From positions 5,084,001-5,148,000 of the forward strand of contig CP094668.1 of assembly GCA_022836915.1 (NCBI GenBank): DNA of 64,000 nucleotides, given 5' to 3'. A program made the position numbers and the translations under genes. Below, piece by piece: positions 1-64,000 of this stretch (positions within the stretch are counted from its first letter, which is position 1; each line of letters begins with the position of its first letter). The notes below the pieces were generated by a model, which made no database searches, had not been told where the DNA came from, and saw nothing but the letters and a program-made list of their open reading frames with translations. Source of the stretch: Paenibacillus sp. OVF10 (GTDB lineage: Bacteria > Bacillota > Bacilli > Paenibacillales > Paenibacillaceae).

Positions 1-383
1 AGCTTCTGAATCTCTGCGATACCGCGGCCTACTGCAACAATGATCGTGCGCGTATGGTGTATCTCCCCTTCAGCGGTATACATACTCCATATTCCGTTAT
101 CCAGTCGGGAAAACCTTTCTACCTGGCAATTCAATACAACCGTTGGATTAAACGTATTTGCTTGCTGAACAAGCCATTCGATCAACTTCGAACATTTCAT
201 AGGTGGCAGGCCACCAACATCCCAAATTGTTTTTTCCGCATAGGTATGCAGAAAACCACCAAGTTGGTCCTTCCCTTCAATGATTTTGACTTTCATATCA
301 CGCATCCCTGCATAAAAAGCCGCATACATGCCAGCAGGGCCGCCTCCAATGATGGTTACATCATAGATATCCTCTTCATTCAT
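1..383 (-). CDS. Ferredoxin/flavodoxin--NADP reductase-like flavoprotein, N-terminal part
   Basis: The first 127 residues of a protein that runs off the left edge of the window. An FAD-binding Rossmann motif GGGPAG lies at residues 13-18, followed by an E-G-KDQLGG segment and WDVGGLPP. This is the pattern of the short thioredoxin-reductase-like ferredoxin-NADP reductases (YumC/YcgT family), which pass electrons from NADPH to ferredoxin or flavodoxin. The start ATG is preceded by AAGGTG at good spacing. It lies 62 bp downstream of an iron-siderophore binding lipoprotein on the same strand, so a role in iron acquisition or siderophore reduction is a reasonable inference (YcgT of B. subtilis is iron-regulated). 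The NADPH domain and C-terminus are outside the window, so thioredoxin reductase is not excluded. Confidence 0.8.
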   Translation of the reverse strand, partial: MNEEDIYDVTIIGGGPAGMYAAFYAGMRDMKVKIIEGKDQLGGFLHTYAEKTIWDVGGLPPMKCSKLIEWLVQQANTFNPTVVLNCQVERFSRLDNGIWSMYTAEGEIHHTRTIIVAVGRGIAEIQK

Positions 384-445
384 TTTAAACACACCTTGTT
401 TATTTAGTTATGAATTCGAGATACAAGTAACATTCCCAGTTTGCT

Positions 446-1433
446 TTATTTGTTTTTTGCTTCAAAAGCAGCAACAATATCATCAATGACATATTCATCG
501 GCAAGTGGAGACATTCCCAGATTGAACCATTCCTTGCCACCCACCATGTAGACGTGGTCCTGCTTGACTGCTTTCAGATTTTTCCATAACGATGAAGATA
601 ACATTTCTTCAAATTTCTTTTAATTTCCGGATTAGTCTCATCATCGAGCTGTACGATCAGATGATCAGCGTCGTATTCAGGCAGTACTTCCAAGGATACG
701 GACATGGCCGTTTGATCTTTCGGGAAATTAGGAAGTGGATTCATTCCCAATCGTTTGTGGACAAAGTTTCCTCGGTCAAGGTTCTCCCCATGAAGTACGA
801 TTTCTTTTTCCATCACTCTAATGTAGAGAACAGTCTGCTCACCAATCAGCTTATCCAATTTGGCAGCAGCTACCTTCTCCTTATCCACCAAATCCTGGAT
901 CACCTTTTCTGCCTGTTCTTCTTTGTCCAAAACTTTGGCCATATCCCGCAGTTCATCGCGCCAATCATCACGCTGTGGCAAAAGTACGGTAGGTGCAATC
1001 AGAGTAAGCTGATCATAGTCCTTTTGGACCACCAGTCAGGAGCGATAATTAAATCCGGAGCTGCCTCCATGAGGGCTTCAAAGTTAGGCGTTCTTCCTAT
1101 TCCCATTTTCATCGTGTTTGCAAATGGCTCTTGCAAGTAAGAAGGAAAATCCTCATGGTAGTTCTGTACAGCAATGGGTACGATGCCAAGTGAATATAAA
1201 AATTCTGGATATACAACGGACAAACCAACTATTTTTTGTGGGTTCACCTGAATTTCAACTTCTCCCATTTCCGTGTTCACTTTTTTCACCTGACTGACTT
1301 CTGTTGTTGAAGAATTGGCGGAACCCGCTTCTTGTCCCTCGCTCGAGGATGCTTCTTTGCCTGCTGCACCACAAGCCGAAATAACGAGCATCAACATCAT
1401 TGTGCATATTACGGTTAACCATCTGAATCTCAT
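446..1433 (-). CDS. Iron-siderophore ABC transporter substrate-binding lipoprotein (two frameshifts)
   Basis: Extracytoplasmic receptor for a ferric siderophore. The N-terminus is a lipoprotein signal peptide (MRFRWLTV..., hydrophobic core, lipobox VISAC). A Ser/Thr/Glu-rich linker and a class III (FecB/FhuD-type) binding fold follow. Reading requires two one-base corrections, near 1026 (after IIAPDW) and near 610 (after NPEIK). With them the protein is 329 aa and ends in a normal FecB tail (SLWKNLKAVKQDHVYMVGG, then WFNLGMSPLADEYVIDD). The ATG at 1433 has AGGGG 9 nt upstream. No permease or ATPase gene is adjacent, so it probably shares a transporter encoded elsewhere. A Fur box lies about 50 bp upstream, and the AraC-SBP regulator upstream of it is its likely activator. 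Confidence 0.85.
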
Positions 1434-1480
1434 TCTGTATGTACCCCTATAGGTCATTAATATATGACAATGTCTAATCA

Positions 1481-1499
1481 ATAATAATTATCATTATCA
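1481..1499. promoter_or_regulatory. Fur box upstream of the siderophore-binding lipoprotein
   Basis: Read on the minus strand this is GATAATGATAATTATTATT, 17 of 19 matches to the classical Fur consensus GATAATGATAATCATTATC. It lies about 50 bp upstream of the lipoprotein start, where a repressor would cover the promoter. Iron-replete repression is inferred from the consensus. Confidence 0.8.
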
Positions 1500-1563
1500 C
1501 TACGATATAGGAGTAGTATAATAAAATATGTTCAGGCATGATATTGACTATTCGGACTTTTTG

Positions 1564-3204
1564 CTATGGACGATCTTGCCATAACTTTAATATTTCATCC
1601 AACATAAGCTCATGGGTAAACGCAGTGTAGTCCAGCAGGACGCTCGACAACAGGATATCCATTCTGCCATCCTGTACTGCTAACAACTCAAGCCATTCTT
1701 CAGACTTACGCACAGCAGACCATGTCTGCCTGGATGTCTCATCATCACCCACAATCAGTAATATTCTTTCAACGTTGAGAACAGATAGTTCCTTAATGGT
1801 CGCTGTTCCCCGTTCCCAATAAGTCTCAACTCCTTCAGGACCCTCCATTTGCATATCAACGTAAAAAACGGAAGCAATGCTCCTTGGGCCTAACATCTGC
1901 AACGCTTCACCATGAACTTTGAGTACAACCAGTTTGTCTTTTCGTATGAAATCTGCAAGCTGATCCTTAATGATCTTTACCTTCTCTTCATATCTTTGAA
2001 GCCATACCTCTGCAATATCCGACCTGTCCAAAAAGCTTGCAACATATCTCAAATGTTCTCTCCAATCGCCTTTTCCCCACGGGAGGTCACACACTGGAGC
2101 AATGGATTGTAGCTGACTTTGCAGAGACTCAGACTCCGTCCCAATCGTAATAATATAATCAGGTTTAACTAATCGAAGCTGTTCCAGCCAGGTGGTCTCA
2201 CTCTCTGCTAGTGGCATAACTTTGTCCGTTTCATATTTACGTCTATAATAGTATGTCCACGGATGACTTGCCGGCGCGGCACATGGAATGATCTGCAAAG
2301 CAAGCAGTATACCAATGCTCAAAGAATGAAGTGCAGCAATTTTTTGTTTGCTATTACGTATAAACGCTGCTGGTGGAATGCCAGAGATTTGTTTGAATTT
2401 ACGCCGGAAATACGTCTCATCCTGATAACCCACGTACGATGCCACATCCTTGAGTCGATAACTGTGATCATTTCTCATTAAGATCTGGGCTTGTTTGATT
2501 CGATATAGCGTTAAATAGTCCACTGGACTGTAACCATACCTTTTCTTGAATAAACGCATGAAGTGTCGAGGGCTCATTCGTGCCACATTTGCTAATTCCT
2601 CAATGGTTAATCTCTTTGAATAATTCTGCTCCATGTAGCCTTTGACATGTTCAATTGGTGAAGCCAGATCCGTCTTTTCGGCACAGGCCACGTCATAAAA
2701 CATGGTATACAAAAGTTCCTGAAAACGAATCTGACCATAGTACCTTTGCAAACCATCCTTCTTCAACGTGTGGTGGTAAATCATCTGACAGATCACGCCA
2801 ACAGCAACGGGCGAAGATGTGCTGACCCCGCCATTCACTTCATTACGTAAAAGTTGCTTCATCATATCAAGGGCTGTTCCACCCTCCTGCTCCAGTGCGT
2901 ACATGACATCAAAACTCATGTGATACACACCTCGTTCATCCAACGAATGCACATTTGCCTCAACCAGTTGCCCCGGGAAGCCTACATACAGTCCGCCCGC
3001 CTTCAATTCGATGAAACTGCCATCGATCTTTAACCACCCTTGTCCACTGGCTACAAATAATAACATGTATGTTTCAATGAAGTGTTTCCTCAGAAGCCAC
3101 TCCGTCGCAGGGTCACTCGTATAGTTCACGTGAAGGAGCCTAAAATTCATATGATCCAGGTGATCCAAATGCTTTGAATTTATTTCGTTGTTGTCCATCT
3201 GCAT
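1564..3204 (-). CDS. AraC-family regulator fused to a periplasmic-binding (siderophore-sensing) domain
   Basis: An intact 546-aa cytoplasmic regulator. Residues 1-190 form a cupin-like AraC N-terminal part. Residues about 195-295 are a double helix-turn-helix AraC DNA-binding domain (LTIEELANVARMSPRHFMRLFKKRYG and the second helix pair LKDVASYVGYQDETYFRRKF). Residues about 305-546 resemble a FecB/FhuD-type substrate-binding domain without a signal peptide (VKPDYIITIGTES, QLQSIAPV, WLELLAVQDG). This is the architecture of B. subtilis Btr, which binds bacillibactin and activates its uptake genes. The ATG at 3204 is chosen because GGAGGAG lies just upstream. It is followed by the orphan siderophore-binding lipoprotein, its probable target. 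A paralogue of similar length is at 25212-26831. Confidence 0.88.
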   Translation of the reverse strand: MQMDNNEINSKHLDHLDHMNFRLLHVNYTSDPATEWLLRKHFIETYMLLFVASGQGWLKIDGSFIELKAGGLYVGFPGQLVEANVHSLDERGVYHMSFDVMYALEQEGGTALDMMKQLLRNEVNGGVSTSSPVAVGVICQMIYHHTLKKDGLQRYYGQIRFQELLYTMFYDVACAEKTDLASPIEHVKGYMEQNYSKRLTIEELANVARMSPRHFMRLFKKRYGYSPVDYLTLYRIKQAQILMRNDHSYRLKDVASYVGYQDETYFRRKFKQISGIPPAAFIRNSKQKIAALHSLSIGILLALQIIPCAAPASHPWTYYYRRKYETDKVMPLAESETTWLEQLRLVKPDYIITIGTESESLQSQLQSIAPVCDLPWGKGDWREHLRYVASFLDRSDIAEVWLQRYEEKVKIIKDQLADFIRKDKLVVLKVHGEALQMLGPRSIASVFYVDMQMEGPEGVETYWERGTATIKELSVLNVERILLIVGDDETSRQTWSAVRKSEEWLELLAVQDGRMDILLSSVLLDYTAFTHELMLDEILKLWQDRP

Positions 3205-3273
3205 TGATCTCCTCCAGCCATGAACGATTGTATTGATTTCATTCTTCAAAAATATAACATACCACACTAATGA

Positions 3274-3364
3274 ATAAAAAACACTCCGGCTATCCTCTAA
3301 CCTGTCTTCAATGAATAAGATACACTTATTATTGAAAGATCAGGCTAAAGAACGCCAGAGTGTT
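3274..3364 (-). terminator. Terminator-like long inverted repeat after the ABC exporter operon
   Basis: AACACTC(C/T)GGC at the two ends pair across a long loop that itself holds an imperfect CAATaATAAG/CTTATtCATTG hairpin. On the minus strand the structure is followed by a T run, so it probably ends the ABC exporter transcript just before the AraC-SBP gene. Confidence 0.55.
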
Positions 3365-3411
3365 ATAAGTTCAGATGTGTTCAGACGCTTCACAGGCGTC
3401 CGAAGGTTTCA

Positions 3412-5261
3412 TCACAAAAATCTGTATTGAGCTTCTATTAATCCATTATACACGCCTTGTTTTTGGATAAGCTGCTCATGGTTACCCTCTTCTTTAATTT
3501 CACCATGATCGAGGACGATAATGTTATCTGCATTCCGGATGGTTGAGAGACGGTGAGCGACCATAAAGGACGTTCTTCCTGCAACAGCACCTTCAACGCT
3601 TCCTGGATTTTAAGCTCTGTCTCCGTATCAATGCTGGCTGTAGCTTCATCCAGAATCAGTATGCGTGGATCAGCAAGCAGCGCACGGGCAAAGGATAACA
3701 ATTGTCGCTGTCCCATGGATAATACGTTCCCGCGTTCCTCTACTTCGGTATCATATCCGCCAGGCAGCTTCATGATGAACTCATGTGCATTGACTGCTTT
3801 GGCTGCGTCCTCCACCTCTTCATTCGTTGCATCCAGTCGTCCAAATCGGATATTGTCACGAATCGTACCCGAGAAGATGAAGGTATCCTGTAATACAATG
3901 CTGATCTGGCTGCGTAAACTCTCTACCGTTACATCCCGCACATCCTGTCCGTCAATGGTGAGACGTCCGCCAGATATATCATAGAAACGACTGATCAGAT
4001 TGATGATCGTACTTTTACCTGAGCCCGTATGACCAACAAGTGCAATCGATTGTCCCGCAGCCGCCGAGAAGCTGATTCCTTTCAGCGCCTGTCTGCCCTT
4101 CTCGTATTCGAACACAACATTTTCGAATGCGATATCTCCTTTAATAGAAGGAAGTGGCTTGGCACCTGGTTTATCCGCAATACTTGGTTTTTCATCCATG
4201 AATTCGAAGATACGCTCCGATGATGCCATCGCAACCAGCAACTGATTGTACATCTGTCCCAGACGGTTGATTGGGTCCCAGAAGTTGCCGACATAGTTGG
4301 CAAAAGCAACAAGTAATCCCACAGTCAATTGACCTTCCTGAATCAGATAAGCACCAAACCAGAAAAGGATTAATGTACCGAATCCGCCGGTAATCTCAAT
4401 CAGCGGTCCAAAGCCCTGGTTCATCGCTGATGCTCTATCCCATGACTTTTTGCTGGACAGGTTCATGTTGTCAAAGTATTTCATGTTCTCTTTTTCCTGG
4501 GTATAGGCCTGAGTCACTCGAATTCCTTGAATGGATTCATTCAAGTGGGAGTTAATCCGAGAGTTCTTCATGCGCACATCCTGCCAAGCACGACGGATCA
4601 GCACCCGCAGTTTGGTCGAGATGATAAACATGATTGGCACCGTAATGATTACGGCAAGGCCCAGTTTCCAGTTAATCAACAGCAAGATCACAATGATCCC
4701 GAGCAGCTGTACGCAGTCGATCATGACGTTAACTGCACCGTTCGTGAATAGATCCTGAAGGGAGTTAATATCATTCGTAACACGTACCAGTACGGAACCG
4801 GCCGGCCTTTTGTCAAAAAAGTTAAAGGACAGCTTCTGGATATGCTTGAACAGATCCGAGCGAAGATCATAAATAACGCGCTGTCCGATAATGTTTGTCA
4901 GTTTGATCCGGTACGTATTGGCAGCCCATTGAATGAGATACAACACAAATATGGAGCCTGCGATAAGATACAGCATAGTCATACTTGGCAACCCTGTTGC
5001 CGGTGCGATGGCCCGGTCAATTGCCAGACTGATCAGAAACGGTACGGACAATTTCGTAATGGTACCCAAGATCATCATTAGAATAACAAGTGGTAACAGT
5101 TGTTTCGCATAAGGTTTCATGTATGCAAATAAACGTCCGAACTCTTTCCAGTTAAACGGTTTTTCAATAATTTCATCATCCTGATACACAAATCGTTCAT
5201 TCAGTTTCTTCTCAGAGGCCCCTTTGGCCTCGCGCCTGTCTGCTATCGTTTCGGCACTCAT
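3412..5261 (-). CDS. ABC exporter half-transporter, subunit 2 (one frameshift)
   Basis: Type IV ABC exporter half: six membrane helices (about residues 60-340), then an ATPase domain with Walker [11 protein letters not shown]-loop [10 protein letters not shown], Walker [13 protein letters not shown] and, after correction, the H-loop [14 protein letters not shown]. The signature is LSMGQ rather than LSGGQ. One base is missing near 3578; restored, the protein is 616 aa and ends EAQYRFL with its TGA at 3412. ATG 5261 is preceded by AGGTG and sits 4 bp after the stop of the upstream half-transporter gene, so the two are co-transcribed and probably form a heterodimer like B. subtilis YfiB/YfiC or BmrC/BmrD. 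Substrate unknown; drug or lipid export is typical of the family. Confidence 0.88.
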
Positions 5262-5265
5262 GAAT

Positions 5266-7027
5266 TCACCTGCTCCCCAGCCTCCGCTTACCGCGGGCAA
5301 TATAATCTGCATATTGAATTTTATAAACATCCTGATATGGTCCAGGCACTTCAATGAGTTCGGTATGTTTGCCACGTTGTACCACGCGGCCTTCATCGAG
5401 CACCAGAATCTCATCTGCATGTCGTAGTGAAGAAATACGGTGTGCAATAATAAATGTCGTTCTGCCGCGCATAACTTCCTGGAAACCGGATTGAATCTCG
5501 TGTTCTGTCTCCATGTCCACGGCGCTTGTTGCGTCATCAAGTACCAGAATTTTCGGATTTTTCAGCAAAGCCCTTGCGATCGCAATCCGCTGTTTCTGTC
5601 CACCCGATAAACCCATACCGCGCTCACCAACCACCGTGTCATATCCGTCCGGGAATTCCATAATGAAGTCATGAGCCTTGGCCAGCTTGGCTGCACGGAT
5701 GATCTGATCCATGGTGACGTTCTTAAGCCCGTAGGAAATATTATTACGAATGCTGGATGAGAACAGGAATGTTTCCTGGAAAACAGAAGCGATCTGACTC
5801 CGCAAACTGCGAATGCCTATATCTTTGATGTTTTTGCCATCCAGCTTGATTGTTCCCGAGTTCACGTTATAGGCACGCATCAGAAGCTGAATGATGGTCG
5901 ATTTACCAGACCCTGTCCCCCGAGGAAACCGATTACAGAACCGGGTGCAGCATCAAAATTAATATCGGTTACCGCTGGCATTTTGTTGCCGTAGGCAAAG
6001 GTAACGGATTCAAATGTCACATGGCCGTTCACCTGGTCTGCCTCCACAATGACCGGATCTTGCGTTTCTTCCACGTCCACTGGCGTATTGAGCAGTTCGA
6101 GCACCCGTTCACCTGAAGCTTTGGATTGCGTATAGTTGTTGATATGGAACCCAAGGTTCCACATTGGACCGATTATGTACCAGATCAAACTGAAAAAGGC
6201 AACGAGTTCACCGAGTGTCAGCGTCTTCTGTATAACCATTCTTCCACCAATCACAAGCAACAGCACGATACTCACCGAAGCAAGAATCTCCATGATCGGA
6301 AAATAACGACTCCACAATGTTGCAGCATGAATCTGATTTGTCTTGTAACGTTCATTACGTGTAGAGAATTTCTCCACTTCATAAGGCTCACGTGCAAAGG
6401 ATTTTACCGTACGTACGCCAGTGATATTCTCCTGTACCGCTGTTGTCAGTGAACTGAGCGCCAGCCGCATCTCCTGAAACGCAGGGTGAATTTTGGATTC
6501 GAATCTCAGCGCAACGAAGGCAAGTAATGGGATGCATATGAGTGTGAACAGTGTAAGCTGCCAACTCATGGTCATCATCATGATTGCGCCGAATACGACC
6601 ATCAAAACCATGTTGAGAATCTGGGCGAAACCAAATCCGATAAAGTTACGGATGGCTTCCAAATCTCCCGTGAGGCGGGACATCAGATCACCTGTCTTGG
6701 CCGTATCATAATAACGGAAGGATAAAAATTGAAGCTTTTCATAACATGCGTTACGAAGTCTGTACGCCAGGAAGTTACCCAAGCGTCCTCCAAAAAAGCC
6801 ATGTAAAAACTGCATTCCCGCTTTCAAAATAACTACACCTAACACTGTCAAGGCAATTATGGGAACGTCTTCAAAAGTTCGCGGAACAATGATGTCATCA
6901 ATCAGTATCCTCAGCATGTACGGATACACCAACCCAAGTGCGGTCGCTAAGGCGAGGAACAAGATTGATACAAATAAATACGTTCGCTTTTCCCAAAAAA
7001 GATTTGCAGTTGCCTAAGAACATCCAT
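5266..7027 (-). CDS. ABC exporter half-transporter, subunit 1 (two frameshifts)
   Basis: Partner half-exporter, 587 aa once two one-base losses are restored: in the T run at 6995-7000 (N-terminus; continues FFWEKRTYLFVSILFLALATAL) and in the C run near 5916-5921 (Walker A becomes GGTGSGKST). It has six membrane helices, then an ATPase with LSGGQKQRIAIARALL and Walker B ILVLDDATSAVD, where the catalytic glutamate is replaced by aspartate. That Walker B change, with the LSMGQ signature of subunit 2, would give one degenerate and one active ATP site, as in known heterodimeric exporters. The start ATG 7027 follows GGAGGAG by 4-5 nt. Substrate cannot be told from sequence. Confidence 0.88.
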
Positions 7028-7219
7028 GTTTCTCCTCCTCTTATGTCGTTCAAAAATACTATGAACATTTATGAAGTTTATCACCGTACCCCATTCGCGG
7101 CAAAGCGAATAACAGACCATATTCTGCCTGCTTTCAGCTTATTGACGCATTAACGGAGGTAAATACCCACCTTTCAATCAAATGTTTGAATATTCTCTTT
7201 ATTTCAGGTTGTTCGTACC

Positions 7220-7261
7220 AAAAAAGGCTCCCTATATGCCTTTTCGGCAGGGGCCTTTTTG
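7220..7261 (-). terminator. Intrinsic terminator downstream of dynA
   Basis: AAAAAGGCTCC pairs with GGGGCCTTTTT around an inner TGCC/GGCA stem. T-rich on both strands, so it may work in both directions. It separates the dynamin gene from the ABC exporter operon. Confidence 0.75.
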
Positions 7262-7350
7262 GGTTGGTTTTCGCAACATTTTCAATGTGTTGCTGTATCA
7301 TTCATTTTGTTTTACAAAGACTTCCAGAGAATACGTGTTATGCCGTGATT

Positions 7351-10300
7351 CTAACTTCGTTCAATCTGTTCTAGTTGGTTAGACAAGCTGGTCCATTGCT
7401 CCGCCGGAATTCCGCTCTCCAGTGTATCTTGAATTCCACTCACCGCCTCGTCCAGACGTTCTTCCAACTGACGGGATTGGTGTTGCAATGATTGACAAAT
7501 CTGGTTGTCATAAAACTGAATCAGTTTGTCTTGCGCAGCAGGAAGAACTTCAATGATCATCTGTTTGAGGACAGGATCAAGTGCCTCTTGTAATCGCTGA
7601 CGTCCATCTCCTTCGAAGAACTGTTTCGGATTGCGGAAATAATTCAAATAGCTTTTCCATCCAGACGGTTCTTCCAGACGAACTTCTTCAAGCACAGGTG
7701 TACTCCAGCGTTCGTTCAGTGGCAGTGACACATCCACGCCCCCTGATAACTGTCTCACCTCATCTATACAATCCGTAACTTGCTTCATCAGCCAGGTCTG
7801 ACCTGCCTGTTCAAGTCTGAGGGTGGTAGCAAGGAGTTCCTGCTCCAGTTCAATGGCAATCATGCGTAACAGTTCACGTCCACAGGCTGCAAAAGCCGTC
7901 TTCAGATTGCCCCGATCCTCCCGAAGTACGGATGGATGGAATGCTTCTGCCATGAATAAACCAAGGCGATAGGCAAGTCGCTGCCGCACATGGAAGAGTA
8001 ATTCTGCTGTTTCCTGTGACAATTCTTCCTTCATGGATCGCTCTGCAAGTAGCTGTATGCGCTGGCGTGACTGTCCCTGAATGGTCTCCAGTTCATCCCG
8101 CCGCTGCTGCAAAGCTTCCTCCCTTGAGCCGCATCCTCCGCACGCTTCTTCAGCCGCTGAATGACACGTCCCATCTCTTCGGAAGCGCCACCTACGGCAA
8201 GATCGGCTAATTCTCTGCCCGCAAATTGGTTGAACTCTTCCTCAAAACGGATAAAACCGGATTGCTCCAGCAGCTTCGAATCACCTGCCATCTTGCCTTC
8301 CATCGCCAGTATACTGGATACCGGGAAGAGTCGTGGTGCCCGAATTCCATTACTGCGCAATTGGGTGCTCACATGATCGAGAACCTGCTCCAGCTCTTCC
8401 TCAGAGGAAGACAGGTCACTGGCATTGACAACAAAGAACATCTGATCCATGGCAGAACTATCTTTGACACGTCCCAACTGGTTCAGGAACTGGCGATCAC
8501 CTTGTGAGAAAGCATGGTTGTAATACGTTACAAAAATGAGGGCATCCGCATTCTTCATATAATTGAAGGTTACACCCGTATGACGAGCATTCACGGAGTC
8601 CGCTCCTGGTGTGTCCACCAATACAATGCCTTGTTCAGTCACATCGCAACTGTAATACAGATCGATACTGTCAACAAAACAGGACTTCTTCTCGTTTGCG
8701 ACAAAGTTACGATAACCGTCCAGATCCACCAGCACATCCTGCCCTAGCTGGTCCGCTGTTTCTTCCCAACCAGCTGCCGCTGCCTGCAAAAAGCTGTAAT
8801 GCGGGCGCCCCGCCGGATGTACATCCTGTGGCGATAGGGAACGTACTCGCTTCTGCCACTCTGCTCCAGGCTCACCCAGTCCGAGCAATCGGAAGGAATA
8901 GGCGAGATCTTCCTGGAAAGCGTCACGGGTCTTCATACGGACCCGGGCTGTACCATGCTCCGCGCCCCCGGCAGGAGCCATAATCCGGTTAATCGCCGCT
9001 GTTGTTGGATGCGGCGAGACGGGTAGTACAGCTTCGCCCAGCAACGCGTTGGCGAAGGAGGATTTGCCGGCGCTGAATGCTCCGAACAGCGCCAGAGTGA
9101 ACGTGCCGCCCGCAAGCGAAGCCGCGCGTGCACGCAGATCCCGTACCGCCGACCCCATGGCGGGGTACGGCTCCACCAGCGCAGCAGCGGCTTCAAGCCG
9201 TGCCGCTGCTGCGTCCAGGCGTCGGCGGCGTTCAGCACCAGCCGCCGCCGATGGCCCAGGCACTGCCGCTGCGGCTGCGCGCTGCGGCGGCGGTGCCTCT
9301 GGCGTCTGTGGCTGCGCAGCCACAGACGTTGACGTGCCCGCATGCGAACCGGGAGTTTCGCCCGGTTCAGGCACCGCGGGCACGTGCGGGCCCTTCACCT
9401 CCGGCAATAGCCCGGAGGAGGGGCCCGCATCGGGCAGCAGGCTGCGCAGCCCTGCTGCCTCTGCGGCGGCGCTGCGCTGGAGCGCCGTGTAGCGCGCCGC
9501 CGCCACGGATTGCGCCAGCAGCGCTGCGCGGCTGGCGTCCAGCGCCTGGAGCGCGGCTTCGCCTCGCGCGCCCAGCGCCTCCAGCATGCGGTCGGCCAGC
9601 ATCATGGCCGACTTGCGATAGCGGGCCTCAATCTCGCCCCGCACATCTTTACTGAACTGAATCACATACTCTGGAGATACCTCTGCACTCGCACTACGTT
9701 TCATCTCCAATAGTGCTTCATCTACAGCAGGCAGCTCCGTATTAAGCGCTTGCTCCCACTCCGCTCCCCATAGCTGATGGGATTCACCCAGCTGTCTAAG
9801 CATCGTACGAATATGTACCTCAACTTGTCCGGAAGCCTGATCCTGTAACAGTCTTACCAGCTCAGAAACACGGCGTTGTTTCTCCTGCTCGGTTTTGCCA
9901 CCTGAGAACAATAAACCTACCCTGAAGCCCGGTTTGCGGCTCTCCAAATAGGCAGCAGCAGACGTACGAATATCCGCAGGAGTAAGATTTGCATTCGCCA
10001 GAAGAGGTTCCAGCTCTGCCCGGAATTTCTCACGCACTCGCGAAGGCCCGGTACGAATGTCTGCTGCTTGTTGATCAAGAAGCTCCAGCTCTCGTTCCAA
10101 GCGTTCAATTCCTTCCTTGCCACCAATCTCATCCAGCAGGGAATTCTCTTCGTCTTCACGTTTCTCCGCTTCTCGTGTCAGATGTTGCTCCGTTACATGA
10201 CTGGCCGAACTTGCCAAACTGTGCGTAATTAACGCTTCCTTCTCTTGCATCATATGTCCAATGAGTTCCGGAAGCACATCCCACTGGTTGTAGCGATGCT

Positions 10301-11032
10301 GCTTGTCGCGGAGGAAGTAAACAACAGTCCGTCATATCTGACTTCCCAGGCCGCAAATATAGCTTCGACACCTTCGGTATATTGGTCAAAAGAGAGCTCA
10401 CGCTCCCGATGCTTGTCGATCTGGTTCACGATCAAAAACAACGGTTTGCCCCAATCCGACAGACTCTTGGCAAATGAAAGGTTTGTCTCGGACTGAACAT
10501 GATTATAGTCCATGACATAGAAGACCACATCGGCCAGATGAAGCGCGGAATGGGTTGCGAGACTATGTCCGCGATCTGTTGAATCCACACCTGGTGTATC
10601 CAGCAGGACAGCATCATCTTTCAGCAAAGGAATATCATCCCACACCTCAATCGAGCTGTACGCTCCACCATTTTTGCAATACGCCTCCAGTTCCTCTGGA
10701 GAAACTTCAAGTGTTCCTGCTCCATTGTCAGCGCTTACGTTTGGAGTAGTATAAATAAGCGCTCTTGGCTTACCATTACGTATGGATACCACATTTGCAC
10801 TTGTTGGCACGGGACTTGAAGGCAACACCCGCTTACCGCATAAACTGTTGATGAGACTCGATTTGCCTGCAGAGAAATGACCACAGAACGCAATCGTCAG
10901 ATGTTTCATTTCCGCCTTGCTGATTAAATCCGTTAAAGCCTGTACAGCCGTATGGTCCCCTGTCTGCTCCATCGCTTCACGCAGCGGAAGCAGAGGTTTG
11001 GCCATTTCTTTTGGGTAATCTGTTCTGGACAT
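7351..11032 (-). CDS. dynA: Two-GTPase-domain bacterial dynamin, DynA/YpbR type (two frameshifts)
   Basis: Large membrane-remodelling GTPase, about 1227 aa after two one-base corrections (near 10312, restoring TSLRDKQHRYNQWDVLPEL; and near 8128, restoring REEALQQRRDELE). It holds two dynamin-like GTPase heads fused in one chain, as in B. subtilis DynA. Head 1 has P-loop GHFSAGKSS (about residue 50), LLDTPGVDS and NQID. Head 2 has GAFSAGKSS (about residue 625), LVDTPGADS and VNASD. Between them lies a helical region and an Ala/Pro-rich linker coded by very GC-rich DNA (about 8930-9640). DynA acts at the inner face of the membrane in fusion and stress or phage resistance. The start has AGGGGAAGG upstream. 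It is alone in its transcript. Confidence 0.9.
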
Positions 11033-11293
11033 GACTGGCCTTCCCCTGGCTCCTCTAATTTGACATCCGTTTCGACGTCTATCTCTTTTACAACATTTAT
11101 TTTAACATTATCAAGTTTGAATTTGAACGGTTGGAATTGAATATACATAAATGAACGTATAAATCTATAATCTAATCAGGACCACCCGTCCAACGGGTGG
11201 TTTGCTCTTGGGGTATAACCCCTGTTGCCAAACTGCGCCTAAAGACGCTAGCCTGACAGCAGGGCTGTTCAGGCTCAGTGTTGTTTGTCACTT

Positions 11294-11788
11294 TCACTCA
11301 CCAGTTAAACTGGTTTTACTTCTTTTGCTCCGATTACTGCTGAATGGATCTTCGTATTCTTTTACACTCAGCTTATCTAACGCTTGATCATGTGCTTCTT
11401 GTTCACGAATATATTTTCTTACCGTTGCTTCATTTAGACCCACTGTACTCACATAGTACCCTTCTGCCCAAAACTTTCGATTGCCGTATTTATACTTGAG
11501 CTGGGCATGCTTCTCGAATATCATTAGCGAACTTTTCCCCTTTAGATATCCCATGAACGTTGAGACAGCTATTTTCGGTGGAATCGCTACCAACATATGA
11601 ACATGATCGGGCATCATATGACCTTCTATAATTTCTACTCCCTTGTACTTACATAGACGTCTAAAAATTTCGATTAAGTCTTTTCTCACTTGATTATAGA
11701 TTTCTTTCCGTCTATACTTCGGGGTGAATACAATGTGGTATTTGCACATCCACTTTGTGTGAGCTAGGCTATAGCTCTTGTTTGCCAT
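11294..11788 (-). CDS. tnpA: IS200/IS605-family Y1 transposase TnpA
   Basis: 164-aa single-strand transposase that cuts and joins hairpin-marked ends. It shows the HUH motif as HVHML (residues about 62-66), the family opening HTKWMCKYHIVFTPKYRRK, and the catalytic tyrosine in ATVRKYIREQE near residue 125. The frame is intact, so the enzyme may be active. Its ribosome binding site and the last bases before the ATG lie in one arm of an inverted repeat (see 11789-11845), which would limit translation. The C-terminal tail (SSNRSKRSKTSLTGE) extends past the core domain. Confidence 0.93.
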   Translation of the reverse strand: MANKSYSLAHTKWMCKYHIVFTPKYRRKEIYNQVRKDLIEIFRRLCKYKGVEIIEGHMMPDHVHMLVAIPPKIAVSTFMGYLKGKSSLMIFEKHAQLKYKYGNRKFWAEGYYVSTVGLNEATVRKYIREQEAHDQALDKLSVKEYEDPFSSNRSKRSKTSLTGE

Positions 11789-11845
11789 CTAAGACCATTC
11801 CTTTCTTTGAGCCTGAACATCTCAATTTTATCGGAATGGTCTTAG
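11789..11845 (-). promoter_or_regulatory. Inverted repeat that would sequester the tnpA ribosome binding site
   Basis: CTAAGACCATTCC (11789-11801) and GGAATGGTCTTAG (11833-11845) are a perfect 13-bp inverted repeat directly abutting the tnpA ATG. In the mRNA this hairpin hides the Shine-Dalgarno region, matching the known translational self-repression of IS200. Confidence 0.7.
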
Positions 11846-11934
11846 TGGTCAAACCCTCGATTCCTCCACCCGCATAGCGGGTGGTTTTTTGTTTCGCACG
11901 TTACACGCACTCAACTGGCTAAAGCCATAAAAAA

Positions 11935-11957
11935 TAAAACCGAACAAGTCGGTTTTA
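11935..11957 (-). terminator. Intrinsic terminator of the nth operon
   Basis: AAAACCGA-ACAAG-TCGGTTTT hairpin. On the minus strand it is followed by ATTTTTT, so it ends the nth transcript; it lies about 135 bp downstream of the small gene at 12092. Confidence 0.75.
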
Positions 11958-12091
11958 TCTGTAATACGTTTTATACTCGGTATTTAGCAAATGCTTACGC
12001 CAAGTGTCTGTTGCATGAATGCGATGCGATCATCTTAACCACAACGATCCTCATGACATTAATACAACAGAACCCATAGTGTAATCACTTC

Positions 12092-12364
12092 TTATGAAAC
12101 TGCGTTCTCCATGGAAGGCAGCAAGATTTCAAATACTTGTCCATGTTGCAGAATTGTAATGTCTCTGCCTTTGTCTCTCATAACAACAACTTCTGGTTTA
12201 ACGGACATACGCTCCAGATAATGTTCAGGCACGTCGCCAGAGTGGCTTACTGTGATGCCTTCTACTTCTTTTTCTTCATTTTCAGCCATTTCCTGTTCAA
12301 CGATTTGTTCAAAGATATCGGAGAAGGCCTCAAAATTGTCAGTGTACACGGAAATGCATTTCAT
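12092..12364 (-). CDS. Conserved small acidic protein of unknown function
   Basis: 90 aa, acidic, no membrane segment or signal peptide. It begins MKCISVYTDNFEAFSDIFEQIV and contains VSHSGDVPEHYLERM and VVVMRDKGRDITILQHGQVFEIL. I recognise no characterised domain. It lies 23 bp downstream of nth on the same strand with a terminator after it, so it is the last gene of that operon. Function is not inferred. Confidence 0.75.
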   Translation of the reverse strand: MKCISVYTDNFEAFSDIFEQIVEQEMAENEEKEVEGITVSHSGDVPEHYLERMSVKPEVVVMRDKGRDITILQHGQVFEILLPSMENAVS

Positions 12365-12387
12365 GATTATTCATCCTTTTCTGCTCA

Positions 12388-13083
12388 TTAATTTATTTTT
12401 CGTTTTCGGGTGGTGACACGTTCCTTATCTTTCCTGATTTGGGACGTTTTCATACGTTTTTTCCCTTCCCTGCATATGTCCAGCAATGGACAGATATGAC
12501 ACGCAGGGTTCTGTGCCTTGCAATGGTAGCGTCCAAAAAATATAAACCGGTGGTGAGTTAAAGTCCACTCGTCCCGGGGTACGCGCTTCATTAGTTTCTT
12601 TTCGACTTCAAGTACGGAGTCATCCCAACCTGCAAGCGCCAGCCGCTTGGATACACGTTCAACATGAGTATCTACCGCAATTGCCGGTACTCCAAACGCA
12701 TTGGAAACAACTACATTCGCGGTTTTCCGCCCGACACCTGGTAGCGTCACAAGCTGATCATGTTCCTGCGGTACATCACCGCCATACTGCTCTATTAAAA
12801 TTCGGCACATGTTCTGAATATGCTTGGCCTTGTTCCGGTACAAACCGATTCGCCGAATATCCTGTTCCAACTCTTCGAGAGGAACCGCCAGATAATCTGC
12901 TGGGCTTCTGTACTTCTGGAACAAATCTGCGGTTACCTTGTTCACCGTTTCATCGGTGCACTGGGCAGACAAAAGGACAGCTACCGTCAATTCAAATGCA
13001 TTGCTGTGATTTAATTCGCAATGTGCATCAGGAAACATTGCTTCCATAGTTTCGAGTATATGTCTAACTGTCGCTGCATTCAT
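12388..13083 (-). CDS. nth: Endonuclease III
   Basis: 231-aa base-excision-repair DNA glycosylase / AP lyase for oxidised pyrimidines. It shows the helix-hairpin-helix LPGVGRKTANVV (catalytic Lys in GRKTAN), the catalytic Asp in AVDTHVERVSKR, and the C-terminal 4Fe-4S cysteine set C-x6-C-x2-C-x5-C (CKAQNPACHICPLLDIC). A basic tail (RKDKERVTTRKRKIN) follows the cluster. In B. subtilis nth follows dnaD; here dnaD is 26 kb away, so the block has been split. Confidence 0.95.
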   Translation of the reverse strand: MNAATVRHILETMEAMFPDAHCELNHSNAFELTVAVLLSAQCTDETVNKVTADLFQKYRSPADYLAVPLEELEQDIRRIGLYRNKAKHIQNMCRILIEQYGGDVPQEHDQLVTLPGVGRKTANVVVSNAFGVPAIAVDTHVERVSKRLALAGWDDSVLEVEKKLMKRVPRDEWTLTHHRFIFFGRYHCKAQNPACHICPLLDICREGKKRMKTSQIRKDKERVTTRKRKIN

Positions 13084-13174
13084 GAAGAGCTACCTCCCAC
13101 AAAATGACTCCACGCTGCGGAGCCTTACTTCGAAGCTTCATCCGAGTACTTTGCGGGGACCTCAAAAAGCTTGC

Positions 13175-13214
13175 AAAAAACGTCTTGATGCGGGAAAGAT
13201 CCCGTATCAAGACG
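13175..13214 (-). terminator. Strong intrinsic terminator of the SLH-protein gene
   Basis: A 15-bp stem (CGTCTTGATGCGGGA with TCCCGTATCAAGACG, one G-T pair) around a 4-nt loop. On the minus strand TTTTTTG follows. It lies 30 bp downstream of the SLH gene. Confidence 0.9.
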
Positions 13215-13244
13215 GTCATTCTTTTGATCCTCGAAAAGAAACGA

Positions 13245-15985
13245 TTACTGTTTTTGAATCTCCAGAATAACATTGTTCAGGAGATACAATACAATATTAT
13301 CATTATCTCTGAGAGATTGCACGCTTAAAGTATTGTCACCCTGGTGAACAAATACACTTGATCCGAGTGCAAAACGATAGTTCGTGTCTGCTGTCGTTTC
13401 CCGTTTAACCAAAATCTGGTTACCAACGCCATCATAAGACCAGAATTGTTTGCTCATGACAGTTAATACTCTGAAGCGTGTGGAATTATCCGTATCTTTT
13501 GTCATTTCCACACGATCTCCGACCGTAAGACTAGTCAATGAAGTTAATGTGGAGCCAGATTTTACGACTTTAACAGAACCGCTAACAGGTACGGTTTCAG
13601 TCTGGCCGTTATTAAACTGCTTGAGCGTTACAGATGAAGCATCCACCGCTGTAACTTCAGCCAGCGTACGCTTCACGACTTGAACCGCTTTTGGCGTAGC
13701 TCCTTCAAACGTTACATTAATCAGGTTGCCTGCTGTCAGTTGTGAAGGCGTGATCGTCTGACCACTCTCTCCTGTCAGTACCGCTTGATCCACGTAGAAC
13801 TGACTTGTCAGCAGATCGGATTTTACTCGAATACGACTATTTGCTTCCAAGGCAACCACTTCGAATTGAGCCACAGTGTTCAGTGCAACCTTCTGCACTA
13901 CATCCTGATTTGCTCCAAGCGTTACGGTCACTTTGTCACCAATCTTCAAATCTCCCAGACTTGCGCCCGATTTGTTATAGATCTCAACCGTAGGTAAGGT
14001 AGTATAAGGCACTGTAATCGTCTGATTACCAGACAACAAACTGATTTTTCTGCCCGATGTGTCAATGTTGCTGATCGTACCTTCGTACTTGTAAATCACT
14101 TTAACGGACAACGCACGTGTTCCCACATAGGTCAGATCCAATTTGCGACCATCATTTAAAATCGACTCCAGACCAGCGAGTGTAGGTTTGGTCGTATTGT
14201 AGTCCAGTTTGGTTTTTTCGTCCAATGTAAATACAAACGGTTTTTTGTTGTTGTCCAGTACGGTAAGTACCTTTGTTTTGCTGTTGTAAGATACAACCGT
14301 TACCCCGTTCATAGGTTCCATTTGACGTCCAATCACCTGAATACGCGTAACCTGATCGTCAGCGTTTAATGACAACTCAACCTGATCCCCGTTCGTTGCA
14401 TCTGTGATGAGATCATTCAACGTTGCATCCTGAATGCCATTAATGATGACTTCCGGCTTTTCAATCAGCAATTTCGCCTCAAGGGAACCCCCTTCACGTT
14501 TGAACGTTAACGTGGACTGGTTGCCACCGATCTCAACCAATGTTCCGCGCACAGATTGCTCCACACCTTGAGACAATGTGATAGTTTGCAAAACACTGTC
14601 CTTTACGGTGTATTTCACGGCACTGCCGGCTTTGAGATCAGCCACTGACATGATACGGTTTTGATATGTGATAAGCAGATTGTCATTGTACGCAAACTGT
14701 TCTGTAGCACCCGCTGTATTGACAAGTTTAATCGTTTTGCCAGAAGTGGATACTTCAGCAATTACGCCATTGTCACTCTTGTTAACAATGCCGGATTTCA
14801 CACGAATAGCGACTGTTTTTTTGTCAGCCGAGAACGTCTCACGCTGTACTTCGATGATGCTATCTGCCGTAATATCGGACAGTTTGATTGCATTACCATT
14901 CTGATCGATGAATGCAGTTGCCTCATCATAACTGTACGTTTCGTAATTCTCGCCCACAAAGATACCAATTTTATTACCAGACAATGAACGTGCAAATGTA
15001 CCTTCAACACTTTCCACCTGCGGTGTAGCATCAACAACTTCCACATAGGAAGCCCCACCTGCCGAACCTACAACCATAACTTTCGTATATAGCTTCACAT
15101 CTGTGGCGGAAGCACGAGTTTCACTGTCTTTCGTAAAGTAAGGCGTACTGCTGTTCACTGCGAAGTTAACGGCTTTGCCGTCCACAACCAGCGTGATCTG
15201 CCCATCTTTCAATCCTGTCACATAACCCGTGGATGTGTTCGGGTACGTTGTATCCGTTAACGATTCACCACGACTGAAGAAGGTAGCCAGTTGAGCACGG
15301 GTTACGGAACCGGTTGGATTGAATTTGTTGCCTTCCACACCTTTGGCCAGATCCAGGCTAACAGCCAGATTGACATAACCTTTACCACTTTCGGAAATAC
15401 TTGCATTATCAGCAAATCCGGTAGATTGATTATTTTGTGCCTTCGCTTCAGCATCCTTGTCCAATGAACGGATTAACAATTTCGTAATCCATTCCCGTGA
15501 AGCCGGCTTTTGACCCCAGGAGGTCTTGGATACATCCACCGATGATTCTTCCGTTTTGTCAATTAGCCCCAGTTGAAGTGCCAGCGCGACATATGGCTTG
15601 AAATAATTTCCCACTTCCATGTTTGTCGGTAATGCCGCAGCCGTGTTGGTATTCAACTGGCCCTCTTGATTCATAAAACGGATTGCCATCGTTACAGCTT
15701 CTTGCTGTGTTACCGCGTCTCCTGGACGGAACAGGCCGTTGTTACCGAGAAGAATACCTTGATATGCCAGTTTGTAGACATGTTTTTCAGCCCAGTATCC
15801 GACCTTGATGTCACTGAACAAACCAGTTGGTGCAGCCGTATTTGTTATTGCAGCAGTCTGACCCTGCCCTGTTTCTGTTGATTCTGCTGCCATGGCAGCT
15901 CCGCCGGCGCTAAGGGCCATCATGCCTGCAAGCACGGCTGATACTACTTTTTAGAGTGTGATGGATTGTTATATTTAAAAGTCAC
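13245..15985 (-). CDS. Large S-layer homology (SLH) domain surface protein (N-terminal frameshift)
   Basis: 913-aa secreted cell-wall protein. A start at GTG 15985 with AGAGAGGGG upstream gives a signal peptide (KKVVSAVLAGMMALSAGGAAMAA) only if one A is restored in the 5-A run at 15948-15952; as written the frame meets a TAA there. Two or three SLH motifs follow in the first 230 residues (FSDIKVGYWAEKHVYKLAYQGIL, FRPGDAVTQQEAVTMAIRFM, KFNPTGSVTRAQLATFFSRG) and anchor the protein to pyruvylated wall polymers. The remaining 650 residues are beta-rich repeats (ITLVVDGKAV, KVLTVLDNNKK, VGDRVEMTKD) without a known catalytic domain. It is transcribed alone and has its own terminator. Function is probably structural. 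Confidence 0.85.
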
Positions 15986-16057
15986 CTATGATTCCCCTCT
16001 CTCATGTAAAACGACCCATATTCCGTGGATTCACGGTACAACAGCATGCTGTACAGC

Positions 16058-16738
16058 CTATTCGGATCTTGTCATTGGATGTTCAAGATCCACATGGCCC
16101 ATCAGACTCTCAGTCTGCTGACCATCCACCAGTAAATCAAGTGATTTTACTTCATCAAACTGGAAGAACGTTTGTTTTAGTGCATCCAGCGCATAAGATT
16201 CTCCACCTGCTCCAAGACGCGCCGTATCTGGCATATGAATATCCAGCGTAAGAGCTCCATCCTTGAACTGAACAGACTTCAATTCAATTTCTTTAGACCA
16301 CAGCGGAACCAGTTTAGCGTCTTTGCTCTGTTGCAGTGATTCAAAGGCAGCTTTATATTTGGCATCATCCGATGCGTATGAAATCTCTGCCGAAGCTTTG
16401 TGCAACTCCAGTTCTTCTTCATCCGTATAGAATACAGTGATCGTTTTCTTTTCATTACTTTCGGAAGTTGCCGGCTTCTCCGTAGACGTTTCGCTTGGCG
16501 GAGTAGTTGTAGTCGCTTCCTCTGAGCTGCCTTCCTCCGTGGATTCTGTAGGCGTTGTATTCTCTTCAGGCTCAGCAGTTACTGGTTCGGTAATTGTTTC
16601 ACCTTCAACCTCGGTTACATTGTTTTCAGTTCCTGCGCCTTGCGTCTGATTCGGAGCAGCTGTTGGCTTGCTTCCACATCCAGCAGCAACTGCCATAACC
16701 GTTACCAGCAAGGCTGCAATCCATATTTTCTTGTTCAT
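16058..16738 (-). CDS. GerMN-domain lipoprotein
   Basis: 226-aa lipoprotein. The signal peptide ends in AVAAGC (Cys about residue 21). A Thr/Glu/Ser-rich linker runs to residue 95, then a GerMN domain (ITVFYTDEEELELHKASAEISY, FESLQQSKDAKLVPLW, FKDGALTLDIHMPD, DALKQTFFQFDEVKSLDLLVDGQ). The domain is found in spore-germination and sporulation proteins such as GerM. It lies 36 bp downstream of a cell-wall amidase gene on the same strand, matching a cell-wall or spore-envelope role. Confidence 0.82.
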   Translation of the reverse strand: MNKKIWIAALLVTVMAVAAGCGSKPTAAPNQTQGAGTENNVTEVEGETITEPVTAEPEENTTPTESTEEGSSEEATTTTPPSETSTEKPATSESNEKKTITVFYTDEEELELHKASAEISYASDDAKYKAAFESLQQSKDAKLVPLWSKEIELKSVQFKDGALTLDIHMPDTARLGAGGESYALDALKQTFFQFDEVKSLDLLVDGQQTESLMGHVDLEHPMTRSE

Positions 16739-16773
16739 TCTAACTCCGCCTCCTCAACATAAGGGCTTGTCCC

Positions 16774-18183
16774 TTATTTAATTCCCAGATACTCCTTGAT
16801 TCCTGCAACAATCCCTTTGGCAACACTGTTCTGGAAACTCTCAGTGAACAGGGCTGCTTCGTCGCTCTTATTGCTAAGGAATCCACCTTCCAGCAGAACT
16901 GCTGGCATTGTCGTTTCACGGGTCACATGGAGACTTGCCGTTTTCACTCCACGATCTTTCAGTCCGGAAGACTGTAAAAGATACTTGTGCATCACTGTAG
17001 CAAGTGCTTTGCTGTTGGAGCGTGTATAGAATGTCTCTACACCGTTCGCAGCAGCAGGGCCACTGTTAGCATGAATGGAGATGAAGATATCCGCTTTTAT
17101 GTCTTGTGCAATCTTCACACGTTCTTTCAATGCCAAAAATGTATCATCGCTGCGCGTTAACACAACGTCAATTTTGGATTCTTTTTTCAACAAGGCTTCC
17201 ACTTTCAGAGCCATTGCCAGATTGAAGTCTTTTTCACGTTTACCAGTTACACCGATTGCCCCAGGATCATGATCTCCGTGACCTGCATCGATAACGACAA
17301 CTTTTTTGCCATTATTACCAACCGGAGGAGCAGGTGTACCACTTTGATTGTCGAGGTTAATCATAACCAGTCCGGAATCATTTTGCACACTGTACCCTTT
17401 TGAACTGGACAGATCGATTACAAAACGAATTGTAGATGGACTGTTGCTGTATAACGAGTAACGAATCTTCGACACATCCGGATAGCCGCTAACGACGAGT
17501 TGTCCATTCTGGTTGCTGTCTAGAGCCTGTCCTTCACTGAACGAATCAGCAAATGCGGTATTCGGCAAGTCTATAACGATTCGATCTGGTCCTGTCATCG
17601 TGAAGACGTTCGGCTTCGTACTTCCGCTTGTTGCAATCATGAAGCGGTTGTCGCTGAAGCTGATGCCGTTCACCAGTACAAGACCTTCTTGATCCGATCC
17701 TCCGCCTTCATTGCCAGAGTTCGGAGGTGTGGTTGTCCCGTTTCCGGAACCTGAATTCTGGGTAACTAATGTTACCGTCTTCGTGGTATTGTTCCAACCC
17801 ACCTTAAGACCCATTTCCTCACCAATAAATCGAAGAGGTACGAGCGTAGTACCATTTTTCACGAGTGGCGGGGCATCCAGGTTTACGTTACTGCCGTTCA
17901 TCGTTGCCGTCTTCTGTCCAACAATCATCTGCATGGCAGTGTTGTCTTTGCTAATAGTCACCGTTTGCGTTTGCTGCTTCCACTCCACGCTATATCCAAG
18001 ATTTTCAGACACAACCCGGATCGGAACCATCACCTTGCTGTTGATAATTTCCGCTTTTGTGTCCGATGGCTGTACGATTTCTTTTCCGTCTAGGATAATT
18101 TTCGTGTCTGTTGCTGCGTGACTATAGCCCGGGAATACGAGCCCAAAGACAAATAACAGTACCAAAAAACCGAACTTCTTCAT
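16774..18183 (-). CDS. N-acetylmuramoyl-L-alanine amidase with AMIN and copper-amine-oxidase-like domains
   Basis: 469-aa secreted peptidoglycan hydrolase cutting the bond between muramic acid and L-alanine. After the signal peptide comes a copper-amine-oxidase-N-like wall domain with two similar halves (VMVPIRVVSENLGY, TTLVPLRFIGEEMGLKVGW; residues 25-140), a Gly/Thr/Ser linker, an AMIN domain (residues about 165-275), and an Amidase_3 domain (295-469). Zinc ligands are visible as H in IDAGHGD, E in GKREKDFNLA and H in SIHAN; the catalytic Glu is in LLEGGFLSN. Intact. It is a paralogue, of nearly equal length, of the gene just upstream. Confidence 0.93.
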   Translation of the reverse strand: MKKFGFLVLLFVFGLVFPGYSHAATDTKIILDGKEIVQPSDTKAEIINSKVMVPIRVVSENLGYSVEWKQQTQTVTISKDNTAMQMIVGQKTATMNGSNVNLDAPPLVKNGTTLVPLRFIGEEMGLKVGWNNTTKTVTLVTQNSGSGNGTTTPPNSGNEGGGSDQEGLVLVNGISFSDNRFMIATSGSTKPNVFTMTGPDRIVIDLPNTAFADSFSEGQALDSNQNGQLVVSGYPDVSKIRYSLYSNSPSTIRFVIDLSSSKGYSVQNDSGLVMINLDNQSGTPAPPVGNNGKKVVVIDAGHGDHDPGAIGVTGKREKDFNLAMALKVEALLKKESKIDVVLTRSDDTFLALKERVKIAQDIKADIFISIHANSGPAAANGVETFYTRSNSKALATVMHKYLLQSSGLKDRGVKTASLHVTRETTMPAVLLEGGFLSNKSDEAALFTESFQNSVAKGIVAGIKEYLGIK

Positions 18184-18438
18184 CCTTCACCCCTACCATT
18201 CTCATATTTTTTTGCCGCATGTTGTCATTTTCCAACTCCGACTGACCGCTTGGGCATTACCAGACACCTATTAGACGCCCCTCACTCTCAAAAGTTGCGA
18301 ATATATTCCAACATAACAGAAAAAAACGTTGTCAGATCAAGCTTTTTTACATTTTAATGTCTTCTTTTTCCTTATTTATCAAATATACATCTCTAAACAA
18401 CGTACTACCCTAACCTTCATATTTGCGCACAATTCAAT

Positions 18439-19843
18439 TTACAGTCCCAAAATTCAACAATTCCGTCCACAATCGCCTGTGCACATTTGTCCTGGTACTC
18501 TTCCGTGAGCATAACCGCTTCATCTGTAGGGTTACTTAAAAACCAAGTTCAAGTAACACAGCAGGCATGGTTGTTTCACGCGTCACATGCAGACTAGCCG
18601 TTTTAACCCCACGATCCTTGAGTCCTGTCACCGGCAACACATATTTGTGAAGAGTGTCAGCCAAAGTCTTGCTTTCTTTACGACTGTAGAGCGTTTCAAT
18701 GCCGTTTGGTACCGGTGTAGTGAATTTGTTTCCATGAATGGATACAAAAACATCTGCCTGATTCAATTCAGCAATATCCACACGCTGTTTGAGCGAAAGT
18801 TCTGTATCATCCTGGCGTGTAATTACCGTTTGAATATTTTTGTATTGTTGAAGGATTGCCTGTACCTTCAGCCCTACAGCCAGATTGAAATCCTTCTCAT
18901 AAGCACCTGACAAACTCACTGCACCCGATTGACGACCACCATGTCCCGGATCAATGACCACAATCGTTTTACCATCATTCGTAGGTACTGCCGGTTGGCT
19001 TGTCGGTTCTCCACTCGTGGCTGTCAGGTCAACGAGCAAGACATTGTTATCTCCAACAGACCATTTGGCTGTAGCCGTCTGACTCAGATCCAGAACGACA
19101 CGCACGGTAGAAGGCGATTTACTGAACATGGCATAACGGACTTTGGAAACTATTGATGAATCCATAACGAGAATCTGTCCACTGCCATCCGGATTAGAGG
19201 CTTGTCCCTGAATGAACTCCTGAGAGAATGTCGCTGAAGGCAGATCAACAATAATTCGGTCTGGCCCACCAATACTGGATACTTTGGGGCTAATATTACC
19301 GTTTGTTGCTACAATCAAGCGATCTCCGCTGAAGCTGATGCCTTGAAGTTCTGTCAAACCATCCGGGACTGGTGCCTCGACGGGGTCACTGTCACTTTCC
19401 GTTTCAACTACGGGAGGAATACTAAATAGGCTTACTGTCTTGGTTCCATTGTCCCAGCCAACACGCAGACCCATGCCTTCCCCAACAAAGCGTAACGGAA
19501 CAAGCGTAGTTCCCTGTTTGACCAGTGGGGGCGAATCCAAGTTCACCACGTTTCCATTCACTGTAGCTGCATCTTTGCCAGCCGTCATTTGGATCATGCT
19601 GTTTCCTTTTTGAACCTGGACTGACTGAGTTTCCTTCTCCCACTTCACCTTATAACCCAGGTTCTCGGATACAATTCGAATTGGAACCATGACCGTTTTC
19701 CCAATATTCTCTGCAGGTGCACCCGTCTGCTGGTTAATGGTTACACCGTCGAGTACAATCGAGGGAGTGGTGTTCGCATGGGCCATGACTGGGAATAAAC
19801 ATAGGAACAGAAGAAAAACGACTGCTGCCGACCATTTTTTCAT
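18439..19843 (-). CDS. N-acetylmuramoyl-L-alanine amidase, second paralogue (two C-terminal frameshifts)
   Basis: Same domain order as its neighbour: signal peptide, copper-amine-oxidase-like repeat domain, AMIN, Amidase_3. Zinc ligands are in IDPGHGG, AYEKDFNLA and SIHGN, and the catalytic Glu in LLELGF. As written it stops just after this motif; restoring one base in the A run at 18538-18542 continues as LSNPTDEAVMLTEEYQDK and one at 18449-18452 gives the ending IVEFLGL with TAA at 18439. The reconstructed length, 468 aa, is within one residue of the paralogue, which strongly supports both corrections. Probably arose by tandem duplication. Confidence 0.88.
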
Positions 19844-20360
19844 ACCTCATCCACCATTCTTTTTGTCTTTTGAACATCCGACCTGATTCTCTGCAGCGTA
19901 ACATCAATGACAATATGTAACCTTCCATAATCTACTAATCAGTTTATCAGATATTGTCCCTTCATCCGGTTACAACGTTGTCATATTCAGTCGGAAATAA
20001 GATAAAAAAGCAGATCACATTTAAGAACATAATCTCTTTTACACGAATGTGTATCGATTTCGTATCAGTGATGTCATAAATTGATGAAATTCCATCTATT
20101 AATGTAACTTTAAAGTATACATATATCGGAATAGGAAGTATTACAAAAAAGACTGATCATTAGATCAACGTACTCTTTGAGATGGAAATGAATACTCACA
20201 CGATTATGCTCAAAGATAGACGCGATTGGATTATACTCCAATCAAAGTTGCCTCCTAGAACTGAATAATGGCCAAGATTGCGTGTTGAAATATTCCACCA
20301 AGAAGGATCAGGACTTCTATGTATAGAGAACTCATTAAGATAATGTACTTCTGAAATTAC
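19844..20360. other. Long AT-rich intergenic region without a recognisable gene
   Basis: About 500 bp between the amidase start and the leuD terminator. It is AT-rich. A 64-codon open frame (20196-20390) overlaps the leuD terminator and has no ribosome binding site, so I do not call it. The right-hand part of the amidase promoter must lie here, but no clear -35/-10 pair was found. Confidence 0.5.
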
Positions 20361-20415
20361 AAAAAGCTTCTGTCTCACCGCTGGGAACAAGATCCCTTCG
20401 GCGAGCAGAAGCTTT
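20361..20415 (-). terminator. Intrinsic terminator of leuCD
   Basis: AAAGCTTCTG pairs with CAGAAGCTTT, with an inner CTCGCCG/CGGTGAG extension on the minus strand; TTTTTG follows. It lies 30 bp downstream of leuD. Confidence 0.88.
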
Positions 20416-20444
20416 CTGCTATACGATACTTTAGACTTTAGAGA

Positions 20445-21047
20445 TTAACCGAACAGTTTTGCCGCGTGGCGTTGCTCATACGCAGCAATTTCATCGTCAT
20501 GTTGAAGAGTGAGACCGATATCGTCCAGTCCTTGCAACAGGAATTGACGACGATGCTCATCCAGATCAAAATCGATATGCAGTCCGTATGCATCGGTAAT
20601 CGTTTTGTTTTCCAGATTTACATTCATCTCATAACCTTCATGTGTAGCTGTACGTTGGAACAAGTCTTCAACTTGCTCTTCTGACAACTTGATTGGCAAG
20701 ATTCCGTTCTTAAAGCAGTTATTATAGAAAATGTCTGCAAAAGATGGAGCAATCACACAACGGAATCCATAGTCCATAATTGCCCATGGCGCATGCTCAC
20801 GGGAAGATCCACAGCCAAAGTTGGCACGTGAAATCAGGATGGATGCCCCTTCATAACGAGGTTTATTCATTTCGAAGGAAGCATTATTGTTGCCCTCTTC
20901 ATCGAAACGCCATTCATAGAACAAAAATTGTCCAAATCCGGTACGTTCAATCCGTTTCAAAAACTGTTTCGGAATGATTGCGTCTGTATCTACATTGACC
21001 CGGTCTACCGGTGCAACGATGCCTTGTAATGTTTTGAATTCTTCCAT
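20445..21047 (-). CDS. leuD: 3-isopropylmalate dehydratase small subunit
   Basis: 200-aa small subunit of the leucine-pathway isomerase, which converts 2- to 3-isopropylmalate with LeuC. It shows the swivel-domain signatures [32 protein letters not shown] and [19 protein letters not shown]. It starts 31 bp after leuC on the same strand and is closed by a terminator. Length is typical of the family. Confidence 0.97.
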
Positions 21048-21078
21048 ATTAAACGTTCTCCCTTCTGTCTGTTATAGA

Positions 21079-22500
<1,422 letters not shown>

Positions 22501-22577
22501 CATTTTCACCTCATTATAAGTTCGGTCCTTGGAAGAGCCTCGTGTTTCCTTTAAAAGTGAAGCTCTTGAATGACATA

Positions 22578-22607
22578 AATATATCACCCTGTCCTTCATT
22601 GTTCCAA
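22578..22607 (-). promoter_or_regulatory. Predicted leuC promoter
   Basis: On the minus strand TTGGAA (22602-22607), an 18-nt spacer and TATATT (22578-22583) fit a SigA promoter starting near 22570, about 70 nt before the leuC ATG. Confidence 0.5.
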
Positions 22608-22628
22608 GATATAATATCTATAGATGTA

Positions 22629-22643
22629 ATAGGTTTAACCTAT
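22629..22643. promoter_or_regulatory. Perfect palindrome, candidate LysR-family operator for leuC
   Basis: ATAGGTTTAACCTAT is a perfect 15-bp dyad with the T-N11-A pattern of LysR sites. Its centre (22636) is at about -66 from the predicted leuC start, the standard position of a LysR activator recognition site. The divergent lysR gene is the likely source of the protein. Confidence 0.6.
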
Positions 22644-22691
22644 AATGAGATAAGGACAAATAAACCACTGCTCATCGCAGAGGTTTCAATT

Positions 22692-22710
22692 GATAACAAT
22701 TATCATTATC
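22692..22710. promoter_or_regulatory. Fur-like box in the leuC-lysR intergenic region
   Basis: Read on the minus strand, GATAATGATAATTGTTATC matches 17 of 19 consensus Fur positions. It is upstream of both leuC (about 190 bp) and lysR (about 160 bp). Which gene it controls, if any, is not clear from position. Confidence 0.6.
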
Positions 22711-22870
22711 AGATAAGTCTTATACTACGTTTCCGCTGCTTCGCTGTCAATGCTTTTATACAAAATAAAGAAGCACTCTCCTGATATTTGAGTTTACCGG
22801 TAGTTCCGGCAAAGAGAATGATTTCTTCATTTGTAATGATATAATGGTGGCATAACGAAAGGAATGACCA

Positions 22871-23796
22871 ATGACAATGGAATTCAGACAACTTCAATAT
22901 ACGTTGCAAATTGCGGCCGAACGCAATTTCTCCCGGGCAGCAGAGAAGCTGCATATTGCCCAACCTTCACTAAGCCAGCAATTATCCAAATTGGAAAAAG
23001 AATTAGGGGTGCTGCTGTTTCAGCGTAATACAAGTACCGTGGAGTTAACCCATGCCGGTGTTACGTTTGTCGAGCAAGCCCAGAAGATCGTAGATGCCGT
23101 GGAGCTATTGCGTCAGGAAATGTCAGACATCTCCCAGCTTCGCAAAGGTAAAGTCGTTGTGGGCAGCATGCCGATCACTGGCTCACACTTGCTCCCACAC
23201 GTGCTTCCAGCGTTCCAACAAGCTTATCCTGAGATTGAGGTTACCTTATTGGAAGACTCCGGGCTTACGCTTGAGAAATTGACAGCCAGCGGCAAAGCAG
23301 ATCTCAGCCTTCTATCTCTTCCTTTACAAGAGCCAAGCTTGTCTTATGTAACCATTGGAGAAGAACGAATTGATCTGGCGGTTCCCCCGAATCACCCTCT
23401 GGCACGCAGGGCAGATCCGGAACATCCGCTTCCTGTGCGAATTGAAGAACTTCGGGATGAACCCTTTGTTGTATTGAAAAAGGACAGGGTTTCCGCAAAC
23501 TTACATTTGATCTCTGTGAGCAAGCCGGTTTTGATCCCAAAGTTGTGTTTGAGAGCACAAATATTGAGACTGTTCAGTCGCTGGTCGCCACAGGTATGGG
23601 TATTACACTGGTTCCACGCTTTATTGCCCGTGCGCCGCGCAGTGAGTTCGTGCCTGTGTATGTTCCACTTGCTGAGCCTACTCCCAGCAGAACACTTGTT
23701 GTGGCTTATCGTCAAGGCAGAGTGCTGTCGAAGGCAGCCGAGGCATTCATCCATACGTTTCAACAAACCGTGGCCGAACTGTCAAAGGGAGACTAA
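22871..23796 (+). CDS. LysR-family transcriptional regulator (one frameshift)
   Basis: 308 aa after one base is restored in the 5-A run at 23477-23481 (LKKGQGFRKLTFDLCEQAGF). The N-terminal winged HTH spans residues 3-62 (FRQLQYTLQIAAERNFSRAA, HIAQPSLSQQLSKLEKELG), with a linker helix and then an effector-binding domain (VVGSMPITGSHLLPHVLPAF, SLVATGMGITLVPRF). It is divergent from leuC, and a T-N11-A dyad lies at the activator position of the leuC promoter, so it probably controls leuCD; the effector may be a leucine-pathway intermediate, by analogy with other LysR systems. AAAGGA lies 7 nt before the ATG. Confidence 0.88.
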
Positions 23797-23852
23797 GAAA
23801 TTGCTCTGTGGTATAGGTACATTTCTTTAGGTACATTTCATACTGAACCAAA

Positions 23853-23886
23853 ACAAAGGCTTGACCCTTATGGGCCAAGCCTTTGT
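23853..23886. terminator. Bidirectional terminator hairpin between lysR and the nitrilase locus
   Basis: ACAAAGGCTTG and CAAGCCTTTGT form an 11-bp stem with a further GACCC/GGGCC region. The minus strand continues TTTGTTTTGG. It can end transcripts from both sides. Confidence 0.65.
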
Positions 23887-24089
23887 CATATACTCGTTTC
23901 CCGCATTCGCAGGATAAAGTTCTTACTTTGCAATCACAGTAACTGGTTACAGTACAATGTTGCTTGTTAAGTTGTTTAGCTTCAATGCTAATTTATAATG
24001 TTAACGTAGAAACGTACATAAGAAAACTTCATGTCTGGCGGTTTATTTACGCAAATTACGATCGCTTGTCAGCCTGTTTTGCTGATTCA

Positions 24090-24227
24090 TTACACGGCCT
24101 TCGTCCTGAACAGTTGAATCAGGGGTGATAGCCCTCCTGCTCCATTCTCTAAGAATGCCCTTAAGTGATCTTCCCTTGTGTTATCCTGTTCCAGTCTCCT
24201 GAGCGTATCTTTCACATGGTTGTCCAT
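24090..24227 (-). CDS. Possible small protein (45 aa), unknown
   Basis: An open frame of 45 codons with AAGGAGG 11 nt before the ATG, slightly longer than ideal. The product is charged (MDNHVKDTLRRLEQDN..., ending LSPLIQLFRTKAV), has no membrane segment and no motif I recognise. It lies 90 bp downstream of the nitrilase gene on the same strand. The strong ribosome binding site is the main evidence. Confidence 0.4.
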   Translation of the reverse strand: MDNHVKDTLRRLEQDNTREDHLRAFLENGAGGLSPLIQLFRTKAV

Positions 24228-24318
24228 TGATTGATCATCCTCCTTGGTGACGGGATAGTTATCATTACCCGTGCCCTGGAAAAATAAACACTTTTTCTGA
24301 AGAATTTTATTTCAGTTT

Positions 24319-25138
24319 TTATTTTTTGCCAAAATAAACGCCAGGTCGACGGTCTTCAAATACGGGAATACGCCCGCGAACCTCATCTACCAGAGATGGA
24401 CGAATAATTCCGGTCACGATCTCTTCCCCTTCGCCCCTTCAGCCACAATCTCACCCCAAGGATCAATGATAAGGGAATGTCCGAAAAATTCGGTTTCTCC
24501 CCTTTACCTACACGGTTACAGGCGATCACATACATCTGATTCTCAATCGCTCGTGCTGTAAGCAACGTACGCCAGTGGTGCAAACGAGGGTTCGGCCATT
24601 CGGCCGGTACAATTAATGCCTTGGCCCCGTTGAGAGCAAGGGTGCGGGCAAGTTCCGGAAACCGGATGTCATAACAGATTGAAGCACCCGCTGTAAGACC
24701 GTTCTGCAATTCAAAAATTTCAGGTTCTGCACCTGGCTGTAAATATTTCTCCTCGTCCATTAGACGGAACAAATGTAATTTATCGTATCGTGTTACCTGT
24801 TTTCCTTCACGATCATAAGCATACATTGTATTGTATATTTGACCATCCCGTTTCTCGGCAATTGAACCGCCAACGATGGAAATTTGATGTTTTTGAGCAA
24901 AAGCAGACAGCCATTCCCGAGATTTCTGGCCTTCCGGGTCAGCGAGTTCATGAATTTGAGTCAAAGCGTATCCGGTATTCCACATCTCAGGTAACACAGC
25001 CAGCCCCAGATCCGGATACTGTTCTACCGCACGCTCAAGCAACGTCTGCATATGTTTATGATTGGCCTCAGGGTCTCCAAGTTGAATATCGCCCTGAATC
25101 AGGGCTACACGCATTTCTCCCTGTTGTTTTTCTGTCAT
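24319..25138 (-). CDS. Carbon-nitrogen hydrolase (nitrilase superfamily; two frameshifts)
   Basis: 273 aa after two one-base corrections, in the A run at 24484-24488 and near 24430; these restore the tail NFFGHSLIIDPWGEIVAEGA then EGEEIVTGIIRPSLVDEVR and EDRRPGVYFGKK. The catalytic triad is visible: Glu in VLPEMWNTGY, Lys in TRYDKLHLF and Cys in ASICYDIRFPEL. Close to omega-amidase / NIT2-like members, which deaminate alpha-keto acid amides in transamination and methionine salvage; the cluster here also carries mtn genes, but that link is only suggestive. ATG 25138 is chosen for GAGGAG at 8 nt. Confidence 0.87.
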
Positions 25139-25211
25139 GACAAGCACTCCTCTGAACCGTAATACCTGCTATCATAGCTTGATCCTCTTGAGGACTGCAA
25201 GCCTGTTTTTG

Positions 25212-26831
25212 TTATGAACTTACACACAACAACTCAGGGAGCAGGGTCAACAATCGATCACTCGTGAGCGCGTCACCTAGATTCCAAATTGACTCCTCCA
25301 CAGGGTATACCCGTCCAATCTGTACAGCCGGAAGGGCCTGCCAACTGGGACTTTTCATCAGCATCTCTGTAGCCTGTCTTGCCACAACTTCCTCAGGCAG
25401 CATAACAAACACATGATCTCCCGCGTACTGACGTACCGCTTCAGCCGAAATTTCCTTATAGGCTCTGCCTGCCGCAAGTGCTTCCTTCACTTTGGTCACT
25501 GGCCTGAATCCCATTGGATGATATAACATAGGCGCCAGACCGATATTGCCCATAACAAATAATCTTGCACCCCGATGGTATGTAAATACGGATGCCGTTT
25601 CCCCTCTTCAATCACAGTATGGATCTTCGCCCACATCTGCTCAGTACGCTCCGCATAGGAGGTTAGCCATTGTTCAGCCTGCGGTTGTCTGCCAAACCAT
25701 CTGCCCAATCTGTGCATTCGTTCTTCCAACGTGGCATGTGAATTGTAAGCAAGCGTCGGTGCAATCCGGTAAAGTTGTTCATATTGCTGTTCATTGCTGC
25801 TATCAAAAATAATCAAATCCGGCTTCATGATAACAGCTGCTTCCACATTAACCGGCGCAACCGCGTCATAGGTCTGATCTCCCAATATCTGAATGCCCAG
25901 CATCAGCAGATCCCCAGCGGAGTCTCCGTAATACATAATTCGTTCCGGGTTTACTGGAATATTCACATCATGACCCAACCAATCTTGTACCAACGTCTGC
26001 TGCTGAATAGATCTGTCATATTGACGAGGAGATAATCCGGTCATTTGGCGAAAACGCCTGCTGAAATAATACTCATCCTTAAAGCCCACGCGGTTCGCTA
26101 TATCCCGAAGTGGTTCATTCGATTTGCGAAGCCAGTCCTTGGCATGTTTAATGCGTACATGATTCACATAATCGAGTGGCTTGTGACCCGTGAGTTGTCT
26201 GAAAAGGGTCGTATATTGTACAGGTCTGATCTCCGCAAGACGTGCCAGTTTCTGTACAGTGATTTCTTCAGCATAATGGTCGTCCACATACTGAATCGTA
26301 CTATATAGTCTTGCTTCCATACTCTGTTCCGTCTTTGGAGAAGTGTACGGGTAATGATCATCTCCATCCATTTTTGGAATTGCGCATTCAAATGACTGTA
26401 TTCTGCATCTGTTTTATAGTTTCGAATGGCATACATTTGCTCAAGCATCCCACTTAACGGAGCATAGGGATAACCATTCAATTGGTTTTTGTGCTCAAAT
26501 ACAGGGCGGGTAAAGAGTTCGGGATCACCCGTCAACACATGAATAACATCAAAAACCATTACGAAATATTTCAATTCCGAGTTATTACGATGTTCAATCT
26601 GGTACCCCTCTCCCGGAGAAAGCGGATAGACACATCCCGTAGTAAACGGAAACTGTTCATGTCCAATATATAAACGCCCATCCCCTTCTTCGCAGATCAG
26701 GAACGCATGTTTCTCGCAAGCAACTTCCAGCATCACCTGTTCAGGTGGTTCAATTCGTCGTACCAGATGATCCAGCCGAAACATGAATGCTGAAAAGAAC
26801 AACGCTCCCCATCGGCATCCAAAGCCTGCAT
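25212..26831 (-). CDS. AraC-family regulator fused to a siderophore-binding-like domain, second paralogue (three frameshifts)
   Basis: Reconstructed as 540 aa, against 546 for the paralogue at 1564-3204. Shifts lie near 26805 (N-terminus), between about 26340 and 26375, and in the ttt-cccc run at 25598-25604 (restoring EEGETASVFTYHRGARLFVMG). Domains are a cupin-like N-terminal part (FPFTTGCVYPLSPGEGYQ), AraC double HTH (ITVQKLARLAEIRPVQYTTL, LRDIANRVGFKDEYYFSRRF) and a FecB-type binding domain (VNPERIMYYGD, MKPDLIIFDSSNEQQYEQL, ending with PAVQIGRVYPVEESIWNLGDA). ATG 26831 has GAGGTG 7 nt upstream. A Fur box lies just upstream, and the binding lipoprotein at 27031 is its likely target. The exact N-terminal join is uncertain. 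Confidence 0.8.
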
Positions 26832-26856
26832 GTCGGTTCACCTCGTTTTTCTAAAA

Positions 26857-26871
26857 TGAGAATAATTATCA
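26857..26871. promoter_or_regulatory. Fur box upstream of the second AraC-SBP regulator
   Basis: TGAGAATAATTATCA matches the 7-1-7 Fur dyad TGATAAT-N-ATTATCA with one mismatch. It is about 25 bp upstream of the regulator start and downstream of the preceding terminator, so the regulator appears to have its own iron-controlled promoter. Confidence 0.72.
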
Positions 26872-26935
26872 ATCATTCTGTATGGTCTGATTATAAGCGA
26901 GCGATGGTTAATAATCCAGTTATGACTTTATCAGC

Positions 26936-26966
26936 AAAAAAGAGCGTTCAACGAAATGTTGAACGC
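26936..26966 (-). terminator. Terminator of the second siderophore-binding lipoprotein gene
   Basis: GCGTTCAAC-GAAAT-GTTGAACGC, a 9-bp stem. The minus strand continues TCTTTTTTGC. Confidence 0.82.
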
Positions 26967-27030
26967 CCCTTTACTTTTTTATAACTGCATTACTCAAAGG
27001 TGTTACTGCTGCCTCACTAGCTCGTCATCA

Positions 27031-28044
27031 TTATTGAATCATCTGTTTTGGCAGCTCTTGTAACAGCCACTCCCTGGAAAGGGCATCACTTGAAGCTTTT
27101 ACGATATTAAAACGATATACTTTTCCTTCTTTCACCGCAGGCAGGTTTTTCCAGATTGAACTATCCAGCAATTCCTTGGTGGATTGTTTCGCATCGTCGG
27201 TCACAGGATCCAGAATAAATATCCGATCACCGGCAAATTCAGATAATTTTTCAGTCGAAATCTCTACAAATCCCATGTCTTCATCCAATACTTTCTGAAT
27301 TTCCGCGGTTGGCTTCAGCCCGTCTTTACCATATAACAACTGTGGCAATCCTGCACCCGCCATAACAAACAGACGATTCCCGGGATACATGGTGAATACC
27401 GAAGCGGTCTCCCCTTCTTTCAATCCGTTCTCATGAAGTTGCTTCCACATCTCTTCTGTTGCTTTTTGATGATTCGTAATCCAATCCTCCGCTTCTTGCT
27501 TTTTGTTCAACAAGTCGCCAAGGATACGCATACGATCTTCTATTGACCCGAACGAATCAAATGTAACCGTGGGTGCAACCTTCGCGATCTGATCGTATTG
27601 TGTCTCATCACTGTTCGAGAAAATGATCAGATCGGGATTTAAGGCTAGCGCCTTTTCCACACTGATCGGAAATCCTACATCCTCTGCCTGAGCAACCTGA
27701 TCATCGTATACAGTTCCATCCTGACGAAGTATGCCTACAGGAACAACACCAAGCGCCAGCAGATCCCCGGTAACTTCTCCATGATAGATGACTCGTTTCG
27801 GATTTACAGGGACCTCTACCTCATGGCCAGTCCAATCTTTGAATACCCGGGTCTCCCCCTCATTTGTCTCTTCTGCTGCAGTCGTGGTTTCTGTGGTTTC
27901 TGTGGTTTCTGTGGTTTCTGTGGCTGCTTTGGAATCCTCTGCGCCAGCAGCAGGTGTTGTAGCCTGATTTCCACAAGCCAGCAGCAGAATGGATAACCAC
28001 GTAATCGTAAATAGTACTGCCGTATTTCGTATGCCCTTTTTCAT
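27031..28044 (-). CDS. Iron-siderophore ABC transporter substrate-binding lipoprotein
   Basis: An intact 337-aa lipoprotein. Signal peptide with lipobox LLLAC (Cys about residue 24), a Thr-Glu-Thr repeat linker (residues about 40-60), then a FecB/FhuD-like domain (WTGHEVEVPVNPKRVIYHGE, LALNPDLIIFSNSDETQYDQI, ETASVFTMYPGNRLFVMAG, LLDSSIWKNLPAVKEGKVYR). ATG 28044 (MKKGIR) is preceded by GGGGGAG. A near-perfect Fur box lies about 50 bp upstream. No permease or ATPase gene is near. Its binding domain resembles that of the adjacent AraC-SBP regulator, so both may bind the same siderophore, one outside and one inside the cell. Confidence 0.9.
   Translation of the reverse strand: MKKGIRNTAVLFTITWLSILLLACGNQATTPAAGAEDSKAATETTETTETTETTTAAEETNEGETRVFKDWTGHEVEVPVNPKRVIYHGEVTGDLLALGVVPVGILRQDGTVYDDQVAQAEDVGFPISVEKALALNPDLIIFSNSDETQYDQIAKVAPTVTFDSFGSIEDRMRILGDLLNKKQEAEDWITNHQKATEEMWKQLHENGLKEGETASVFTMYPGNRLFVMAGAGLPQLLYGKDGLKPTAEIQKVLDEDMGFVEISTEKLSEFAGDRIFILDPVTDDAKQSTKELLDSSIWKNLPAVKEGKVYRFNIVKASSDALSREWLLQELPKQMIQ
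27884..27919. repeat. Four tandem copies of a 9-bp unit in the lipoprotein linker
   Basis: GTGGTTTCT is repeated four times exactly, with a fifth imperfect copy. It codes the Thr-Glu-Thr linker of the lipoprotein. The unit is a multiple of three, so copy changes would alter linker length without a frameshift. Confidence 0.9.
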
Positions 28045-28091
28045 TGCTATTTCTCCCCCTGTATCATGTGCATTGTGCAATAAAATTTAAT

Positions 28092-28110
28092 GATATTGAT
28101 TATCATTATC
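28092..28110. promoter_or_regulatory. Fur box upstream of the second siderophore-binding lipoprotein
   Basis: GATAATGATAATCAATATC on the minus strand matches 18 of 19 Fur consensus positions, the best of the four boxes in this window. It is 48 bp upstream of the lipoprotein start. Confidence 0.88.
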
Positions 28111-28306
28111 GGATATTGTCATAAAACAAGGCTTCTCTCAGCTCAATGGACAAAACTATATGGGCACTTTCAGTTTTGTACAATCCTCCGCTCTTTACTT
28201 CTATGTACTCCCTAATCAAGTGGATTTCCCTCTATACAGCTCGGGATTGGCGTGATAAATTAATGAGAACTATTTGCCATTATTAATAACCGGAGTGATG
28301 AAGATA

Positions 28307-29514
28307 ATGACCCATTCAGACCATACATCCGCTCGTTCAGCCTTTAAGATACCAACATCTGATGTGATGACACAGCTGCCAACGCAATTTTTTGCTACCC
28401 TTGTTCAAAATGTAAATCGTGAAATCGCAAGTGGACATGACGTGATCAATCTGGGTCAGGGGAACCCGGATACACCTACACCACCCCATATTGTGAAAAC
28501 ACTGCAAGAGTCGGCTGAAAATCCTCTCTACCATAAATACTCCCCTTTTAGAGGTACTCTTTCCTGAAGGAAGCTGTCGCCAAACGTTATAAGGAAGATT
28601 ACAACGTTGATCTGGATCCCGAGACTGAAGTAGCCATTCTGTTCGGAGGCAAAACAGGACTGGTTCAGTTACCTCAGGTCCTGCTTAACCCCGGTGACAC
28701 CGTTCTTGTTCCCGATCCAGGCTACCCGGATTACTGGTCCGGTGTTGCACTCGCCAAAGCAAACATGTCATTTATGCCTTTGCTGGAGTCCAATGCATTC
28801 CTGCCGGATTATGAAGCTGTTACAGCCGAAGATCGGGAGAAGACCAAGCTGATGTTCCTCAACTATCCCAACAATCCAACGTCGGCAACGGCTCCACTTT
28901 CGTTCTACGAAGATACGGTTGAATTTGCCATTCAAAATCAAATCGTCGTTGCCAGCGACTTTGCTTACGGTGCGATTGGATTTGATGGACATCGTCCAGT
29001 AAGTTTCCTACAAGCCCCTGGTGCCAAAGAAGTGGGCATTGAGTTCTATACGTTATCCAAAACGTACAATATGGCTGGATGGCGTGTTGGATTTGCGCTA
29101 GGTAATGCAGAGATTGTCTCTAAAATCAATCTGCTTCAGGATCATATCTATGTCAGTCTCTTCGGTGGGATTCAAGCTGCGGCAACGGAAGCACTGACTG
29201 GCTCCCAGGAATGTGTTGCCTCGCTGGTTTCACGTTACGAATCCCGTCGCAATGCGTTTTATGACGCTCTTTCCTCGATTGGCTGGCAAGCTTCGAAACC
29301 CGCAGGTTCATTCTTCAGCTGGTTACCTGTACCTGCAGGTTATACCTCTGCTTCATTTGCAGACTTGTTACTGCGAGAAGCCAAGGTGGCTGTAGCCCCA
29401 GGTATTGGTTTTGGTTCACATGGCGAAGGCTATGTGCGCGCGGGACTGCTAAGTGATGAAAACCGATTACGCGAAGCTGTTGAGCGGATTGGCAAGCTGA
29501 ATTTATTCAAGTAA
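28307..29514 (+). CDS. mtnE: Methionine-salvage aminotransferase (one frameshift)
   Basis: 402-aa class I PLP aminotransferase, closely like B. subtilis MtnE (YkrV), which converts 4-methylthio-2-oxobutanoate to methionine. Family landmarks are VINLGQGNPDTPTPPHIVK, VPDPGYPDYWSGV, NYPNNPTSA, the PLP lysine in YTLSKTYNMAGWRVG, and VAPGIGFGSHGEGYVR. One base is missing near 28558 (FRGTPFLKEAV restored). ATG 28307 is preceded by GGAGTG at 10 nt. Downstream are proBAC and mtnWXB, all on the same strand. No SAM riboswitch was seen upstream. Confidence 0.85.
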
Positions 29515-29534
29515 TTTACAGGACCATAACCCCT

Positions 29535-29563
29535 TTGCATATGCCAAGTTTCCATGGTATGTT
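29535..29563 (+). promoter_or_regulatory. Predicted proB promoter
   Basis: TTGCAT (29535-29540), a 17-nt spacer and TATGTT (29558-29563) precede the T-box leader; the start would be near 29570. Confidence 0.55.
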
Positions 29564-29569
29564 ATAAGA

Positions 29570-29817
29570 AATATTGAACGAAACGTGATGACGGGACCAG
29601 TAAGAGAATATCAGTCGCGCCCAGAGAGTAAATTCCACCCTGCTGAAAGAATTTACCGCGGCTCTTCTCTGAAACCTACCCCTGAGCGGCCTGTTACGTG
29701 CAGGACAGTGCCTTCTGTTACAGGGCATGAAGCCGGATGATCTAATCATCAATAAAGGTGGTACCGCGGAAGTAACAAACTTTCGTCCTTTTTAACTAAA
29801 GGGCGGGAGTTTTTTTG
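29570..29817 (+). ncRNA. T-box leader, probably tRNA-Pro sensing
   Basis: A T-box riboswitch upstream of proB. It contains the AGTA-type stem I elements (GATGACGGGACCAGTAAG, CCAGAGAG, GCTGAAAG), a probable specifier CCT (Pro, 29675-29677, in GAAACCTAC), the T-box sequence GGTGGTACCGCGG (29757-29769) and a terminator (stem near CTTTCGTCCTTT/AAAGGGCGGGAG, then TTTTTTT at about 29811-29817). Uncharged tRNA-Pro would stabilise the antiterminator and allow proB transcription. The specifier is my reading of the stem I pattern; the rest is clear. Confidence 0.9.
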
Positions 29818-29874
29818 TACCCGCTAAAGACTGCTCCAGAAGCACTTATTAATCATGTTTAAGGAAGTGAAACC

Positions 29875-30977
29875 ATGACTTCACGTATTGTAGTTAAGAT
29901 TGGAAGCAGCTCGCTTACAACGGAAGAAGGCGGTCTGGATCGCAGTTCGATCACTTTTTTGCCGGAGAAATTGCAGCATTGGCTGATCAGGGCCATGAAG
30001 TACTCTTGGTCACCTCAGGAGCGGTAGCGGCCGGATTCCGGGAGATCGGTTATCCTCAGCGCCCCAAACTGCTACATGAGAAACAAGCTGCAGCGGCCGT
30101 TGGTCAGGCATTACTGATGCAGGCATATCAACAGGCTTTTGCAGCGCACCGCGTTACTACGGCGCAAATTCTGTTAACTCGTACAGACTTTCACAGTCGA
30201 AAACGTATGGGTAACGCAGGTATGACCGTAGAAGAGCTGCTTAAACAGCGAGTGATTCCGATTTTCAATGAGAATGATACGGTATCGGTAGACGAATTGA
30301 AGTTTGGTGATAACGATCTGTTGTCCGCATTGGTTGCAAACCTGGTGAAGGCACAGCATCTGATCATTCTTACCGATACCAACGGCCTGTACACCGCAGA
30401 CCCGCGTAAAGATCCTTCTGCCGTACGTTACGACCGTATCCCCGAGATAACGGCTGAGATCTACGCTTTTGCCGGCGGCTCAGGATCAACGGTTGGTACA
30501 GGCGGAATGCGATCCAAAGTTGATGCAGCAAAGGTTGCTACACGTGGAGGCGTACCTGTATTCGTGGGAAGTGTGAAAGAACACGGAGATATGCAGAAAG
30601 CGGTTGATGGCACCGGTAAAGGAACTTACTTTGAGACACGACTCGCTTCGTTATCCCGTAAAAAGCAGTGGCTCGGCTTCATGTCTACTCCACTGGGAAC
30701 TGTCGTTGTGGATGATGGTGCTGAAGAAGCACTTGTCCATGGGGGCCACAGCCTTTTACCTGTAGGAGTCAAGCGGGTACTGGGAACGTTTCATGCAGGA
30801 GACGTTGTAGAGGTCATCGGAATGGATGAAACCTTGCTTGGTCGCGGTATTGTCAATTATGATGATGACCAGCTTCGACTCATTGCCGGACTTCCCAGTG
30901 GCGAAGTGATGAAACAACTCGCTAGCATCCATAGGCTTGAGGTTATTCATAGAGACGAATGGATTACGTTAAAATAA
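29875..30977 (+). CDS. proB: Glutamate 5-kinase (one frameshift)
   Basis: 367 aa after one T is restored in the run at 29955-29960 (SITFFAGEIAALADQGHEV). First enzyme of proline synthesis, ATP plus glutamate to glutamyl-5-phosphate. Visible are VKIGSSSLTT, LLVTSGAVAAGF, NENDTVSVDELKFGDNDLLSA and GTGGMRSKVDAA, and a C-terminal PUA domain (residues about 275-367, VDDGAEEALVHGGHSLLPVG). It follows the T-box leader by about 57 bp. A repeat element separates it from proA. Confidence 0.93.
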
Positions 30978-31017
30978 ACTTGAAGCAATATTAAGTTAAA
31001 CTAATCATTTACACGTA

Positions 31018-31204
31018 ACGGAGAGGACAGAAAAAATCTGAAAAAGCGGAGCGTTCGCCTAAAAGCTTTCTGAAAGAAAGCTACATCGAAGCATACGCTT
31101 ATCTCCGGATTTTTCCCTTTAGAAAAGGGAATCGAAAAAATCTGGGGATAACAGCGATTGGAAGGTTATTCTGTCATCGTAGTGTCTGTGTGAATAATCT
31201 TTAG
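31018..31204 (+). repeat. Dispersed structured repeat element, long copy
   Basis: About 190 bp between proB and proA. The left part has compact inverted repeats (AGCTTTCT-GA-AAGAAAGCT; TTCCCTTT-AG-AAAAGGGAA) and direct AAAAAATCTG repeats. The right 59 bp (31146-31204) recur at 36036-36094 with 54 of 59 identities and the same orientation. No coding capacity. Confidence 0.8.
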
Positions 31205-31255
31205 TTTAACATGTGGTTGGAATACTCAACTTTATATATATGAGGAGGAATTACG

Positions 31256-32502
31256 ATGAGTGAAGTCAGAGAAAAAGCCAGCAAAGCCCAAGCCACGGTT
31301 CCACAGCTGAACCGATTGAATACAGAACAGAAAAATACGGCCCTGCGTGTCATGGCAGATGCTTTGATTAAGGAGACGAATTCCATCATTACGGCAAACG
31401 CTGAGGATCTGGAACGCGGCAGAGAACAAGGTACGCCGGAATCCATGCTGGATCGGCTCGCACTTAATAAGGAGCGCATTGCTGGCATTGCTGAAGGATT
31501 ACGTCAGATTGCAGATCTGCCTGATCCAGTCGGTGAAGTACTGGAAACATTCACCCGTCCTAACGGATTGCATGTTGAAAAATTAAGAGTGCCGATTGGC
31601 CTGATTGGCATCATCTACGAAGCTCGTCCTAATGTAACTGTAGACGCAGCCGGATTATGTCTCAAAACAGGTAATGCAGTGCTTCTGCGCGGCGGCTCCT
31701 CTGCCCTGTCCTCCAATCGTAAAATTGTGGAGGTGCTGCATCAGGCACTCACAACGACAGACATGCCTGCTGATGCTTTGCAACTGGTTGAAGATGCAGA
31801 TCGTGCTTCCGTAGATGAAATGCTCAAGTTAAACGGACTGCTGGACGTTATCATTCCACGCGGAGGGGCTTCCTCATTCGTAATGTGGTTGCCAATGCAA
31901 CCGTACCTGTTATCGAAACTGGGGCGGGCATCTGCCATACCTATGTGGATGAATCAGCCGATCCAGTTATGGCAGCCGAAATTGCCATCAATGCCAAGGC
32001 ACAACGTCCATCCGTATGTAACTCCATGGAGACGTTGCTGCTGCATGCCGCATATGCAGAAGAGCATCTGCCTGCTCTTGCCGAGCAATTCCGTGAGGCC
32101 AATGTGATCTTAAAAGGTTGCGACACGGTGCGTCGTCTTGTTCCGTCTGCCCTTGAGGCAACCGAGGAAGACTATGCGACCGAGTACAACGATTACATTT
32201 TAAATATCCGTGTGGTTGAGAACCTGGACGACGCGATGCAGCACATCGCACATTACGGAACCAAACATTCCGAGTGTATCGTAACCCGGGATACAGCCCA
32301 TGCAGAACGCTTCATGCATGATGTAGATGCAGCAGCCGTCTATCACAATGCGTCCACACGTTTCACCGACGGATTTGAATTTGGCTATGGAGCCGAAATC
32401 GGAATCAGTACCCAGAAACTGCATGCACGTGGACCGATGGGACTGCCAGCACTGACGTCAACCAAATATCGCATTACAGGCAATGGACAGATCCGTCAAT
32501 AA
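31256..32502 (+). CDS. proA: Glutamate-5-semialdehyde dehydrogenase (one frameshift)
   Basis: 415 aa after one C is restored near 31872 (IIPRGGASLIRNVVANATV). Reduces glutamyl-5-phosphate with NADPH in proline synthesis. The NADP fold has IYEARPNVTVDAAGLCLKTGNAVLLRGG; the catalytic Cys is in RPSVCNSMETLL; the C-terminal landmarks are NASTRFTDGFEFGYGAEIGIS and LHARGPMGLPALTSTKY. GAGGAGG lies 7-8 nt before the ATG. It is separated from proB by about 280 bp holding the repeat element, so it may have its own promoter or read through. Confidence 0.94.
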
Positions 32503-32538
32503 TATCCCAGCACCAGTTATATAGGAGGAACGATAAAT

Positions 32539-33399
32539 ATGAGTCAAGAGCAACAGACGTTACTACAACAGAAGATTACTTTCCACGGAGCAGGCGCGAT
32601 GGCTGAAGCCATCGTGCGCGGACTGATCTCCCGCCTAGTCGTTCGTCCTCAGGATATTACGATGCTGAACCGCAGCAACCAGAAACGTCAGGAGGAGCTC
32701 AGCACCCGTTATGCAGTACATACCGGAACGGCCTCACAATCTTTGGATCATCTTGCCTCCACTCCGGTCATTGTACTCTGTATGAAACCCAAAGATGCTG
32801 CCGCAGCGCTGCGCGAACTCGGTCCATTGTTATCACCTGATCAACTGATCGTATCTGTCATTGCCGGATTATCAATCCGCACGATGCAGTCCTTGCTTGG
32901 TCGTAAACAGCCAATCGCGAGAACCATGCCAAATACATCCAGTACCATTGGACTTGGTGCAACCGGTCTTGCCTTCTCTGCGGAAATTACGGATGATCAG
33001 CGCAGTACGGTGATGACCATGTTTGAAGCGGTTGGTATCGTGACCATCGTGCCTGAAGATAAACTCGAAGTGCTCACAGGGATTTCCGGAAGCGGCCCTG
33101 CTTATGTATACTATTTAATGGAGGCCATGATTGCCGCAGGTATTCGTGGTGGCTTATCCAGCCAGCAATCTCGTGATCTCACTGTTCAGACGGTGCTGGG
33201 CGCGTCACGAATGGTACAACAAACCGGTTTGGAACCGATGAAGCTTCGTAGTGATGTGACTTCCCCGGGAGGGGCAACCCAGGCAGCACTGAAAACGCTG
33301 GACGAAGGAGATTTCTTTGAAAATGTAATCGCAGCCGTCAACCGCTGTGCAGAGCGCTCACGGGAGATGGGAGCTGCTTTGGAAGGGGATTTAAAATGA
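32539..33399 (+). CDS. proC: Pyrroline-5-carboxylate reductase
   Basis: An intact 286-aa last enzyme of proline synthesis. It shows the Rossmann opening ITFHGAGAMAEAIVRGLI (residues about 13-30), CMKPKDAAAAL and ARTMPNTSSTIGLGATGL, and the C-terminal signature GISGSGPAYVYYLMEAMIAA then SDVTSPGGATQAAL. GGAGG lies just upstream. It overlaps mtnW by 4 bp (ATGA), so proC and mtnW are translationally coupled. Confidence 0.94.
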   Translation: MSQEQQTLLQQKITFHGAGAMAEAIVRGLISRLVVRPQDITMLNRSNQKRQEELSTRYAVHTGTASQSLDHLASTPVIVLCMKPKDAAAALRELGPLLSPDQLIVSVIAGLSIRTMQSLLGRKQPIARTMPNTSSTIGLGATGLAFSAEITDDQRSTVMTMFEAVGIVTIVPEDKLEVLTGISGSGPAYVYYLMEAMIAAGIRGGLSSQQSRDLTVQTVLGASRMVQQTGLEPMKLRSDVTSPGGATQAALKTLDEGDFFENVIAAVNRCAERSREMGAALEGDLK

Positions 33400-34619
33400 A
33401 TAATATGTGTACAGCCACATATCGTCTGCATGATGATCATGCAGACTTTCGCAAGAAAGCTCAGTCCATCGCGATTGGCATGACCGTTGGTAGCTGGACG
33501 GAGTTGCCGCAAGCCCAGCGTGAAGCGATGCAGAAGCATCTCGGTGAAGTAATAAGCGTAGAAGTCCATGAAGCTGATGGGATGGCTGCGGGTGAGCGTT
33601 ACGCGGATATTACTATTGGATACCCTGATGTGAACTTCAGTCGTGACATTCCTGCCCTGCTCGTGACGGTCTTTGGCAAAATCTCAATGGATGGCCGGAT
33701 CAAACTTACAAAGCTTGGTTTCTCGGATGGCTTCCTCAGTGCATTCCCGGGTCCCAAGTTTGGACTGAATGGTGTTCGTGATCTGCTTGGTGTGCATGAT
33801 CGTCCACTGTTAATGAGTATCTTCAAATCGGTTATCGGACTGGATGCAGATGAACTGCGTGAACAATTTATTCGTCAGGCCCTTGGGGGCGTTGATCTGA
33901 TCAAGGACGATGAGATTCTGTTCGAGAATAAATTGACACCCATCGAAAAAAGAGTCGAGGTCTGCATGAAAGCTGCCGAACAGGCCCGCCAGGAGACCGG
34001 CAAGAAGCTTCTGTATGCAACCAATCTTACAGGACCTACATCTCGTCTGAAAGAGCAAGCTGAACGCGCTATTGGTGCAGGAGCCAATGCCCTGTTATTC
34101 AACGTATTGTCTTACGGATATGATGTGCTGCATGAACTCAGCAGTGATCCTGATATTAATGTGCCAATTATGGCCCACCCTGCGCTTGCAGGTGCACTGT
34201 ACCCTTCACCACATTACGGCATGTCGGCTTCGGTTGTGCTAGGGCAGTTAATGCGTCTTGCGGGCGCCGATCTGGTACTCTTCCCTTCTCCTTATGGATC
34301 AGTAACGATGCCGAAGGAAGAAAATATGGCGATCACAGAGCAATTACTGACAGCTGATTTGCCTGTACGAACCAGTATGCCAGTGCCTTCAGCAGGTATC
34401 CACCCAGGCCTTGTACCGCTCATTTTGCGCGACTTTGGCATCGATGTCATCGTTAATGCTGGTGGCGGTATTCATGGACATCCTATGGGCACTGAGGCAG
34501 GCGGACGTGCATTCCTGCAAGCCATCGAGGCAGCTCAACGTTCCATTCCACTCGCGCAATATGCAACCGAGCATCCGGAGCTGAAAAGTGCATTGGATCT
34601 GTGGGGTGGCGAACGATGA
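33396..34619 (+). CDS. mtnW: 2,3-diketo-5-methylthiopentyl-1-phosphate enolase (RuBisCO-like protein)
   Basis: An intact 407-aa type IV RuBisCO homologue of the methionine salvage pathway; it enolises diketo-methylthiopentyl-phosphate but does not fix CO2. The RuBisCO fold motifs are present, including GGVDLIKDDEIL with the lysine that is carbamylated in RuBisCO, LLFNVLSYGYDVLHEL and PSAGIHPGLVPLILRDFG. The start overlaps the proC stop by 4 bp and its stop overlaps mtnX. Confidence 0.95.
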   Translation: MNNMCTATYRLHDDHADFRKKAQSIAIGMTVGSWTELPQAQREAMQKHLGEVISVEVHEADGMAAGERYADITIGYPDVNFSRDIPALLVTVFGKISMDGRIKLTKLGFSDGFLSAFPGPKFGLNGVRDLLGVHDRPLLMSIFKSVIGLDADELREQFIRQALGGVDLIKDDEILFENKLTPIEKRVEVCMKAAEQARQETGKKLLYATNLTGPTSRLKEQAERAIGAGANALLFNVLSYGYDVLHELSSDPDINVPIMAHPALAGALYPSPHYGMSASVVLGQLMRLAGADLVLFPSPYGSVTMPKEENMAITEQLLTADLPVRTSMPVPSAGIHPGLVPLILRDFGIDVIVNAGGGIHGHPMGTEAGGRAFLQAIEAAQRSIPLAQYATEHPELKSALDLWGGER

Positions 34620-35293
34620 GAAGTGATAAGAAAACAGTCATTTTCTGTGACTTTGATGGTACGATTACGCTCTCGGACAATATTGTCGCAATCATGAAAC
34701 ATTTCAAGCCTGAAGGCATTGAAGCGATCATGAAAGATACGATTGAGCAAAAAATCTCGCTGCGTGAAGGTGTTGGAGCCATGTTTGCTCTTCTGCCTGC
34801 ATCGCAGAAAGATGAAATTGTGGAATTTGTGCTTGGACAAGCGGGGATCCGTGAAGGATTCAGCGAGTTTCTTGACTACGTTCGCAACGAAGGGATCGAA
34901 TTCAATGTGACCAGCGGCGGTATGGACTTTTTCATTGAACCGTTACTCGCCCCATTTCATATTCCGCAGGATCATGTCTATTGCAACGGAGCTGACTTCT
35001 CGGGTGAAACCATTAAGATTGAATGGCCGAATCCCTGCCAGCCTCCTTGTGAGAATGGCTGCGGCATGTGTAAAACAACAGTGATTCGTACCTTCCCGGA
35101 AGAACAATACAATCGAATTCTTATTGGAGACAGTCTGACAGATTTTGAGGGTGCAAAGATTGCCGATCTCGTCTACTCCCGCTCCATTTTGACGGACAAA
35201 TGTATTGAACTGGGTGTAGACCATGTGCCATTCGTTACCTTTTACGATATCATCGAAGATATGAAACAGAAGCAAACACAAGGAGTGCTGTAA
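34616..35293 (+). CDS. mtnX: 2-hydroxy-3-keto-5-methylthiopentenyl-1-phosphate phosphatase
   Basis: 225-aa HAD-family phosphatase that follows MtnW. Nucleophile motif FCDFDGTIT (residues 11-19), motif II VTSGGMDFFIEPL, the cysteine-rich PCQPPCENGCGMCKTT, and motif III GDSLTDFEGAKIADLV. ATG 34616 overlaps the mtnW stop (ATGA), which favours it over an upstream GTG. mtnB follows after 3 bp. Confidence 0.94.
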   Translation: MRSDKKTVIFCDFDGTITLSDNIVAIMKHFKPEGIEAIMKDTIEQKISLREGVGAMFALLPASQKDEIVEFVLGQAGIREGFSEFLDYVRNEGIEFNVTSGGMDFFIEPLLAPFHIPQDHVYCNGADFSGETIKIEWPNPCQPPCENGCGMCKTTVIRTFPEEQYNRILIGDSLTDFEGAKIADLVYSRSILTDKCIELGVDHVPFVTFYDIIEDMKQKQTQGVL

Positions 35294-35296
35294 ACG

Positions 35297-35949
35297 ATGG
35301 GCTTTGAAAAGATTACATTGGAACACAAACGTCAGGTCCTTGAAGAACTGGCTGATATTAAAGCGTTGTTCGCCAGTCGTAACTGGTTCCCTGGAACAAG
35401 CGGCAATCTGTCGATGCGTGTAGGAGACTTTGACCCGGAGCAATTTTATTTTGCGGTTACCGCCTCAGGCAAAGACAAATCTCTTCGCACACCGGAAGAC
35501 TTCCTTTTGTAGACAAGCATGGCAAAGCGATTGAGACAACAACGTTGAAACCAAGTGCCGAAACGTTGATTCACTGCGAAATCTATCGTTTGACTGGTTG
35601 TGGTGCTGTATTCCACGTGCATACCGTGTTTAACAACCTGATCAGTGAATTCTTTGGAGCAGATGGACACGTACCGATTCAAGGAATCGAATTGATTAAG
35701 GCTTTCAACATTTGGGAAGAAAATGCGGAGATTCGTGTACCCGTCCTGCCTAACTTTGCAGATATTCCATCTATCGCTGAATTGGTGCCAGGTGTACTTG
35801 ATGCCAACGTACCAGGAATTTTGCTGCGTAACCACGGCATATATGCGTGGGGCAAGGATGCTTTTGAAGCGAAACGTCATCTGGAAGCGTTCGAGTTCCT
35901 GTTCGAAGTGATGTACCGTCAACTTCTGCTGAAGGGCGCTACGAAATAG
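35297..35949 (+). CDS. mtnB: Methylthioribulose-1-phosphate dehydratase (one frameshift)
   Basis: 217-aa class II aldolase-fold zinc enzyme, acting upstream of MtnW in methionine salvage. One T is missing in the run at 35505-35508 (DFLFVDKHGKAIETTTLKPS restored; as written the frame stops at TAG). Opening FASRNWFPGTSGNLSMR, zinc ligands in VFHVHTVF and NHGIYAWG. It starts 3 bp after mtnX. mtnK, mtnA and mtnD are not in the window. Confidence 0.93.
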
Positions 35950-35983
35950 CAATCATTTATTCGAAATCAAAGCTGCACAACCA

Positions 35984-36027
35984 AAAACACGCCAGTGGCT
36001 GATATACATAGCCCTTGGCGTGTTTTT
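35984..36027 (+). terminator. Terminator of the mtnWXB transcript
   Basis: AACACGCCA and TGGCGTGTT stem with an inner AGTGGCT/AGCCCTT pairing, then TTTTT. Confidence 0.88.
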
Positions 36028-36035
36028 ATGTTGAG

Positions 36036-36094
36036 GGATAACAGCGATTGAAAGGTTGCTCTGTCATCGTAGTGTCAGTGTAAATAATCTTTAG
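36036..36094 (+). repeat. Dispersed repeat element, short copy
   Basis: 59 bp (GGATAACAGCGATTG ... AATAATCTTTAG) identical at 54 of 59 positions to 31146-31204, same strand. It follows the mtnB terminator and lacks the left part of the long copy. Confidence 0.82.
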
Positions 36095-36100
36095 GTCACT

Positions 36101-37398
36101 CTACAGTCGATCATCCCGATCCTTGAATAAAAAGAGACTGTCTGCTCCCTCATCATTTCCTTGAGCAGCACTATGGATACCCGTCCCCCTCTGCTTGCCA
36201 AACAGCAGTTTCAAACCGCCAAAAATGAGCAGCAAGGATACGATGACGGTGTTTAAATAGGAACGTATCTCATACGTCATAAATGCATTAGGGAAGAGCT
36301 CATTCAGCTGTGGAATGACAAGACGGATCGTCAGGTAATATAGACCCAGCGCGGCGATCCCGAATCCAATCAGACGCTGATGGCGGGCCCAGTCCTTGAA
36401 GATCGGTTGATCAACCAAAGGCTCGCGTCCATAACGACTGGAGCACTGTAGCCCGTCAAAGAAGCTGTAGAACCAGATCAACGGAATCATGAACAGAAAC
36501 ACCGATAAATGAAGCAGGTCCAGAATATAGATGCTTGCAAGGAACAGGAACATTAATTGCATGCCTCTTTTTGCAATCCCAGATAGAGATGACCCGCACC
36601 TGGAAAAGCGGATAGCAGCGTTGCAAGCACTTTACTACGTCGTCCCGCTACTCTGCCCATCTCCAATTCTTCGAATAATGTCCGATCCTGCAATATCTCA
36701 CCAGCCTGCTTACGGTGGACATGTTGCACCGCATCAAACATGCAGTATACCCATATTACAGGCAGTATGAGTAGAAACATTAAAAATACGGATTCATTGG
36801 TGATCGACGCCACAAAAACCATCATGGCAAATGAACCAAAGAACGCCATCAGGAACGACAAACCGCGATGCATCAATCCCAGATGAAGATGTCCCAATCC
36901 TGGAACAAATGAGAGCAAAATAGTGAAGAATCGTTCACCCTCACTGCCTTTTCGGTACATGGGTTGACCATAGGGCCCCTCAGCGTGAGCATATTCACTA
37001 CCAGGATGCTGATGCAGCTCATCTTCATTCATATGTTCCATAGGCCCTTGATGGCCCATGTGTGCTCCCTGATAGGCTGCTCCTGGATGTTGCGGTCCGT
37101 AATGTGCTCCATATCCCCTGTAATGAGCATCTCGGCCGGAAGGCGCACGGAGCAGAACAATAACCATGTCCAGCATGCTGATCCCCCAGAAGAAAGCAGC
37201 AAAAAGTGCACCGAAAATCATTAAATCTTGTTCATTAGTGACCATTGCTAACATGAATGAGCCAACAGCTGTTCCGAAGAAAAGCAATGGATAAATCACA
37301 GCCCTTGCGGCCCGTCCCCAATACATAAAACCAAGACCGGGTATCAGGTTTAATAGAAATGCGAGTAATTTGTTACGATCTGAGTGCACAGTCGTCAT
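36101..37398 (-). CDS. Multi-spanning membrane protein with three TM2-like repeats (one frameshift)
   Basis: 432 aa after one base is restored in the T run at 36568-36572 (LQKRGMQLMFLFL). Three internal repeats each have a PG-x-G-x-x-Y/H-x-G motif (LIPGLGFMYWGRAARA; FVPGLGHLHLGLMHRG; FPGAGHLYLGLQKRG), two hydrophobic helices and a D-containing end (SMLDMVIVLL; CMFDAVQHVHRK; SFFDGLQCSSRY). A His/Gly/Pro-rich linker lies between repeats 1 and 2, and two more helices end the protein. This pattern is TM2-like. It follows the ECF sigma and anti-sigma genes at 28 bp, so it belongs to that operon and may be its target or sensor. Function unknown. Confidence 0.78.
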
Positions 37399-37426
37399 CC
37401 TTTCTTTTCAGGCAATGCGAAGCTAT

Positions 37427-37879
37427 TTATGGTTTAGGCTTGAGGTTATCCAGCCATGAAGTGGCTGCCTCCGTCCATTTCTCGGTAAAAGACCCTCTGT
37501 GGTCACCATCCTGGAACTTGTGATAAGGTGCTACCTTGTCAAAAAGTCCAGACGAGAGGAAGATCAATGTCAAACAGGCTGCTACCGCGTAATGGAACAC
37601 TTTATGATCAAGCCAGCGCCGGTTTCGTCCAGCACGGGATTTGCGTTGTACCTTGGGTGATTGAATGCCCTCAATCCGATGCATGACTGAATCCGCAAAC
37701 CCTGTTGGGTCATGTAGCGGAGGTAGTTCCCCATGGATACCGAGTGCTTCCAAATAACTGTCCATCGCATCCTGGTCTTCCAGCAAAAGCTGTTCCATTT
37801 GGTTCGCTTGAGTTTCACTCATATGGCCTTCAATATAATCAGTCCATTGCGCAGTGGTATATTTCTCCTGTTTACTCAC
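37427..37879 (-). CDS. Probable anti-sigma factor, single membrane helix
   Basis: 150 aa. The N-terminal part (QWTDYIEGHMSETQANQMEQLLLEDQDAMDSYL) has the helical anti-sigma pattern but lacks the zinc-binding H-x3-C-x2-C. One membrane helix (HYAVAACLTLIFLSSGLF) is at residues about 100-117, followed by a short outer tail. GTG 37879 is preferred: it overlaps the sigma-factor stop (GTGAGTAA) and lies 9 nt after AAGGAGG, while the ATG 9 nt upstream of it abuts that site. It is coupled to the sigma gene and probably holds the sigma factor at the membrane. Confidence 0.75.
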   Translation of the reverse strand: MSKQEKYTTAQWTDYIEGHMSETQANQMEQLLLEDQDAMDSYLEALGIHGELPPLHDPTGFADSVMHRIEGIQSPKVQRKSRAGRNRRWLDHKVFHYAVAACLTLIFLSSGLFDKVAPYHKFQDGDHRGSFTEKWTEAATSWLDNLKPKP

Positions 37880-38440
37880 GCCATTCATCCTCCTTCCAAT
37901 GTTTTCGAATCCACTGCCGGGCACGATACAAGCGGGATTCCACAGTCTTCACAGCCACCTGTGCATCACTGGCAATCTGCTCATAATTTTTTCGCTTAGA
38001 TAATACGCAGTGATAATGTCACGATGCTGAGCAGGCAACTGATTAATTCGTTCGCGAAGTTTATCCTGACGCTCTTCACGAACGAGACGGGTAAGAACGT
38101 CTTCATCCCGTCCGGGAATATTGATTATTTTTTCTTCTCCACCCAGATCCTCAGCAGTTCGTCTGCCCAGCTTGCGTTTGGCATCAATCGCTTTGTGAAA
38201 GGCAATTCGGGTTAACCACGTCTTGAAACCTTCAGAACGGTAGTCGGGGAGAGACTTATACATCTGTATGAACGCCTCCTGAGCTGCATCCTGTGCTTCC
38301 TGATCGTTCCTGAGTACGGAATAGGCCACATGGTATACATGCTGGCTATATTTATCAATCAGAGTACGCATCTGGGATGTATCTCCTTGACGGATTTGTT
38401 CGATTACACGCGCTTCATCAATAACTCTCCTCCTCTCCAA
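37872..38440 (-). CDS. ECF-family RNA polymerase sigma factor (one frameshift)
   Basis: About 185 aa. Region 2 (YSVLRNDQEAQDAAQEAFIQMYKSLPDYRSEGFKTWLTRIAFHKAIDAKRK) and region 4 (LPAQHRDIITAYYLSEKSYEQIASDAQVAVKTVESRLYRARQWIRK). The second half of region 4 is read only after one base is restored in the T run at 37987-37992; the stop then overlaps the anti-sigma start. The start is unclear: GGAGAGGAGGAGA lies right before GTT-ATT-GAT, with no ATG or GTG in frame nearby. The TTG at 38440 lacks a ribosome binding site. An ATT start, or another sequence error, is possible. Confidence 0.85.
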
Positions 38441-38558
38441 TACAATAGACGACAGCTTGTGCGTTAACCCCTGCGTGATCTATCAAATTTTTGTAAAACA
38501 AAGTGAAATCATTGCCTGAAAGGTTGATGTTGCTGATCACTCATCCAATCTATAATCC

Positions 38559-38593
38559 AAAAAAACAGGCACAGAATGACTTCTGGCCTGTTT
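38559..38593 (-). terminator. Terminator of asnS-dnaD
   Basis: AAACAGGC/GCCTGTTT with inner AGAA/TTCT. On the minus strand TTTTTTT follows. Confidence 0.88.
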
Positions 38594-38614
38594 CTTGTCC
38601 CGCCTACGCTGGAA

Positions 38615-39319
38615 TTAACGTCCACCATTACGAAACCGCTGTGTGTACGCCTTTGCATCTTGAACGGTCTTGACACGATTGCGACTCCACTCGAGCAGTA
38701 TTCGATCGATATACCGGAAATGTACTTTGCCTGCAAAAACTGCTTCCTTCAGAGCCATTAGAATCAATTCCTCTTGATAACGGTCCTGATCCAACCAGCC
38801 GGATATCGTTTCGCACTCCATTGGAGAGAGCGGACGTCCAAATTCTTTTTCAAAGATGGAGAACATGTTCCGTTCTTCCTCTTCTTTTTGAACACTGTTC
38901 GAATCTTGACGTGCTGTATTGCTACTATGCTGCTCCGCACGGAATGCGGCTACTTCTTCAGCAGTGCACGCTGCAAGTTTGGCATATAATCCATGTAAAT
39001 CATATCGCTCGTACTGGATGTCCCGTTCTTCGTCACGGTGCTCGTCAATAGCAATATACCCATCCCTCATCAGACGTTGCAACATTCTGGCAATGCCTTC
39101 AGGTGCAAGTCCCATGCGCGCCGCAAGCTCTTCAAGCGTGGGAAACTCATTGAACTCTGCCTGACGGAACCCTAGCAGTTGAATCAGAAGAAGCACTTCT
39201 GCATCTGATAGACCAAGCTGGTGATAAAAACGTAACAAGGCATACGGCAGATGGGCTGTACCCGAAGTCATGCCATAAGCTGCTCCATCCAACCAAGCTT
39301 TGGATGTGGTGTCTTCCAT
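38615..39319 (-). CDS. dnaD: DnaD replication initiation protein
   Basis: 234 aa. N-terminal winged-helix DDBH1 domain (LPYALLRFYHQLGLSDAEVLLLIQLL, LEELAARMGLAPEGIARMLQRL) and C-terminal DnaD/DDBH2 domain (FGRPLSPMECETISGWL, ELILMALKEAVFAGKVHFRYIDRILLEW). DnaD helps load the replicative helicase at oriC and at PriA restart sites. ATG 39319 has GAGGAG 5 nt upstream. It directly follows asnS, as in B. subtilis. Confidence 0.93.
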   Translation of the reverse strand: MEDTTSKAWLDGAAYGMTSGTAHLPYALLRFYHQLGLSDAEVLLLIQLLGFRQAEFNEFPTLEELAARMGLAPEGIARMLQRLMRDGYIAIDEHRDEERDIQYERYDLHGLYAKLAACTAEEVAAFRAEQHSSNTARQDSNSVQKEEEERNMFSIFEKEFGRPLSPMECETISGWLDQDRYQEELILMALKEAVFAGKVHFRYIDRILLEWSRNRVKTVQDAKAYTQRFRNGGR

Positions 39320-39339
39320 AGACGCTCCTCGGTTAAGCA

Positions 39340-40635
39340 TTAAGGGTACAGACGATAGAGCATACGTGGGAATGCGATTGTTTCACGTACATGATCCAAT
39401 CCACAGATCCATGCTACCGTCCGCTCCAATCCCAGACCGAAACCGGAGTGAGGAACCGATCCGTATTTACGCAAATCCAGATACCATTGGTAAGCTTCAT
39501 CCGAGAGATTGTGCTCCTCAAAACGTTGTTGCATCAATTCCGGATCATCGATACGCTGCGAACCGCCAATAATCTCTCCGTAGCCTTCTGGTGCAATCAT
39601 ATCAGCACAGAGAACAACTTCTGGACGATTCGGATCTGGTTTCATGTAGAATGCCTTGATTCCAGCAGGGTAATGCGTGATAAAGACGGGTGTATTGTAC
39701 TTCTCAGCAATTGCTGTTTCGTGCGGTGCACCAAAGTCTTCTCCCCAAGGAATATCAAAGCCTTGTCCATGCAGGAATTCAATCGCTTCATCATACGTAA
39801 TTCGTGGGAATGGAGCTACGATACCTTCGAGTTTGGATACGTCACGACCGATAGATTCCAGTTCTGCACGGCAGTTTTTCACCACGGATTGAACGACATG
39901 AGCAATAAATTTCTCTTGTACGCGCAGACTTTCCTCGTGATCTACAAATGCCATTTCCGGCTCAATCATCCAGAACTCAATCAAGTGACGACGTGTTTTG
40001 GACTTCTCTGCGCGGAATGTTGGACCGAAGGAATATACCTTGCCCAGCGCCATGGCTGCGGCTTCCATATACAATTGACCACTTTGTGTCAGATAAGCAT
40101 CTTCATCAAAGTATTTGATGTGGAACAGGTTCGTTGTTCCTTCCGCAGACGATGGTGTCAAAATCGGAGGATCAACTTGTGTGAATCCGTTACCATCAAA
40201 GAACTGTTGAACAGCGCGAATAATCTCTGCACGAATCACCATAACCGCACGTTGCTTCGTAGAACGAAGCCACAGATGACGATGGTCCATCAAGAAATCA
40301 ACACCATGCTCTTTAGGCGTAATTGGATAGTTTTCAGTCAGGTGAATGATCTCAACCCCTGTAACAGTCATCTCGTAACCGGACGCACTGCGAGGTTCTT
40401 CACGAATAATACCTGTAACATACAAAGAGCTTTCTTGGGTCAGGCTCTTGGCATTGTTCCAGATTTCTTCACTAACTTCACTTTTTACAACAACCCCTTG
40501 GATATATCCGGTTCCATCACGCAGCTGTAAAAACTGAATTTTACCGCTGGAACGTTTGTTGTTAATCCAGGCACCGATTGTTACGGTTTCGCCCACATGC
40601 TCGTTCACATTACGAATTACACAATTCGTATTCAT
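39340..40635 (-). CDS. asnS: Asparaginyl-tRNA synthetase
   Basis: An intact 431-aa class IIb synthetase. N-terminal OB-fold anticodon domain ([24 protein letters not shown]), motif 2 region [25 protein letters not shown] and motif 3 [16 protein letters not shown] 40635 is preferred over the one at 40641 by spacing to GGGGAGAT. Adjacent to dnaD, as in B. subtilis. Confidence 0.97.
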
Positions 40636-40736
40636 GCCCATATCTCCCCTTGGTTCCTGAATTTGAAAATGCAGCGGGCAGGCTTATGCCTGTCCTCTGC
40701 ACTTCCTTGTCATTCTATATTTACTTTACAGTTAGA

Positions 40737-41942
40737 TTACTGAGAATTCAATACGATTCGGTGTGTATCACGTGCAATTACCAATTCTTCGTTAGTTGGC
40801 ACAACGAGAACTTCCACTTTGGAATTCGCTGTTGTGATCCGGCGCGGTTCGCCAGAACGAATGGCATTCAACGCTTCATCCAGTTCAACACCCAGATAAG
40901 TGAGCTGCTCACATACTTTTTGGCGAAGTACAACAGAGTTCTCACCTACACCAGCCGTAAAGACGATCACGTCTACACCGTTCATTGCAGCTGCATATGA
41001 ACCGATGTATTTACGCAGACGGTATTCGTACATCTCAAAAGCAAGCGTGGAGTTGGCATCGCCATTCTCCATACCTTCCGTAATCTCACGCATGTCACTG
41101 CTGATTCCGGAGATCGCAAGCAATCCACTGTGTTTGTTCAACATGGAGTTCACTTCGCTTACGCTCAGTTCTTCCTTGTTCATTACATAAGGTACGATGG
41201 CTGGGTCAAGGTCACCAGAACGCGTTCCCATCATCAGTCCTTCAAGCGGAGTCATACCCATCGAAGTATCCACGGATACGCCACCTTTAACTGCTGTTAC
41301 ACTACCACCGTTACCGACGTGACAAGTGATAATTTTCAGATCTTCCACTGGACGATCCAAGTATTCAGCAGCTGCCTTGCTTACGAAATCATGGGAAGTA
41401 CCATGTGCGCCGTAGCGACGTACTTTATATTTTTTGTAAAGTACACGCGGAATGGCATACAGATAAGCTTTTTCAGGCATCGTCTGATGGAAAGCTGTAT
41501 CAAAGACCATAACCTGTGGCACACCAGGCATATTGGCTTCAGCCGCACGAATACCCATCATTGCTGCAGGGTTATGAAGTGGAGCCAAGTCGAACAAACG
41601 ACGAATTTCAGCTTTGGCAGCATCATCTACCAATGCAGATTCTTTAAATGCTTCACCACCGTGAACGACACGGTGTCCAACAGCTTGAATTTCACTTACA
41701 GAATCCAGTACACCATTTTCTTTATGAGTCAAAATATCAATGACTTTACGGATCGCTGTTGTATGCTCCAGAATTTCACTAACTTCTGTAACATCCTCAC
41801 GGCCTGTCGGTTTATGTGTCAGAATGGAGGAATCCATTCCGATCCGTTCTACCAAACCTTTAGCCAGTACGGATTCGTCAGTCATATTATACAGTTGATA
41901 TTTGAGCGAGGAACTCCCCGCATTAATTACGAGTACTTTCAC
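40737..41942 (-). CDS. ackA: Acetate kinase
   Basis: An intact 401-aa ASKHA-fold kinase converting acetyl phosphate and ADP to acetate and ATP. Signatures VLVINAGSSSLKYQLY and RVVHGGEAFKES, and also YGAHGTSHDFVS, CHVGNGGSV and VIVFTAGVGENS. It starts with GTG 41942, overlapping the stop of the 3-hydroxybutyryl-CoA dehydrogenase gene (GTGA), so the two are coupled. Confidence 0.97.
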   Translation of the reverse strand: MKVLVINAGSSSLKYQLYNMTDESVLAKGLVERIGMDSSILTHKPTGREDVTEVSEILEHTTAIRKVIDILTHKENGVLDSVSEIQAVGHRVVHGGEAFKESALVDDAAKAEIRRLFDLAPLHNPAAMMGIRAAEANMPGVPQVMVFDTAFHQTMPEKAYLYAIPRVLYKKYKVRRYGAHGTSHDFVSKAAAEYLDRPVEDLKIITCHVGNGGSVTAVKGGVSVDTSMGMTPLEGLMMGTRSGDLDPAIVPYVMNKEELSVSEVNSMLNKHSGLLAISGISSDMREITEGMENGDANSTLAFEMYEYRLRKYIGSYAAAMNGVDVIVFTAGVGENSVVLRQKVCEQLTYLGVELDEALNAIRSGEPRRITTANSKVEVLVVPTNEELVIARDTHRIVLNSQ

Positions 41943-42822
41943 AGTCTGTCACCATCCTTGTCGTACTTGAAGAATCCTTCGCCTGTTTTGGCACCCAGGT
42001 GTCCTGCACGCACCATTTTCTTCAGGACTGTAGAAGGACGATATTTCAATTCTCCGAATTCACGGAACATTCTTTCGAGTGCAGCTTCAACAGAATCCAA
42101 TCCGAAACGGTCAGCCATTTCGAGTGGTCCATGCTGGAAGTTATATCCGATACGCATTGCATCATCGATATCTTCAGCAGATGCAACACCTTCTTGCAAT
42201 ACATGCAACGCTTCGTTAATCAGCAGGCAGATCAAGCGGGAAGTTACGAATCCAGGTGATTCATAGATCATGACTCCTTTTTGTCCGCTACTTCTTCAAC
42301 AAAACGTCTGGTCTCTTCGAAAGTTGTATCCGAAGTTTTCAGTCCACGAATAATCTCTACAAGATCAACCCGGGATACCGGGTGAATAAAGTGCATACCA
42401 ATAACACGCTCTGGGTATTTGGTCGAGCTTGCAAGCTCGGTCAAACTCAGCGTGGATGTATTACTTGCCAGAATGACATTGCTTGGACAAACTTGGTCCA
42501 GTTGGCTGAATACTGCTTTTTTCGCATCCAGATCTTCTGAAATCGTCTCAATGACCATGTCGCAAGTTCCAAGTTCAGCTAAATGAGCTACCTTGGTAAT
42601 GCGGGAAAGAATCAACTTCTTCTCCGCTTTTGTAATCGCCCATTTCTCCAGTTGTTTATCCAGATTGGTTTCGATCATGTCATATGCATGATCCAGCTTT
42701 TGTGTTGTATGCTCCACGAGAAGCACATCAAGTCCTTTGGCTGCGAGCATCTGGGAAATACCTTGCCCCATCGTACCGCCGCCGACAACTCCTATTTTTT
42801 GAAAAACATGGTTCTGCTCCAT
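41939..42822 (-). CDS. 3-hydroxybutyryl-CoA dehydrogenase (one frameshift)
   Basis: 294 aa after one base is restored in the T run at 42278-42282 (EVADKKGVMIYESPGFVTSR). NAD fold IGVVGGGTMGQGISQML, catalytic region in MHFIHPVSRVDLVEIIRGLKT (His-Glu pair), then the C-terminal dimer domain (EGVASAEDIDDAMRIGYNFQHGPLEMAD, GHLGAKTGEGFFKYD). Interconverts acetoacetyl-CoA and 3-hydroxybutyryl-CoA. Coupled to ackA. Confidence 0.92.
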
Positions 42823-42925
42823 CCTTTCGGTTCTCTATTTCTCTATTGTACCCTGTTCGCCGAAAATTACAAATTTCGACCCAACATATAATAATATCTT
42901 AGCACGAGTGAAATGTAAAAAAATA

Positions 42926-42950
42926 ACCAGCATAAATAAATTATGCTGGT
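42926..42950 (-). terminator. Terminator that contains the stop codon of the FtsH-like gene
   Basis: ACCAGCATAA-ATAAA-TTATGCTGGT perfect 10-bp stem; TTTTTTT follows on the minus strand. The TAA stop (42941-42943) is inside the stem. Confidence 0.88.
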
Positions 42951-44442
42951 AGAAGGGCACTGTCACGAAATTGACAACGAAATTGTTCGCCAGACAAAAC
43001 TTCCTCACGAATCAAGATGTCGAGTGAATTGTCGAAAATTGTCCGTTGTTCTTCAAGCAACCGCTTTGTCTGTTCCATCAGTTCTTGCAGAATTAATTTA
43101 TTTTCTCGCATCAATTCCTCCGTTGTGACCATATCCATGTTCACAATCCCAAGTGAAGTCAACCCCGAAGCCATCATCGTCTGTACGACATTGGTTGCCT
43201 GATCAAAGTCATTGCGTGACCCTGTTGAACGACCACCGTAGTACATTTCCTCCGCAGCTGCTCCTCCGAGTGCAATCATAATCTGCTCTTCCAGGAAGCG
43301 CTTCGTATAGAGGAACTGTTCCTGTTGCGGGTTATGACGTACATATCCCAGCGCCTGACCACGCGGACTAAGTGCCACCTGACTAACACTGCCTGGACGA
43401 ACAAGTTCTGCCATAATGGCATGTCCCAATTCATGAATGGCGACCCTTTTCTTCTCTTCCACACTGGACTCACGGTCTGTCTTCTCACCCATCATGACTT
43501 TATCAATAGCCAGGGACAAGTGCCGCTGTTCGATGTTCAACAGCCCGTCCCGCATGGCGTATATTGCTGCTTCGTTCATCACACTTTCGAGCTGTGCACC
43601 GGAGAAACCATACGATTCTTCAGCTGTTTTCTCCAGATTAACTTCCTTCATCAGAGGTTTATTCACCGCATGCAGTTCCAAAATATGCTTTCTGCCCTTT
43701 TTGTCAGGCAAGTCCACTTGAATGTGGCGGTCAAAACGTCCCGGTCGCGTCAGGGCGCTATCCAGCATCTCTTTGCGGTTTGTTGCAGCGATAACAAGGA
43801 TTCTTGGCGTATCAGAAGAATAGATTCCATCCATTTCCGTCAGGAGTTGATTCAAGGTCTGATCATATTCACGCTGTTGACCACCTTCACGTTTACCCCC
43901 AATGACATCAATTTCATCGATAAAGATAATAGCGTTTTCCTTATTTTCCTTGGTGGCACGGGTTCTTGCGTCCTTGAACAAATCCCGAATTCTGCTGGCA
44001 CCCACACCAACATACATTTCCACGAACTCACTACCCGATGCTGCTACAAAAACAGAATCGGTGTAATGGGCAGCAGCCTTGGCCATCAACGTTTTCCCTG
44101 TCCCTGGAGGGCCCGTCAGCAAGATCCCTTTTAACGGACGAATCCCGAACTTCCGAATTTCTTCATGTTTGATAAGAAAGTCAAGCGCTTCACGCAATTC
44201 CTGCTTGGCACTGTCCTGTCCGCCAATTTCTTCAAAAGTAAGCTTGGAAGGTCCTTTTTCTTCCGTTTACGTTCCTGTGCAGCGCCTACTGTAATTCCGC
44301 CACGCATTTGCATCATGAACAGCAAAGCTCCGACAAACACCGCTGCAATCAGAATCGGAACAATATTAACACCAGTAAAAGCAAGAAAAATAATCAATAC
44401 GGGAAAAAATCCGATGGCAACTTCTTTTGTCCACTTAGGCAT
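42941..44442 (-). CDS. Minimal FtsH-like AAA+ zinc protease (one frameshift)
   Basis: 500 aa after one base is restored in the T run at 44255-44259 (RKRKKKGPSKLTFEEIGGQD). Two closely spaced membrane helices (FFPVLIIFLAFTGV and VPILIAAVFVGALLFMM; residues about 11-45) have almost no outer domain between them, unlike classical FtsH. AAA module: Walker A GPPGTGKT, Walker B IIFIDEID, second region TNRKEMLDSALTRPGRFDRHIQ. Protease: HELGH (HEXXH) and the third zinc ligand in SRNDFDQATNVV. It is shorter than housekeeping FtsH (about 650-700 aa). It overlaps the upstream membrane-protein gene by 8 bp. Confidence 0.88.
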
Positions 44443-44961
44443 TAGGCCACACTCCTATCTGACCGGGCACACGCGGCAGAATAATAAACTTGCTGGCATC
44501 TCCGTCTCTGAGACTGACATATACGTTGTTGTCATCCATCGCTGTATTTACCTTAATTCCATTCGTCGCCATCTTTGACAACGTTGGTGTAATCTCGGTG
44601 TATTGCTTGTTCTCCATCGCCTGAGCTACGGTAAACATCGCATCCCCCACCAACTTTCCAGTGCTTCACTGGAATGATCCACAACATCCAACTTTAGTGA
44701 ACGTGTTCCAATTAACGTCTGTCCTTCTTTGTGAATATATTGTACCAGTCTGCCCAAATCAACATCAGGTTGCAGATCCAGTTTCAATTGTACGTCATTG
44801 CGGTTAATAGTTAATTGAACGTCATTGACTCCATCGTACTGGGTAACCATCTTTTCAATCGGATTCTGCACGGCCACCTGACGATATACAAACCAACCTC
44901 CAAACAACACAACGGCTGAAATGACGGCAGTTAAAGCAATAGGCAATACTTTTAGCTTCAA
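44435..44961 (-). CDS. Membrane-anchored protein paired with the FtsH-like protease (one frameshift)
   Basis: 175 aa after one base is restored in the C run at 44644-44648 (LESWWGDAMFTVAQAM). One N-terminal helix (LPIALTAVISAVVLFGGWFVY) and an extracytoplasmic domain (VNDVQLTINRNDVQLKLDLQP, ITPTLSKMATNGIKVNTAMDD, VYVSLRDGDASKFIILPR). I recognise no family. Its stop overlaps the protease start by 8 bp, so the two are coupled and may act together. Confidence 0.75.
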
Positions 44962-45183
44962 GTGAATTACCCCTCCCAGATTTTGGCCTAACCTACTGGC
45001 TTATTGGTATATACGAATATGTGCACATTGACTCCTGCGAGAATTCGACAGGATTATTTGTTTTTGAATGTAACTTTGAGTACATATCTGAGTATATCAC
45101 ATCGTATATACATTTTCGAAGGCGAAAATATGAATAAATTATTAATTTTAACTATTTAAATCAAAAATGTTTACAGACAACAC

Positions 45184-45223
45184 AAAGAACCGGTTCAGTC
45201 GGATATCCGTCTGCCGGTTCTTT
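45184..45223 (-). terminator. Terminator of tseB
   Basis: AAAGAACCGG/CCGGTTCTTT stem with an inner CGGATATCCG palindrome, followed by T-rich sequence. Placed just after tseB. Confidence 0.78.
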
Positions 45224-45261
45224 CATTTCTCTAATTCTCTAGTTATGTCACTCTATTTGTT

Positions 45262-45790
45262 CTAGCTGTTCGGGAGTGTGTAGACCAGGTCCACCTGTTC
45301 TCCGTTGCTAAAACGATAAAAGCGATAGTGGTTATGCGTACCGTCTTTATAATACACTTGCCACACATATATTCCATTCACAACTCCGGGCATGATTCGC
45401 TTAATCTCGCCGGCAGGAACTTCAGAACTGAAGCGATTGCGGATCTGCGCTTCGGACATGCCATTCTGCAGCAGCTCACTGTGTACAGCGTTTGCACCCT
45501 TAGCCGGTTGATTGTTTGCATCGAATTTAACCCAGACCATAACATCCTGGTTATCCTTATTTTTACCGATCAGGGTCCAGTAGATGTTGTCAGAGCCTTC
45601 TTTGTCTCCCCAGATGTACTTGCGCAATTCATCATAGGATGTAATGCCCAGTTGCTTCTGTGCTGCTTGTATGGCGAGCGCTTCTTCCTTACGTTGGTCC
45701 TGTGTGACATAGACGTAATAACGCTGAAGTCCAAACAGAATCAGAACCAGTGCAAGCAGCGAAATCCATATCCACTTCTTTTTTCTTCAA
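45262..45790 (-). CDS. TseB/YpmB-like cell-wall elongation regulator, DUF5590 (one-base insertion)
   Basis: 175 aa after removal of one base from the 6-T run at 45779-45784, giving TTG 45790 start, KKKKWIWISLLALVLILFGL helix and QRYYVYVTQDQRKEEALAIQ. The rest (YWTLIGKNKDNQDVMVWVKFD, GMSEAQIRNRF, VVNGIYVWQVYYKDGTHNHYRFYRFSNGEQV) has the PepSY-like TseB pattern. B. subtilis YpmB/TseB modulates PBP2A in elongation, and its gene lies near asnS and dnaD, as here. AAAGGAAG is at 8-9 nt. The insertion is the one exception to the deletion pattern. Confidence 0.8.
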
Positions 45791-45829
45791 AAGCCGAACT
45801 TCCTTTCCCTATGATGCTCTGTCCTGCAA

Positions 45830-47136
45830 TTAACGAGCAAGCAGACCATCAAATGCCAATTGAGACTCACGCAAAATGCGCTCTTCATCCAGCGTCAGAC
45901 ATTCGCCGTGTTTCACCACTTGTTTTCCATCCACCCATACGTGCTCTACATCTTTGGCAGAAGCCGAGTAGATGGTATGCGAGATCAGGTCTGTATGTGG
46001 ATAGAAATGTGCCTGTTCAATGTCCAAAGCGATAAAATCAGCCTTCATGCCAACCTGGAGTGCTCCGGTATTGTTCAAGAAGATGGATTTGGCACCGTAT
46101 GACGTTCCGAGGAGTAACGCTTCGCCTGCTGGCACTGCCGTCGGGTCACCAGATACACCTTTGTGGATCAATGCAGCCAGTCTCATTTCCTCGAACATAT
46201 CCAGGTTGTTGTTGCTTGCCGGTCCGTCTGTTCCGAGTGACACGGTAACTCCTGCTTTCAGTAACGCAGGAACCCGCGCAACACCTGAAGCGAGTTTCAG
46301 GTTACTTCCCGGGTTATGGGATACAGCCACATCATGACGGGCCAAAATTTCAATCTCTTCGTCATTCAGATGCACCGCATGTGCAACCAGGGATGGACGG
46401 GAGAAAAAGCCCAGTTTCTCCAGATGTGCCACAGGACGCAGTCCATAATCAGCCACGTTCTGCTCCACTTCACGAAGCGTTTCAGACATATGTGTATGGA
46501 GAGGAAGGTTCAGGTCGTTCGCAACCTGCACAAGCTTCTCTATGTAGTCAGGAGGGCATGTATATGGTGCATGTGGCGAGATTACGGTTGTAATGCGACC
46601 ATCTGCCTGTCCATTCCACTCACGTGCAAACGCTGCCGACTCCTCCAGCTTCCGCAGTTGCTCTTCTTCCGAGCACAGCCCGATTACACCACGTGCCAGT
46701 GCTGCTCTAACGCCTGATTGCTCCACAACTTTGGCAACTTGATCCATGTGATCGTACATGTCCAGGAAAGCTGTAGTTCCGCCTTTCAACATTTCAAGCA
46801 CCGACAGGAAGTTCCCCAATATACATCTTCTGAAGTCATTTTTGCTTCCATCGGCCACATTTTTTCCTGCAACCATACTTGCAACGCAAGATCGTCTCCG
46901 TGCCCTCTGAGCAACGACATTGCTGCATGACCATGCGTATTGATCAGACCCGGCAGGAAGAACAGTCCTTTTCCATCCACTTTGGTACAATTTTTGTCTC
47001 CATCCGGCAATGTCTCACCAATATGCACAATCTTGTCATCCTCGACAACCATATATCCTTGAACCACGTTCCATGTTGTGCCGCCTTCATTAACGGCAAA
47101 TTTGCCGTTGTGAATTACCCATCTATTTGTTGTCAT
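45830..47136 (-). CDS. mtaD: 5-methylthioadenosine/S-adenosylhomocysteine deaminase (one frameshift)
   Basis: 435 aa after one base is restored in the C run at 46814-46817 (YWGNFLSVLEMLKGG). Amidohydrolase: metal ligands in PGLINTHGHAAMSLLRG, THMSETLREVEQN, LVAHAVHLNDEE and SLGTDGPASNNNLDMF. It deaminates MTA or SAH, feeding the same methylthio salvage as the mtn cluster. The start overlaps the end of rex by 14 bp, so it lies downstream of rex in one transcript. Confidence 0.92.
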
Positions 47137-47776
47137 CTTCCTCGTCGTCCTTTCCAGTCTCCAAGTAATAGGCCAAACTAAGCAGATCCGTTGTAAAGTC
47201 AGCATGGTGAATGCGGATATGCGGCGGTGTTTTTAGAATTGTTGGTGCAAAATTAAGGATCGCTTCAATTCCTGATTCAATAAGCTGATCCGCAACATTT
47301 TGGGCTTCCGTATCCGGAACCGTGATAATACCGATGCGGATGTTTTCCGTTTTAACCGCTTCCGTCAATTCATTCATTGGTTTTACCGTCAAACTGTTGA
47401 TTTGGCTACCAATTTTCGGTCCATATGCATCAAATACAGCAACAATCTTCATGTTGTCTTTCAGATATGCGTTGTAGTTGGACAAGGCTTGACCGAGATT
47501 ACCCGCGCCTACCAGAGCTACATTAATTTGCTGATCGATTTTGAGAATGTGACGAATTTTCTCAATCAAATAAGATACATCATACCCGATTCCTTTACGA
47601 CCAAAATCACCGAAGTAAGCCAGGTCTTTACGAATTTGGGCCGGATTCAGATCCAGCCTCTGTCCAAGCTCTTGAGAAGAAACAGTAGCCACCTCACGCT
47701 GATGCAACTCGTTCAAATAACGCAAGTATACAGGCAGACGGCGTACCACCGCTTCTGAAATTTTATCCGATTTCAT
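47123..47776 (-). CDS. rex: Redox-sensing repressor Rex
   Basis: 217 aa, intact. N-terminal winged helix (ISEAVVRRLPVYLRYLNEL, VSSQELGQRLDLNPAQIRKDLAYFGDFG), NAD(H)-binding Rossmann domain (NVALVGAGNLGQALSNY, VFDAYGPKIG) and C-terminal swap helix (DFTTDLLSLAYYLE). Rex represses fermentation and respiration genes when NADH is low. Coupling with mtaD is unusual. Confidence 0.95.
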   Translation of the reverse strand: MKSDKISEAVVRRLPVYLRYLNELHQREVATVSSQELGQRLDLNPAQIRKDLAYFGDFGRKGIGYDVSYLIEKIRHILKIDQQINVALVGAGNLGQALSNYNAYLKDNMKIVAVFDAYGPKIGSQINSLTVKPMNELTEAVKTENIRIGIITVPDTEAQNVADQLIESGIEAILNFAPTILKTPPHIRIHHADFTTDLLSLAYYLETGKDDEEDDNK

Positions 47777-47824
47777 TCTTGCTCCCCCTTACCAAGGCCA
47801 CGATAAAATAATAGATGAAAAGAT

Positions 47825-47876
47825 GAGCATCCTGTATAAACTCAAAGATAAACGTGACATTTTATACAGAATGCTC
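47825..47876 (-). other. Large inverted repeat between dinG and rex
   Basis: GAGCAT-C-CTGTATAAA pairs with TTTATACAG-A-ATGCTC (one mismatch pair) across a 19-nt loop. It may be the dinG terminator, since U-rich sequence follows on the minus strand, or a rex leader structure. Confidence 0.55.
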
Positions 47877-47994
47877 CTTGTAATTTAGGTTATAAGTTCT
47901 TACGTGCAGCTGCTTTAATCGGATACGGAAATATCTAATAAAGTTTAACGCCAAACGATAGTGTCATGCAATGATATAACGAACAAAACAACCA

Positions 47995-50855
47995 TTATTT
48001 TTGTTCATTAGCAGGTTTTTCCAACCACTCGGTAATTCGTGGAACCATCTGCTCCGTGAGCATGTGTTCCATTTTGGGACCAGGTAAAGAATATAAAAAG
48101 AATTTACCATAGTACGCTTCAATCACCCGTGTATCATAAACAATGACAATTCCTCTGTCCTTCGCTGTACGCACCAACCGGCCAAATCCCTGCTTGAAAC
48201 GAATGACCGCTTGCGGCACGGACAGTTTCATGAACGGATTTTTCTTCTGTTCCTGAAGCAGCTCACTCTTGGCTTCCACCAACGGATGATTCGGTGGCTG
48301 GAAAGGCAGTCGCACAATAGCGAGACAGGTTAGCGCCTCTCCCGGGATATCTACACCCTCCCAGAAGCTGCTTGTACCCAGAAGTACCGTAGCTTTGGCA
48401 TCTTGGAACCTGCGAGTCAGCTTGGAGCGGCTTCCACTGTCAACGCCTTGCCCAAGCAACGAGATGTCGTTACCAGACAGTGCCTCCTTCAGCGGATCAT
48501 AGACCTGTCGCAGCATCTTGTATGAAGTAAACAGAACCATCATGCGTCCACGCGTGGCAATTGCCGTCTCTGCGAGTGATCGCACCAGCATATTAACAAA
48601 GTGCGCATCACCCACACTGCCCTTCACACTCGGGAAATCACGCGGAATCACCAGAAGTGCCTGATCGCGATAGTTGAAAGGTGATGGCAGCATCGAAGTT
48701 AACAACCGATTATTCTCGGAAGCTTCCTGCAAGCCAAGTTGTTCAATCATGAACTGGAATGACTTATCTACCGAAAGCGTAGCCGATGTAAGTACAACAC
48801 TTTTCTTTTTATCAAAAAATAAATCCTTAAGTTGTGCACTGACATCTACAGGTACAGCATACAGCTGAAGAGATTTACTTCGGAACTGACCGCTGGCTTC
48901 CATCCAGTACACCGTTTTGGCATCATCCATACGCATGAAGAAACGTAGATTCTCCTTCAATGTGGTCAGATCTTTCAGCAATCCTGTAATGTCCGTGATC
49001 AGACTATCCGATTGATAATCATCCTGATCCTCTTTCACCTCAAGCAGCAATTTGTCCCCTTTGCGAACCAAATCGCCCAGAGTCACATAGATCTGGTTCT
49101 CCAGATCCTGCAACTCCTGCCATTTTGCAGGTTTCTGAGAAGCTTTCAGACGCAGTGAAAATTGCCCCGTCTCTCCCGGTGAAGCATCACTTCGTTCAGG
49201 CAACAAACCGAACAAGGCATCGCTCATACGATCCCACAGTTCCTTGACCTCAACAGCCAGCGGGAACATCTGATCCACCATGGAGCCCCATTGAACCGAA
49301 TTTTCATGCCCGGATAACTGGGAACGAAGCATAGGCAGCTGACCATTACGACTGTCTTTAAACAGGCGGGTCAGTGTATGAACCAAGGTGAAATATTTCA
49401 TATGCATTCCAAGATGTTTACCAGCGACATCCTCCAGATGATGTGCCTCATCGATCACAAGACTCTCATAGGCTGGCAGCAGCTGATGCGCGGCTTTCAC
49501 ATCCGTAAATAATTTGGAGTGATTGGTGATTACAATATCAGACAACCCGGCCTCATGTTTGGCACGATGGTAGAAACATTTGCGGAACCATGGACATGAT
49601 CTTCCCAGACAGGACTCGGATTCGCTCTGTACCGTCTCCCAGAAGTCCCCTCCGCGTCCGCTAAGGTTAAGTTCCTCATCATCTCCGGTTTCGGTCTGCG
49701 TGAGCCAGACAATCATCTGAGCAGCTGTGAAATAATCCTCTTTGGGTGTAGCGAATTCACGTTTATTGATTTTGTGTTCAAATTTGCGCAGGCACAGGTA
49801 ATGTCCACGTCCTTTGAATACAGCAGCCTTAAACGGGAACGGAACCACTTGAGTCAGCATCGGAATGTCCCGCTCTCTCAATTGCTCCTGCAGATTGATC
49901 GTATGCGTGCTGACCATAACTTTCTGTTCCTGCTTCACACTTTCGTAAATAGCAGGCAAGAGATAACCCAGAGATTTACCGGTGCCTGTTCCTGCTTCGA
50001 TCAAGAGATGTTTCTCTTCATCCAGGGCTTGCCTTACACTGCTGAACATCTGAGTCTGCGCTTCACGCTCTTCGTAATGATCCAGCGTATCCTTCAGGTT
50101 CTCCCGAACCTGGTCCATAAACTGTTCGAAGCTTACACCATCAAGGGGTTAGCCTCCCGCTCATCGCGTGGTGCACCAATATCGGTCCAATCACTTACAT
50201 TAAGAGCAAGCTGACGATAATAGGTATGTCCGTCCAGATCCTGAATCGGCTCTGCTTCCTTCTCACTGCGCATTCCGTCCAAGAACCAGCCCAAGTCACT
50301 GTCTTCTGGTGCAAACAGGTCACTGAGGCGCTGAATCGTTATGAGCGGTAATTCCTTTAACTCATCCAGGCACTTGAGCAGCACATAGGCTGTCGCCAGT
50401 GCATCACTGTCTGCCTGGTGAGGGCGATCATGTTGAAATCCAAATTCGGAAGACACATAACCGAGTTGATAAGAACCCAGTGATGGGAATGTGATCTTCA
50501 GAAAATCAATCGTGTCCAGAATGCGGCCAGTGAACGGCAAATAACCGCAACGGTCAAGAGCATTCTGCAAAAAGTGAAAATCAAAAGCGACGTTGTGTCC
50601 AACAAGCACCACATCATTAAGTAGCGGAACCATCTCCATCATCATCTCTTCGAGTGAAGGAGCGTCCGCCACATCTGCATCGGTAATACCCGTCAACCCC
50701 GAAATAAACGGGGGAATCGGTACACCAGGGTTCACATAAGAACTATATATTTGAGTTATGCTGTAGTCATGATCTATGATGGCAAGTCCGGCCTGTATAA
50801 TCTCACCGTCGGACTGCGTGCCGGTTGTTTCGAAATCCAATACGGCAAATTTCAT
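47995..50855 (-). CDS. dinG: DinG-family helicase with N-terminal 3'-5' exonuclease domain (one frameshift)
   Basis: 953 aa after one base is restored in the G run at 50145-50148 (EANPLDGVSFEQFMDQVRE). Residues 1-240: DEDDh exonuclease (FAVLDFETTG, GHNVAFDFHFL, HQADSDALATAY). Residues about 250-953: XPD-like superfamily 2 helicase, Walker A EAGTGTGKSLGY, DEAHH box, cysteines CLGRSCPWFRKCFYH (iron-sulfur type region), motif V LLGTSSFWEGVDIPG and motif VI FGRLVRTAKDRG. It is the Gram-positive DinG architecture and lies beside panBCD as in B. subtilis. Confidence 0.92.
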
Positions 50856-50930
50856 TGCAATGTACGGTCCCTTCCATTCCAGTCTATGTTACAGCATAGC
50901 AAAAAAAGGGGATTTGAAAATTAACTGACA

Positions 50931-50979
50931 AAAAAGCGGTGTCCCCGCCGCTATGCCAAAGGAGGGAACACCGTTTTTT
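50931..50979 (-). terminator. Terminator of the TPR-protein gene
   Basis: CGGTGT-CCC pairs with GGGAACACCG, flanked by AAAAAA and TTTTTT. It lies just after the TPR gene. Confidence 0.82.
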
Positions 50980-50995
50980 GTCGCCGAATTCCCGC

Positions 50996-51643
50996 TTAAT
51001 GAAGGGTCGTCAGCTGATTAGCATATTGCAATTTTCCCCTGTTCAACCTGCAAGCTTCCATGTTGTACAGTGGTTCGGTCAATGTCGGGTCATACTGAAG
51101 GGCCTGTGCAAAGAGTGAACATGCAGCTTCGGGATTCGCAAGCTTGGCTTGAATACAGCCCAGGGCGTTACATACAAGCCCTTTCAAGCGAGGTGAACCC
51201 TTAAGGTACATGATCTGCTGCAAATGTGTCCCGGCTTCCGCCATTTGTTCCAAATTCAGATACGCGAGCGCCAGGTAAAAACGAGTCAATGCACTCTCCG
51301 GATGATCGGTCACAACCCGGGAGAACTGCATGATCGCCTGCGGATACATCTGTAATTTGAAATAGCCCTGACCTCGACTGAAACATTCCAGATGGAGTTC
51401 AGGCAGAGCGGTAACAGCTTCCTGTTCCGGTTCAAGGGAAGCAGGCTTATCCATCTCCCGCTCCCTCACCTGGCTCATTTTTTCTTCAAACATCAGCCAT
51501 TCATCCAGCATTCCGTCACTCATCCGCTTAAGCAAGTTCCACTTTTGCAGCAATTCCTGTTTGTTCAGGCCTTCAGCGGAAGGATAGCTCTTGATAATTT
51601 CATCTAACATGTCGTTCATTTCTGCGAAAACATGCTGGAACAT
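50996..51643 (-). CDS. TPR-repeat protein
   Basis: 215 aa, cytoplasmic. A helical N-terminal part (residues 1-75), then about four TPR-like helix pairs (CFSRGQGYFKLQMYPQAIMQFSRVV, ARFYLALAYLNLEQMAEAGTHLQQ-type, CNALGCIQAKLANPEAACSLFAQALQYDP). Tetratricopeptide repeats mediate protein contacts; a partner cannot be named. AAGGGTGGGG lies about 8 nt before the ATG. Downstream of panD, upstream of dinG, with a terminator after it. Confidence 0.8.
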   Translation of the reverse strand: MFQHVFAEMNDMLDEIIKSYPSAEGLNKQELLQKWNLLKRMSDGMLDEWLMFEEKMSQVREREMDKPASLEPEQEAVTALPELHLECFSRGQGYFKLQMYPQAIMQFSRVVTDHPESALTRFYLALAYLNLEQMAEAGTHLQQIMYLKGSPRLKGLVCNALGCIQAKLANPEAACSLFAQALQYDPTLTEPLYNMEACRLNRGKLQYANQLTTLH

Positions 51644-51736
51644 CGATGCATCCCCACCCTTGAAAAAATGGATTAGTGCAGTGACCTGTACTCATTTTTT
51701 GCTTCAAGGGCCGATTTCATTCTCCTTACCAGTCGA

Positions 51737-52119
51737 TTACATAATTGTTGCGTGGACTTCCTGTTTCATCGTTTGTACAGGTTTATTCTGTCCATCTACA
51801 AATACAACGGTTGGTTTGTGAGTATTTGCCTCTTCTTGCGACATCATGGCGTAAGAAATGATAATGACGTTATCTCCAGGCTGCACCAGACGTGCAGCTG
51901 CGCCGTTAAGACATATGACCCGCTTCCGCGTGGTCCTGGAATCACATAAGTTTCTAGACGTGCACCATTGTTGTTGTTCACAATTTGCACTTTTTCGTTT
52001 TCCATCAAGTCGGATGTTTCCATCAAGTCTTCATCTATGGTAATGCTACCCACATAGTTCAAGTTGGCTTCCGTTACCGTAGCCCGGTGAATTTTGGATT
52101 TCATCAGTGTTCTAAACAT
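51737..52119 (-). CDS. panD: Aspartate 1-decarboxylase (one frameshift)
   Basis: 127 aa after one base is restored near 51915 ([19 protein letters not shown]). Makes beta-alanine for pantothenate. The self-cleaving Gly-Ser is visible in [13 protein letters not shown] (residues 24-25), giving the pyruvoyl cofactor; also [16 protein letters not shown]. The start overlaps the panC stop by 8 bp. Confidence 0.93.
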
Positions 52120-53007
52120 GGGACAGTACCTCCGATTTTTGCAGCCTTATATTGTCAATCAATCTTGTTTTTCCGAATTTCACCGCAAGTGCGATGAGCA
52201 GATCATCACGTCCTTGAACTTCCTCCTGATCTGCGAGTGGCTCCAGACTTGGAAAAGCCTGAATCTCGGCGTAGTCGATAACGGCAAGCGGTGAGCTTGC
52301 AATCTGCTCGCGCAGAATACGACGGATATCTGCGGCGTTTGTAGCTGCACCTGTATCTGCGGCATCCTGAGCTGCACGCAGTGCCTTCGACAGAACTAAC
52401 GCCTGTGTACGCTGTTCAGCGCTAAGATAGACATTACGTGAACTGAGGGCAAGACCATCCTCTTCGCGAACAATCGGACAAGGTACAATCTCTACAGGCA
52501 TATTCAAATCATTCACCATCTGTTGAATGACCGCAACCTGCTGAGCGTCTTTCATTCCAAAAATGCACGCTGCGGCTGTACGATGTTGAAGAGCTTGGAG
52601 ACTACAGTTGTTACTCCGTCAAAATGTCCTGGACGTGAAGCGCCACATAAGCGCTCCGTCAGTTTTGAGACAGATACCGTCGTTTGCGTTGCCTGTGGAT
52701 ACATCTCTTCAACAGAGGGAATAAATACGATATCCACTCCTTGTGAGCGTGCTGTTTCCACATCTCTGGCTTCATCCCGCGGATAACTGTCAAAATCTTC
52801 ATTAGGGCCAAATTGAATCGGATTAACGAATATGCTTAATACCACGATATCGCTCTGTTGTCTGGCTGCCTGCATCAAGCTTGCATGACCTTGATGCAGA
52901 TAACCCATTGTCGGTACCAGACCTACAACGGACGCACTGGACCGAATCGCTTGACGCTTCAAGCTTAGTTCCTGTCTTAACTCTGCGATTGTCCGTAATA
53001 CTTTCAT
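52112..53007 (-). CDS. panC: Pantothenate synthetase (one frameshift)
   Basis: 298 aa after one base is restored in the A run at 52559-52563 ([18 protein letters not shown]). Condenses pantoate and beta-alanine with ATP. HIGH-like [29 protein letters not shown], and [12 protein letters not shown]. Overlaps panB by 4 bp and panD by 8 bp. Confidence 0.95.
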
Positions 53008-53882
53008 GAGTTACTCCCCACCTTTTCCTTGCGTTGTCCGCCGTACAGTTGATCCAGAACACCATCCGCAGCATTAAATACATGCTCTTCGGCCGGGAAC
53101 GAACGATCTTTAACTTCTTTCACGTAAGCTTCGATGCTCGTTCTGATTAATGTACCCACATCTCCATAGGTTTTGACAAATCGTTTGGGCGTATACGGAG
53201 AGGCGTATTGAACCGCATCGTGGAATACCAGTACCTGACCATCACAGCCTCGACCTGCTCCAATTCCAATGGTAGGGATGGACAGTTCCTCCGAGATCGC
53301 CCGTGCAACTTCTTCCGTAACCAGTTCAAGCACGATACCAAACGCACCAGCAGCTTCCAGGGCTTTGGCTTCGTCCATTAAACGTTTCGCATCCGCTGCA
53401 TCCTTGCCCTGAATGCGGTAACCACCAATCTGATTAACCGATTGAGGTGTCAGTCCGATATGCCCAAGAACAGGTACGCCTGCTTGCACGACTGCTCTAA
53501 CGGTGTCCGCAATCTCGACTCCGCCTTCCATTTTAACCGCATGGGCATGCCCCTCTTGCATCAGTCGACGTACACCCTTAAGCGTCTCATCCACGCTGCC
53601 ATGATAGGTCATAAAAGGCATATCAGCCACAATAAACGTCTTCTCAGCACCGCGCACTACGGAACGTGTGTGGTACACCATGTCGTCGATGGTCACCGGA
53701 AGCGTCGAGTTATAACCCAGTACTACATTGCCGAGTGAATCACCAACCAGGATCAGATCGATACCTGCTTCCTCTGCGAGGAGCGCTGTTGGATAATCGT
53801 AAGCCGTGATCATACTAAGCGGCACGCCATCCTGCTTATATTTTTTCATTTTCACAATATTCAACGCTTGTTTGTTCGCCAT
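53004..53882 (-). CDS. panB: Ketopantoate hydroxymethyltransferase
   Basis: An intact 292-aa TIM-barrel enzyme using methylene-THF to make ketopantoate. Motifs MITAYDYPTALLAEEAGIDLILVGDSLGN, VKMEGG and GHIGLTPQSVNQIGGY. First gene of panBCD. Its long upstream leader carries tandem hairpins and a terminator. Confidence 0.96.
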   Translation of the reverse strand: MANKQALNIVKMKKYKQDGVPLSMITAYDYPTALLAEEAGIDLILVGDSLGNVVLGYNSTLPVTIDDMVYHTRSVVRGAEKTFIVADMPFMTYHGSVDETLKGVRRLMQEGHAHAVKMEGGVEIADTVRAVVQAGVPVLGHIGLTPQSVNQIGGYRIQGKDAADAKRLMDEAKALEAAGAFGIVLELVTEEVARAISEELSIPTIGIGAGRGCDGQVLVFHDAVQYASPYTPKRFVKTYGDVGTLIRTSIEAYVKEVKDRSFPAEEHVFNAADGVLDQLYGGQRKEKVGSNS

Positions 53883-53921
53883 TTTCTCTCATGGCTCCTT
53901 TCTTCTTTTCAAATAAACGCA

Positions 53922-53955
53922 ACAAAAAAACCTTTAGTTTTCCACTAAAAAGTCC
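53922..53955 (-). terminator. Possible attenuator terminator in the panB leader
   Basis: TTTAGT-(GGAAA)-ACTAAA stem extended by flanking T/A pairs, followed by GGTTTTTTT on the minus strand, 40-70 nt before panB. It is 270 nt downstream of birA, so more likely a leader attenuator than the birA terminator. Confidence 0.55.
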
Positions 53956-54017
53956 CGAAAAGTCAAAAAAGAGTCACTTGCGATCGTCCCTTCTGTCTCG
54001 GTCCTCTTCGGCTCAGA

Positions 54018-54130
54018 GCAGAATCCAACAACTCACTTAAACGTATTTCATTCTTGCACTGTGGTCTGCTTATATAAAACACATCAAAGCAGAACAAAGG
54101 TTACTGTTACGAGAGTGCAATTCGGTCTGC
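54018..54130 (-). ncRNA. Tandem hairpin RNA element in the panBCD leader
   Basis: Two consecutive elements (54089-54130 and 54018-54069) each start GCAGACC and end TTCTGC on the minus strand, so GCAGA/TCTGC pairs close each one, and both carry a TTGCA/GTGCA segment near the 5' side. This tandem arrangement before panB fits the published 'pan' RNA motif, which also occurs in tandem upstream of pantothenate genes. I could not compare with the consensus. Confidence 0.5.
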
Positions 54131-54156
54131 ATTAGCCGATATCGCCTCACGAACAC

Positions 54157-54165
54157 AGTATACCA
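54157..54165 (-). promoter_or_regulatory. Extended -10 promoter candidate for panBCD
   Basis: TGG-TATACT on the minus strand is an extended -10. The -35 (GTGAAG) is poor. Transcription from here gives a leader of about 270 nt. Confidence 0.45.
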
Positions 54166-54225
54166 AAGTTCTGCTCAAACTTCACGTCTTATGTTCATTT
54201 TACCAGTGAAAATTCGACAAATTGT

Positions 54226-55203
54226 TTATGATTTCCAAGAAATCTCACCAGAGATGATTAGTGTATGTTCTCCATCGTGCTTCTCCACGATAAGTGCTCC
54301 AGAAGGGTCAAGACCAATTGCCTTCCCTTCAATGACACCATGAGGATTCGTCACTGTAATCTCTCGATTCATCGATACGGACAGTGCCTCCCATAGAGCT
54401 GAGATCACACCAAATCCTTCTTTTTGATACAAAAAATACAACTGTTCAAGCTCCGTCAGAATGGCAGCCGTTAGTTTGGTACGATCAACGGATTGACCCG
54501 TCTCCATCTTGAGCGAAGTAGCGATTGTGGTCAGATCTTCCGGATAATCCTCGGGATCAAAATTCACGTCAACGCCTATACCTGCAATACAATATCTGAC
54601 TTCATGATCTTCCACCGTGGATTCAAGCAATATGCCGCATACCTTGCGCCCATCAATCAATAAATCATTTGGCCATTTGATGCCTGCATCAGCTCCTGAA
54701 CAAGCTCGAACGGCACGACATACAGCCACTCCTGTTAATAAAGTTAACTGCGGCGTATGCTGAAGTGGTAGATCAGGGCGTAACAGGACACTCATCCAGA
54801 TTCCTTTACCCGGAGGAGAGAACCACTGTCGACCGAAACGTCCTCTTCCTCCTGTTTGTTCTTCCGCAATGACCACAGCACCTTCTGCCTGCCCTTGCTC
54901 AGCTAGCTTGAGAACATCCCCTTGCGTAGACAGGGTCGAAGTCAACAAAACAGCCTTACGGCCAAAAACGGTTGTATCCAGAGCCAATTGGAGGCCAGTA
55001 GCGTCAATGCTATCCGGCTTCGTTACCAGACGGTATCCTTTGCGGGATACAGCTTCAAACTCATAACCCATGTCTCGTAACTTGTTCACATGTTTCCACA
55101 CAGCGGTCCGACTGATGGACAGATTACGGCTGATCTCTTCACCTGATACGAATCGTCCTTCTGCATTTAATAACATATGTAACAGATCTTCATGTTTGGT
55201 CAT
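54226..55203 (-). CDS. birA: Bifunctional biotin--protein ligase / repressor
   Basis: 325 aa, intact. Winged HTH (residues 1-65, VSGEEISRNLSISRTAVWKHVNKL), ligase domain with the biotin loop GGRGRFGRQWFSPPGKGIW, IKWPNDLLIDGRKVCGIL, and C-terminal SH3-like domain. Attaches biotin to carboxylases and probably represses biotin genes. Its start overlaps cca by 14 bp. Confidence 0.95.
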   Translation of the reverse strand: MTKHEDLLHMLLNAEGRFVSGEEISRNLSISRTAVWKHVNKLRDMGYEFEAVSRKGYRLVTKPDSIDATGLQLALDTTVFGRKAVLLTSTLSTQGDVLKLAEQGQAEGAVVIAEEQTGGRGRFGRQWFSPPGKGIWMSVLLRPDLPLQHTPQLTLLTGVAVCRAVRACSGADAGIKWPNDLLIDGRKVCGILLESTVEDHEVRYCIAGIGVDVNFDPEDYPEDLTTIATSLKMETGQSVDRTKLTAAILTELEQLYFLYQKEGFGVISALWEALSVSMNREITVTNPHGVIEGKAIGLDPSGALIVEKHDGEHTLIISGEISWKS

Positions 55204-56490
55204 CTTGAACCACCCGCTTCACTTCTGCACTTAGTGCTGCATGCTGATTCTCTATCGTTCCAATCGCTGTTTCTCGTAACAAATGTTTCATCAGTTGACC
55301 CAGCCAAGGCCCGCCTTTGCGCTGCACCATTTGTAACACTTGTTCCCCTGTGATATCCAGCTCTTTCAAGTCATGCACAGGGATCGATTGACTCCATTTG
55401 GCTGCAAGTTCTTGAACCAAAACAACCTGCATTGCTGCCTGTTCGGACTGATTCCGCCATCCTGCTGGCAGTGTAGACTGTATTTGAAGCCAATCATCCG
55501 CCGCCTGAACACCACAAGCCAGAACAGTAACGATCCAATCGGAACGGAGACTGACCGTATCCTTCTGCTCCTGAACGGAAGTATGAATCAACTGTTCCAC
55601 CTGAAGGACCCTGTTATTCGAGAACGATGTTCATTGGAGAATGTCCACTGACGTAATAATACATCTGCTTCATCCTTACTATAACCGCCAGCAATCAGGA
55701 TGAGTGACCAACGAAGCAACACATGCTGACCTGACAATTGTTCCAGATCGGATAACAACGTCTTGTTAAAACGCGCCGAGCTAACTGGCGCTTTGATGTG
55801 CGCAAGCGCATCACTTCTGTATAACAGCTCCAATCCTTTTAATGGATGGGGTCCCGACATCATTTTTACCATCTCGGTGCGTACTCGTTCCATCGCTATA
55901 TGTTGAAGCAGGTCTTTCTGCCTTACAAGACCCTTCCACGTGTTATGAGCAATTTTGAAATCAAATACGGAAGCAAACCGGACACAGCGGAGCATCCGCA
56001 GTGCATCTTCACCAAATCGTTCCATCGCAGAACCCACACACCTGACTCGCTCTTCCTTGATATCTGCCTGTCCACCAAACGGGTCAACGATTGTCCCAGT
56101 GACGTCCATAGCAAGAGCGTTCATCGTGAAGTCACGCCGTTGTAAGTCTTCCTTGATATCCTGAACAAATTGAACCGCAGCTGGTCTGCGGTTATCCTGA
56201 TACTCGGATTCTGTTCGAAAGGTGGTCACTTCAAAATAATAACCGCCTGAACGAACGGTAACCGTACCGTGTTGCAAACCTGTAGGAATACAATCGTCAA
56301 ACAGTTCCATGACTTGCTGAGGAGAAGCAGATGTCGTGATATCCATATCGTCTACAACTCGTTCCAGCAATTCGTCACGAACGCAACCACCTACCCAATA
56401 TGCCTTGTAGCCATGTTTGTTTAATGTTGTGAGTACATTCTCACTTTGAATTGCCATTTCACGATCTACCTGTGTCCATTGAACCACCAC
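55190..56490 (-). CDS. cca: CCA-adding tRNA nucleotidyltransferase (one frameshift)
   Basis: 433 aa after one base is restored in the C run at 55609-55611 (SRITGVLQVEQLIHTSVQ). Class II nucleotidyltransferase: GGCVRDELLERVVDDMDITT (DxD), RRDFTMNALAMD, EDALRMLRCVRFAS. It repairs tRNA 3' ends and is essential or nearly so, which argues that the frameshift is a sequence error. GTG start 56490 lies 4-5 nt after AGAGGTG. Confidence 0.93.
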
Positions 56491-56550
56491 ATATCACCTC
56501 TTCTCTTGCCTGTTGTGGTATGCACAGTATAATTTCGTCAAACAAATTGA

Positions 56551-57710
56551 TTAACCGCAAACCGGCTTCAAGTTCGGAACTTCCCTTCCCAGCACCCGGT
56601 AATAAATCTGTTCATATTCATGCCGAATGGCATCATTGCAAAAGTCGTGATGTGCGCGTTGAAGACACGCTTCCCTGAACTCCGCAGCCAAACGATCATC
56701 TGTTAACAAACGGATTGTGTTCTCGGCCATGGATTGTGTATCCCCGATCGCGGATAAGAATCCCGTCTTACCGTGTAATACCAGTTCCGGAATTCCTCCG
56801 GCCTGTGAACCGATCGTGGGTACGCCACAAGCCATTGCTTCGAGCGCCACAAGTCCGAAACTTTCCTTCTCCGATGGAAGCATCAACACGTCTGCCATGG
56901 AAATGACCTGAGCAATGTCATCCTGTTTGCCAAGGAAATGAACTTTATCATTCAACCCGAGATCATTAATTTTCCATTGCATCTTCGGCAAATCAGGTCC
57001 TTCACCAACAAATAACAGTTTGGCAGGAACCTGCTCCTGTACCTGACGGAAGACCTCTACCACATCCTGAGTTCTCTTCACCGGTCGGAAATTGGAGATG
57101 TGCATTAATATTTTTCGTCGGGCGCAGCGAAGTCTCTTCGCAGACTGGCAGCATCCCGCGGATAATATATTCGTTTGTCAATAAAATTATAGGTTAGATC
57201 GATTGGGCGCTGAATATCCAGCAGTTCGACCGTTTCTCGAATCAAATCTTGTGATACGGCAGTAACCGCGTCACTTTCATTAATGGCTAGACGGATCAGA
57301 TCCTTCAGAGATTCATCCTGAGCCAGAACCGTAATATCCGTTCCATGTAACGTGGTAACCACTTTAAGGCCGTCCCCTACCATTTGTTTCGCAAGAAAGG
57401 CGCATACTGCGTGTGGCACGGCATAGTGAACATGCAGCAGATCGAGCTGCTGTGACTTAGCCACCTGAGCCATCTTTGTTGCCAGTGACAGGTCATACGG
57501 AGGGTAACGGAAAACATAATAATCATTTACTTCAACTTCGTGATAAAAAATATTTTTCTGGAACGTACCCAGTCTGAACGGGATACTGTTGGCAATAAAA
57601 TGAACCTGATGCCCCTGTTCGGCAAGTAATTTGCCCAGCTCCGTTGCGACAACGCCAGACCCGCCGAGGGACGGATAACAGGTGATGCCGATTTTTAGCT
57701 TTTTATCCAT
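56551..57710 (-). CDS. bshA: Bacillithiol synthesis glycosyltransferase BshA (one frameshift)
   Basis: 386 aa after one base is restored in the T run at 57111-57115 ([18 protein letters not shown]). GT4 family: [79 protein letters not shown]. Joins UDP-GlcNAc and malate in bacillithiol synthesis. Downstream of bshB1 and mgsA, as in B. subtilis. Confidence 0.95.
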
Positions 57711-57794
57711 CCTGTGGACGCTCCTTTGATCTCCCGCTTCATGCAGGTTGATATAATGCAATGGAATAATGAAACCCTTCGTTTCATTAAACGT

Positions 57795-58493
57795 TTATTG
57801 GGCACCCGAGCCAAATTGATGAACCACGTAAGGTGTAATTGTAGCAAAACCTTCTGCAAACGGGATGAGACTGCGTTGTCCGAGCAAGGAATCACGGGCT
57901 CTTACACGTTCGATATACCCTTGATTCAATGGCGTCGAGACCGCTCCGTCTCCCAGTTCGAATTGGGAACGATAAGAGAGCAATGAGGCTTCTTTTTGCT
58001 CATAGTGTTCCGTAATATCGACAATCAAATCCGTAGGCCCGATGTCATTAATAAAGTAAAAATAAAGTTCCTTCACCTGCACGGCAGGCATGTCCGGCAT
58101 ATAGTTGCGAAGCTTGGCGTTAAATACAGCCTCCTGCACAAGCTTACTGCAATTGACGTGATCCGGATGACGATCTTCCCAATACGGAGCAAACACCATC
58201 CGAGGGGCATGACGCCGTATCTCAGCCGTCACCGCCTGTACATGGTCAGGCGTAAGATACAAGCCACGATCAGGAAGCCCCAGATTCGTTCGACACGAAA
58301 GACCGAGGACGCGGGAGGCTTGCTCCGCTTCCTCGGTTCTGCGCTCTACTGTTCCGTTGGAAGACATCTCAGCACGAGTCAGATCACACACGCCTACTTT
58401 CAAGCCAGCAGCGGTATGTTTGGCAATCGTTCCACCCATACCAATCTCCGCATCGTCTGCATGTGCTCCAAAGATGAGAATATCCAGACTCAT
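57795..58493 (-). CDS. bshB1: Bacillithiol biosynthesis deacetylase BshB1
   Basis: 232 aa, intact. LmbE/PIG-L fold: zinc motif [14 protein letters not shown] (His12-x2-Asp) and [15 protein letters not shown]. Deacetylates GlcNAc-malate, the step after BshA. Overlaps the mgsA stop by 4 bp. Confidence 0.95.
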
Positions 58494-58930
58494 TCGGTAT
58501 CACCCGAATTCAATCCAGCCTCCGGCTTGTATTTATGTACCAGCTCTCTCCAGGCAAAATCACCACGATCCAGAGCCTTAACCAGAATCTCAGCGGTTGC
58601 GATATTGGTGGCAAGTGGAATTCCCTGCACATCACAAAGACGCAGCAACGCATTAATATCCGGCTCGTGAGGTTGTGCCATCAGTGGATCACGCAAGAAA
58701 ATAATCAGATCCATCTCATTTTGCGCAACCAAAGCTCCAATCTGCTGATCTCCGCCCAGTGGGCCTGATTCGAATCGATGAATCTTCAGCGACGTTCCTT
58801 CCATAATACGAAGGCCTGTTGTTCCTGTAGAATACAATTGATGGTCCGTAAAAACAGGCTCATATGCCGTCACGAAGTTAACCATCTCTTCTTTTTTACG
58901 ATCATGGGCGATAAATGCTATTTTCAACAT
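58490..58930 (-). CDS. mgsA: Methylglyoxal synthase
   Basis: 146 aa, intact. Motifs [57 protein letters not shown]. Converts dihydroxyacetone phosphate to methylglyoxal. Coupled to bshB1, so methylglyoxal production and bacillithiol, its detoxifying thiol, are co-expressed. Confidence 0.96.
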
Positions 58931-58941
58931 GACAATCTCCT

Positions 58942-59745
58942 TTAGTCGATAAAGTGGTCAAATCCGTAGATCATTCCTGTATATTCCATAACCTTTTGCA
59001 CACCAATTTTAACACCAGGCATATAACCTGCGCGCTCATAGGAGTCATGCCGAATTTTGAGTGACTGTCCATAGTCTCCGAAAACAACTTCCTGCTGCGC
59101 GAATACGCCAGGCAATCGTACACTGTGAATTCGGAAGCCGTTGTAATAACCGCCGCGTGATCCTTCAATGGTTTCTTCCTCATTCGGGTTACCCTGACGA
59201 AGTTCTTCCCGATTGGCAGCAATCAGTTCAGCAGTTTTGATCGCTGTTCCAGAAGGAGCATCCAGCTTCTGATCCCCGTGATATTCGATAATCTCCACAT
59301 TTGGCATATGTTTGGCAGCCTGTGCTGCGAATCGCATCATCAAAATGGCACCGATCGAGAAGTTAGGGGCAATAAGCCCTCCAATTCCTTTGTCCTGACA
59401 TTGCTTGTCCAACTGTTCAATCTGCTCCGGCGTAAAGCCGGTAACACCCATGACAGGTCTGACTCCATGACGGATCGCGATCTCGGTATGTGTAAAAGCA
59501 TATTGCGGCACTGTAAAATCAACCATAACCTGCGGTTTTGTTTTGGCAAAAGCCATTTCGATATCATCAGTCACCAGCACCCCACACTCTGGTAAACCAA
59601 CAAGGGTTCCTGCATCCGTGCCTGCTCCGGAGCGGTTGACAGCCGCTGCAAGCTCCAATTCCGGGTCCTGAAGTACCAATTTCACAACTTCACGGCCCAT
59701 ACGGCCAGCCGCTCCGATCACGGCAACTCTGATTACTTCACTCAT
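58942..59745 (-). CDS. dapB: 4-Hydroxy-tetrahydrodipicolinate reductase
   Basis: 267 aa, intact. NAD(P) fold [18 protein letters not shown], substrate motif [18 protein letters not shown], and [16 protein letters not shown]. Lysine and dipicolinate pathway. 11 bp upstream of mgsA. Confidence 0.97.
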
Positions 59746-59825
59746 ATTGACTGCATCTCCTCGCTATGTTGGATCATATCGTAGAATCCATTTCAACTCG
59801 AAAGAAATCTTTGTAAAATGAATTC

Positions 59826-60350
59826 TTATTGAATGGATTTCATACGTTGCTTGATTTCCTGTAACATCTGATGCAGTTGCCCATTCTGCGGGTCCAGCAA
59901 AATTGCCTCACGCAGCGCCTGAATTGCATATTCAAATTCATTCAAATCACTGTAAGCCAGGGCAAGCATAACATGAGCTTCCACTGAGAGCGGATCAAGT
60001 TTGACCGCTTCTTGCAGAAGCGTAGACGCTTCCACATACCGCTCCTGTGTTGCAATACCCGCCTGCTCCAACAGCAACTTCGCTCTGGAGGTCAACTCTT
60101 TTGCTTCCAACGTCTGCAGATGCAAGATATACTCTTCTGTTCCTGGCGACAATTCAACCGCCTTACGTGCATATTCAAGCGCTGGAACCAGATGTTTGCT
60201 GCGGGCGTGTGTAATGGAACAGCGATAATATAACTCCGCATGTTTTGGATGAGCGCGAATGGCTGACTCGAACCAACGAATCGCCTGCTCAAAATCATTT
60301 TGCAATATACAGCGGTAAGCCTGCTGCATATATTCTTCCGGTTTCATCAT
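59826..60350 (-). CDS. TPR-repeat protein
   Basis: 174 aa. TPR-like repeats (YRCILQNDFEQAIRWFESAIRAHPKHAELYYR, HLVPALEYARKAVELSP, YVEASTLLQEAVKLDPLSVEAH, LNEFEYAIQALREAILLDPQNG). ATG 60350 (MMKPEEY) follows GGGGAGGG by about 10 nt. Between ypjD and dapB. Partner unknown. Confidence 0.8.
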   Translation of the reverse strand: MMKPEEYMQQAYRCILQNDFEQAIRWFESAIRAHPKHAELYYRCSITHARSKHLVPALEYARKAVELSPGTEEYILHLQTLEAKELTSRAKLLLEQAGIATQERYVEASTLLQEAVKLDPLSVEAHVMLALAYSDLNEFEYAIQALREAILLDPQNGQLHQMLQEIKQRMKSIQ

Positions 60351-60400
60351 TAAGCTGACCCTCCCCGATCGGGTGATGGTACAGCATATGTAATCTACGC

Positions 60401-60730
60401 CTAATCGGTGTTTTTGGGAGTCCACCGATTGGCATCGCGGGTGTTAAATTTATGCATGACTTTATCGTGCGCCTCAGCCAGATCAATTCCCAGTGAGTTC
60501 GCAAAACAAATCGTGATAAATAAAATATCTCCAAGCTCAAGTTCAATGGAATTGGCTGCTTCGGAAGATTTCTTCGGCTTTTCGCCGAACTCATGATTCA
60601 CTTCCCTGGCGAGCTCTCCAACCTCTTCAGACATCCGGGCCAACATGGCCAGAGGACTGAAATACCCCTCCTTGAACTGGGAGATATACTGATCAACCTC
60701 ACGCTGCATTTCTGCGATGCTTTTCTCCAT
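60401..60730 (-). CDS. ypjD: MazG-like nucleotide pyrophosphohydrolase
   Basis: 109 aa, intact. The MazG metal motif is present as SEEVGELAREVNHEFG and ELELGDILFITICFANSLGIDL (ExxE ... ExxD). Probably hydrolyses aberrant NTPs. Same place as ypjD in B. subtilis, beside ypjC and dapB. Confidence 0.88.
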   Translation of the reverse strand: MEKSIAEMQREVDQYISQFKEGYFSPLAMLARMSEEVGELAREVNHEFGEKPKKSSEAANSIELELGDILFITICFANSLGIDLAEAHDKVMHKFNTRDANRWTPKNTD

Positions 60731-60902
60731 GAGAACGGATTCTCCTTTAGAAATGATGTCGTATTTGTTCCTAATAATATCAGTTATTTAGATTCACTTC
60801 CACCATCATCAGCGACAAATCATTTTTAAAGAATCAATAAACAGGTATACTAGATGGGAATGATTGCTTCTTCATTCTAATTTATCTACAGCGAGGGATC
60901 TT

Positions 60903-61771
60903 ATGAGCACTGCCAAAACCTGGATTCAAGTTAAACTGGTTCTTCCCATCGTGCTGGGTACAGCCTTATATGCCTTTGGGCTCCTTTATTTCATAATCCC
61001 CAACCAGCTTATGGAAGGTGGCCTCACCGGGGTTACGGTGCTGATCAATTACGCTTTTGGCATCTCACCTTCACTTACAACCTTAATTCTGAATGTTCCT
61101 CTCTTTCTGATCGGGCTCAAAATTTTGGGCGGCAGACAGATGATCTATACGGGTATCGGAATCGGGGCACTGACCGTTTTTCTATGGTTGTTTGAGAAGT
61201 TGATTCATCTGGGGTGGATTGAACCATTACATACCGAGAATGACCTCCTGCTCGCAGCCCTATATGCAGGTGTCACCCTAGGAGCCGGCCTTGGCATTGT
61301 TTTTCGTTGGGGCGGAACGACGGGCGGTTCGGACATCATTGCCCGTATTCTCAACCGAAAGTATGGATGGAGTATGGGCCGAGTATTACTGGGCATCGAC
61401 TTCGTCATTATCGGGCTCTCTCTCATCTACATCCCCAAAGAAAAATTCTGTATACGCTCGTAGCTGTATTCATAGCCTCCAAAGTCATCGACTTTATTCA
61501 GGAAGGTGCATATTCTGCCCGGGCATTTATGATCATTAGTGACCATGCACCCGAGATTGCCGACCAGATCACACGGGATATGGATCGTGGAGTTACCCTT
61601 ATTCCAGCCATTGGCGCGTACTCTAAACAGGCCAAACACATGGCCTACTGCGTGATCTCCAGGCAAGAGTTCAGGCGACTGCAGACGATTGTACGTTCCA
61701 TTGACCCCAGAGCATTTGTCATCATCAGCGATGTTCACGATGTACATGGAGAAGGTTTCAAAGAAAGTTGA
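60903..61771 (+). CDS. ypjC: YitT-family membrane protein, DUF2179 (one frameshift)
   Basis: 289 aa after one base is restored in the A run at 61441-61445 (IYIPKEKILYTLVAVFIASKVIDF). Five or six helices (LPIVLGTALYAFGLLYFIIP, LTTLILNVPLFLIGLKILGG, LLLAALYAGVTLGAGLGIVFRWGG) then a cytoplasmic DUF2179 (ISRQEFRRLQTIVRSIDPRAFVIISDVHDVHGEGF). GAGGGA lies 4 nt before ATG 60903. It is the only + strand gene of the right half of the window. Transport substrate unknown. Confidence 0.88.
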
Positions 61772-61796
61772 TTCACTATACAGAAACTACAAGAAA

Positions 61797-61848
61797 ACCT
61801 CTTTTCGCATGAAGAGCCGTTAAAGTGGCTGTTTATGTGAAAAGAGGT
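61797..61848. terminator. Bidirectional terminator between ypjC and ypjB
   Basis: ACCTCTTTTC/GAAAAGAGGT with an inner AGCC/GGCT stem. Both ypjC (+) and ypjB (-) end here. Confidence 0.82.
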
Positions 61849-61890
61849 CTTTATATACCACATATAGACCAGGATCAAATTCATATTCAA

Positions 61891-62760
61891 TTAGCGCCGA
61901 AAAGGAAAAATCCCCTGCTGCTGCGCACGATATTTACGATATCCGGCGTAACTTAACGTCGCCACAATGACCGAACTAATGAGCAGCCCGGCTGCCCTGC
62001 GATCAGGACCCTGTACAAACGGTACAAAGGCACTCTCGTCCTTCTCGCGACCAAACAACTGGTTCACCAGTTCCTCCCCATGGCCCACCATGTTCTTTAA
62101 TTGAGCCAGATCAGGTTGCTTGGCAGCGGTAAGCCCTTTGGTATGAGATAACCAGGCGTCCATCTGAGCAATCTCATACGGTTCACGGCGAATCAGCGCG
62201 GCAGGACGAATCGTCTCATAATGCTCCTCCAGAACGGTGTAGCGGTTTGCAAGTACGGCCGCAGTTTGCCCTTGATTTGTAGCAGCGGATAAAGCGTCCA
62301 GATCGTTTTTCACGATTTTATAATACTGAAGCCATAAAGGCTTGGTTGGATTCGCGAGACTATCGGCTGCAAGTCTGAGCTTGGCAGAGGACTGCTGAAG
62401 AGAAGCATCGTCATTTTTCACCTTCACAACGGCTTGTTTCACTTCAACAATGGTTTCGGACAAGGCGTGAATGCCCTCAACCGTTGTTTGTCCCTCAAAG
62501 GAGATATGCTCCAGACTTTTACTGATACGCAGAATGCTTCCGCGCACTTCTTCAATATTATTCTCGAGCGCCTGACGATACAATATGGCTGCTTCCTCAT
62601 TCAGTTGTGCAATTGAATTGCTTGTGGACACTTGTTGATCTGAATTCGAATTCAATGCTTCACTTTGCGCGGATACACGATATGCTAAGTTCGTCCAAAG
62701 CAGCAGAGCTATGAACGATACCACCAATAAGCCAGTTTTGATCCCAAACGTTCTCTTCAT
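61891..62760 (-). CDS. ypjB: Sporulation protein YpjB
   Basis: 289 aa, intact. Signal peptide (GLLVVSFIALLLWTNLAYRVSAQ), a helical extracytoplasmic region, and one C-terminal helix (AAGLLISSVIVATLSYAGY). ATG 62760 (MKRTFG) has GGAGGG 6 nt upstream. Position between qcrC-ypjA and ypjC matches B. subtilis. Role in sporulation is from the family. Confidence 0.85.
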   Translation of the reverse strand: MKRTFGIKTGLLVVSFIALLLWTNLAYRVSAQSEALNSNSDQQVSTSNSIAQLNEEAAILYRQALENNIEEVRGSILRISKSLEHISFEGQTTVEGIHALSETIVEVKQAVVKVKNDDASLQQSSAKLRLAADSLANPTKPLWLQYYKIVKNDLDALSAATNQGQTAAVLANRYTVLEEHYETIRPAALIRREPYEIAQMDAWLSHTKGLTAAKQPDLAQLKNMVGHGEELVNQLFGREKDESAFVPFVQGPDRRAAGLLISSVIVATLSYAGYRKYRAQQQGIFPFRR

Positions 62761-62826
62761 GGACATCCCTCCCACCACCAATGTATGGCGGGGGACAGTT
62801 CGTTAGAACAAGCTCAAGATCGGATA

Positions 62827-63452
62827 TCAGGTTCGTCTCGCTTGTCTTAAGGCCAGCCACGCGCACAGAATGCTCACCAGTGTCAGTCCGAATGTGAAAT
62901 TACGCACACCATCTACATGATCATAGAGGGAAGCGGGTAACCAAGGGTAAATATCATATGTATAATCCATCGTATCGTTCAACAACGTCCAGAGACCTGC
63001 AACGACAAGGGAAGCCCAGCGGAAGCCGAAAAACGTACATAAATAAGAGCTTCAATGGCCATCGCACTATGCGAAGCAATCAACATCCAGTCTTGCCAGT
63101 GCTGTGTACCGCCTTGCATCCATCCAGCGAAAATAATGGACACGGCCCACACGCCATATTTCACAGATGTGACTACGGCAAGCGCCTGAATCACATGTCC
63201 GATCCGTTTGATAATGATGGACCGTGGTGGGTACAAAACCCATAACAACGCTAAAGTAAAAAACAAACTCGCTGTTGGACTATCTGGCACAAATACGATC
63301 TGCCACACCGGCTGCTCAGCCAGCGTCAATTTCATTTGCTCTCCATACCAGATGTATCCGTATACCGTTCCTACCGCATTACACCAAAATAATAGCCACA
63401 GGAAATAACGATTGGTTAGAAATTCCCTACTCCAGAAATACGATAAAGCCAC
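62827..63452 (-). CDS. ypjA: Membrane protein YpjA, DUF1405 (one frameshift)
   Basis: 208 aa after one base is restored in the A run at 63029-63033 (IYVRFFGFRWASLVVAGLW), ending LRQARRT at TGA 62827. Five or six helices (YFLWLLFWCNAVGTVYGYIW, ASLFFTLALLWVLYPP, YGVWAVSIIFAGWMQGG). GTG 63452 (VALSYFWSREFLTNRYF) is preferred, with GGAAGGGG about 9 nt upstream; the ATGs upstream have no ribosome binding site. Function unknown. Confidence 0.85.
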
Positions 63453-63561
63453 ATTCCCTGCCCCTTCCTTCATCATATATTGCGCACAATAAAGTGCTGT
63501 CCAAAAACACTTCAAAAAACCTGACCGCATAAACGATCAGGTTTCATTGGTTATTTCGATT

Positions 63562-64000
63562 TTACTGTTCTGCTTTCTGTTTCGCAAGCCATTCGGTCAG
63601 ATGAGTGATCTCTTCATCCGTGACACCTTGAGCAATAGCATTATTGTACTGAGGCTGCATTGCATTGTAGCCTTCTTTGATAATGGTCAGAATCTCTTCC
63701 TGGCTGTGCTTGTCACCTATGCCTCGAAGCGAAGGTCCAGTTGCGCCCTTCATATCAGCCGCATGGCAGCCAATACATCCGGCCTTCTTGTACGTTTCCA
63801 TTGCAGGATCATCCTGTTCCACGATCGCAACTTCTTCTTGCTGTCCAGGTGCATTGGAAACGGGTGGGAGCCCCTGTTCACGCCTCTCCAGCGCTTCTTC
63901 TTCACGTTGAATATGTTCAGGCTTCTGTCCACTTGCTTCCAACTCATGCTCGTAGTGCGTCCACGCTACATTTGTCAGGTAGAATACAGAAATGACCGAC
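63562..64000 (-). CDS. qcrC: Menaquinol:cytochrome c reductase cytochrome b/c subunit, C-terminal part
   Basis: The last 145 residues of a protein that begins beyond the right edge. A membrane segment (SVISVFYLTNVAW) is followed by a Glu-rich linker and a cytochrome c domain with haem motif CIGCH (GCIGCHAADMKGATGPSLRGIG) and the distal Met in GYNAMQPQYN. This matches QcrC of the Bacillus bc complex, and ypjA follows as in B. subtilis. Confidence 0.9.
   Translation of the reverse strand, partial: SVISVFYLTNVAWTHYEHELEASGQKPEHIQREEEALERREQGLPPVSNAPGQQEEVAIVEQDDPAMETYKKAGCIGCHAADMKGATGPSLRGIGDKHSQEEILTIIKEGYNAMQPQYNNAIAQGVTDEEITHLTEWLAKQKAEQ

Follow-up and report, generated by a model that had tools for sequence, protein, structure and literature searches.

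The leader between birA and panB on the minus strand of a 64-kb stretch of the Paenibacillus sp. OVF10 chromosome, referred to here as the window, raises two questions: whether it belongs to the pan RNA family, and how it might control the pantothenate genes that follow it. Analysis of the window confirmed that, as the original prediction had described, panB is preceded by a leader that measures about 270 nt and contains tandem hairpins as well as a terminator-like stem; it lies on the minus strand, with the panB start at 53882. On that strand birA (54226-55203) is followed by the leader and then by panB (53004-53882), panC (52112-53007) and panD (51844-52119), and Pfam agrees on each gene. 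The panB gene codes for ketopantoate hydroxymethyltransferase (PF02548, E 1.8e-110) and is preceded by a likely ribosome binding site, AAAGGAG, at 53895-53901, while panC matches PF02569 in two pieces (positions 1-140 and 144-267) split over two reading frames and the match of panD, coding for aspartate decarboxylase, to PF02261 ends at position 71 of 115.

Among named matches to PanB the best were 99% identical, with P. xylanexedens DSM 21292 ranking first, and the segment 53883-54300, which comprises the leader and the end of birA, showed 97.6% identity to P. xylanexedens over 419 columns. Relative to this species panC has a 1-nt gap near 52563, and the 3' arm of the terminator has, at 53935, one A fewer than in DSM 21292. 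The CoaX gene of the window's own genome is also split over two frames. The presence of panC in two frames, the panD match covering only 1-71 of 115 positions and the completeness of 89.42% given in the table entry of the window's own assembly suggested indel errors; as far as sequence can tell, the panC gap, the truncated panD match, the CoaX split and the missing terminator A are probably homopolymer errors of the assembly.

Relationship to the pan motif

The pan family and its place before panBCD are already known. In the passages of Weinberg et al. 2010 that describe it (PMC2864571), the pan motif consists of tandem hairpins with two conserved bulged A's each, located before panB, panC or panD, and is spread over Firmicutes including B. 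subtilis. According to a passage of the RNA-seq study of P. riograndensis SBR5 (PMC5670726), RF01749 lies in the >100-nt 5' UTR of panB-panC-panD and is listed among riboswitches; our leader is like that one in genus name and operon. An Oenococcus paper retrieved for RF01749 proved to be a false match to 'orf01749' and was discarded.

No match was obtained anywhere in the 64-kb window at Rfam gathering scores. The covariance search with the pan RNA model that had been proposed for this locus, run at permissive settings, gave a match of RF01749 to 53989-54083 with 26.6 bits, under the gathering score of 36.2 bits, which is the threshold of a short-linker tandem model and not a structural feature; the low score is probably due to the long linker between the hairpins. 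The match before panB was the sole one at E <= 10 in the 7.24-Mb genome, and the plasmid collection gave no match. All of the 75 genus genomes searched had panB as well as an RF01749 match at E <= 10, which exceeded the gathering score in 18 of them. The pattern GGACNGAGACANAAG occurs once in the genome, and GACAGAAGG is carried by 75 of the 79 genus leaders (window included), the other four being second-copy loci with a variant.

Single-hairpin models trained without the genus located both hairpins at exactly the predicted places in the window, where E-values are rough: model R1 gave 54148-54113 with 31.5 bits (E 2.1e-5; runner-up 11.6 bits) and model R2 gave 54023-53989 with 49.7 bits (E 3.2e-12). 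The Rfam placement of hairpin 1 from 54083 was rejected in favour of that of R1, as it contains non-standard pairs. A minus-strand terminator at 20366-20410, downstream of a gene that we take from its translation to be leuD, has an outer stem like that of hairpin 2 and scored 18.5 bits with R2 (E 0.0046); it was rejected as a pan hairpin, being an ordinary terminator whose resemblance is confined to the outer stem.

Hairpin 1 (54113-54148, minus strand), recognised by comparison and by R1, reads GAG GCGAU A UCG - loop - CGA AUUGC A CUC, with one bulged A per strand, 5 bp apart. Hairpin 2 (53993-54021, minus strand), identified by R2 and by the RF01749 match, reads CUG CUCUG A GCC - GAAGA - GGA CCGAG A CAG, with one bulged A per strand, five bp apart, and two mispairs; it is lengthened by UU:AA to 53991-54023 and was found in all 79 genus leaders. 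The features of the pan motif given in the passages on it in PMC2864571 were thus present, namely two bulged A's interrupting each hairpin, the tandem arrangement (54148-54113 and 54021-53993) and the position upstream of a pan gene, panB, whose start at 53882 is supported by Pfam. The leader differs from the family in scoring below the Rfam gathering threshold and in its long variable linker (54024-54112, minus strand): the hairpin cores lie 91 nt apart here, and across 186 leaders this distance ranges from 20 to 131 nt, with a median of 52.

Both hairpins were found to covary in relatives, the opposite of the lack of covariation that would have refuted the original prediction. Among the sequences outside the genus, of which 56 of 99 distinct for hairpin 1 and 57 of 101 distinct for hairpin 2 were aligned for the models, cells with both sides changed numbered 117 for hairpin 1 (28.7 in shuffled alignments) and 34 for hairpin 2 (10.0), a level attained by 0 of 500 shuffles in each case, and double changes were found at 9 of 11 and 7 of 11 pairs, respectively. 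Gapless counts over all leaders were 219 against 62.6 shuffled for hairpin 1 (109 distinct rows) and 30 against 9.3 for hairpin 2 (33 distinct rows). The percentage of paired cells is inflated for hairpin 1, since its rows had been chosen by a structure rule that allowed no more than one mispair and a length of up to 34 nt. The collection comprised 199 leaders, 79 from the genus (78 fetched and the window) and 120 from a wider search; 197 were kept, L119 having been missed by the hairpin-2 finder and L189 set aside, and the rule for hairpin 1 failed to detect it in 11 of the 197. Two panB-fragment loci from the genus panB search, left out as leaders, are the loci L010 and L011 discussed below.

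The position of the Rfam match, the held-out models on both hairpins and the covariation of both support the claimed pan-motif leader, and, judged from sequence, the leader is a divergent member of RF01749 with a predicted promoter, tandem bulged-A hairpins and a predicted terminator.

The view of GCAGACC...TTCTGC as two similar units was mistaken. Copies of GCAGACC are located at 54130-54124, within the variable loop of hairpin 1, and at 54069-54063 in the linker, while TTCTGC is located at 54094-54089, also in the linker, and at 54023-54018 in the 5' arm of hairpin 2; these locations, together with a linker that lacks conservation between species, rule them out as the tandem elements. A long minimum-energy stem with GCAGAAC near 54174 was likewise discarded, as it draws on sequence 5' of the predicted transcript. 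An inverted repeat flanks hairpin 1, with GCAGAAC at 54174-54168, just 5' of the -10 element, and GTTCTGC at 54095-54089 in the linker; by eye it is kept in close relatives and absent from others, and is either chance or a DNA site.

Predicted promoter, terminator and antiterminator

An extended -10-like promoter element, TTTGGTATACT, was recognised at 54157-54167 (minus strand) from the sequence and from relatives, its -10-like box TATACT lying at 54162-54157 upstream of hairpin 1, and the predicted transcript starts just before that hairpin. Among 136 distinct upstream stretches, 118 had a TATAAT-like box (at least 5 of 6 positions) within 26 nt upstream of hairpin 1, where 28.2 were expected by shuffling, at a median distance of 8 nt; since the box lies so close in most stretches, the RNA is expected to begin almost at hairpin 1. 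A two-hexamer promoter scan found nothing at the leader, so that the promoter call rests on the extended -10 element. The segment 53883-54225, of which about 75 nt precede the predicted transcript, folds better than shuffled sequences (z -3.67; 0 of 100 as good).

Downstream of hairpin 2, comparison with relatives revealed an intrinsic terminator stem, CUUUUUAGU..ACUAAAGG, at 53931-53952, followed by a U-tract at 53924-53930 (both minus strand). A simple terminator scan of the window did not return this stem, its one site being another, on the plus strand. The predicted energy of the terminator was -5.1 kcal/mol in the window as against -9.8 kcal/mol in L047, a weakness that should not be over-interpreted given the probable assembly errors. 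By a strict rule that had no shuffled control, an intrinsic terminator was present downstream in 176 of the 197 leaders; 14 of the 21 others are genus leaders, with an interrupted T-run where inspected. The pairs of hairpin 2 and the terminator taken together covary in Paenibacillaceae (23 double-changed cells, 3.2 shuffled).

The end of hairpin 2 carries a tail, AGAAGG (53989-53994, minus strand), which is a candidate switching strand by its complementarity to the terminator start. Across leaders the tail is mostly AGAAGG or AGAGGG, and the terminator 5' strand in most cases opens with a complementary CCUUUU, CUUUUU or CCUUCU. In 125 of 176 leaders, where shuffling predicts 18.3, and in 69 of 114 distinct pairs (15.0 expected), all six tail positions were perfectly complementary, G-U allowed, to a 6-mer at the terminator start; the perfect complement was missing from the remaining 51 leaders. 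The conserved terminator and the complementarity between hairpin 2 and terminator give computational support to the attenuator that had been proposed for this locus.

The predicted antiterminator (53947-54009, minus strand) is the minimum free energy structure of the nascent RNA and shows weak covariation. In it GAAGAG, CCGAGA and CAGAAGGGA, from hairpin 2 and its tail, pair with CUUUUU, UUUCGG and CUCUUUUUUG. In the fold of the window GAAGAG of hairpin 2 pairs with CUUUUU of the terminator 5' strand and the tail pairs with CUCUUUUUUG just upstream of that strand; the tail being thus occupied, the window would engage the terminator strand by the arm of hairpin 2 and not by the tail. The energy of the nascent RNA was -21.9 kcal/mol for this minimum, as against -11.3 kcal/mol with hairpin 2 forced.

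For 119 distinct leaders whose gap did not exceed 80 nt, the nascent RNA was folded from hairpin 2 to the terminator 5' strand. At least 4 nt of that strand were predicted to pair with the 3' region of hairpin 2 in 83 of these leaders, as against 36.9 in dinucleotide shuffles, with a mean of 5.13 nt paired as against 2.25 (sd of the shuffled means 0.24). The excess was found at the rank of genus (9 of 12 leaders, 4.0 expected), order (28 of 43, 13.0 expected) and class (46 of 64, 19.9 expected). Duplexes within a species were stronger than swapped ones over 127 distinct pairs (mean -14.36 against -13.15, sd 0.20, 0 of 2000 swaps), shuffles and swaps leaving the phylogeny in. Single duplexes reached p <= 0.05 against composition-preserving shuffles in just 37 of 176 leaders, and the nascent fold was below the mean of its own shuffles in only 76 of 119. 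In 66 of the 119 leaders, downstream pairing involved less than 4 nt of the 3' arm of hairpin 2, so that there only the base of the hairpin would be in competition.

In 40 Paenibacillaceae sequences the full antiterminator covaried weakly: 10 cells had both sides changed against 3.8 shuffled (1 of 500 shuffles as high), while slid controls gave 11, 10 and 18 such cells and the covariation score was attained by 39 of 500 shuffles. In the same sequences 84.4% of the antiterminator cells were paired, as against 47.6-66.6% in the slid versions.

The free nascent fold was at least 1 kcal/mol below the fold with hairpin 2 forced in 129 of 170 leaders, and only 50 of the 170 had the combination of hairpin 2 with the terminator within 1 kcal/mol of the minimum, from which it follows that termination would require a factor or kinetics.

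Sense of the switch and competing readings

On these comparisons and folds, the leader is probably a pan-motif transcription attenuator of panBCD in which hairpin 2 serves as anti-antiterminator and binding turns the operon off. Transcription would start just before hairpin 1. In the unbound leader the arm and tail that make up the 3' side of hairpin 2 would pair with sequence entering the terminator 5' strand, forming the antiterminator and allowing read-through, while a factor bound to the tandem bulged-A hairpins would keep hairpin 2 closed, so that the switching strand is occupied, the terminator forms and panBCD is off. We infer the sense of the switch (bound meaning off), a dimeric protein rather than a metabolite as the factor, and pantothenate or CoA sufficiency as the signal. 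The antiterminator strand would consist of the hairpin-2 3' arm and the conserved tail, which is unpaired in the Rfam model, and this makes the switch falsifiable: the attenuator model predicts which mutations turn the operon on or off, and it would account for hairpin 2 varying less in sequence than hairpin 1.

The closest parallel in logic is the B. subtilis pyr operon, where, in the passages on it in PMC7430163, a bulged hairpin stabilised by a PyrR dimer is the anti-antiterminator, its 3' strand is the antiterminator strand and an intrinsic terminator follows. The leader would, in the proposed model, likewise oppose an anti-antiterminator of 5' arm with 3' arm to an antiterminator of the 3' side with downstream sequence, followed by a terminator, with no sequence relation claimed; unlike pyr, it has two hairpins in tandem, and its binding protein and signal are only candidates. 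The antiterminator/terminator platform is proposed here and is not mentioned for the pan motif in the passages of PMC2864571 that deal with it. Searches of the open-access (PMC) literature found no proven ligand, protein or mechanism of the pan motif and no pan antiterminator, expression platform or binding partner, subscription journals being mostly outside their scope, and a term search of a 2024 paper on B. subtilis CoA synthesis (PMC11487621) found no passage on the leader in the text it covered. The proposed switch renders the 16-year-old puzzle of the pan motif testable.

A direct metabolite riboswitch, whose two hairpins would jointly bind pantothenate, pantoate or CoA and act through the same antiterminator/terminator platform with no protein, is conceivable but rather unlikely. 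Each element is a hairpin about 30 nt long, conserved in a pair of bulged A's that are separated by 5 bp, and a linker of 20-131 nt is contrary to one shared pocket, even though the pantothenate-synthesis context would suit such a ligand (the first gene of the 120 loci outside the genus is panB in 117, panC in 1 and another in 2). Binding by a protein is at least as good a fit to small bulged hairpins as direct ligand binding, and a dimeric protein-binding motif was suggested by Weinberg et al., in the passages of PMC2864571 on the motif; the list of the 2022 review, in the portion concerned (PMC9971707), does not include a CoA riboswitch, which leaves room for one.

The opposite sense, in which a factor stabilising hairpin 2 would permit expression and the terminator would form by default, we consider improbable. 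The predicted antiterminator uses up the hairpin-2 3' arm in the window and in most of the genus leaders inspected, which argues against it, although hairpin 2 and a short helix of tail and terminator are predicted together in some leaders (e.g. L122, L139 and L222). In L119, moreover, keeping hairpin 2 closed would hide the likely ribosome binding site and so turn expression off.

Leader-peptide attenuation, or a plain birA terminator with the hairpins incidental, is extremely improbable: birA and panB are indeed separated by an intrinsic terminator, and 18 of 79 genus leaders contain a short ORF together with a possible ribosome binding site, but the terminator lies downstream of a conserved promoter-like box and of hairpins that covary, and the leader peptide was rejected because the 12 genus leaders whose peptides were inspected have no peptide in common, the shared stretches all being translations, in two frames, of the invariant sequence of hairpin 2.

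With binding as the off state, the same switch may act on translation in some lineages. By eye, the tail of hairpin 2 in L119 itself resembles the panB ribosome binding site, and that of L207, GGAGGGA, is opposed by UCCCUCC, which adjoins this site; no terminator was found in either. The sequences of these two leaders point to translational control via the same switch, off when hairpin 2 is held, and suggest that some lineages couple it to the ribosome binding site.

CoaX and variant loci

A candidate for the dimeric factor is CoaX (type III pantothenate kinase), a dimeric kinase that is not known to be inhibited by CoA and is related to the Baf protein. That a CoaX dimer would bind the tandem bulged-A hairpins and close the pan operon when pathway metabolites are plentiful is a highly doubtful reading, modelled on PyrR, a moonlighting phosphoribosyltransferase acting on the pyr operon. 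If a protein such as CoaX were the sensor, the leader would represent RNA-based feedback of a new kind on the supply of coenzyme A.

All 128 pan-bearing genomes tested have CoaX (PF03309), as do 15 of the 32 panB genomes without pan, the latter meaning no Rfam match before panB. The 128 consist of 40 of 40 and 80 of 80 taken from 221 pan-positive genomes (101 left out), together with 8 reclassified genomes: among 40 panB genomes scored as pan-negative, these 8, which include the loci L235 and L238 described below, proved to carry a weak pan match immediately upstream of panB, and CoaX is present in all 8. Before the 80 genomes were added, and with phylogeny ignored, the Fisher p was 5.6e-9 (CoaX present/absent 48/0 against 15/17). 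The 17 CoaX-negative genomes fall in few clades (f19/f52, f16/f58, G419 and G566), and CoaX-positive members of f16, f58 and f51 are also without pan, which implies few independent losses. The association of CoaX and pan can be explained by phylogeny, whole clades being without both, and the case for CoaX as sensor was reduced to association only.

Two arginines, at positions 31 and 169 of the L360 protein, were present in 22 of 22 CoaX proteins of pan-bearing genomes as against 7 and 6 of 15 others; they are two of the five alignment columns that pass the between-group cut, and CoaX of pan-negative genomes is more divergent overall by family E-values. In three genomes (L380, L381 and L382) an ordinary CoaX is accompanied by a second CoaX-like gene that is more divergent.

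Several loci depart from the single leader before panB. In several genus genomes an additional pan leader lies before a second copy of panB, with a panE-like gene after that copy (L007, L010, L011, L008, L014 and L017); in the first three of these the panB frame lacks an internal stretch and keeps both ends. In L003 and L004 the panE-like gene directly follows the pan leader with no panB between, the identity of the panE-like genes at all these loci being presumed from sequence. Another reading frame, whose product we take from its sequence to be a Rossmann-type protein, follows the pan leader in place of a pan gene in L185 and L186. Genome G363 has two separate pan leaders, L213 and L214, one before panC and one before panB, and in L235 and L238 hairpin 1 alone is recognisable before panB, followed by a terminator-like hairpin.
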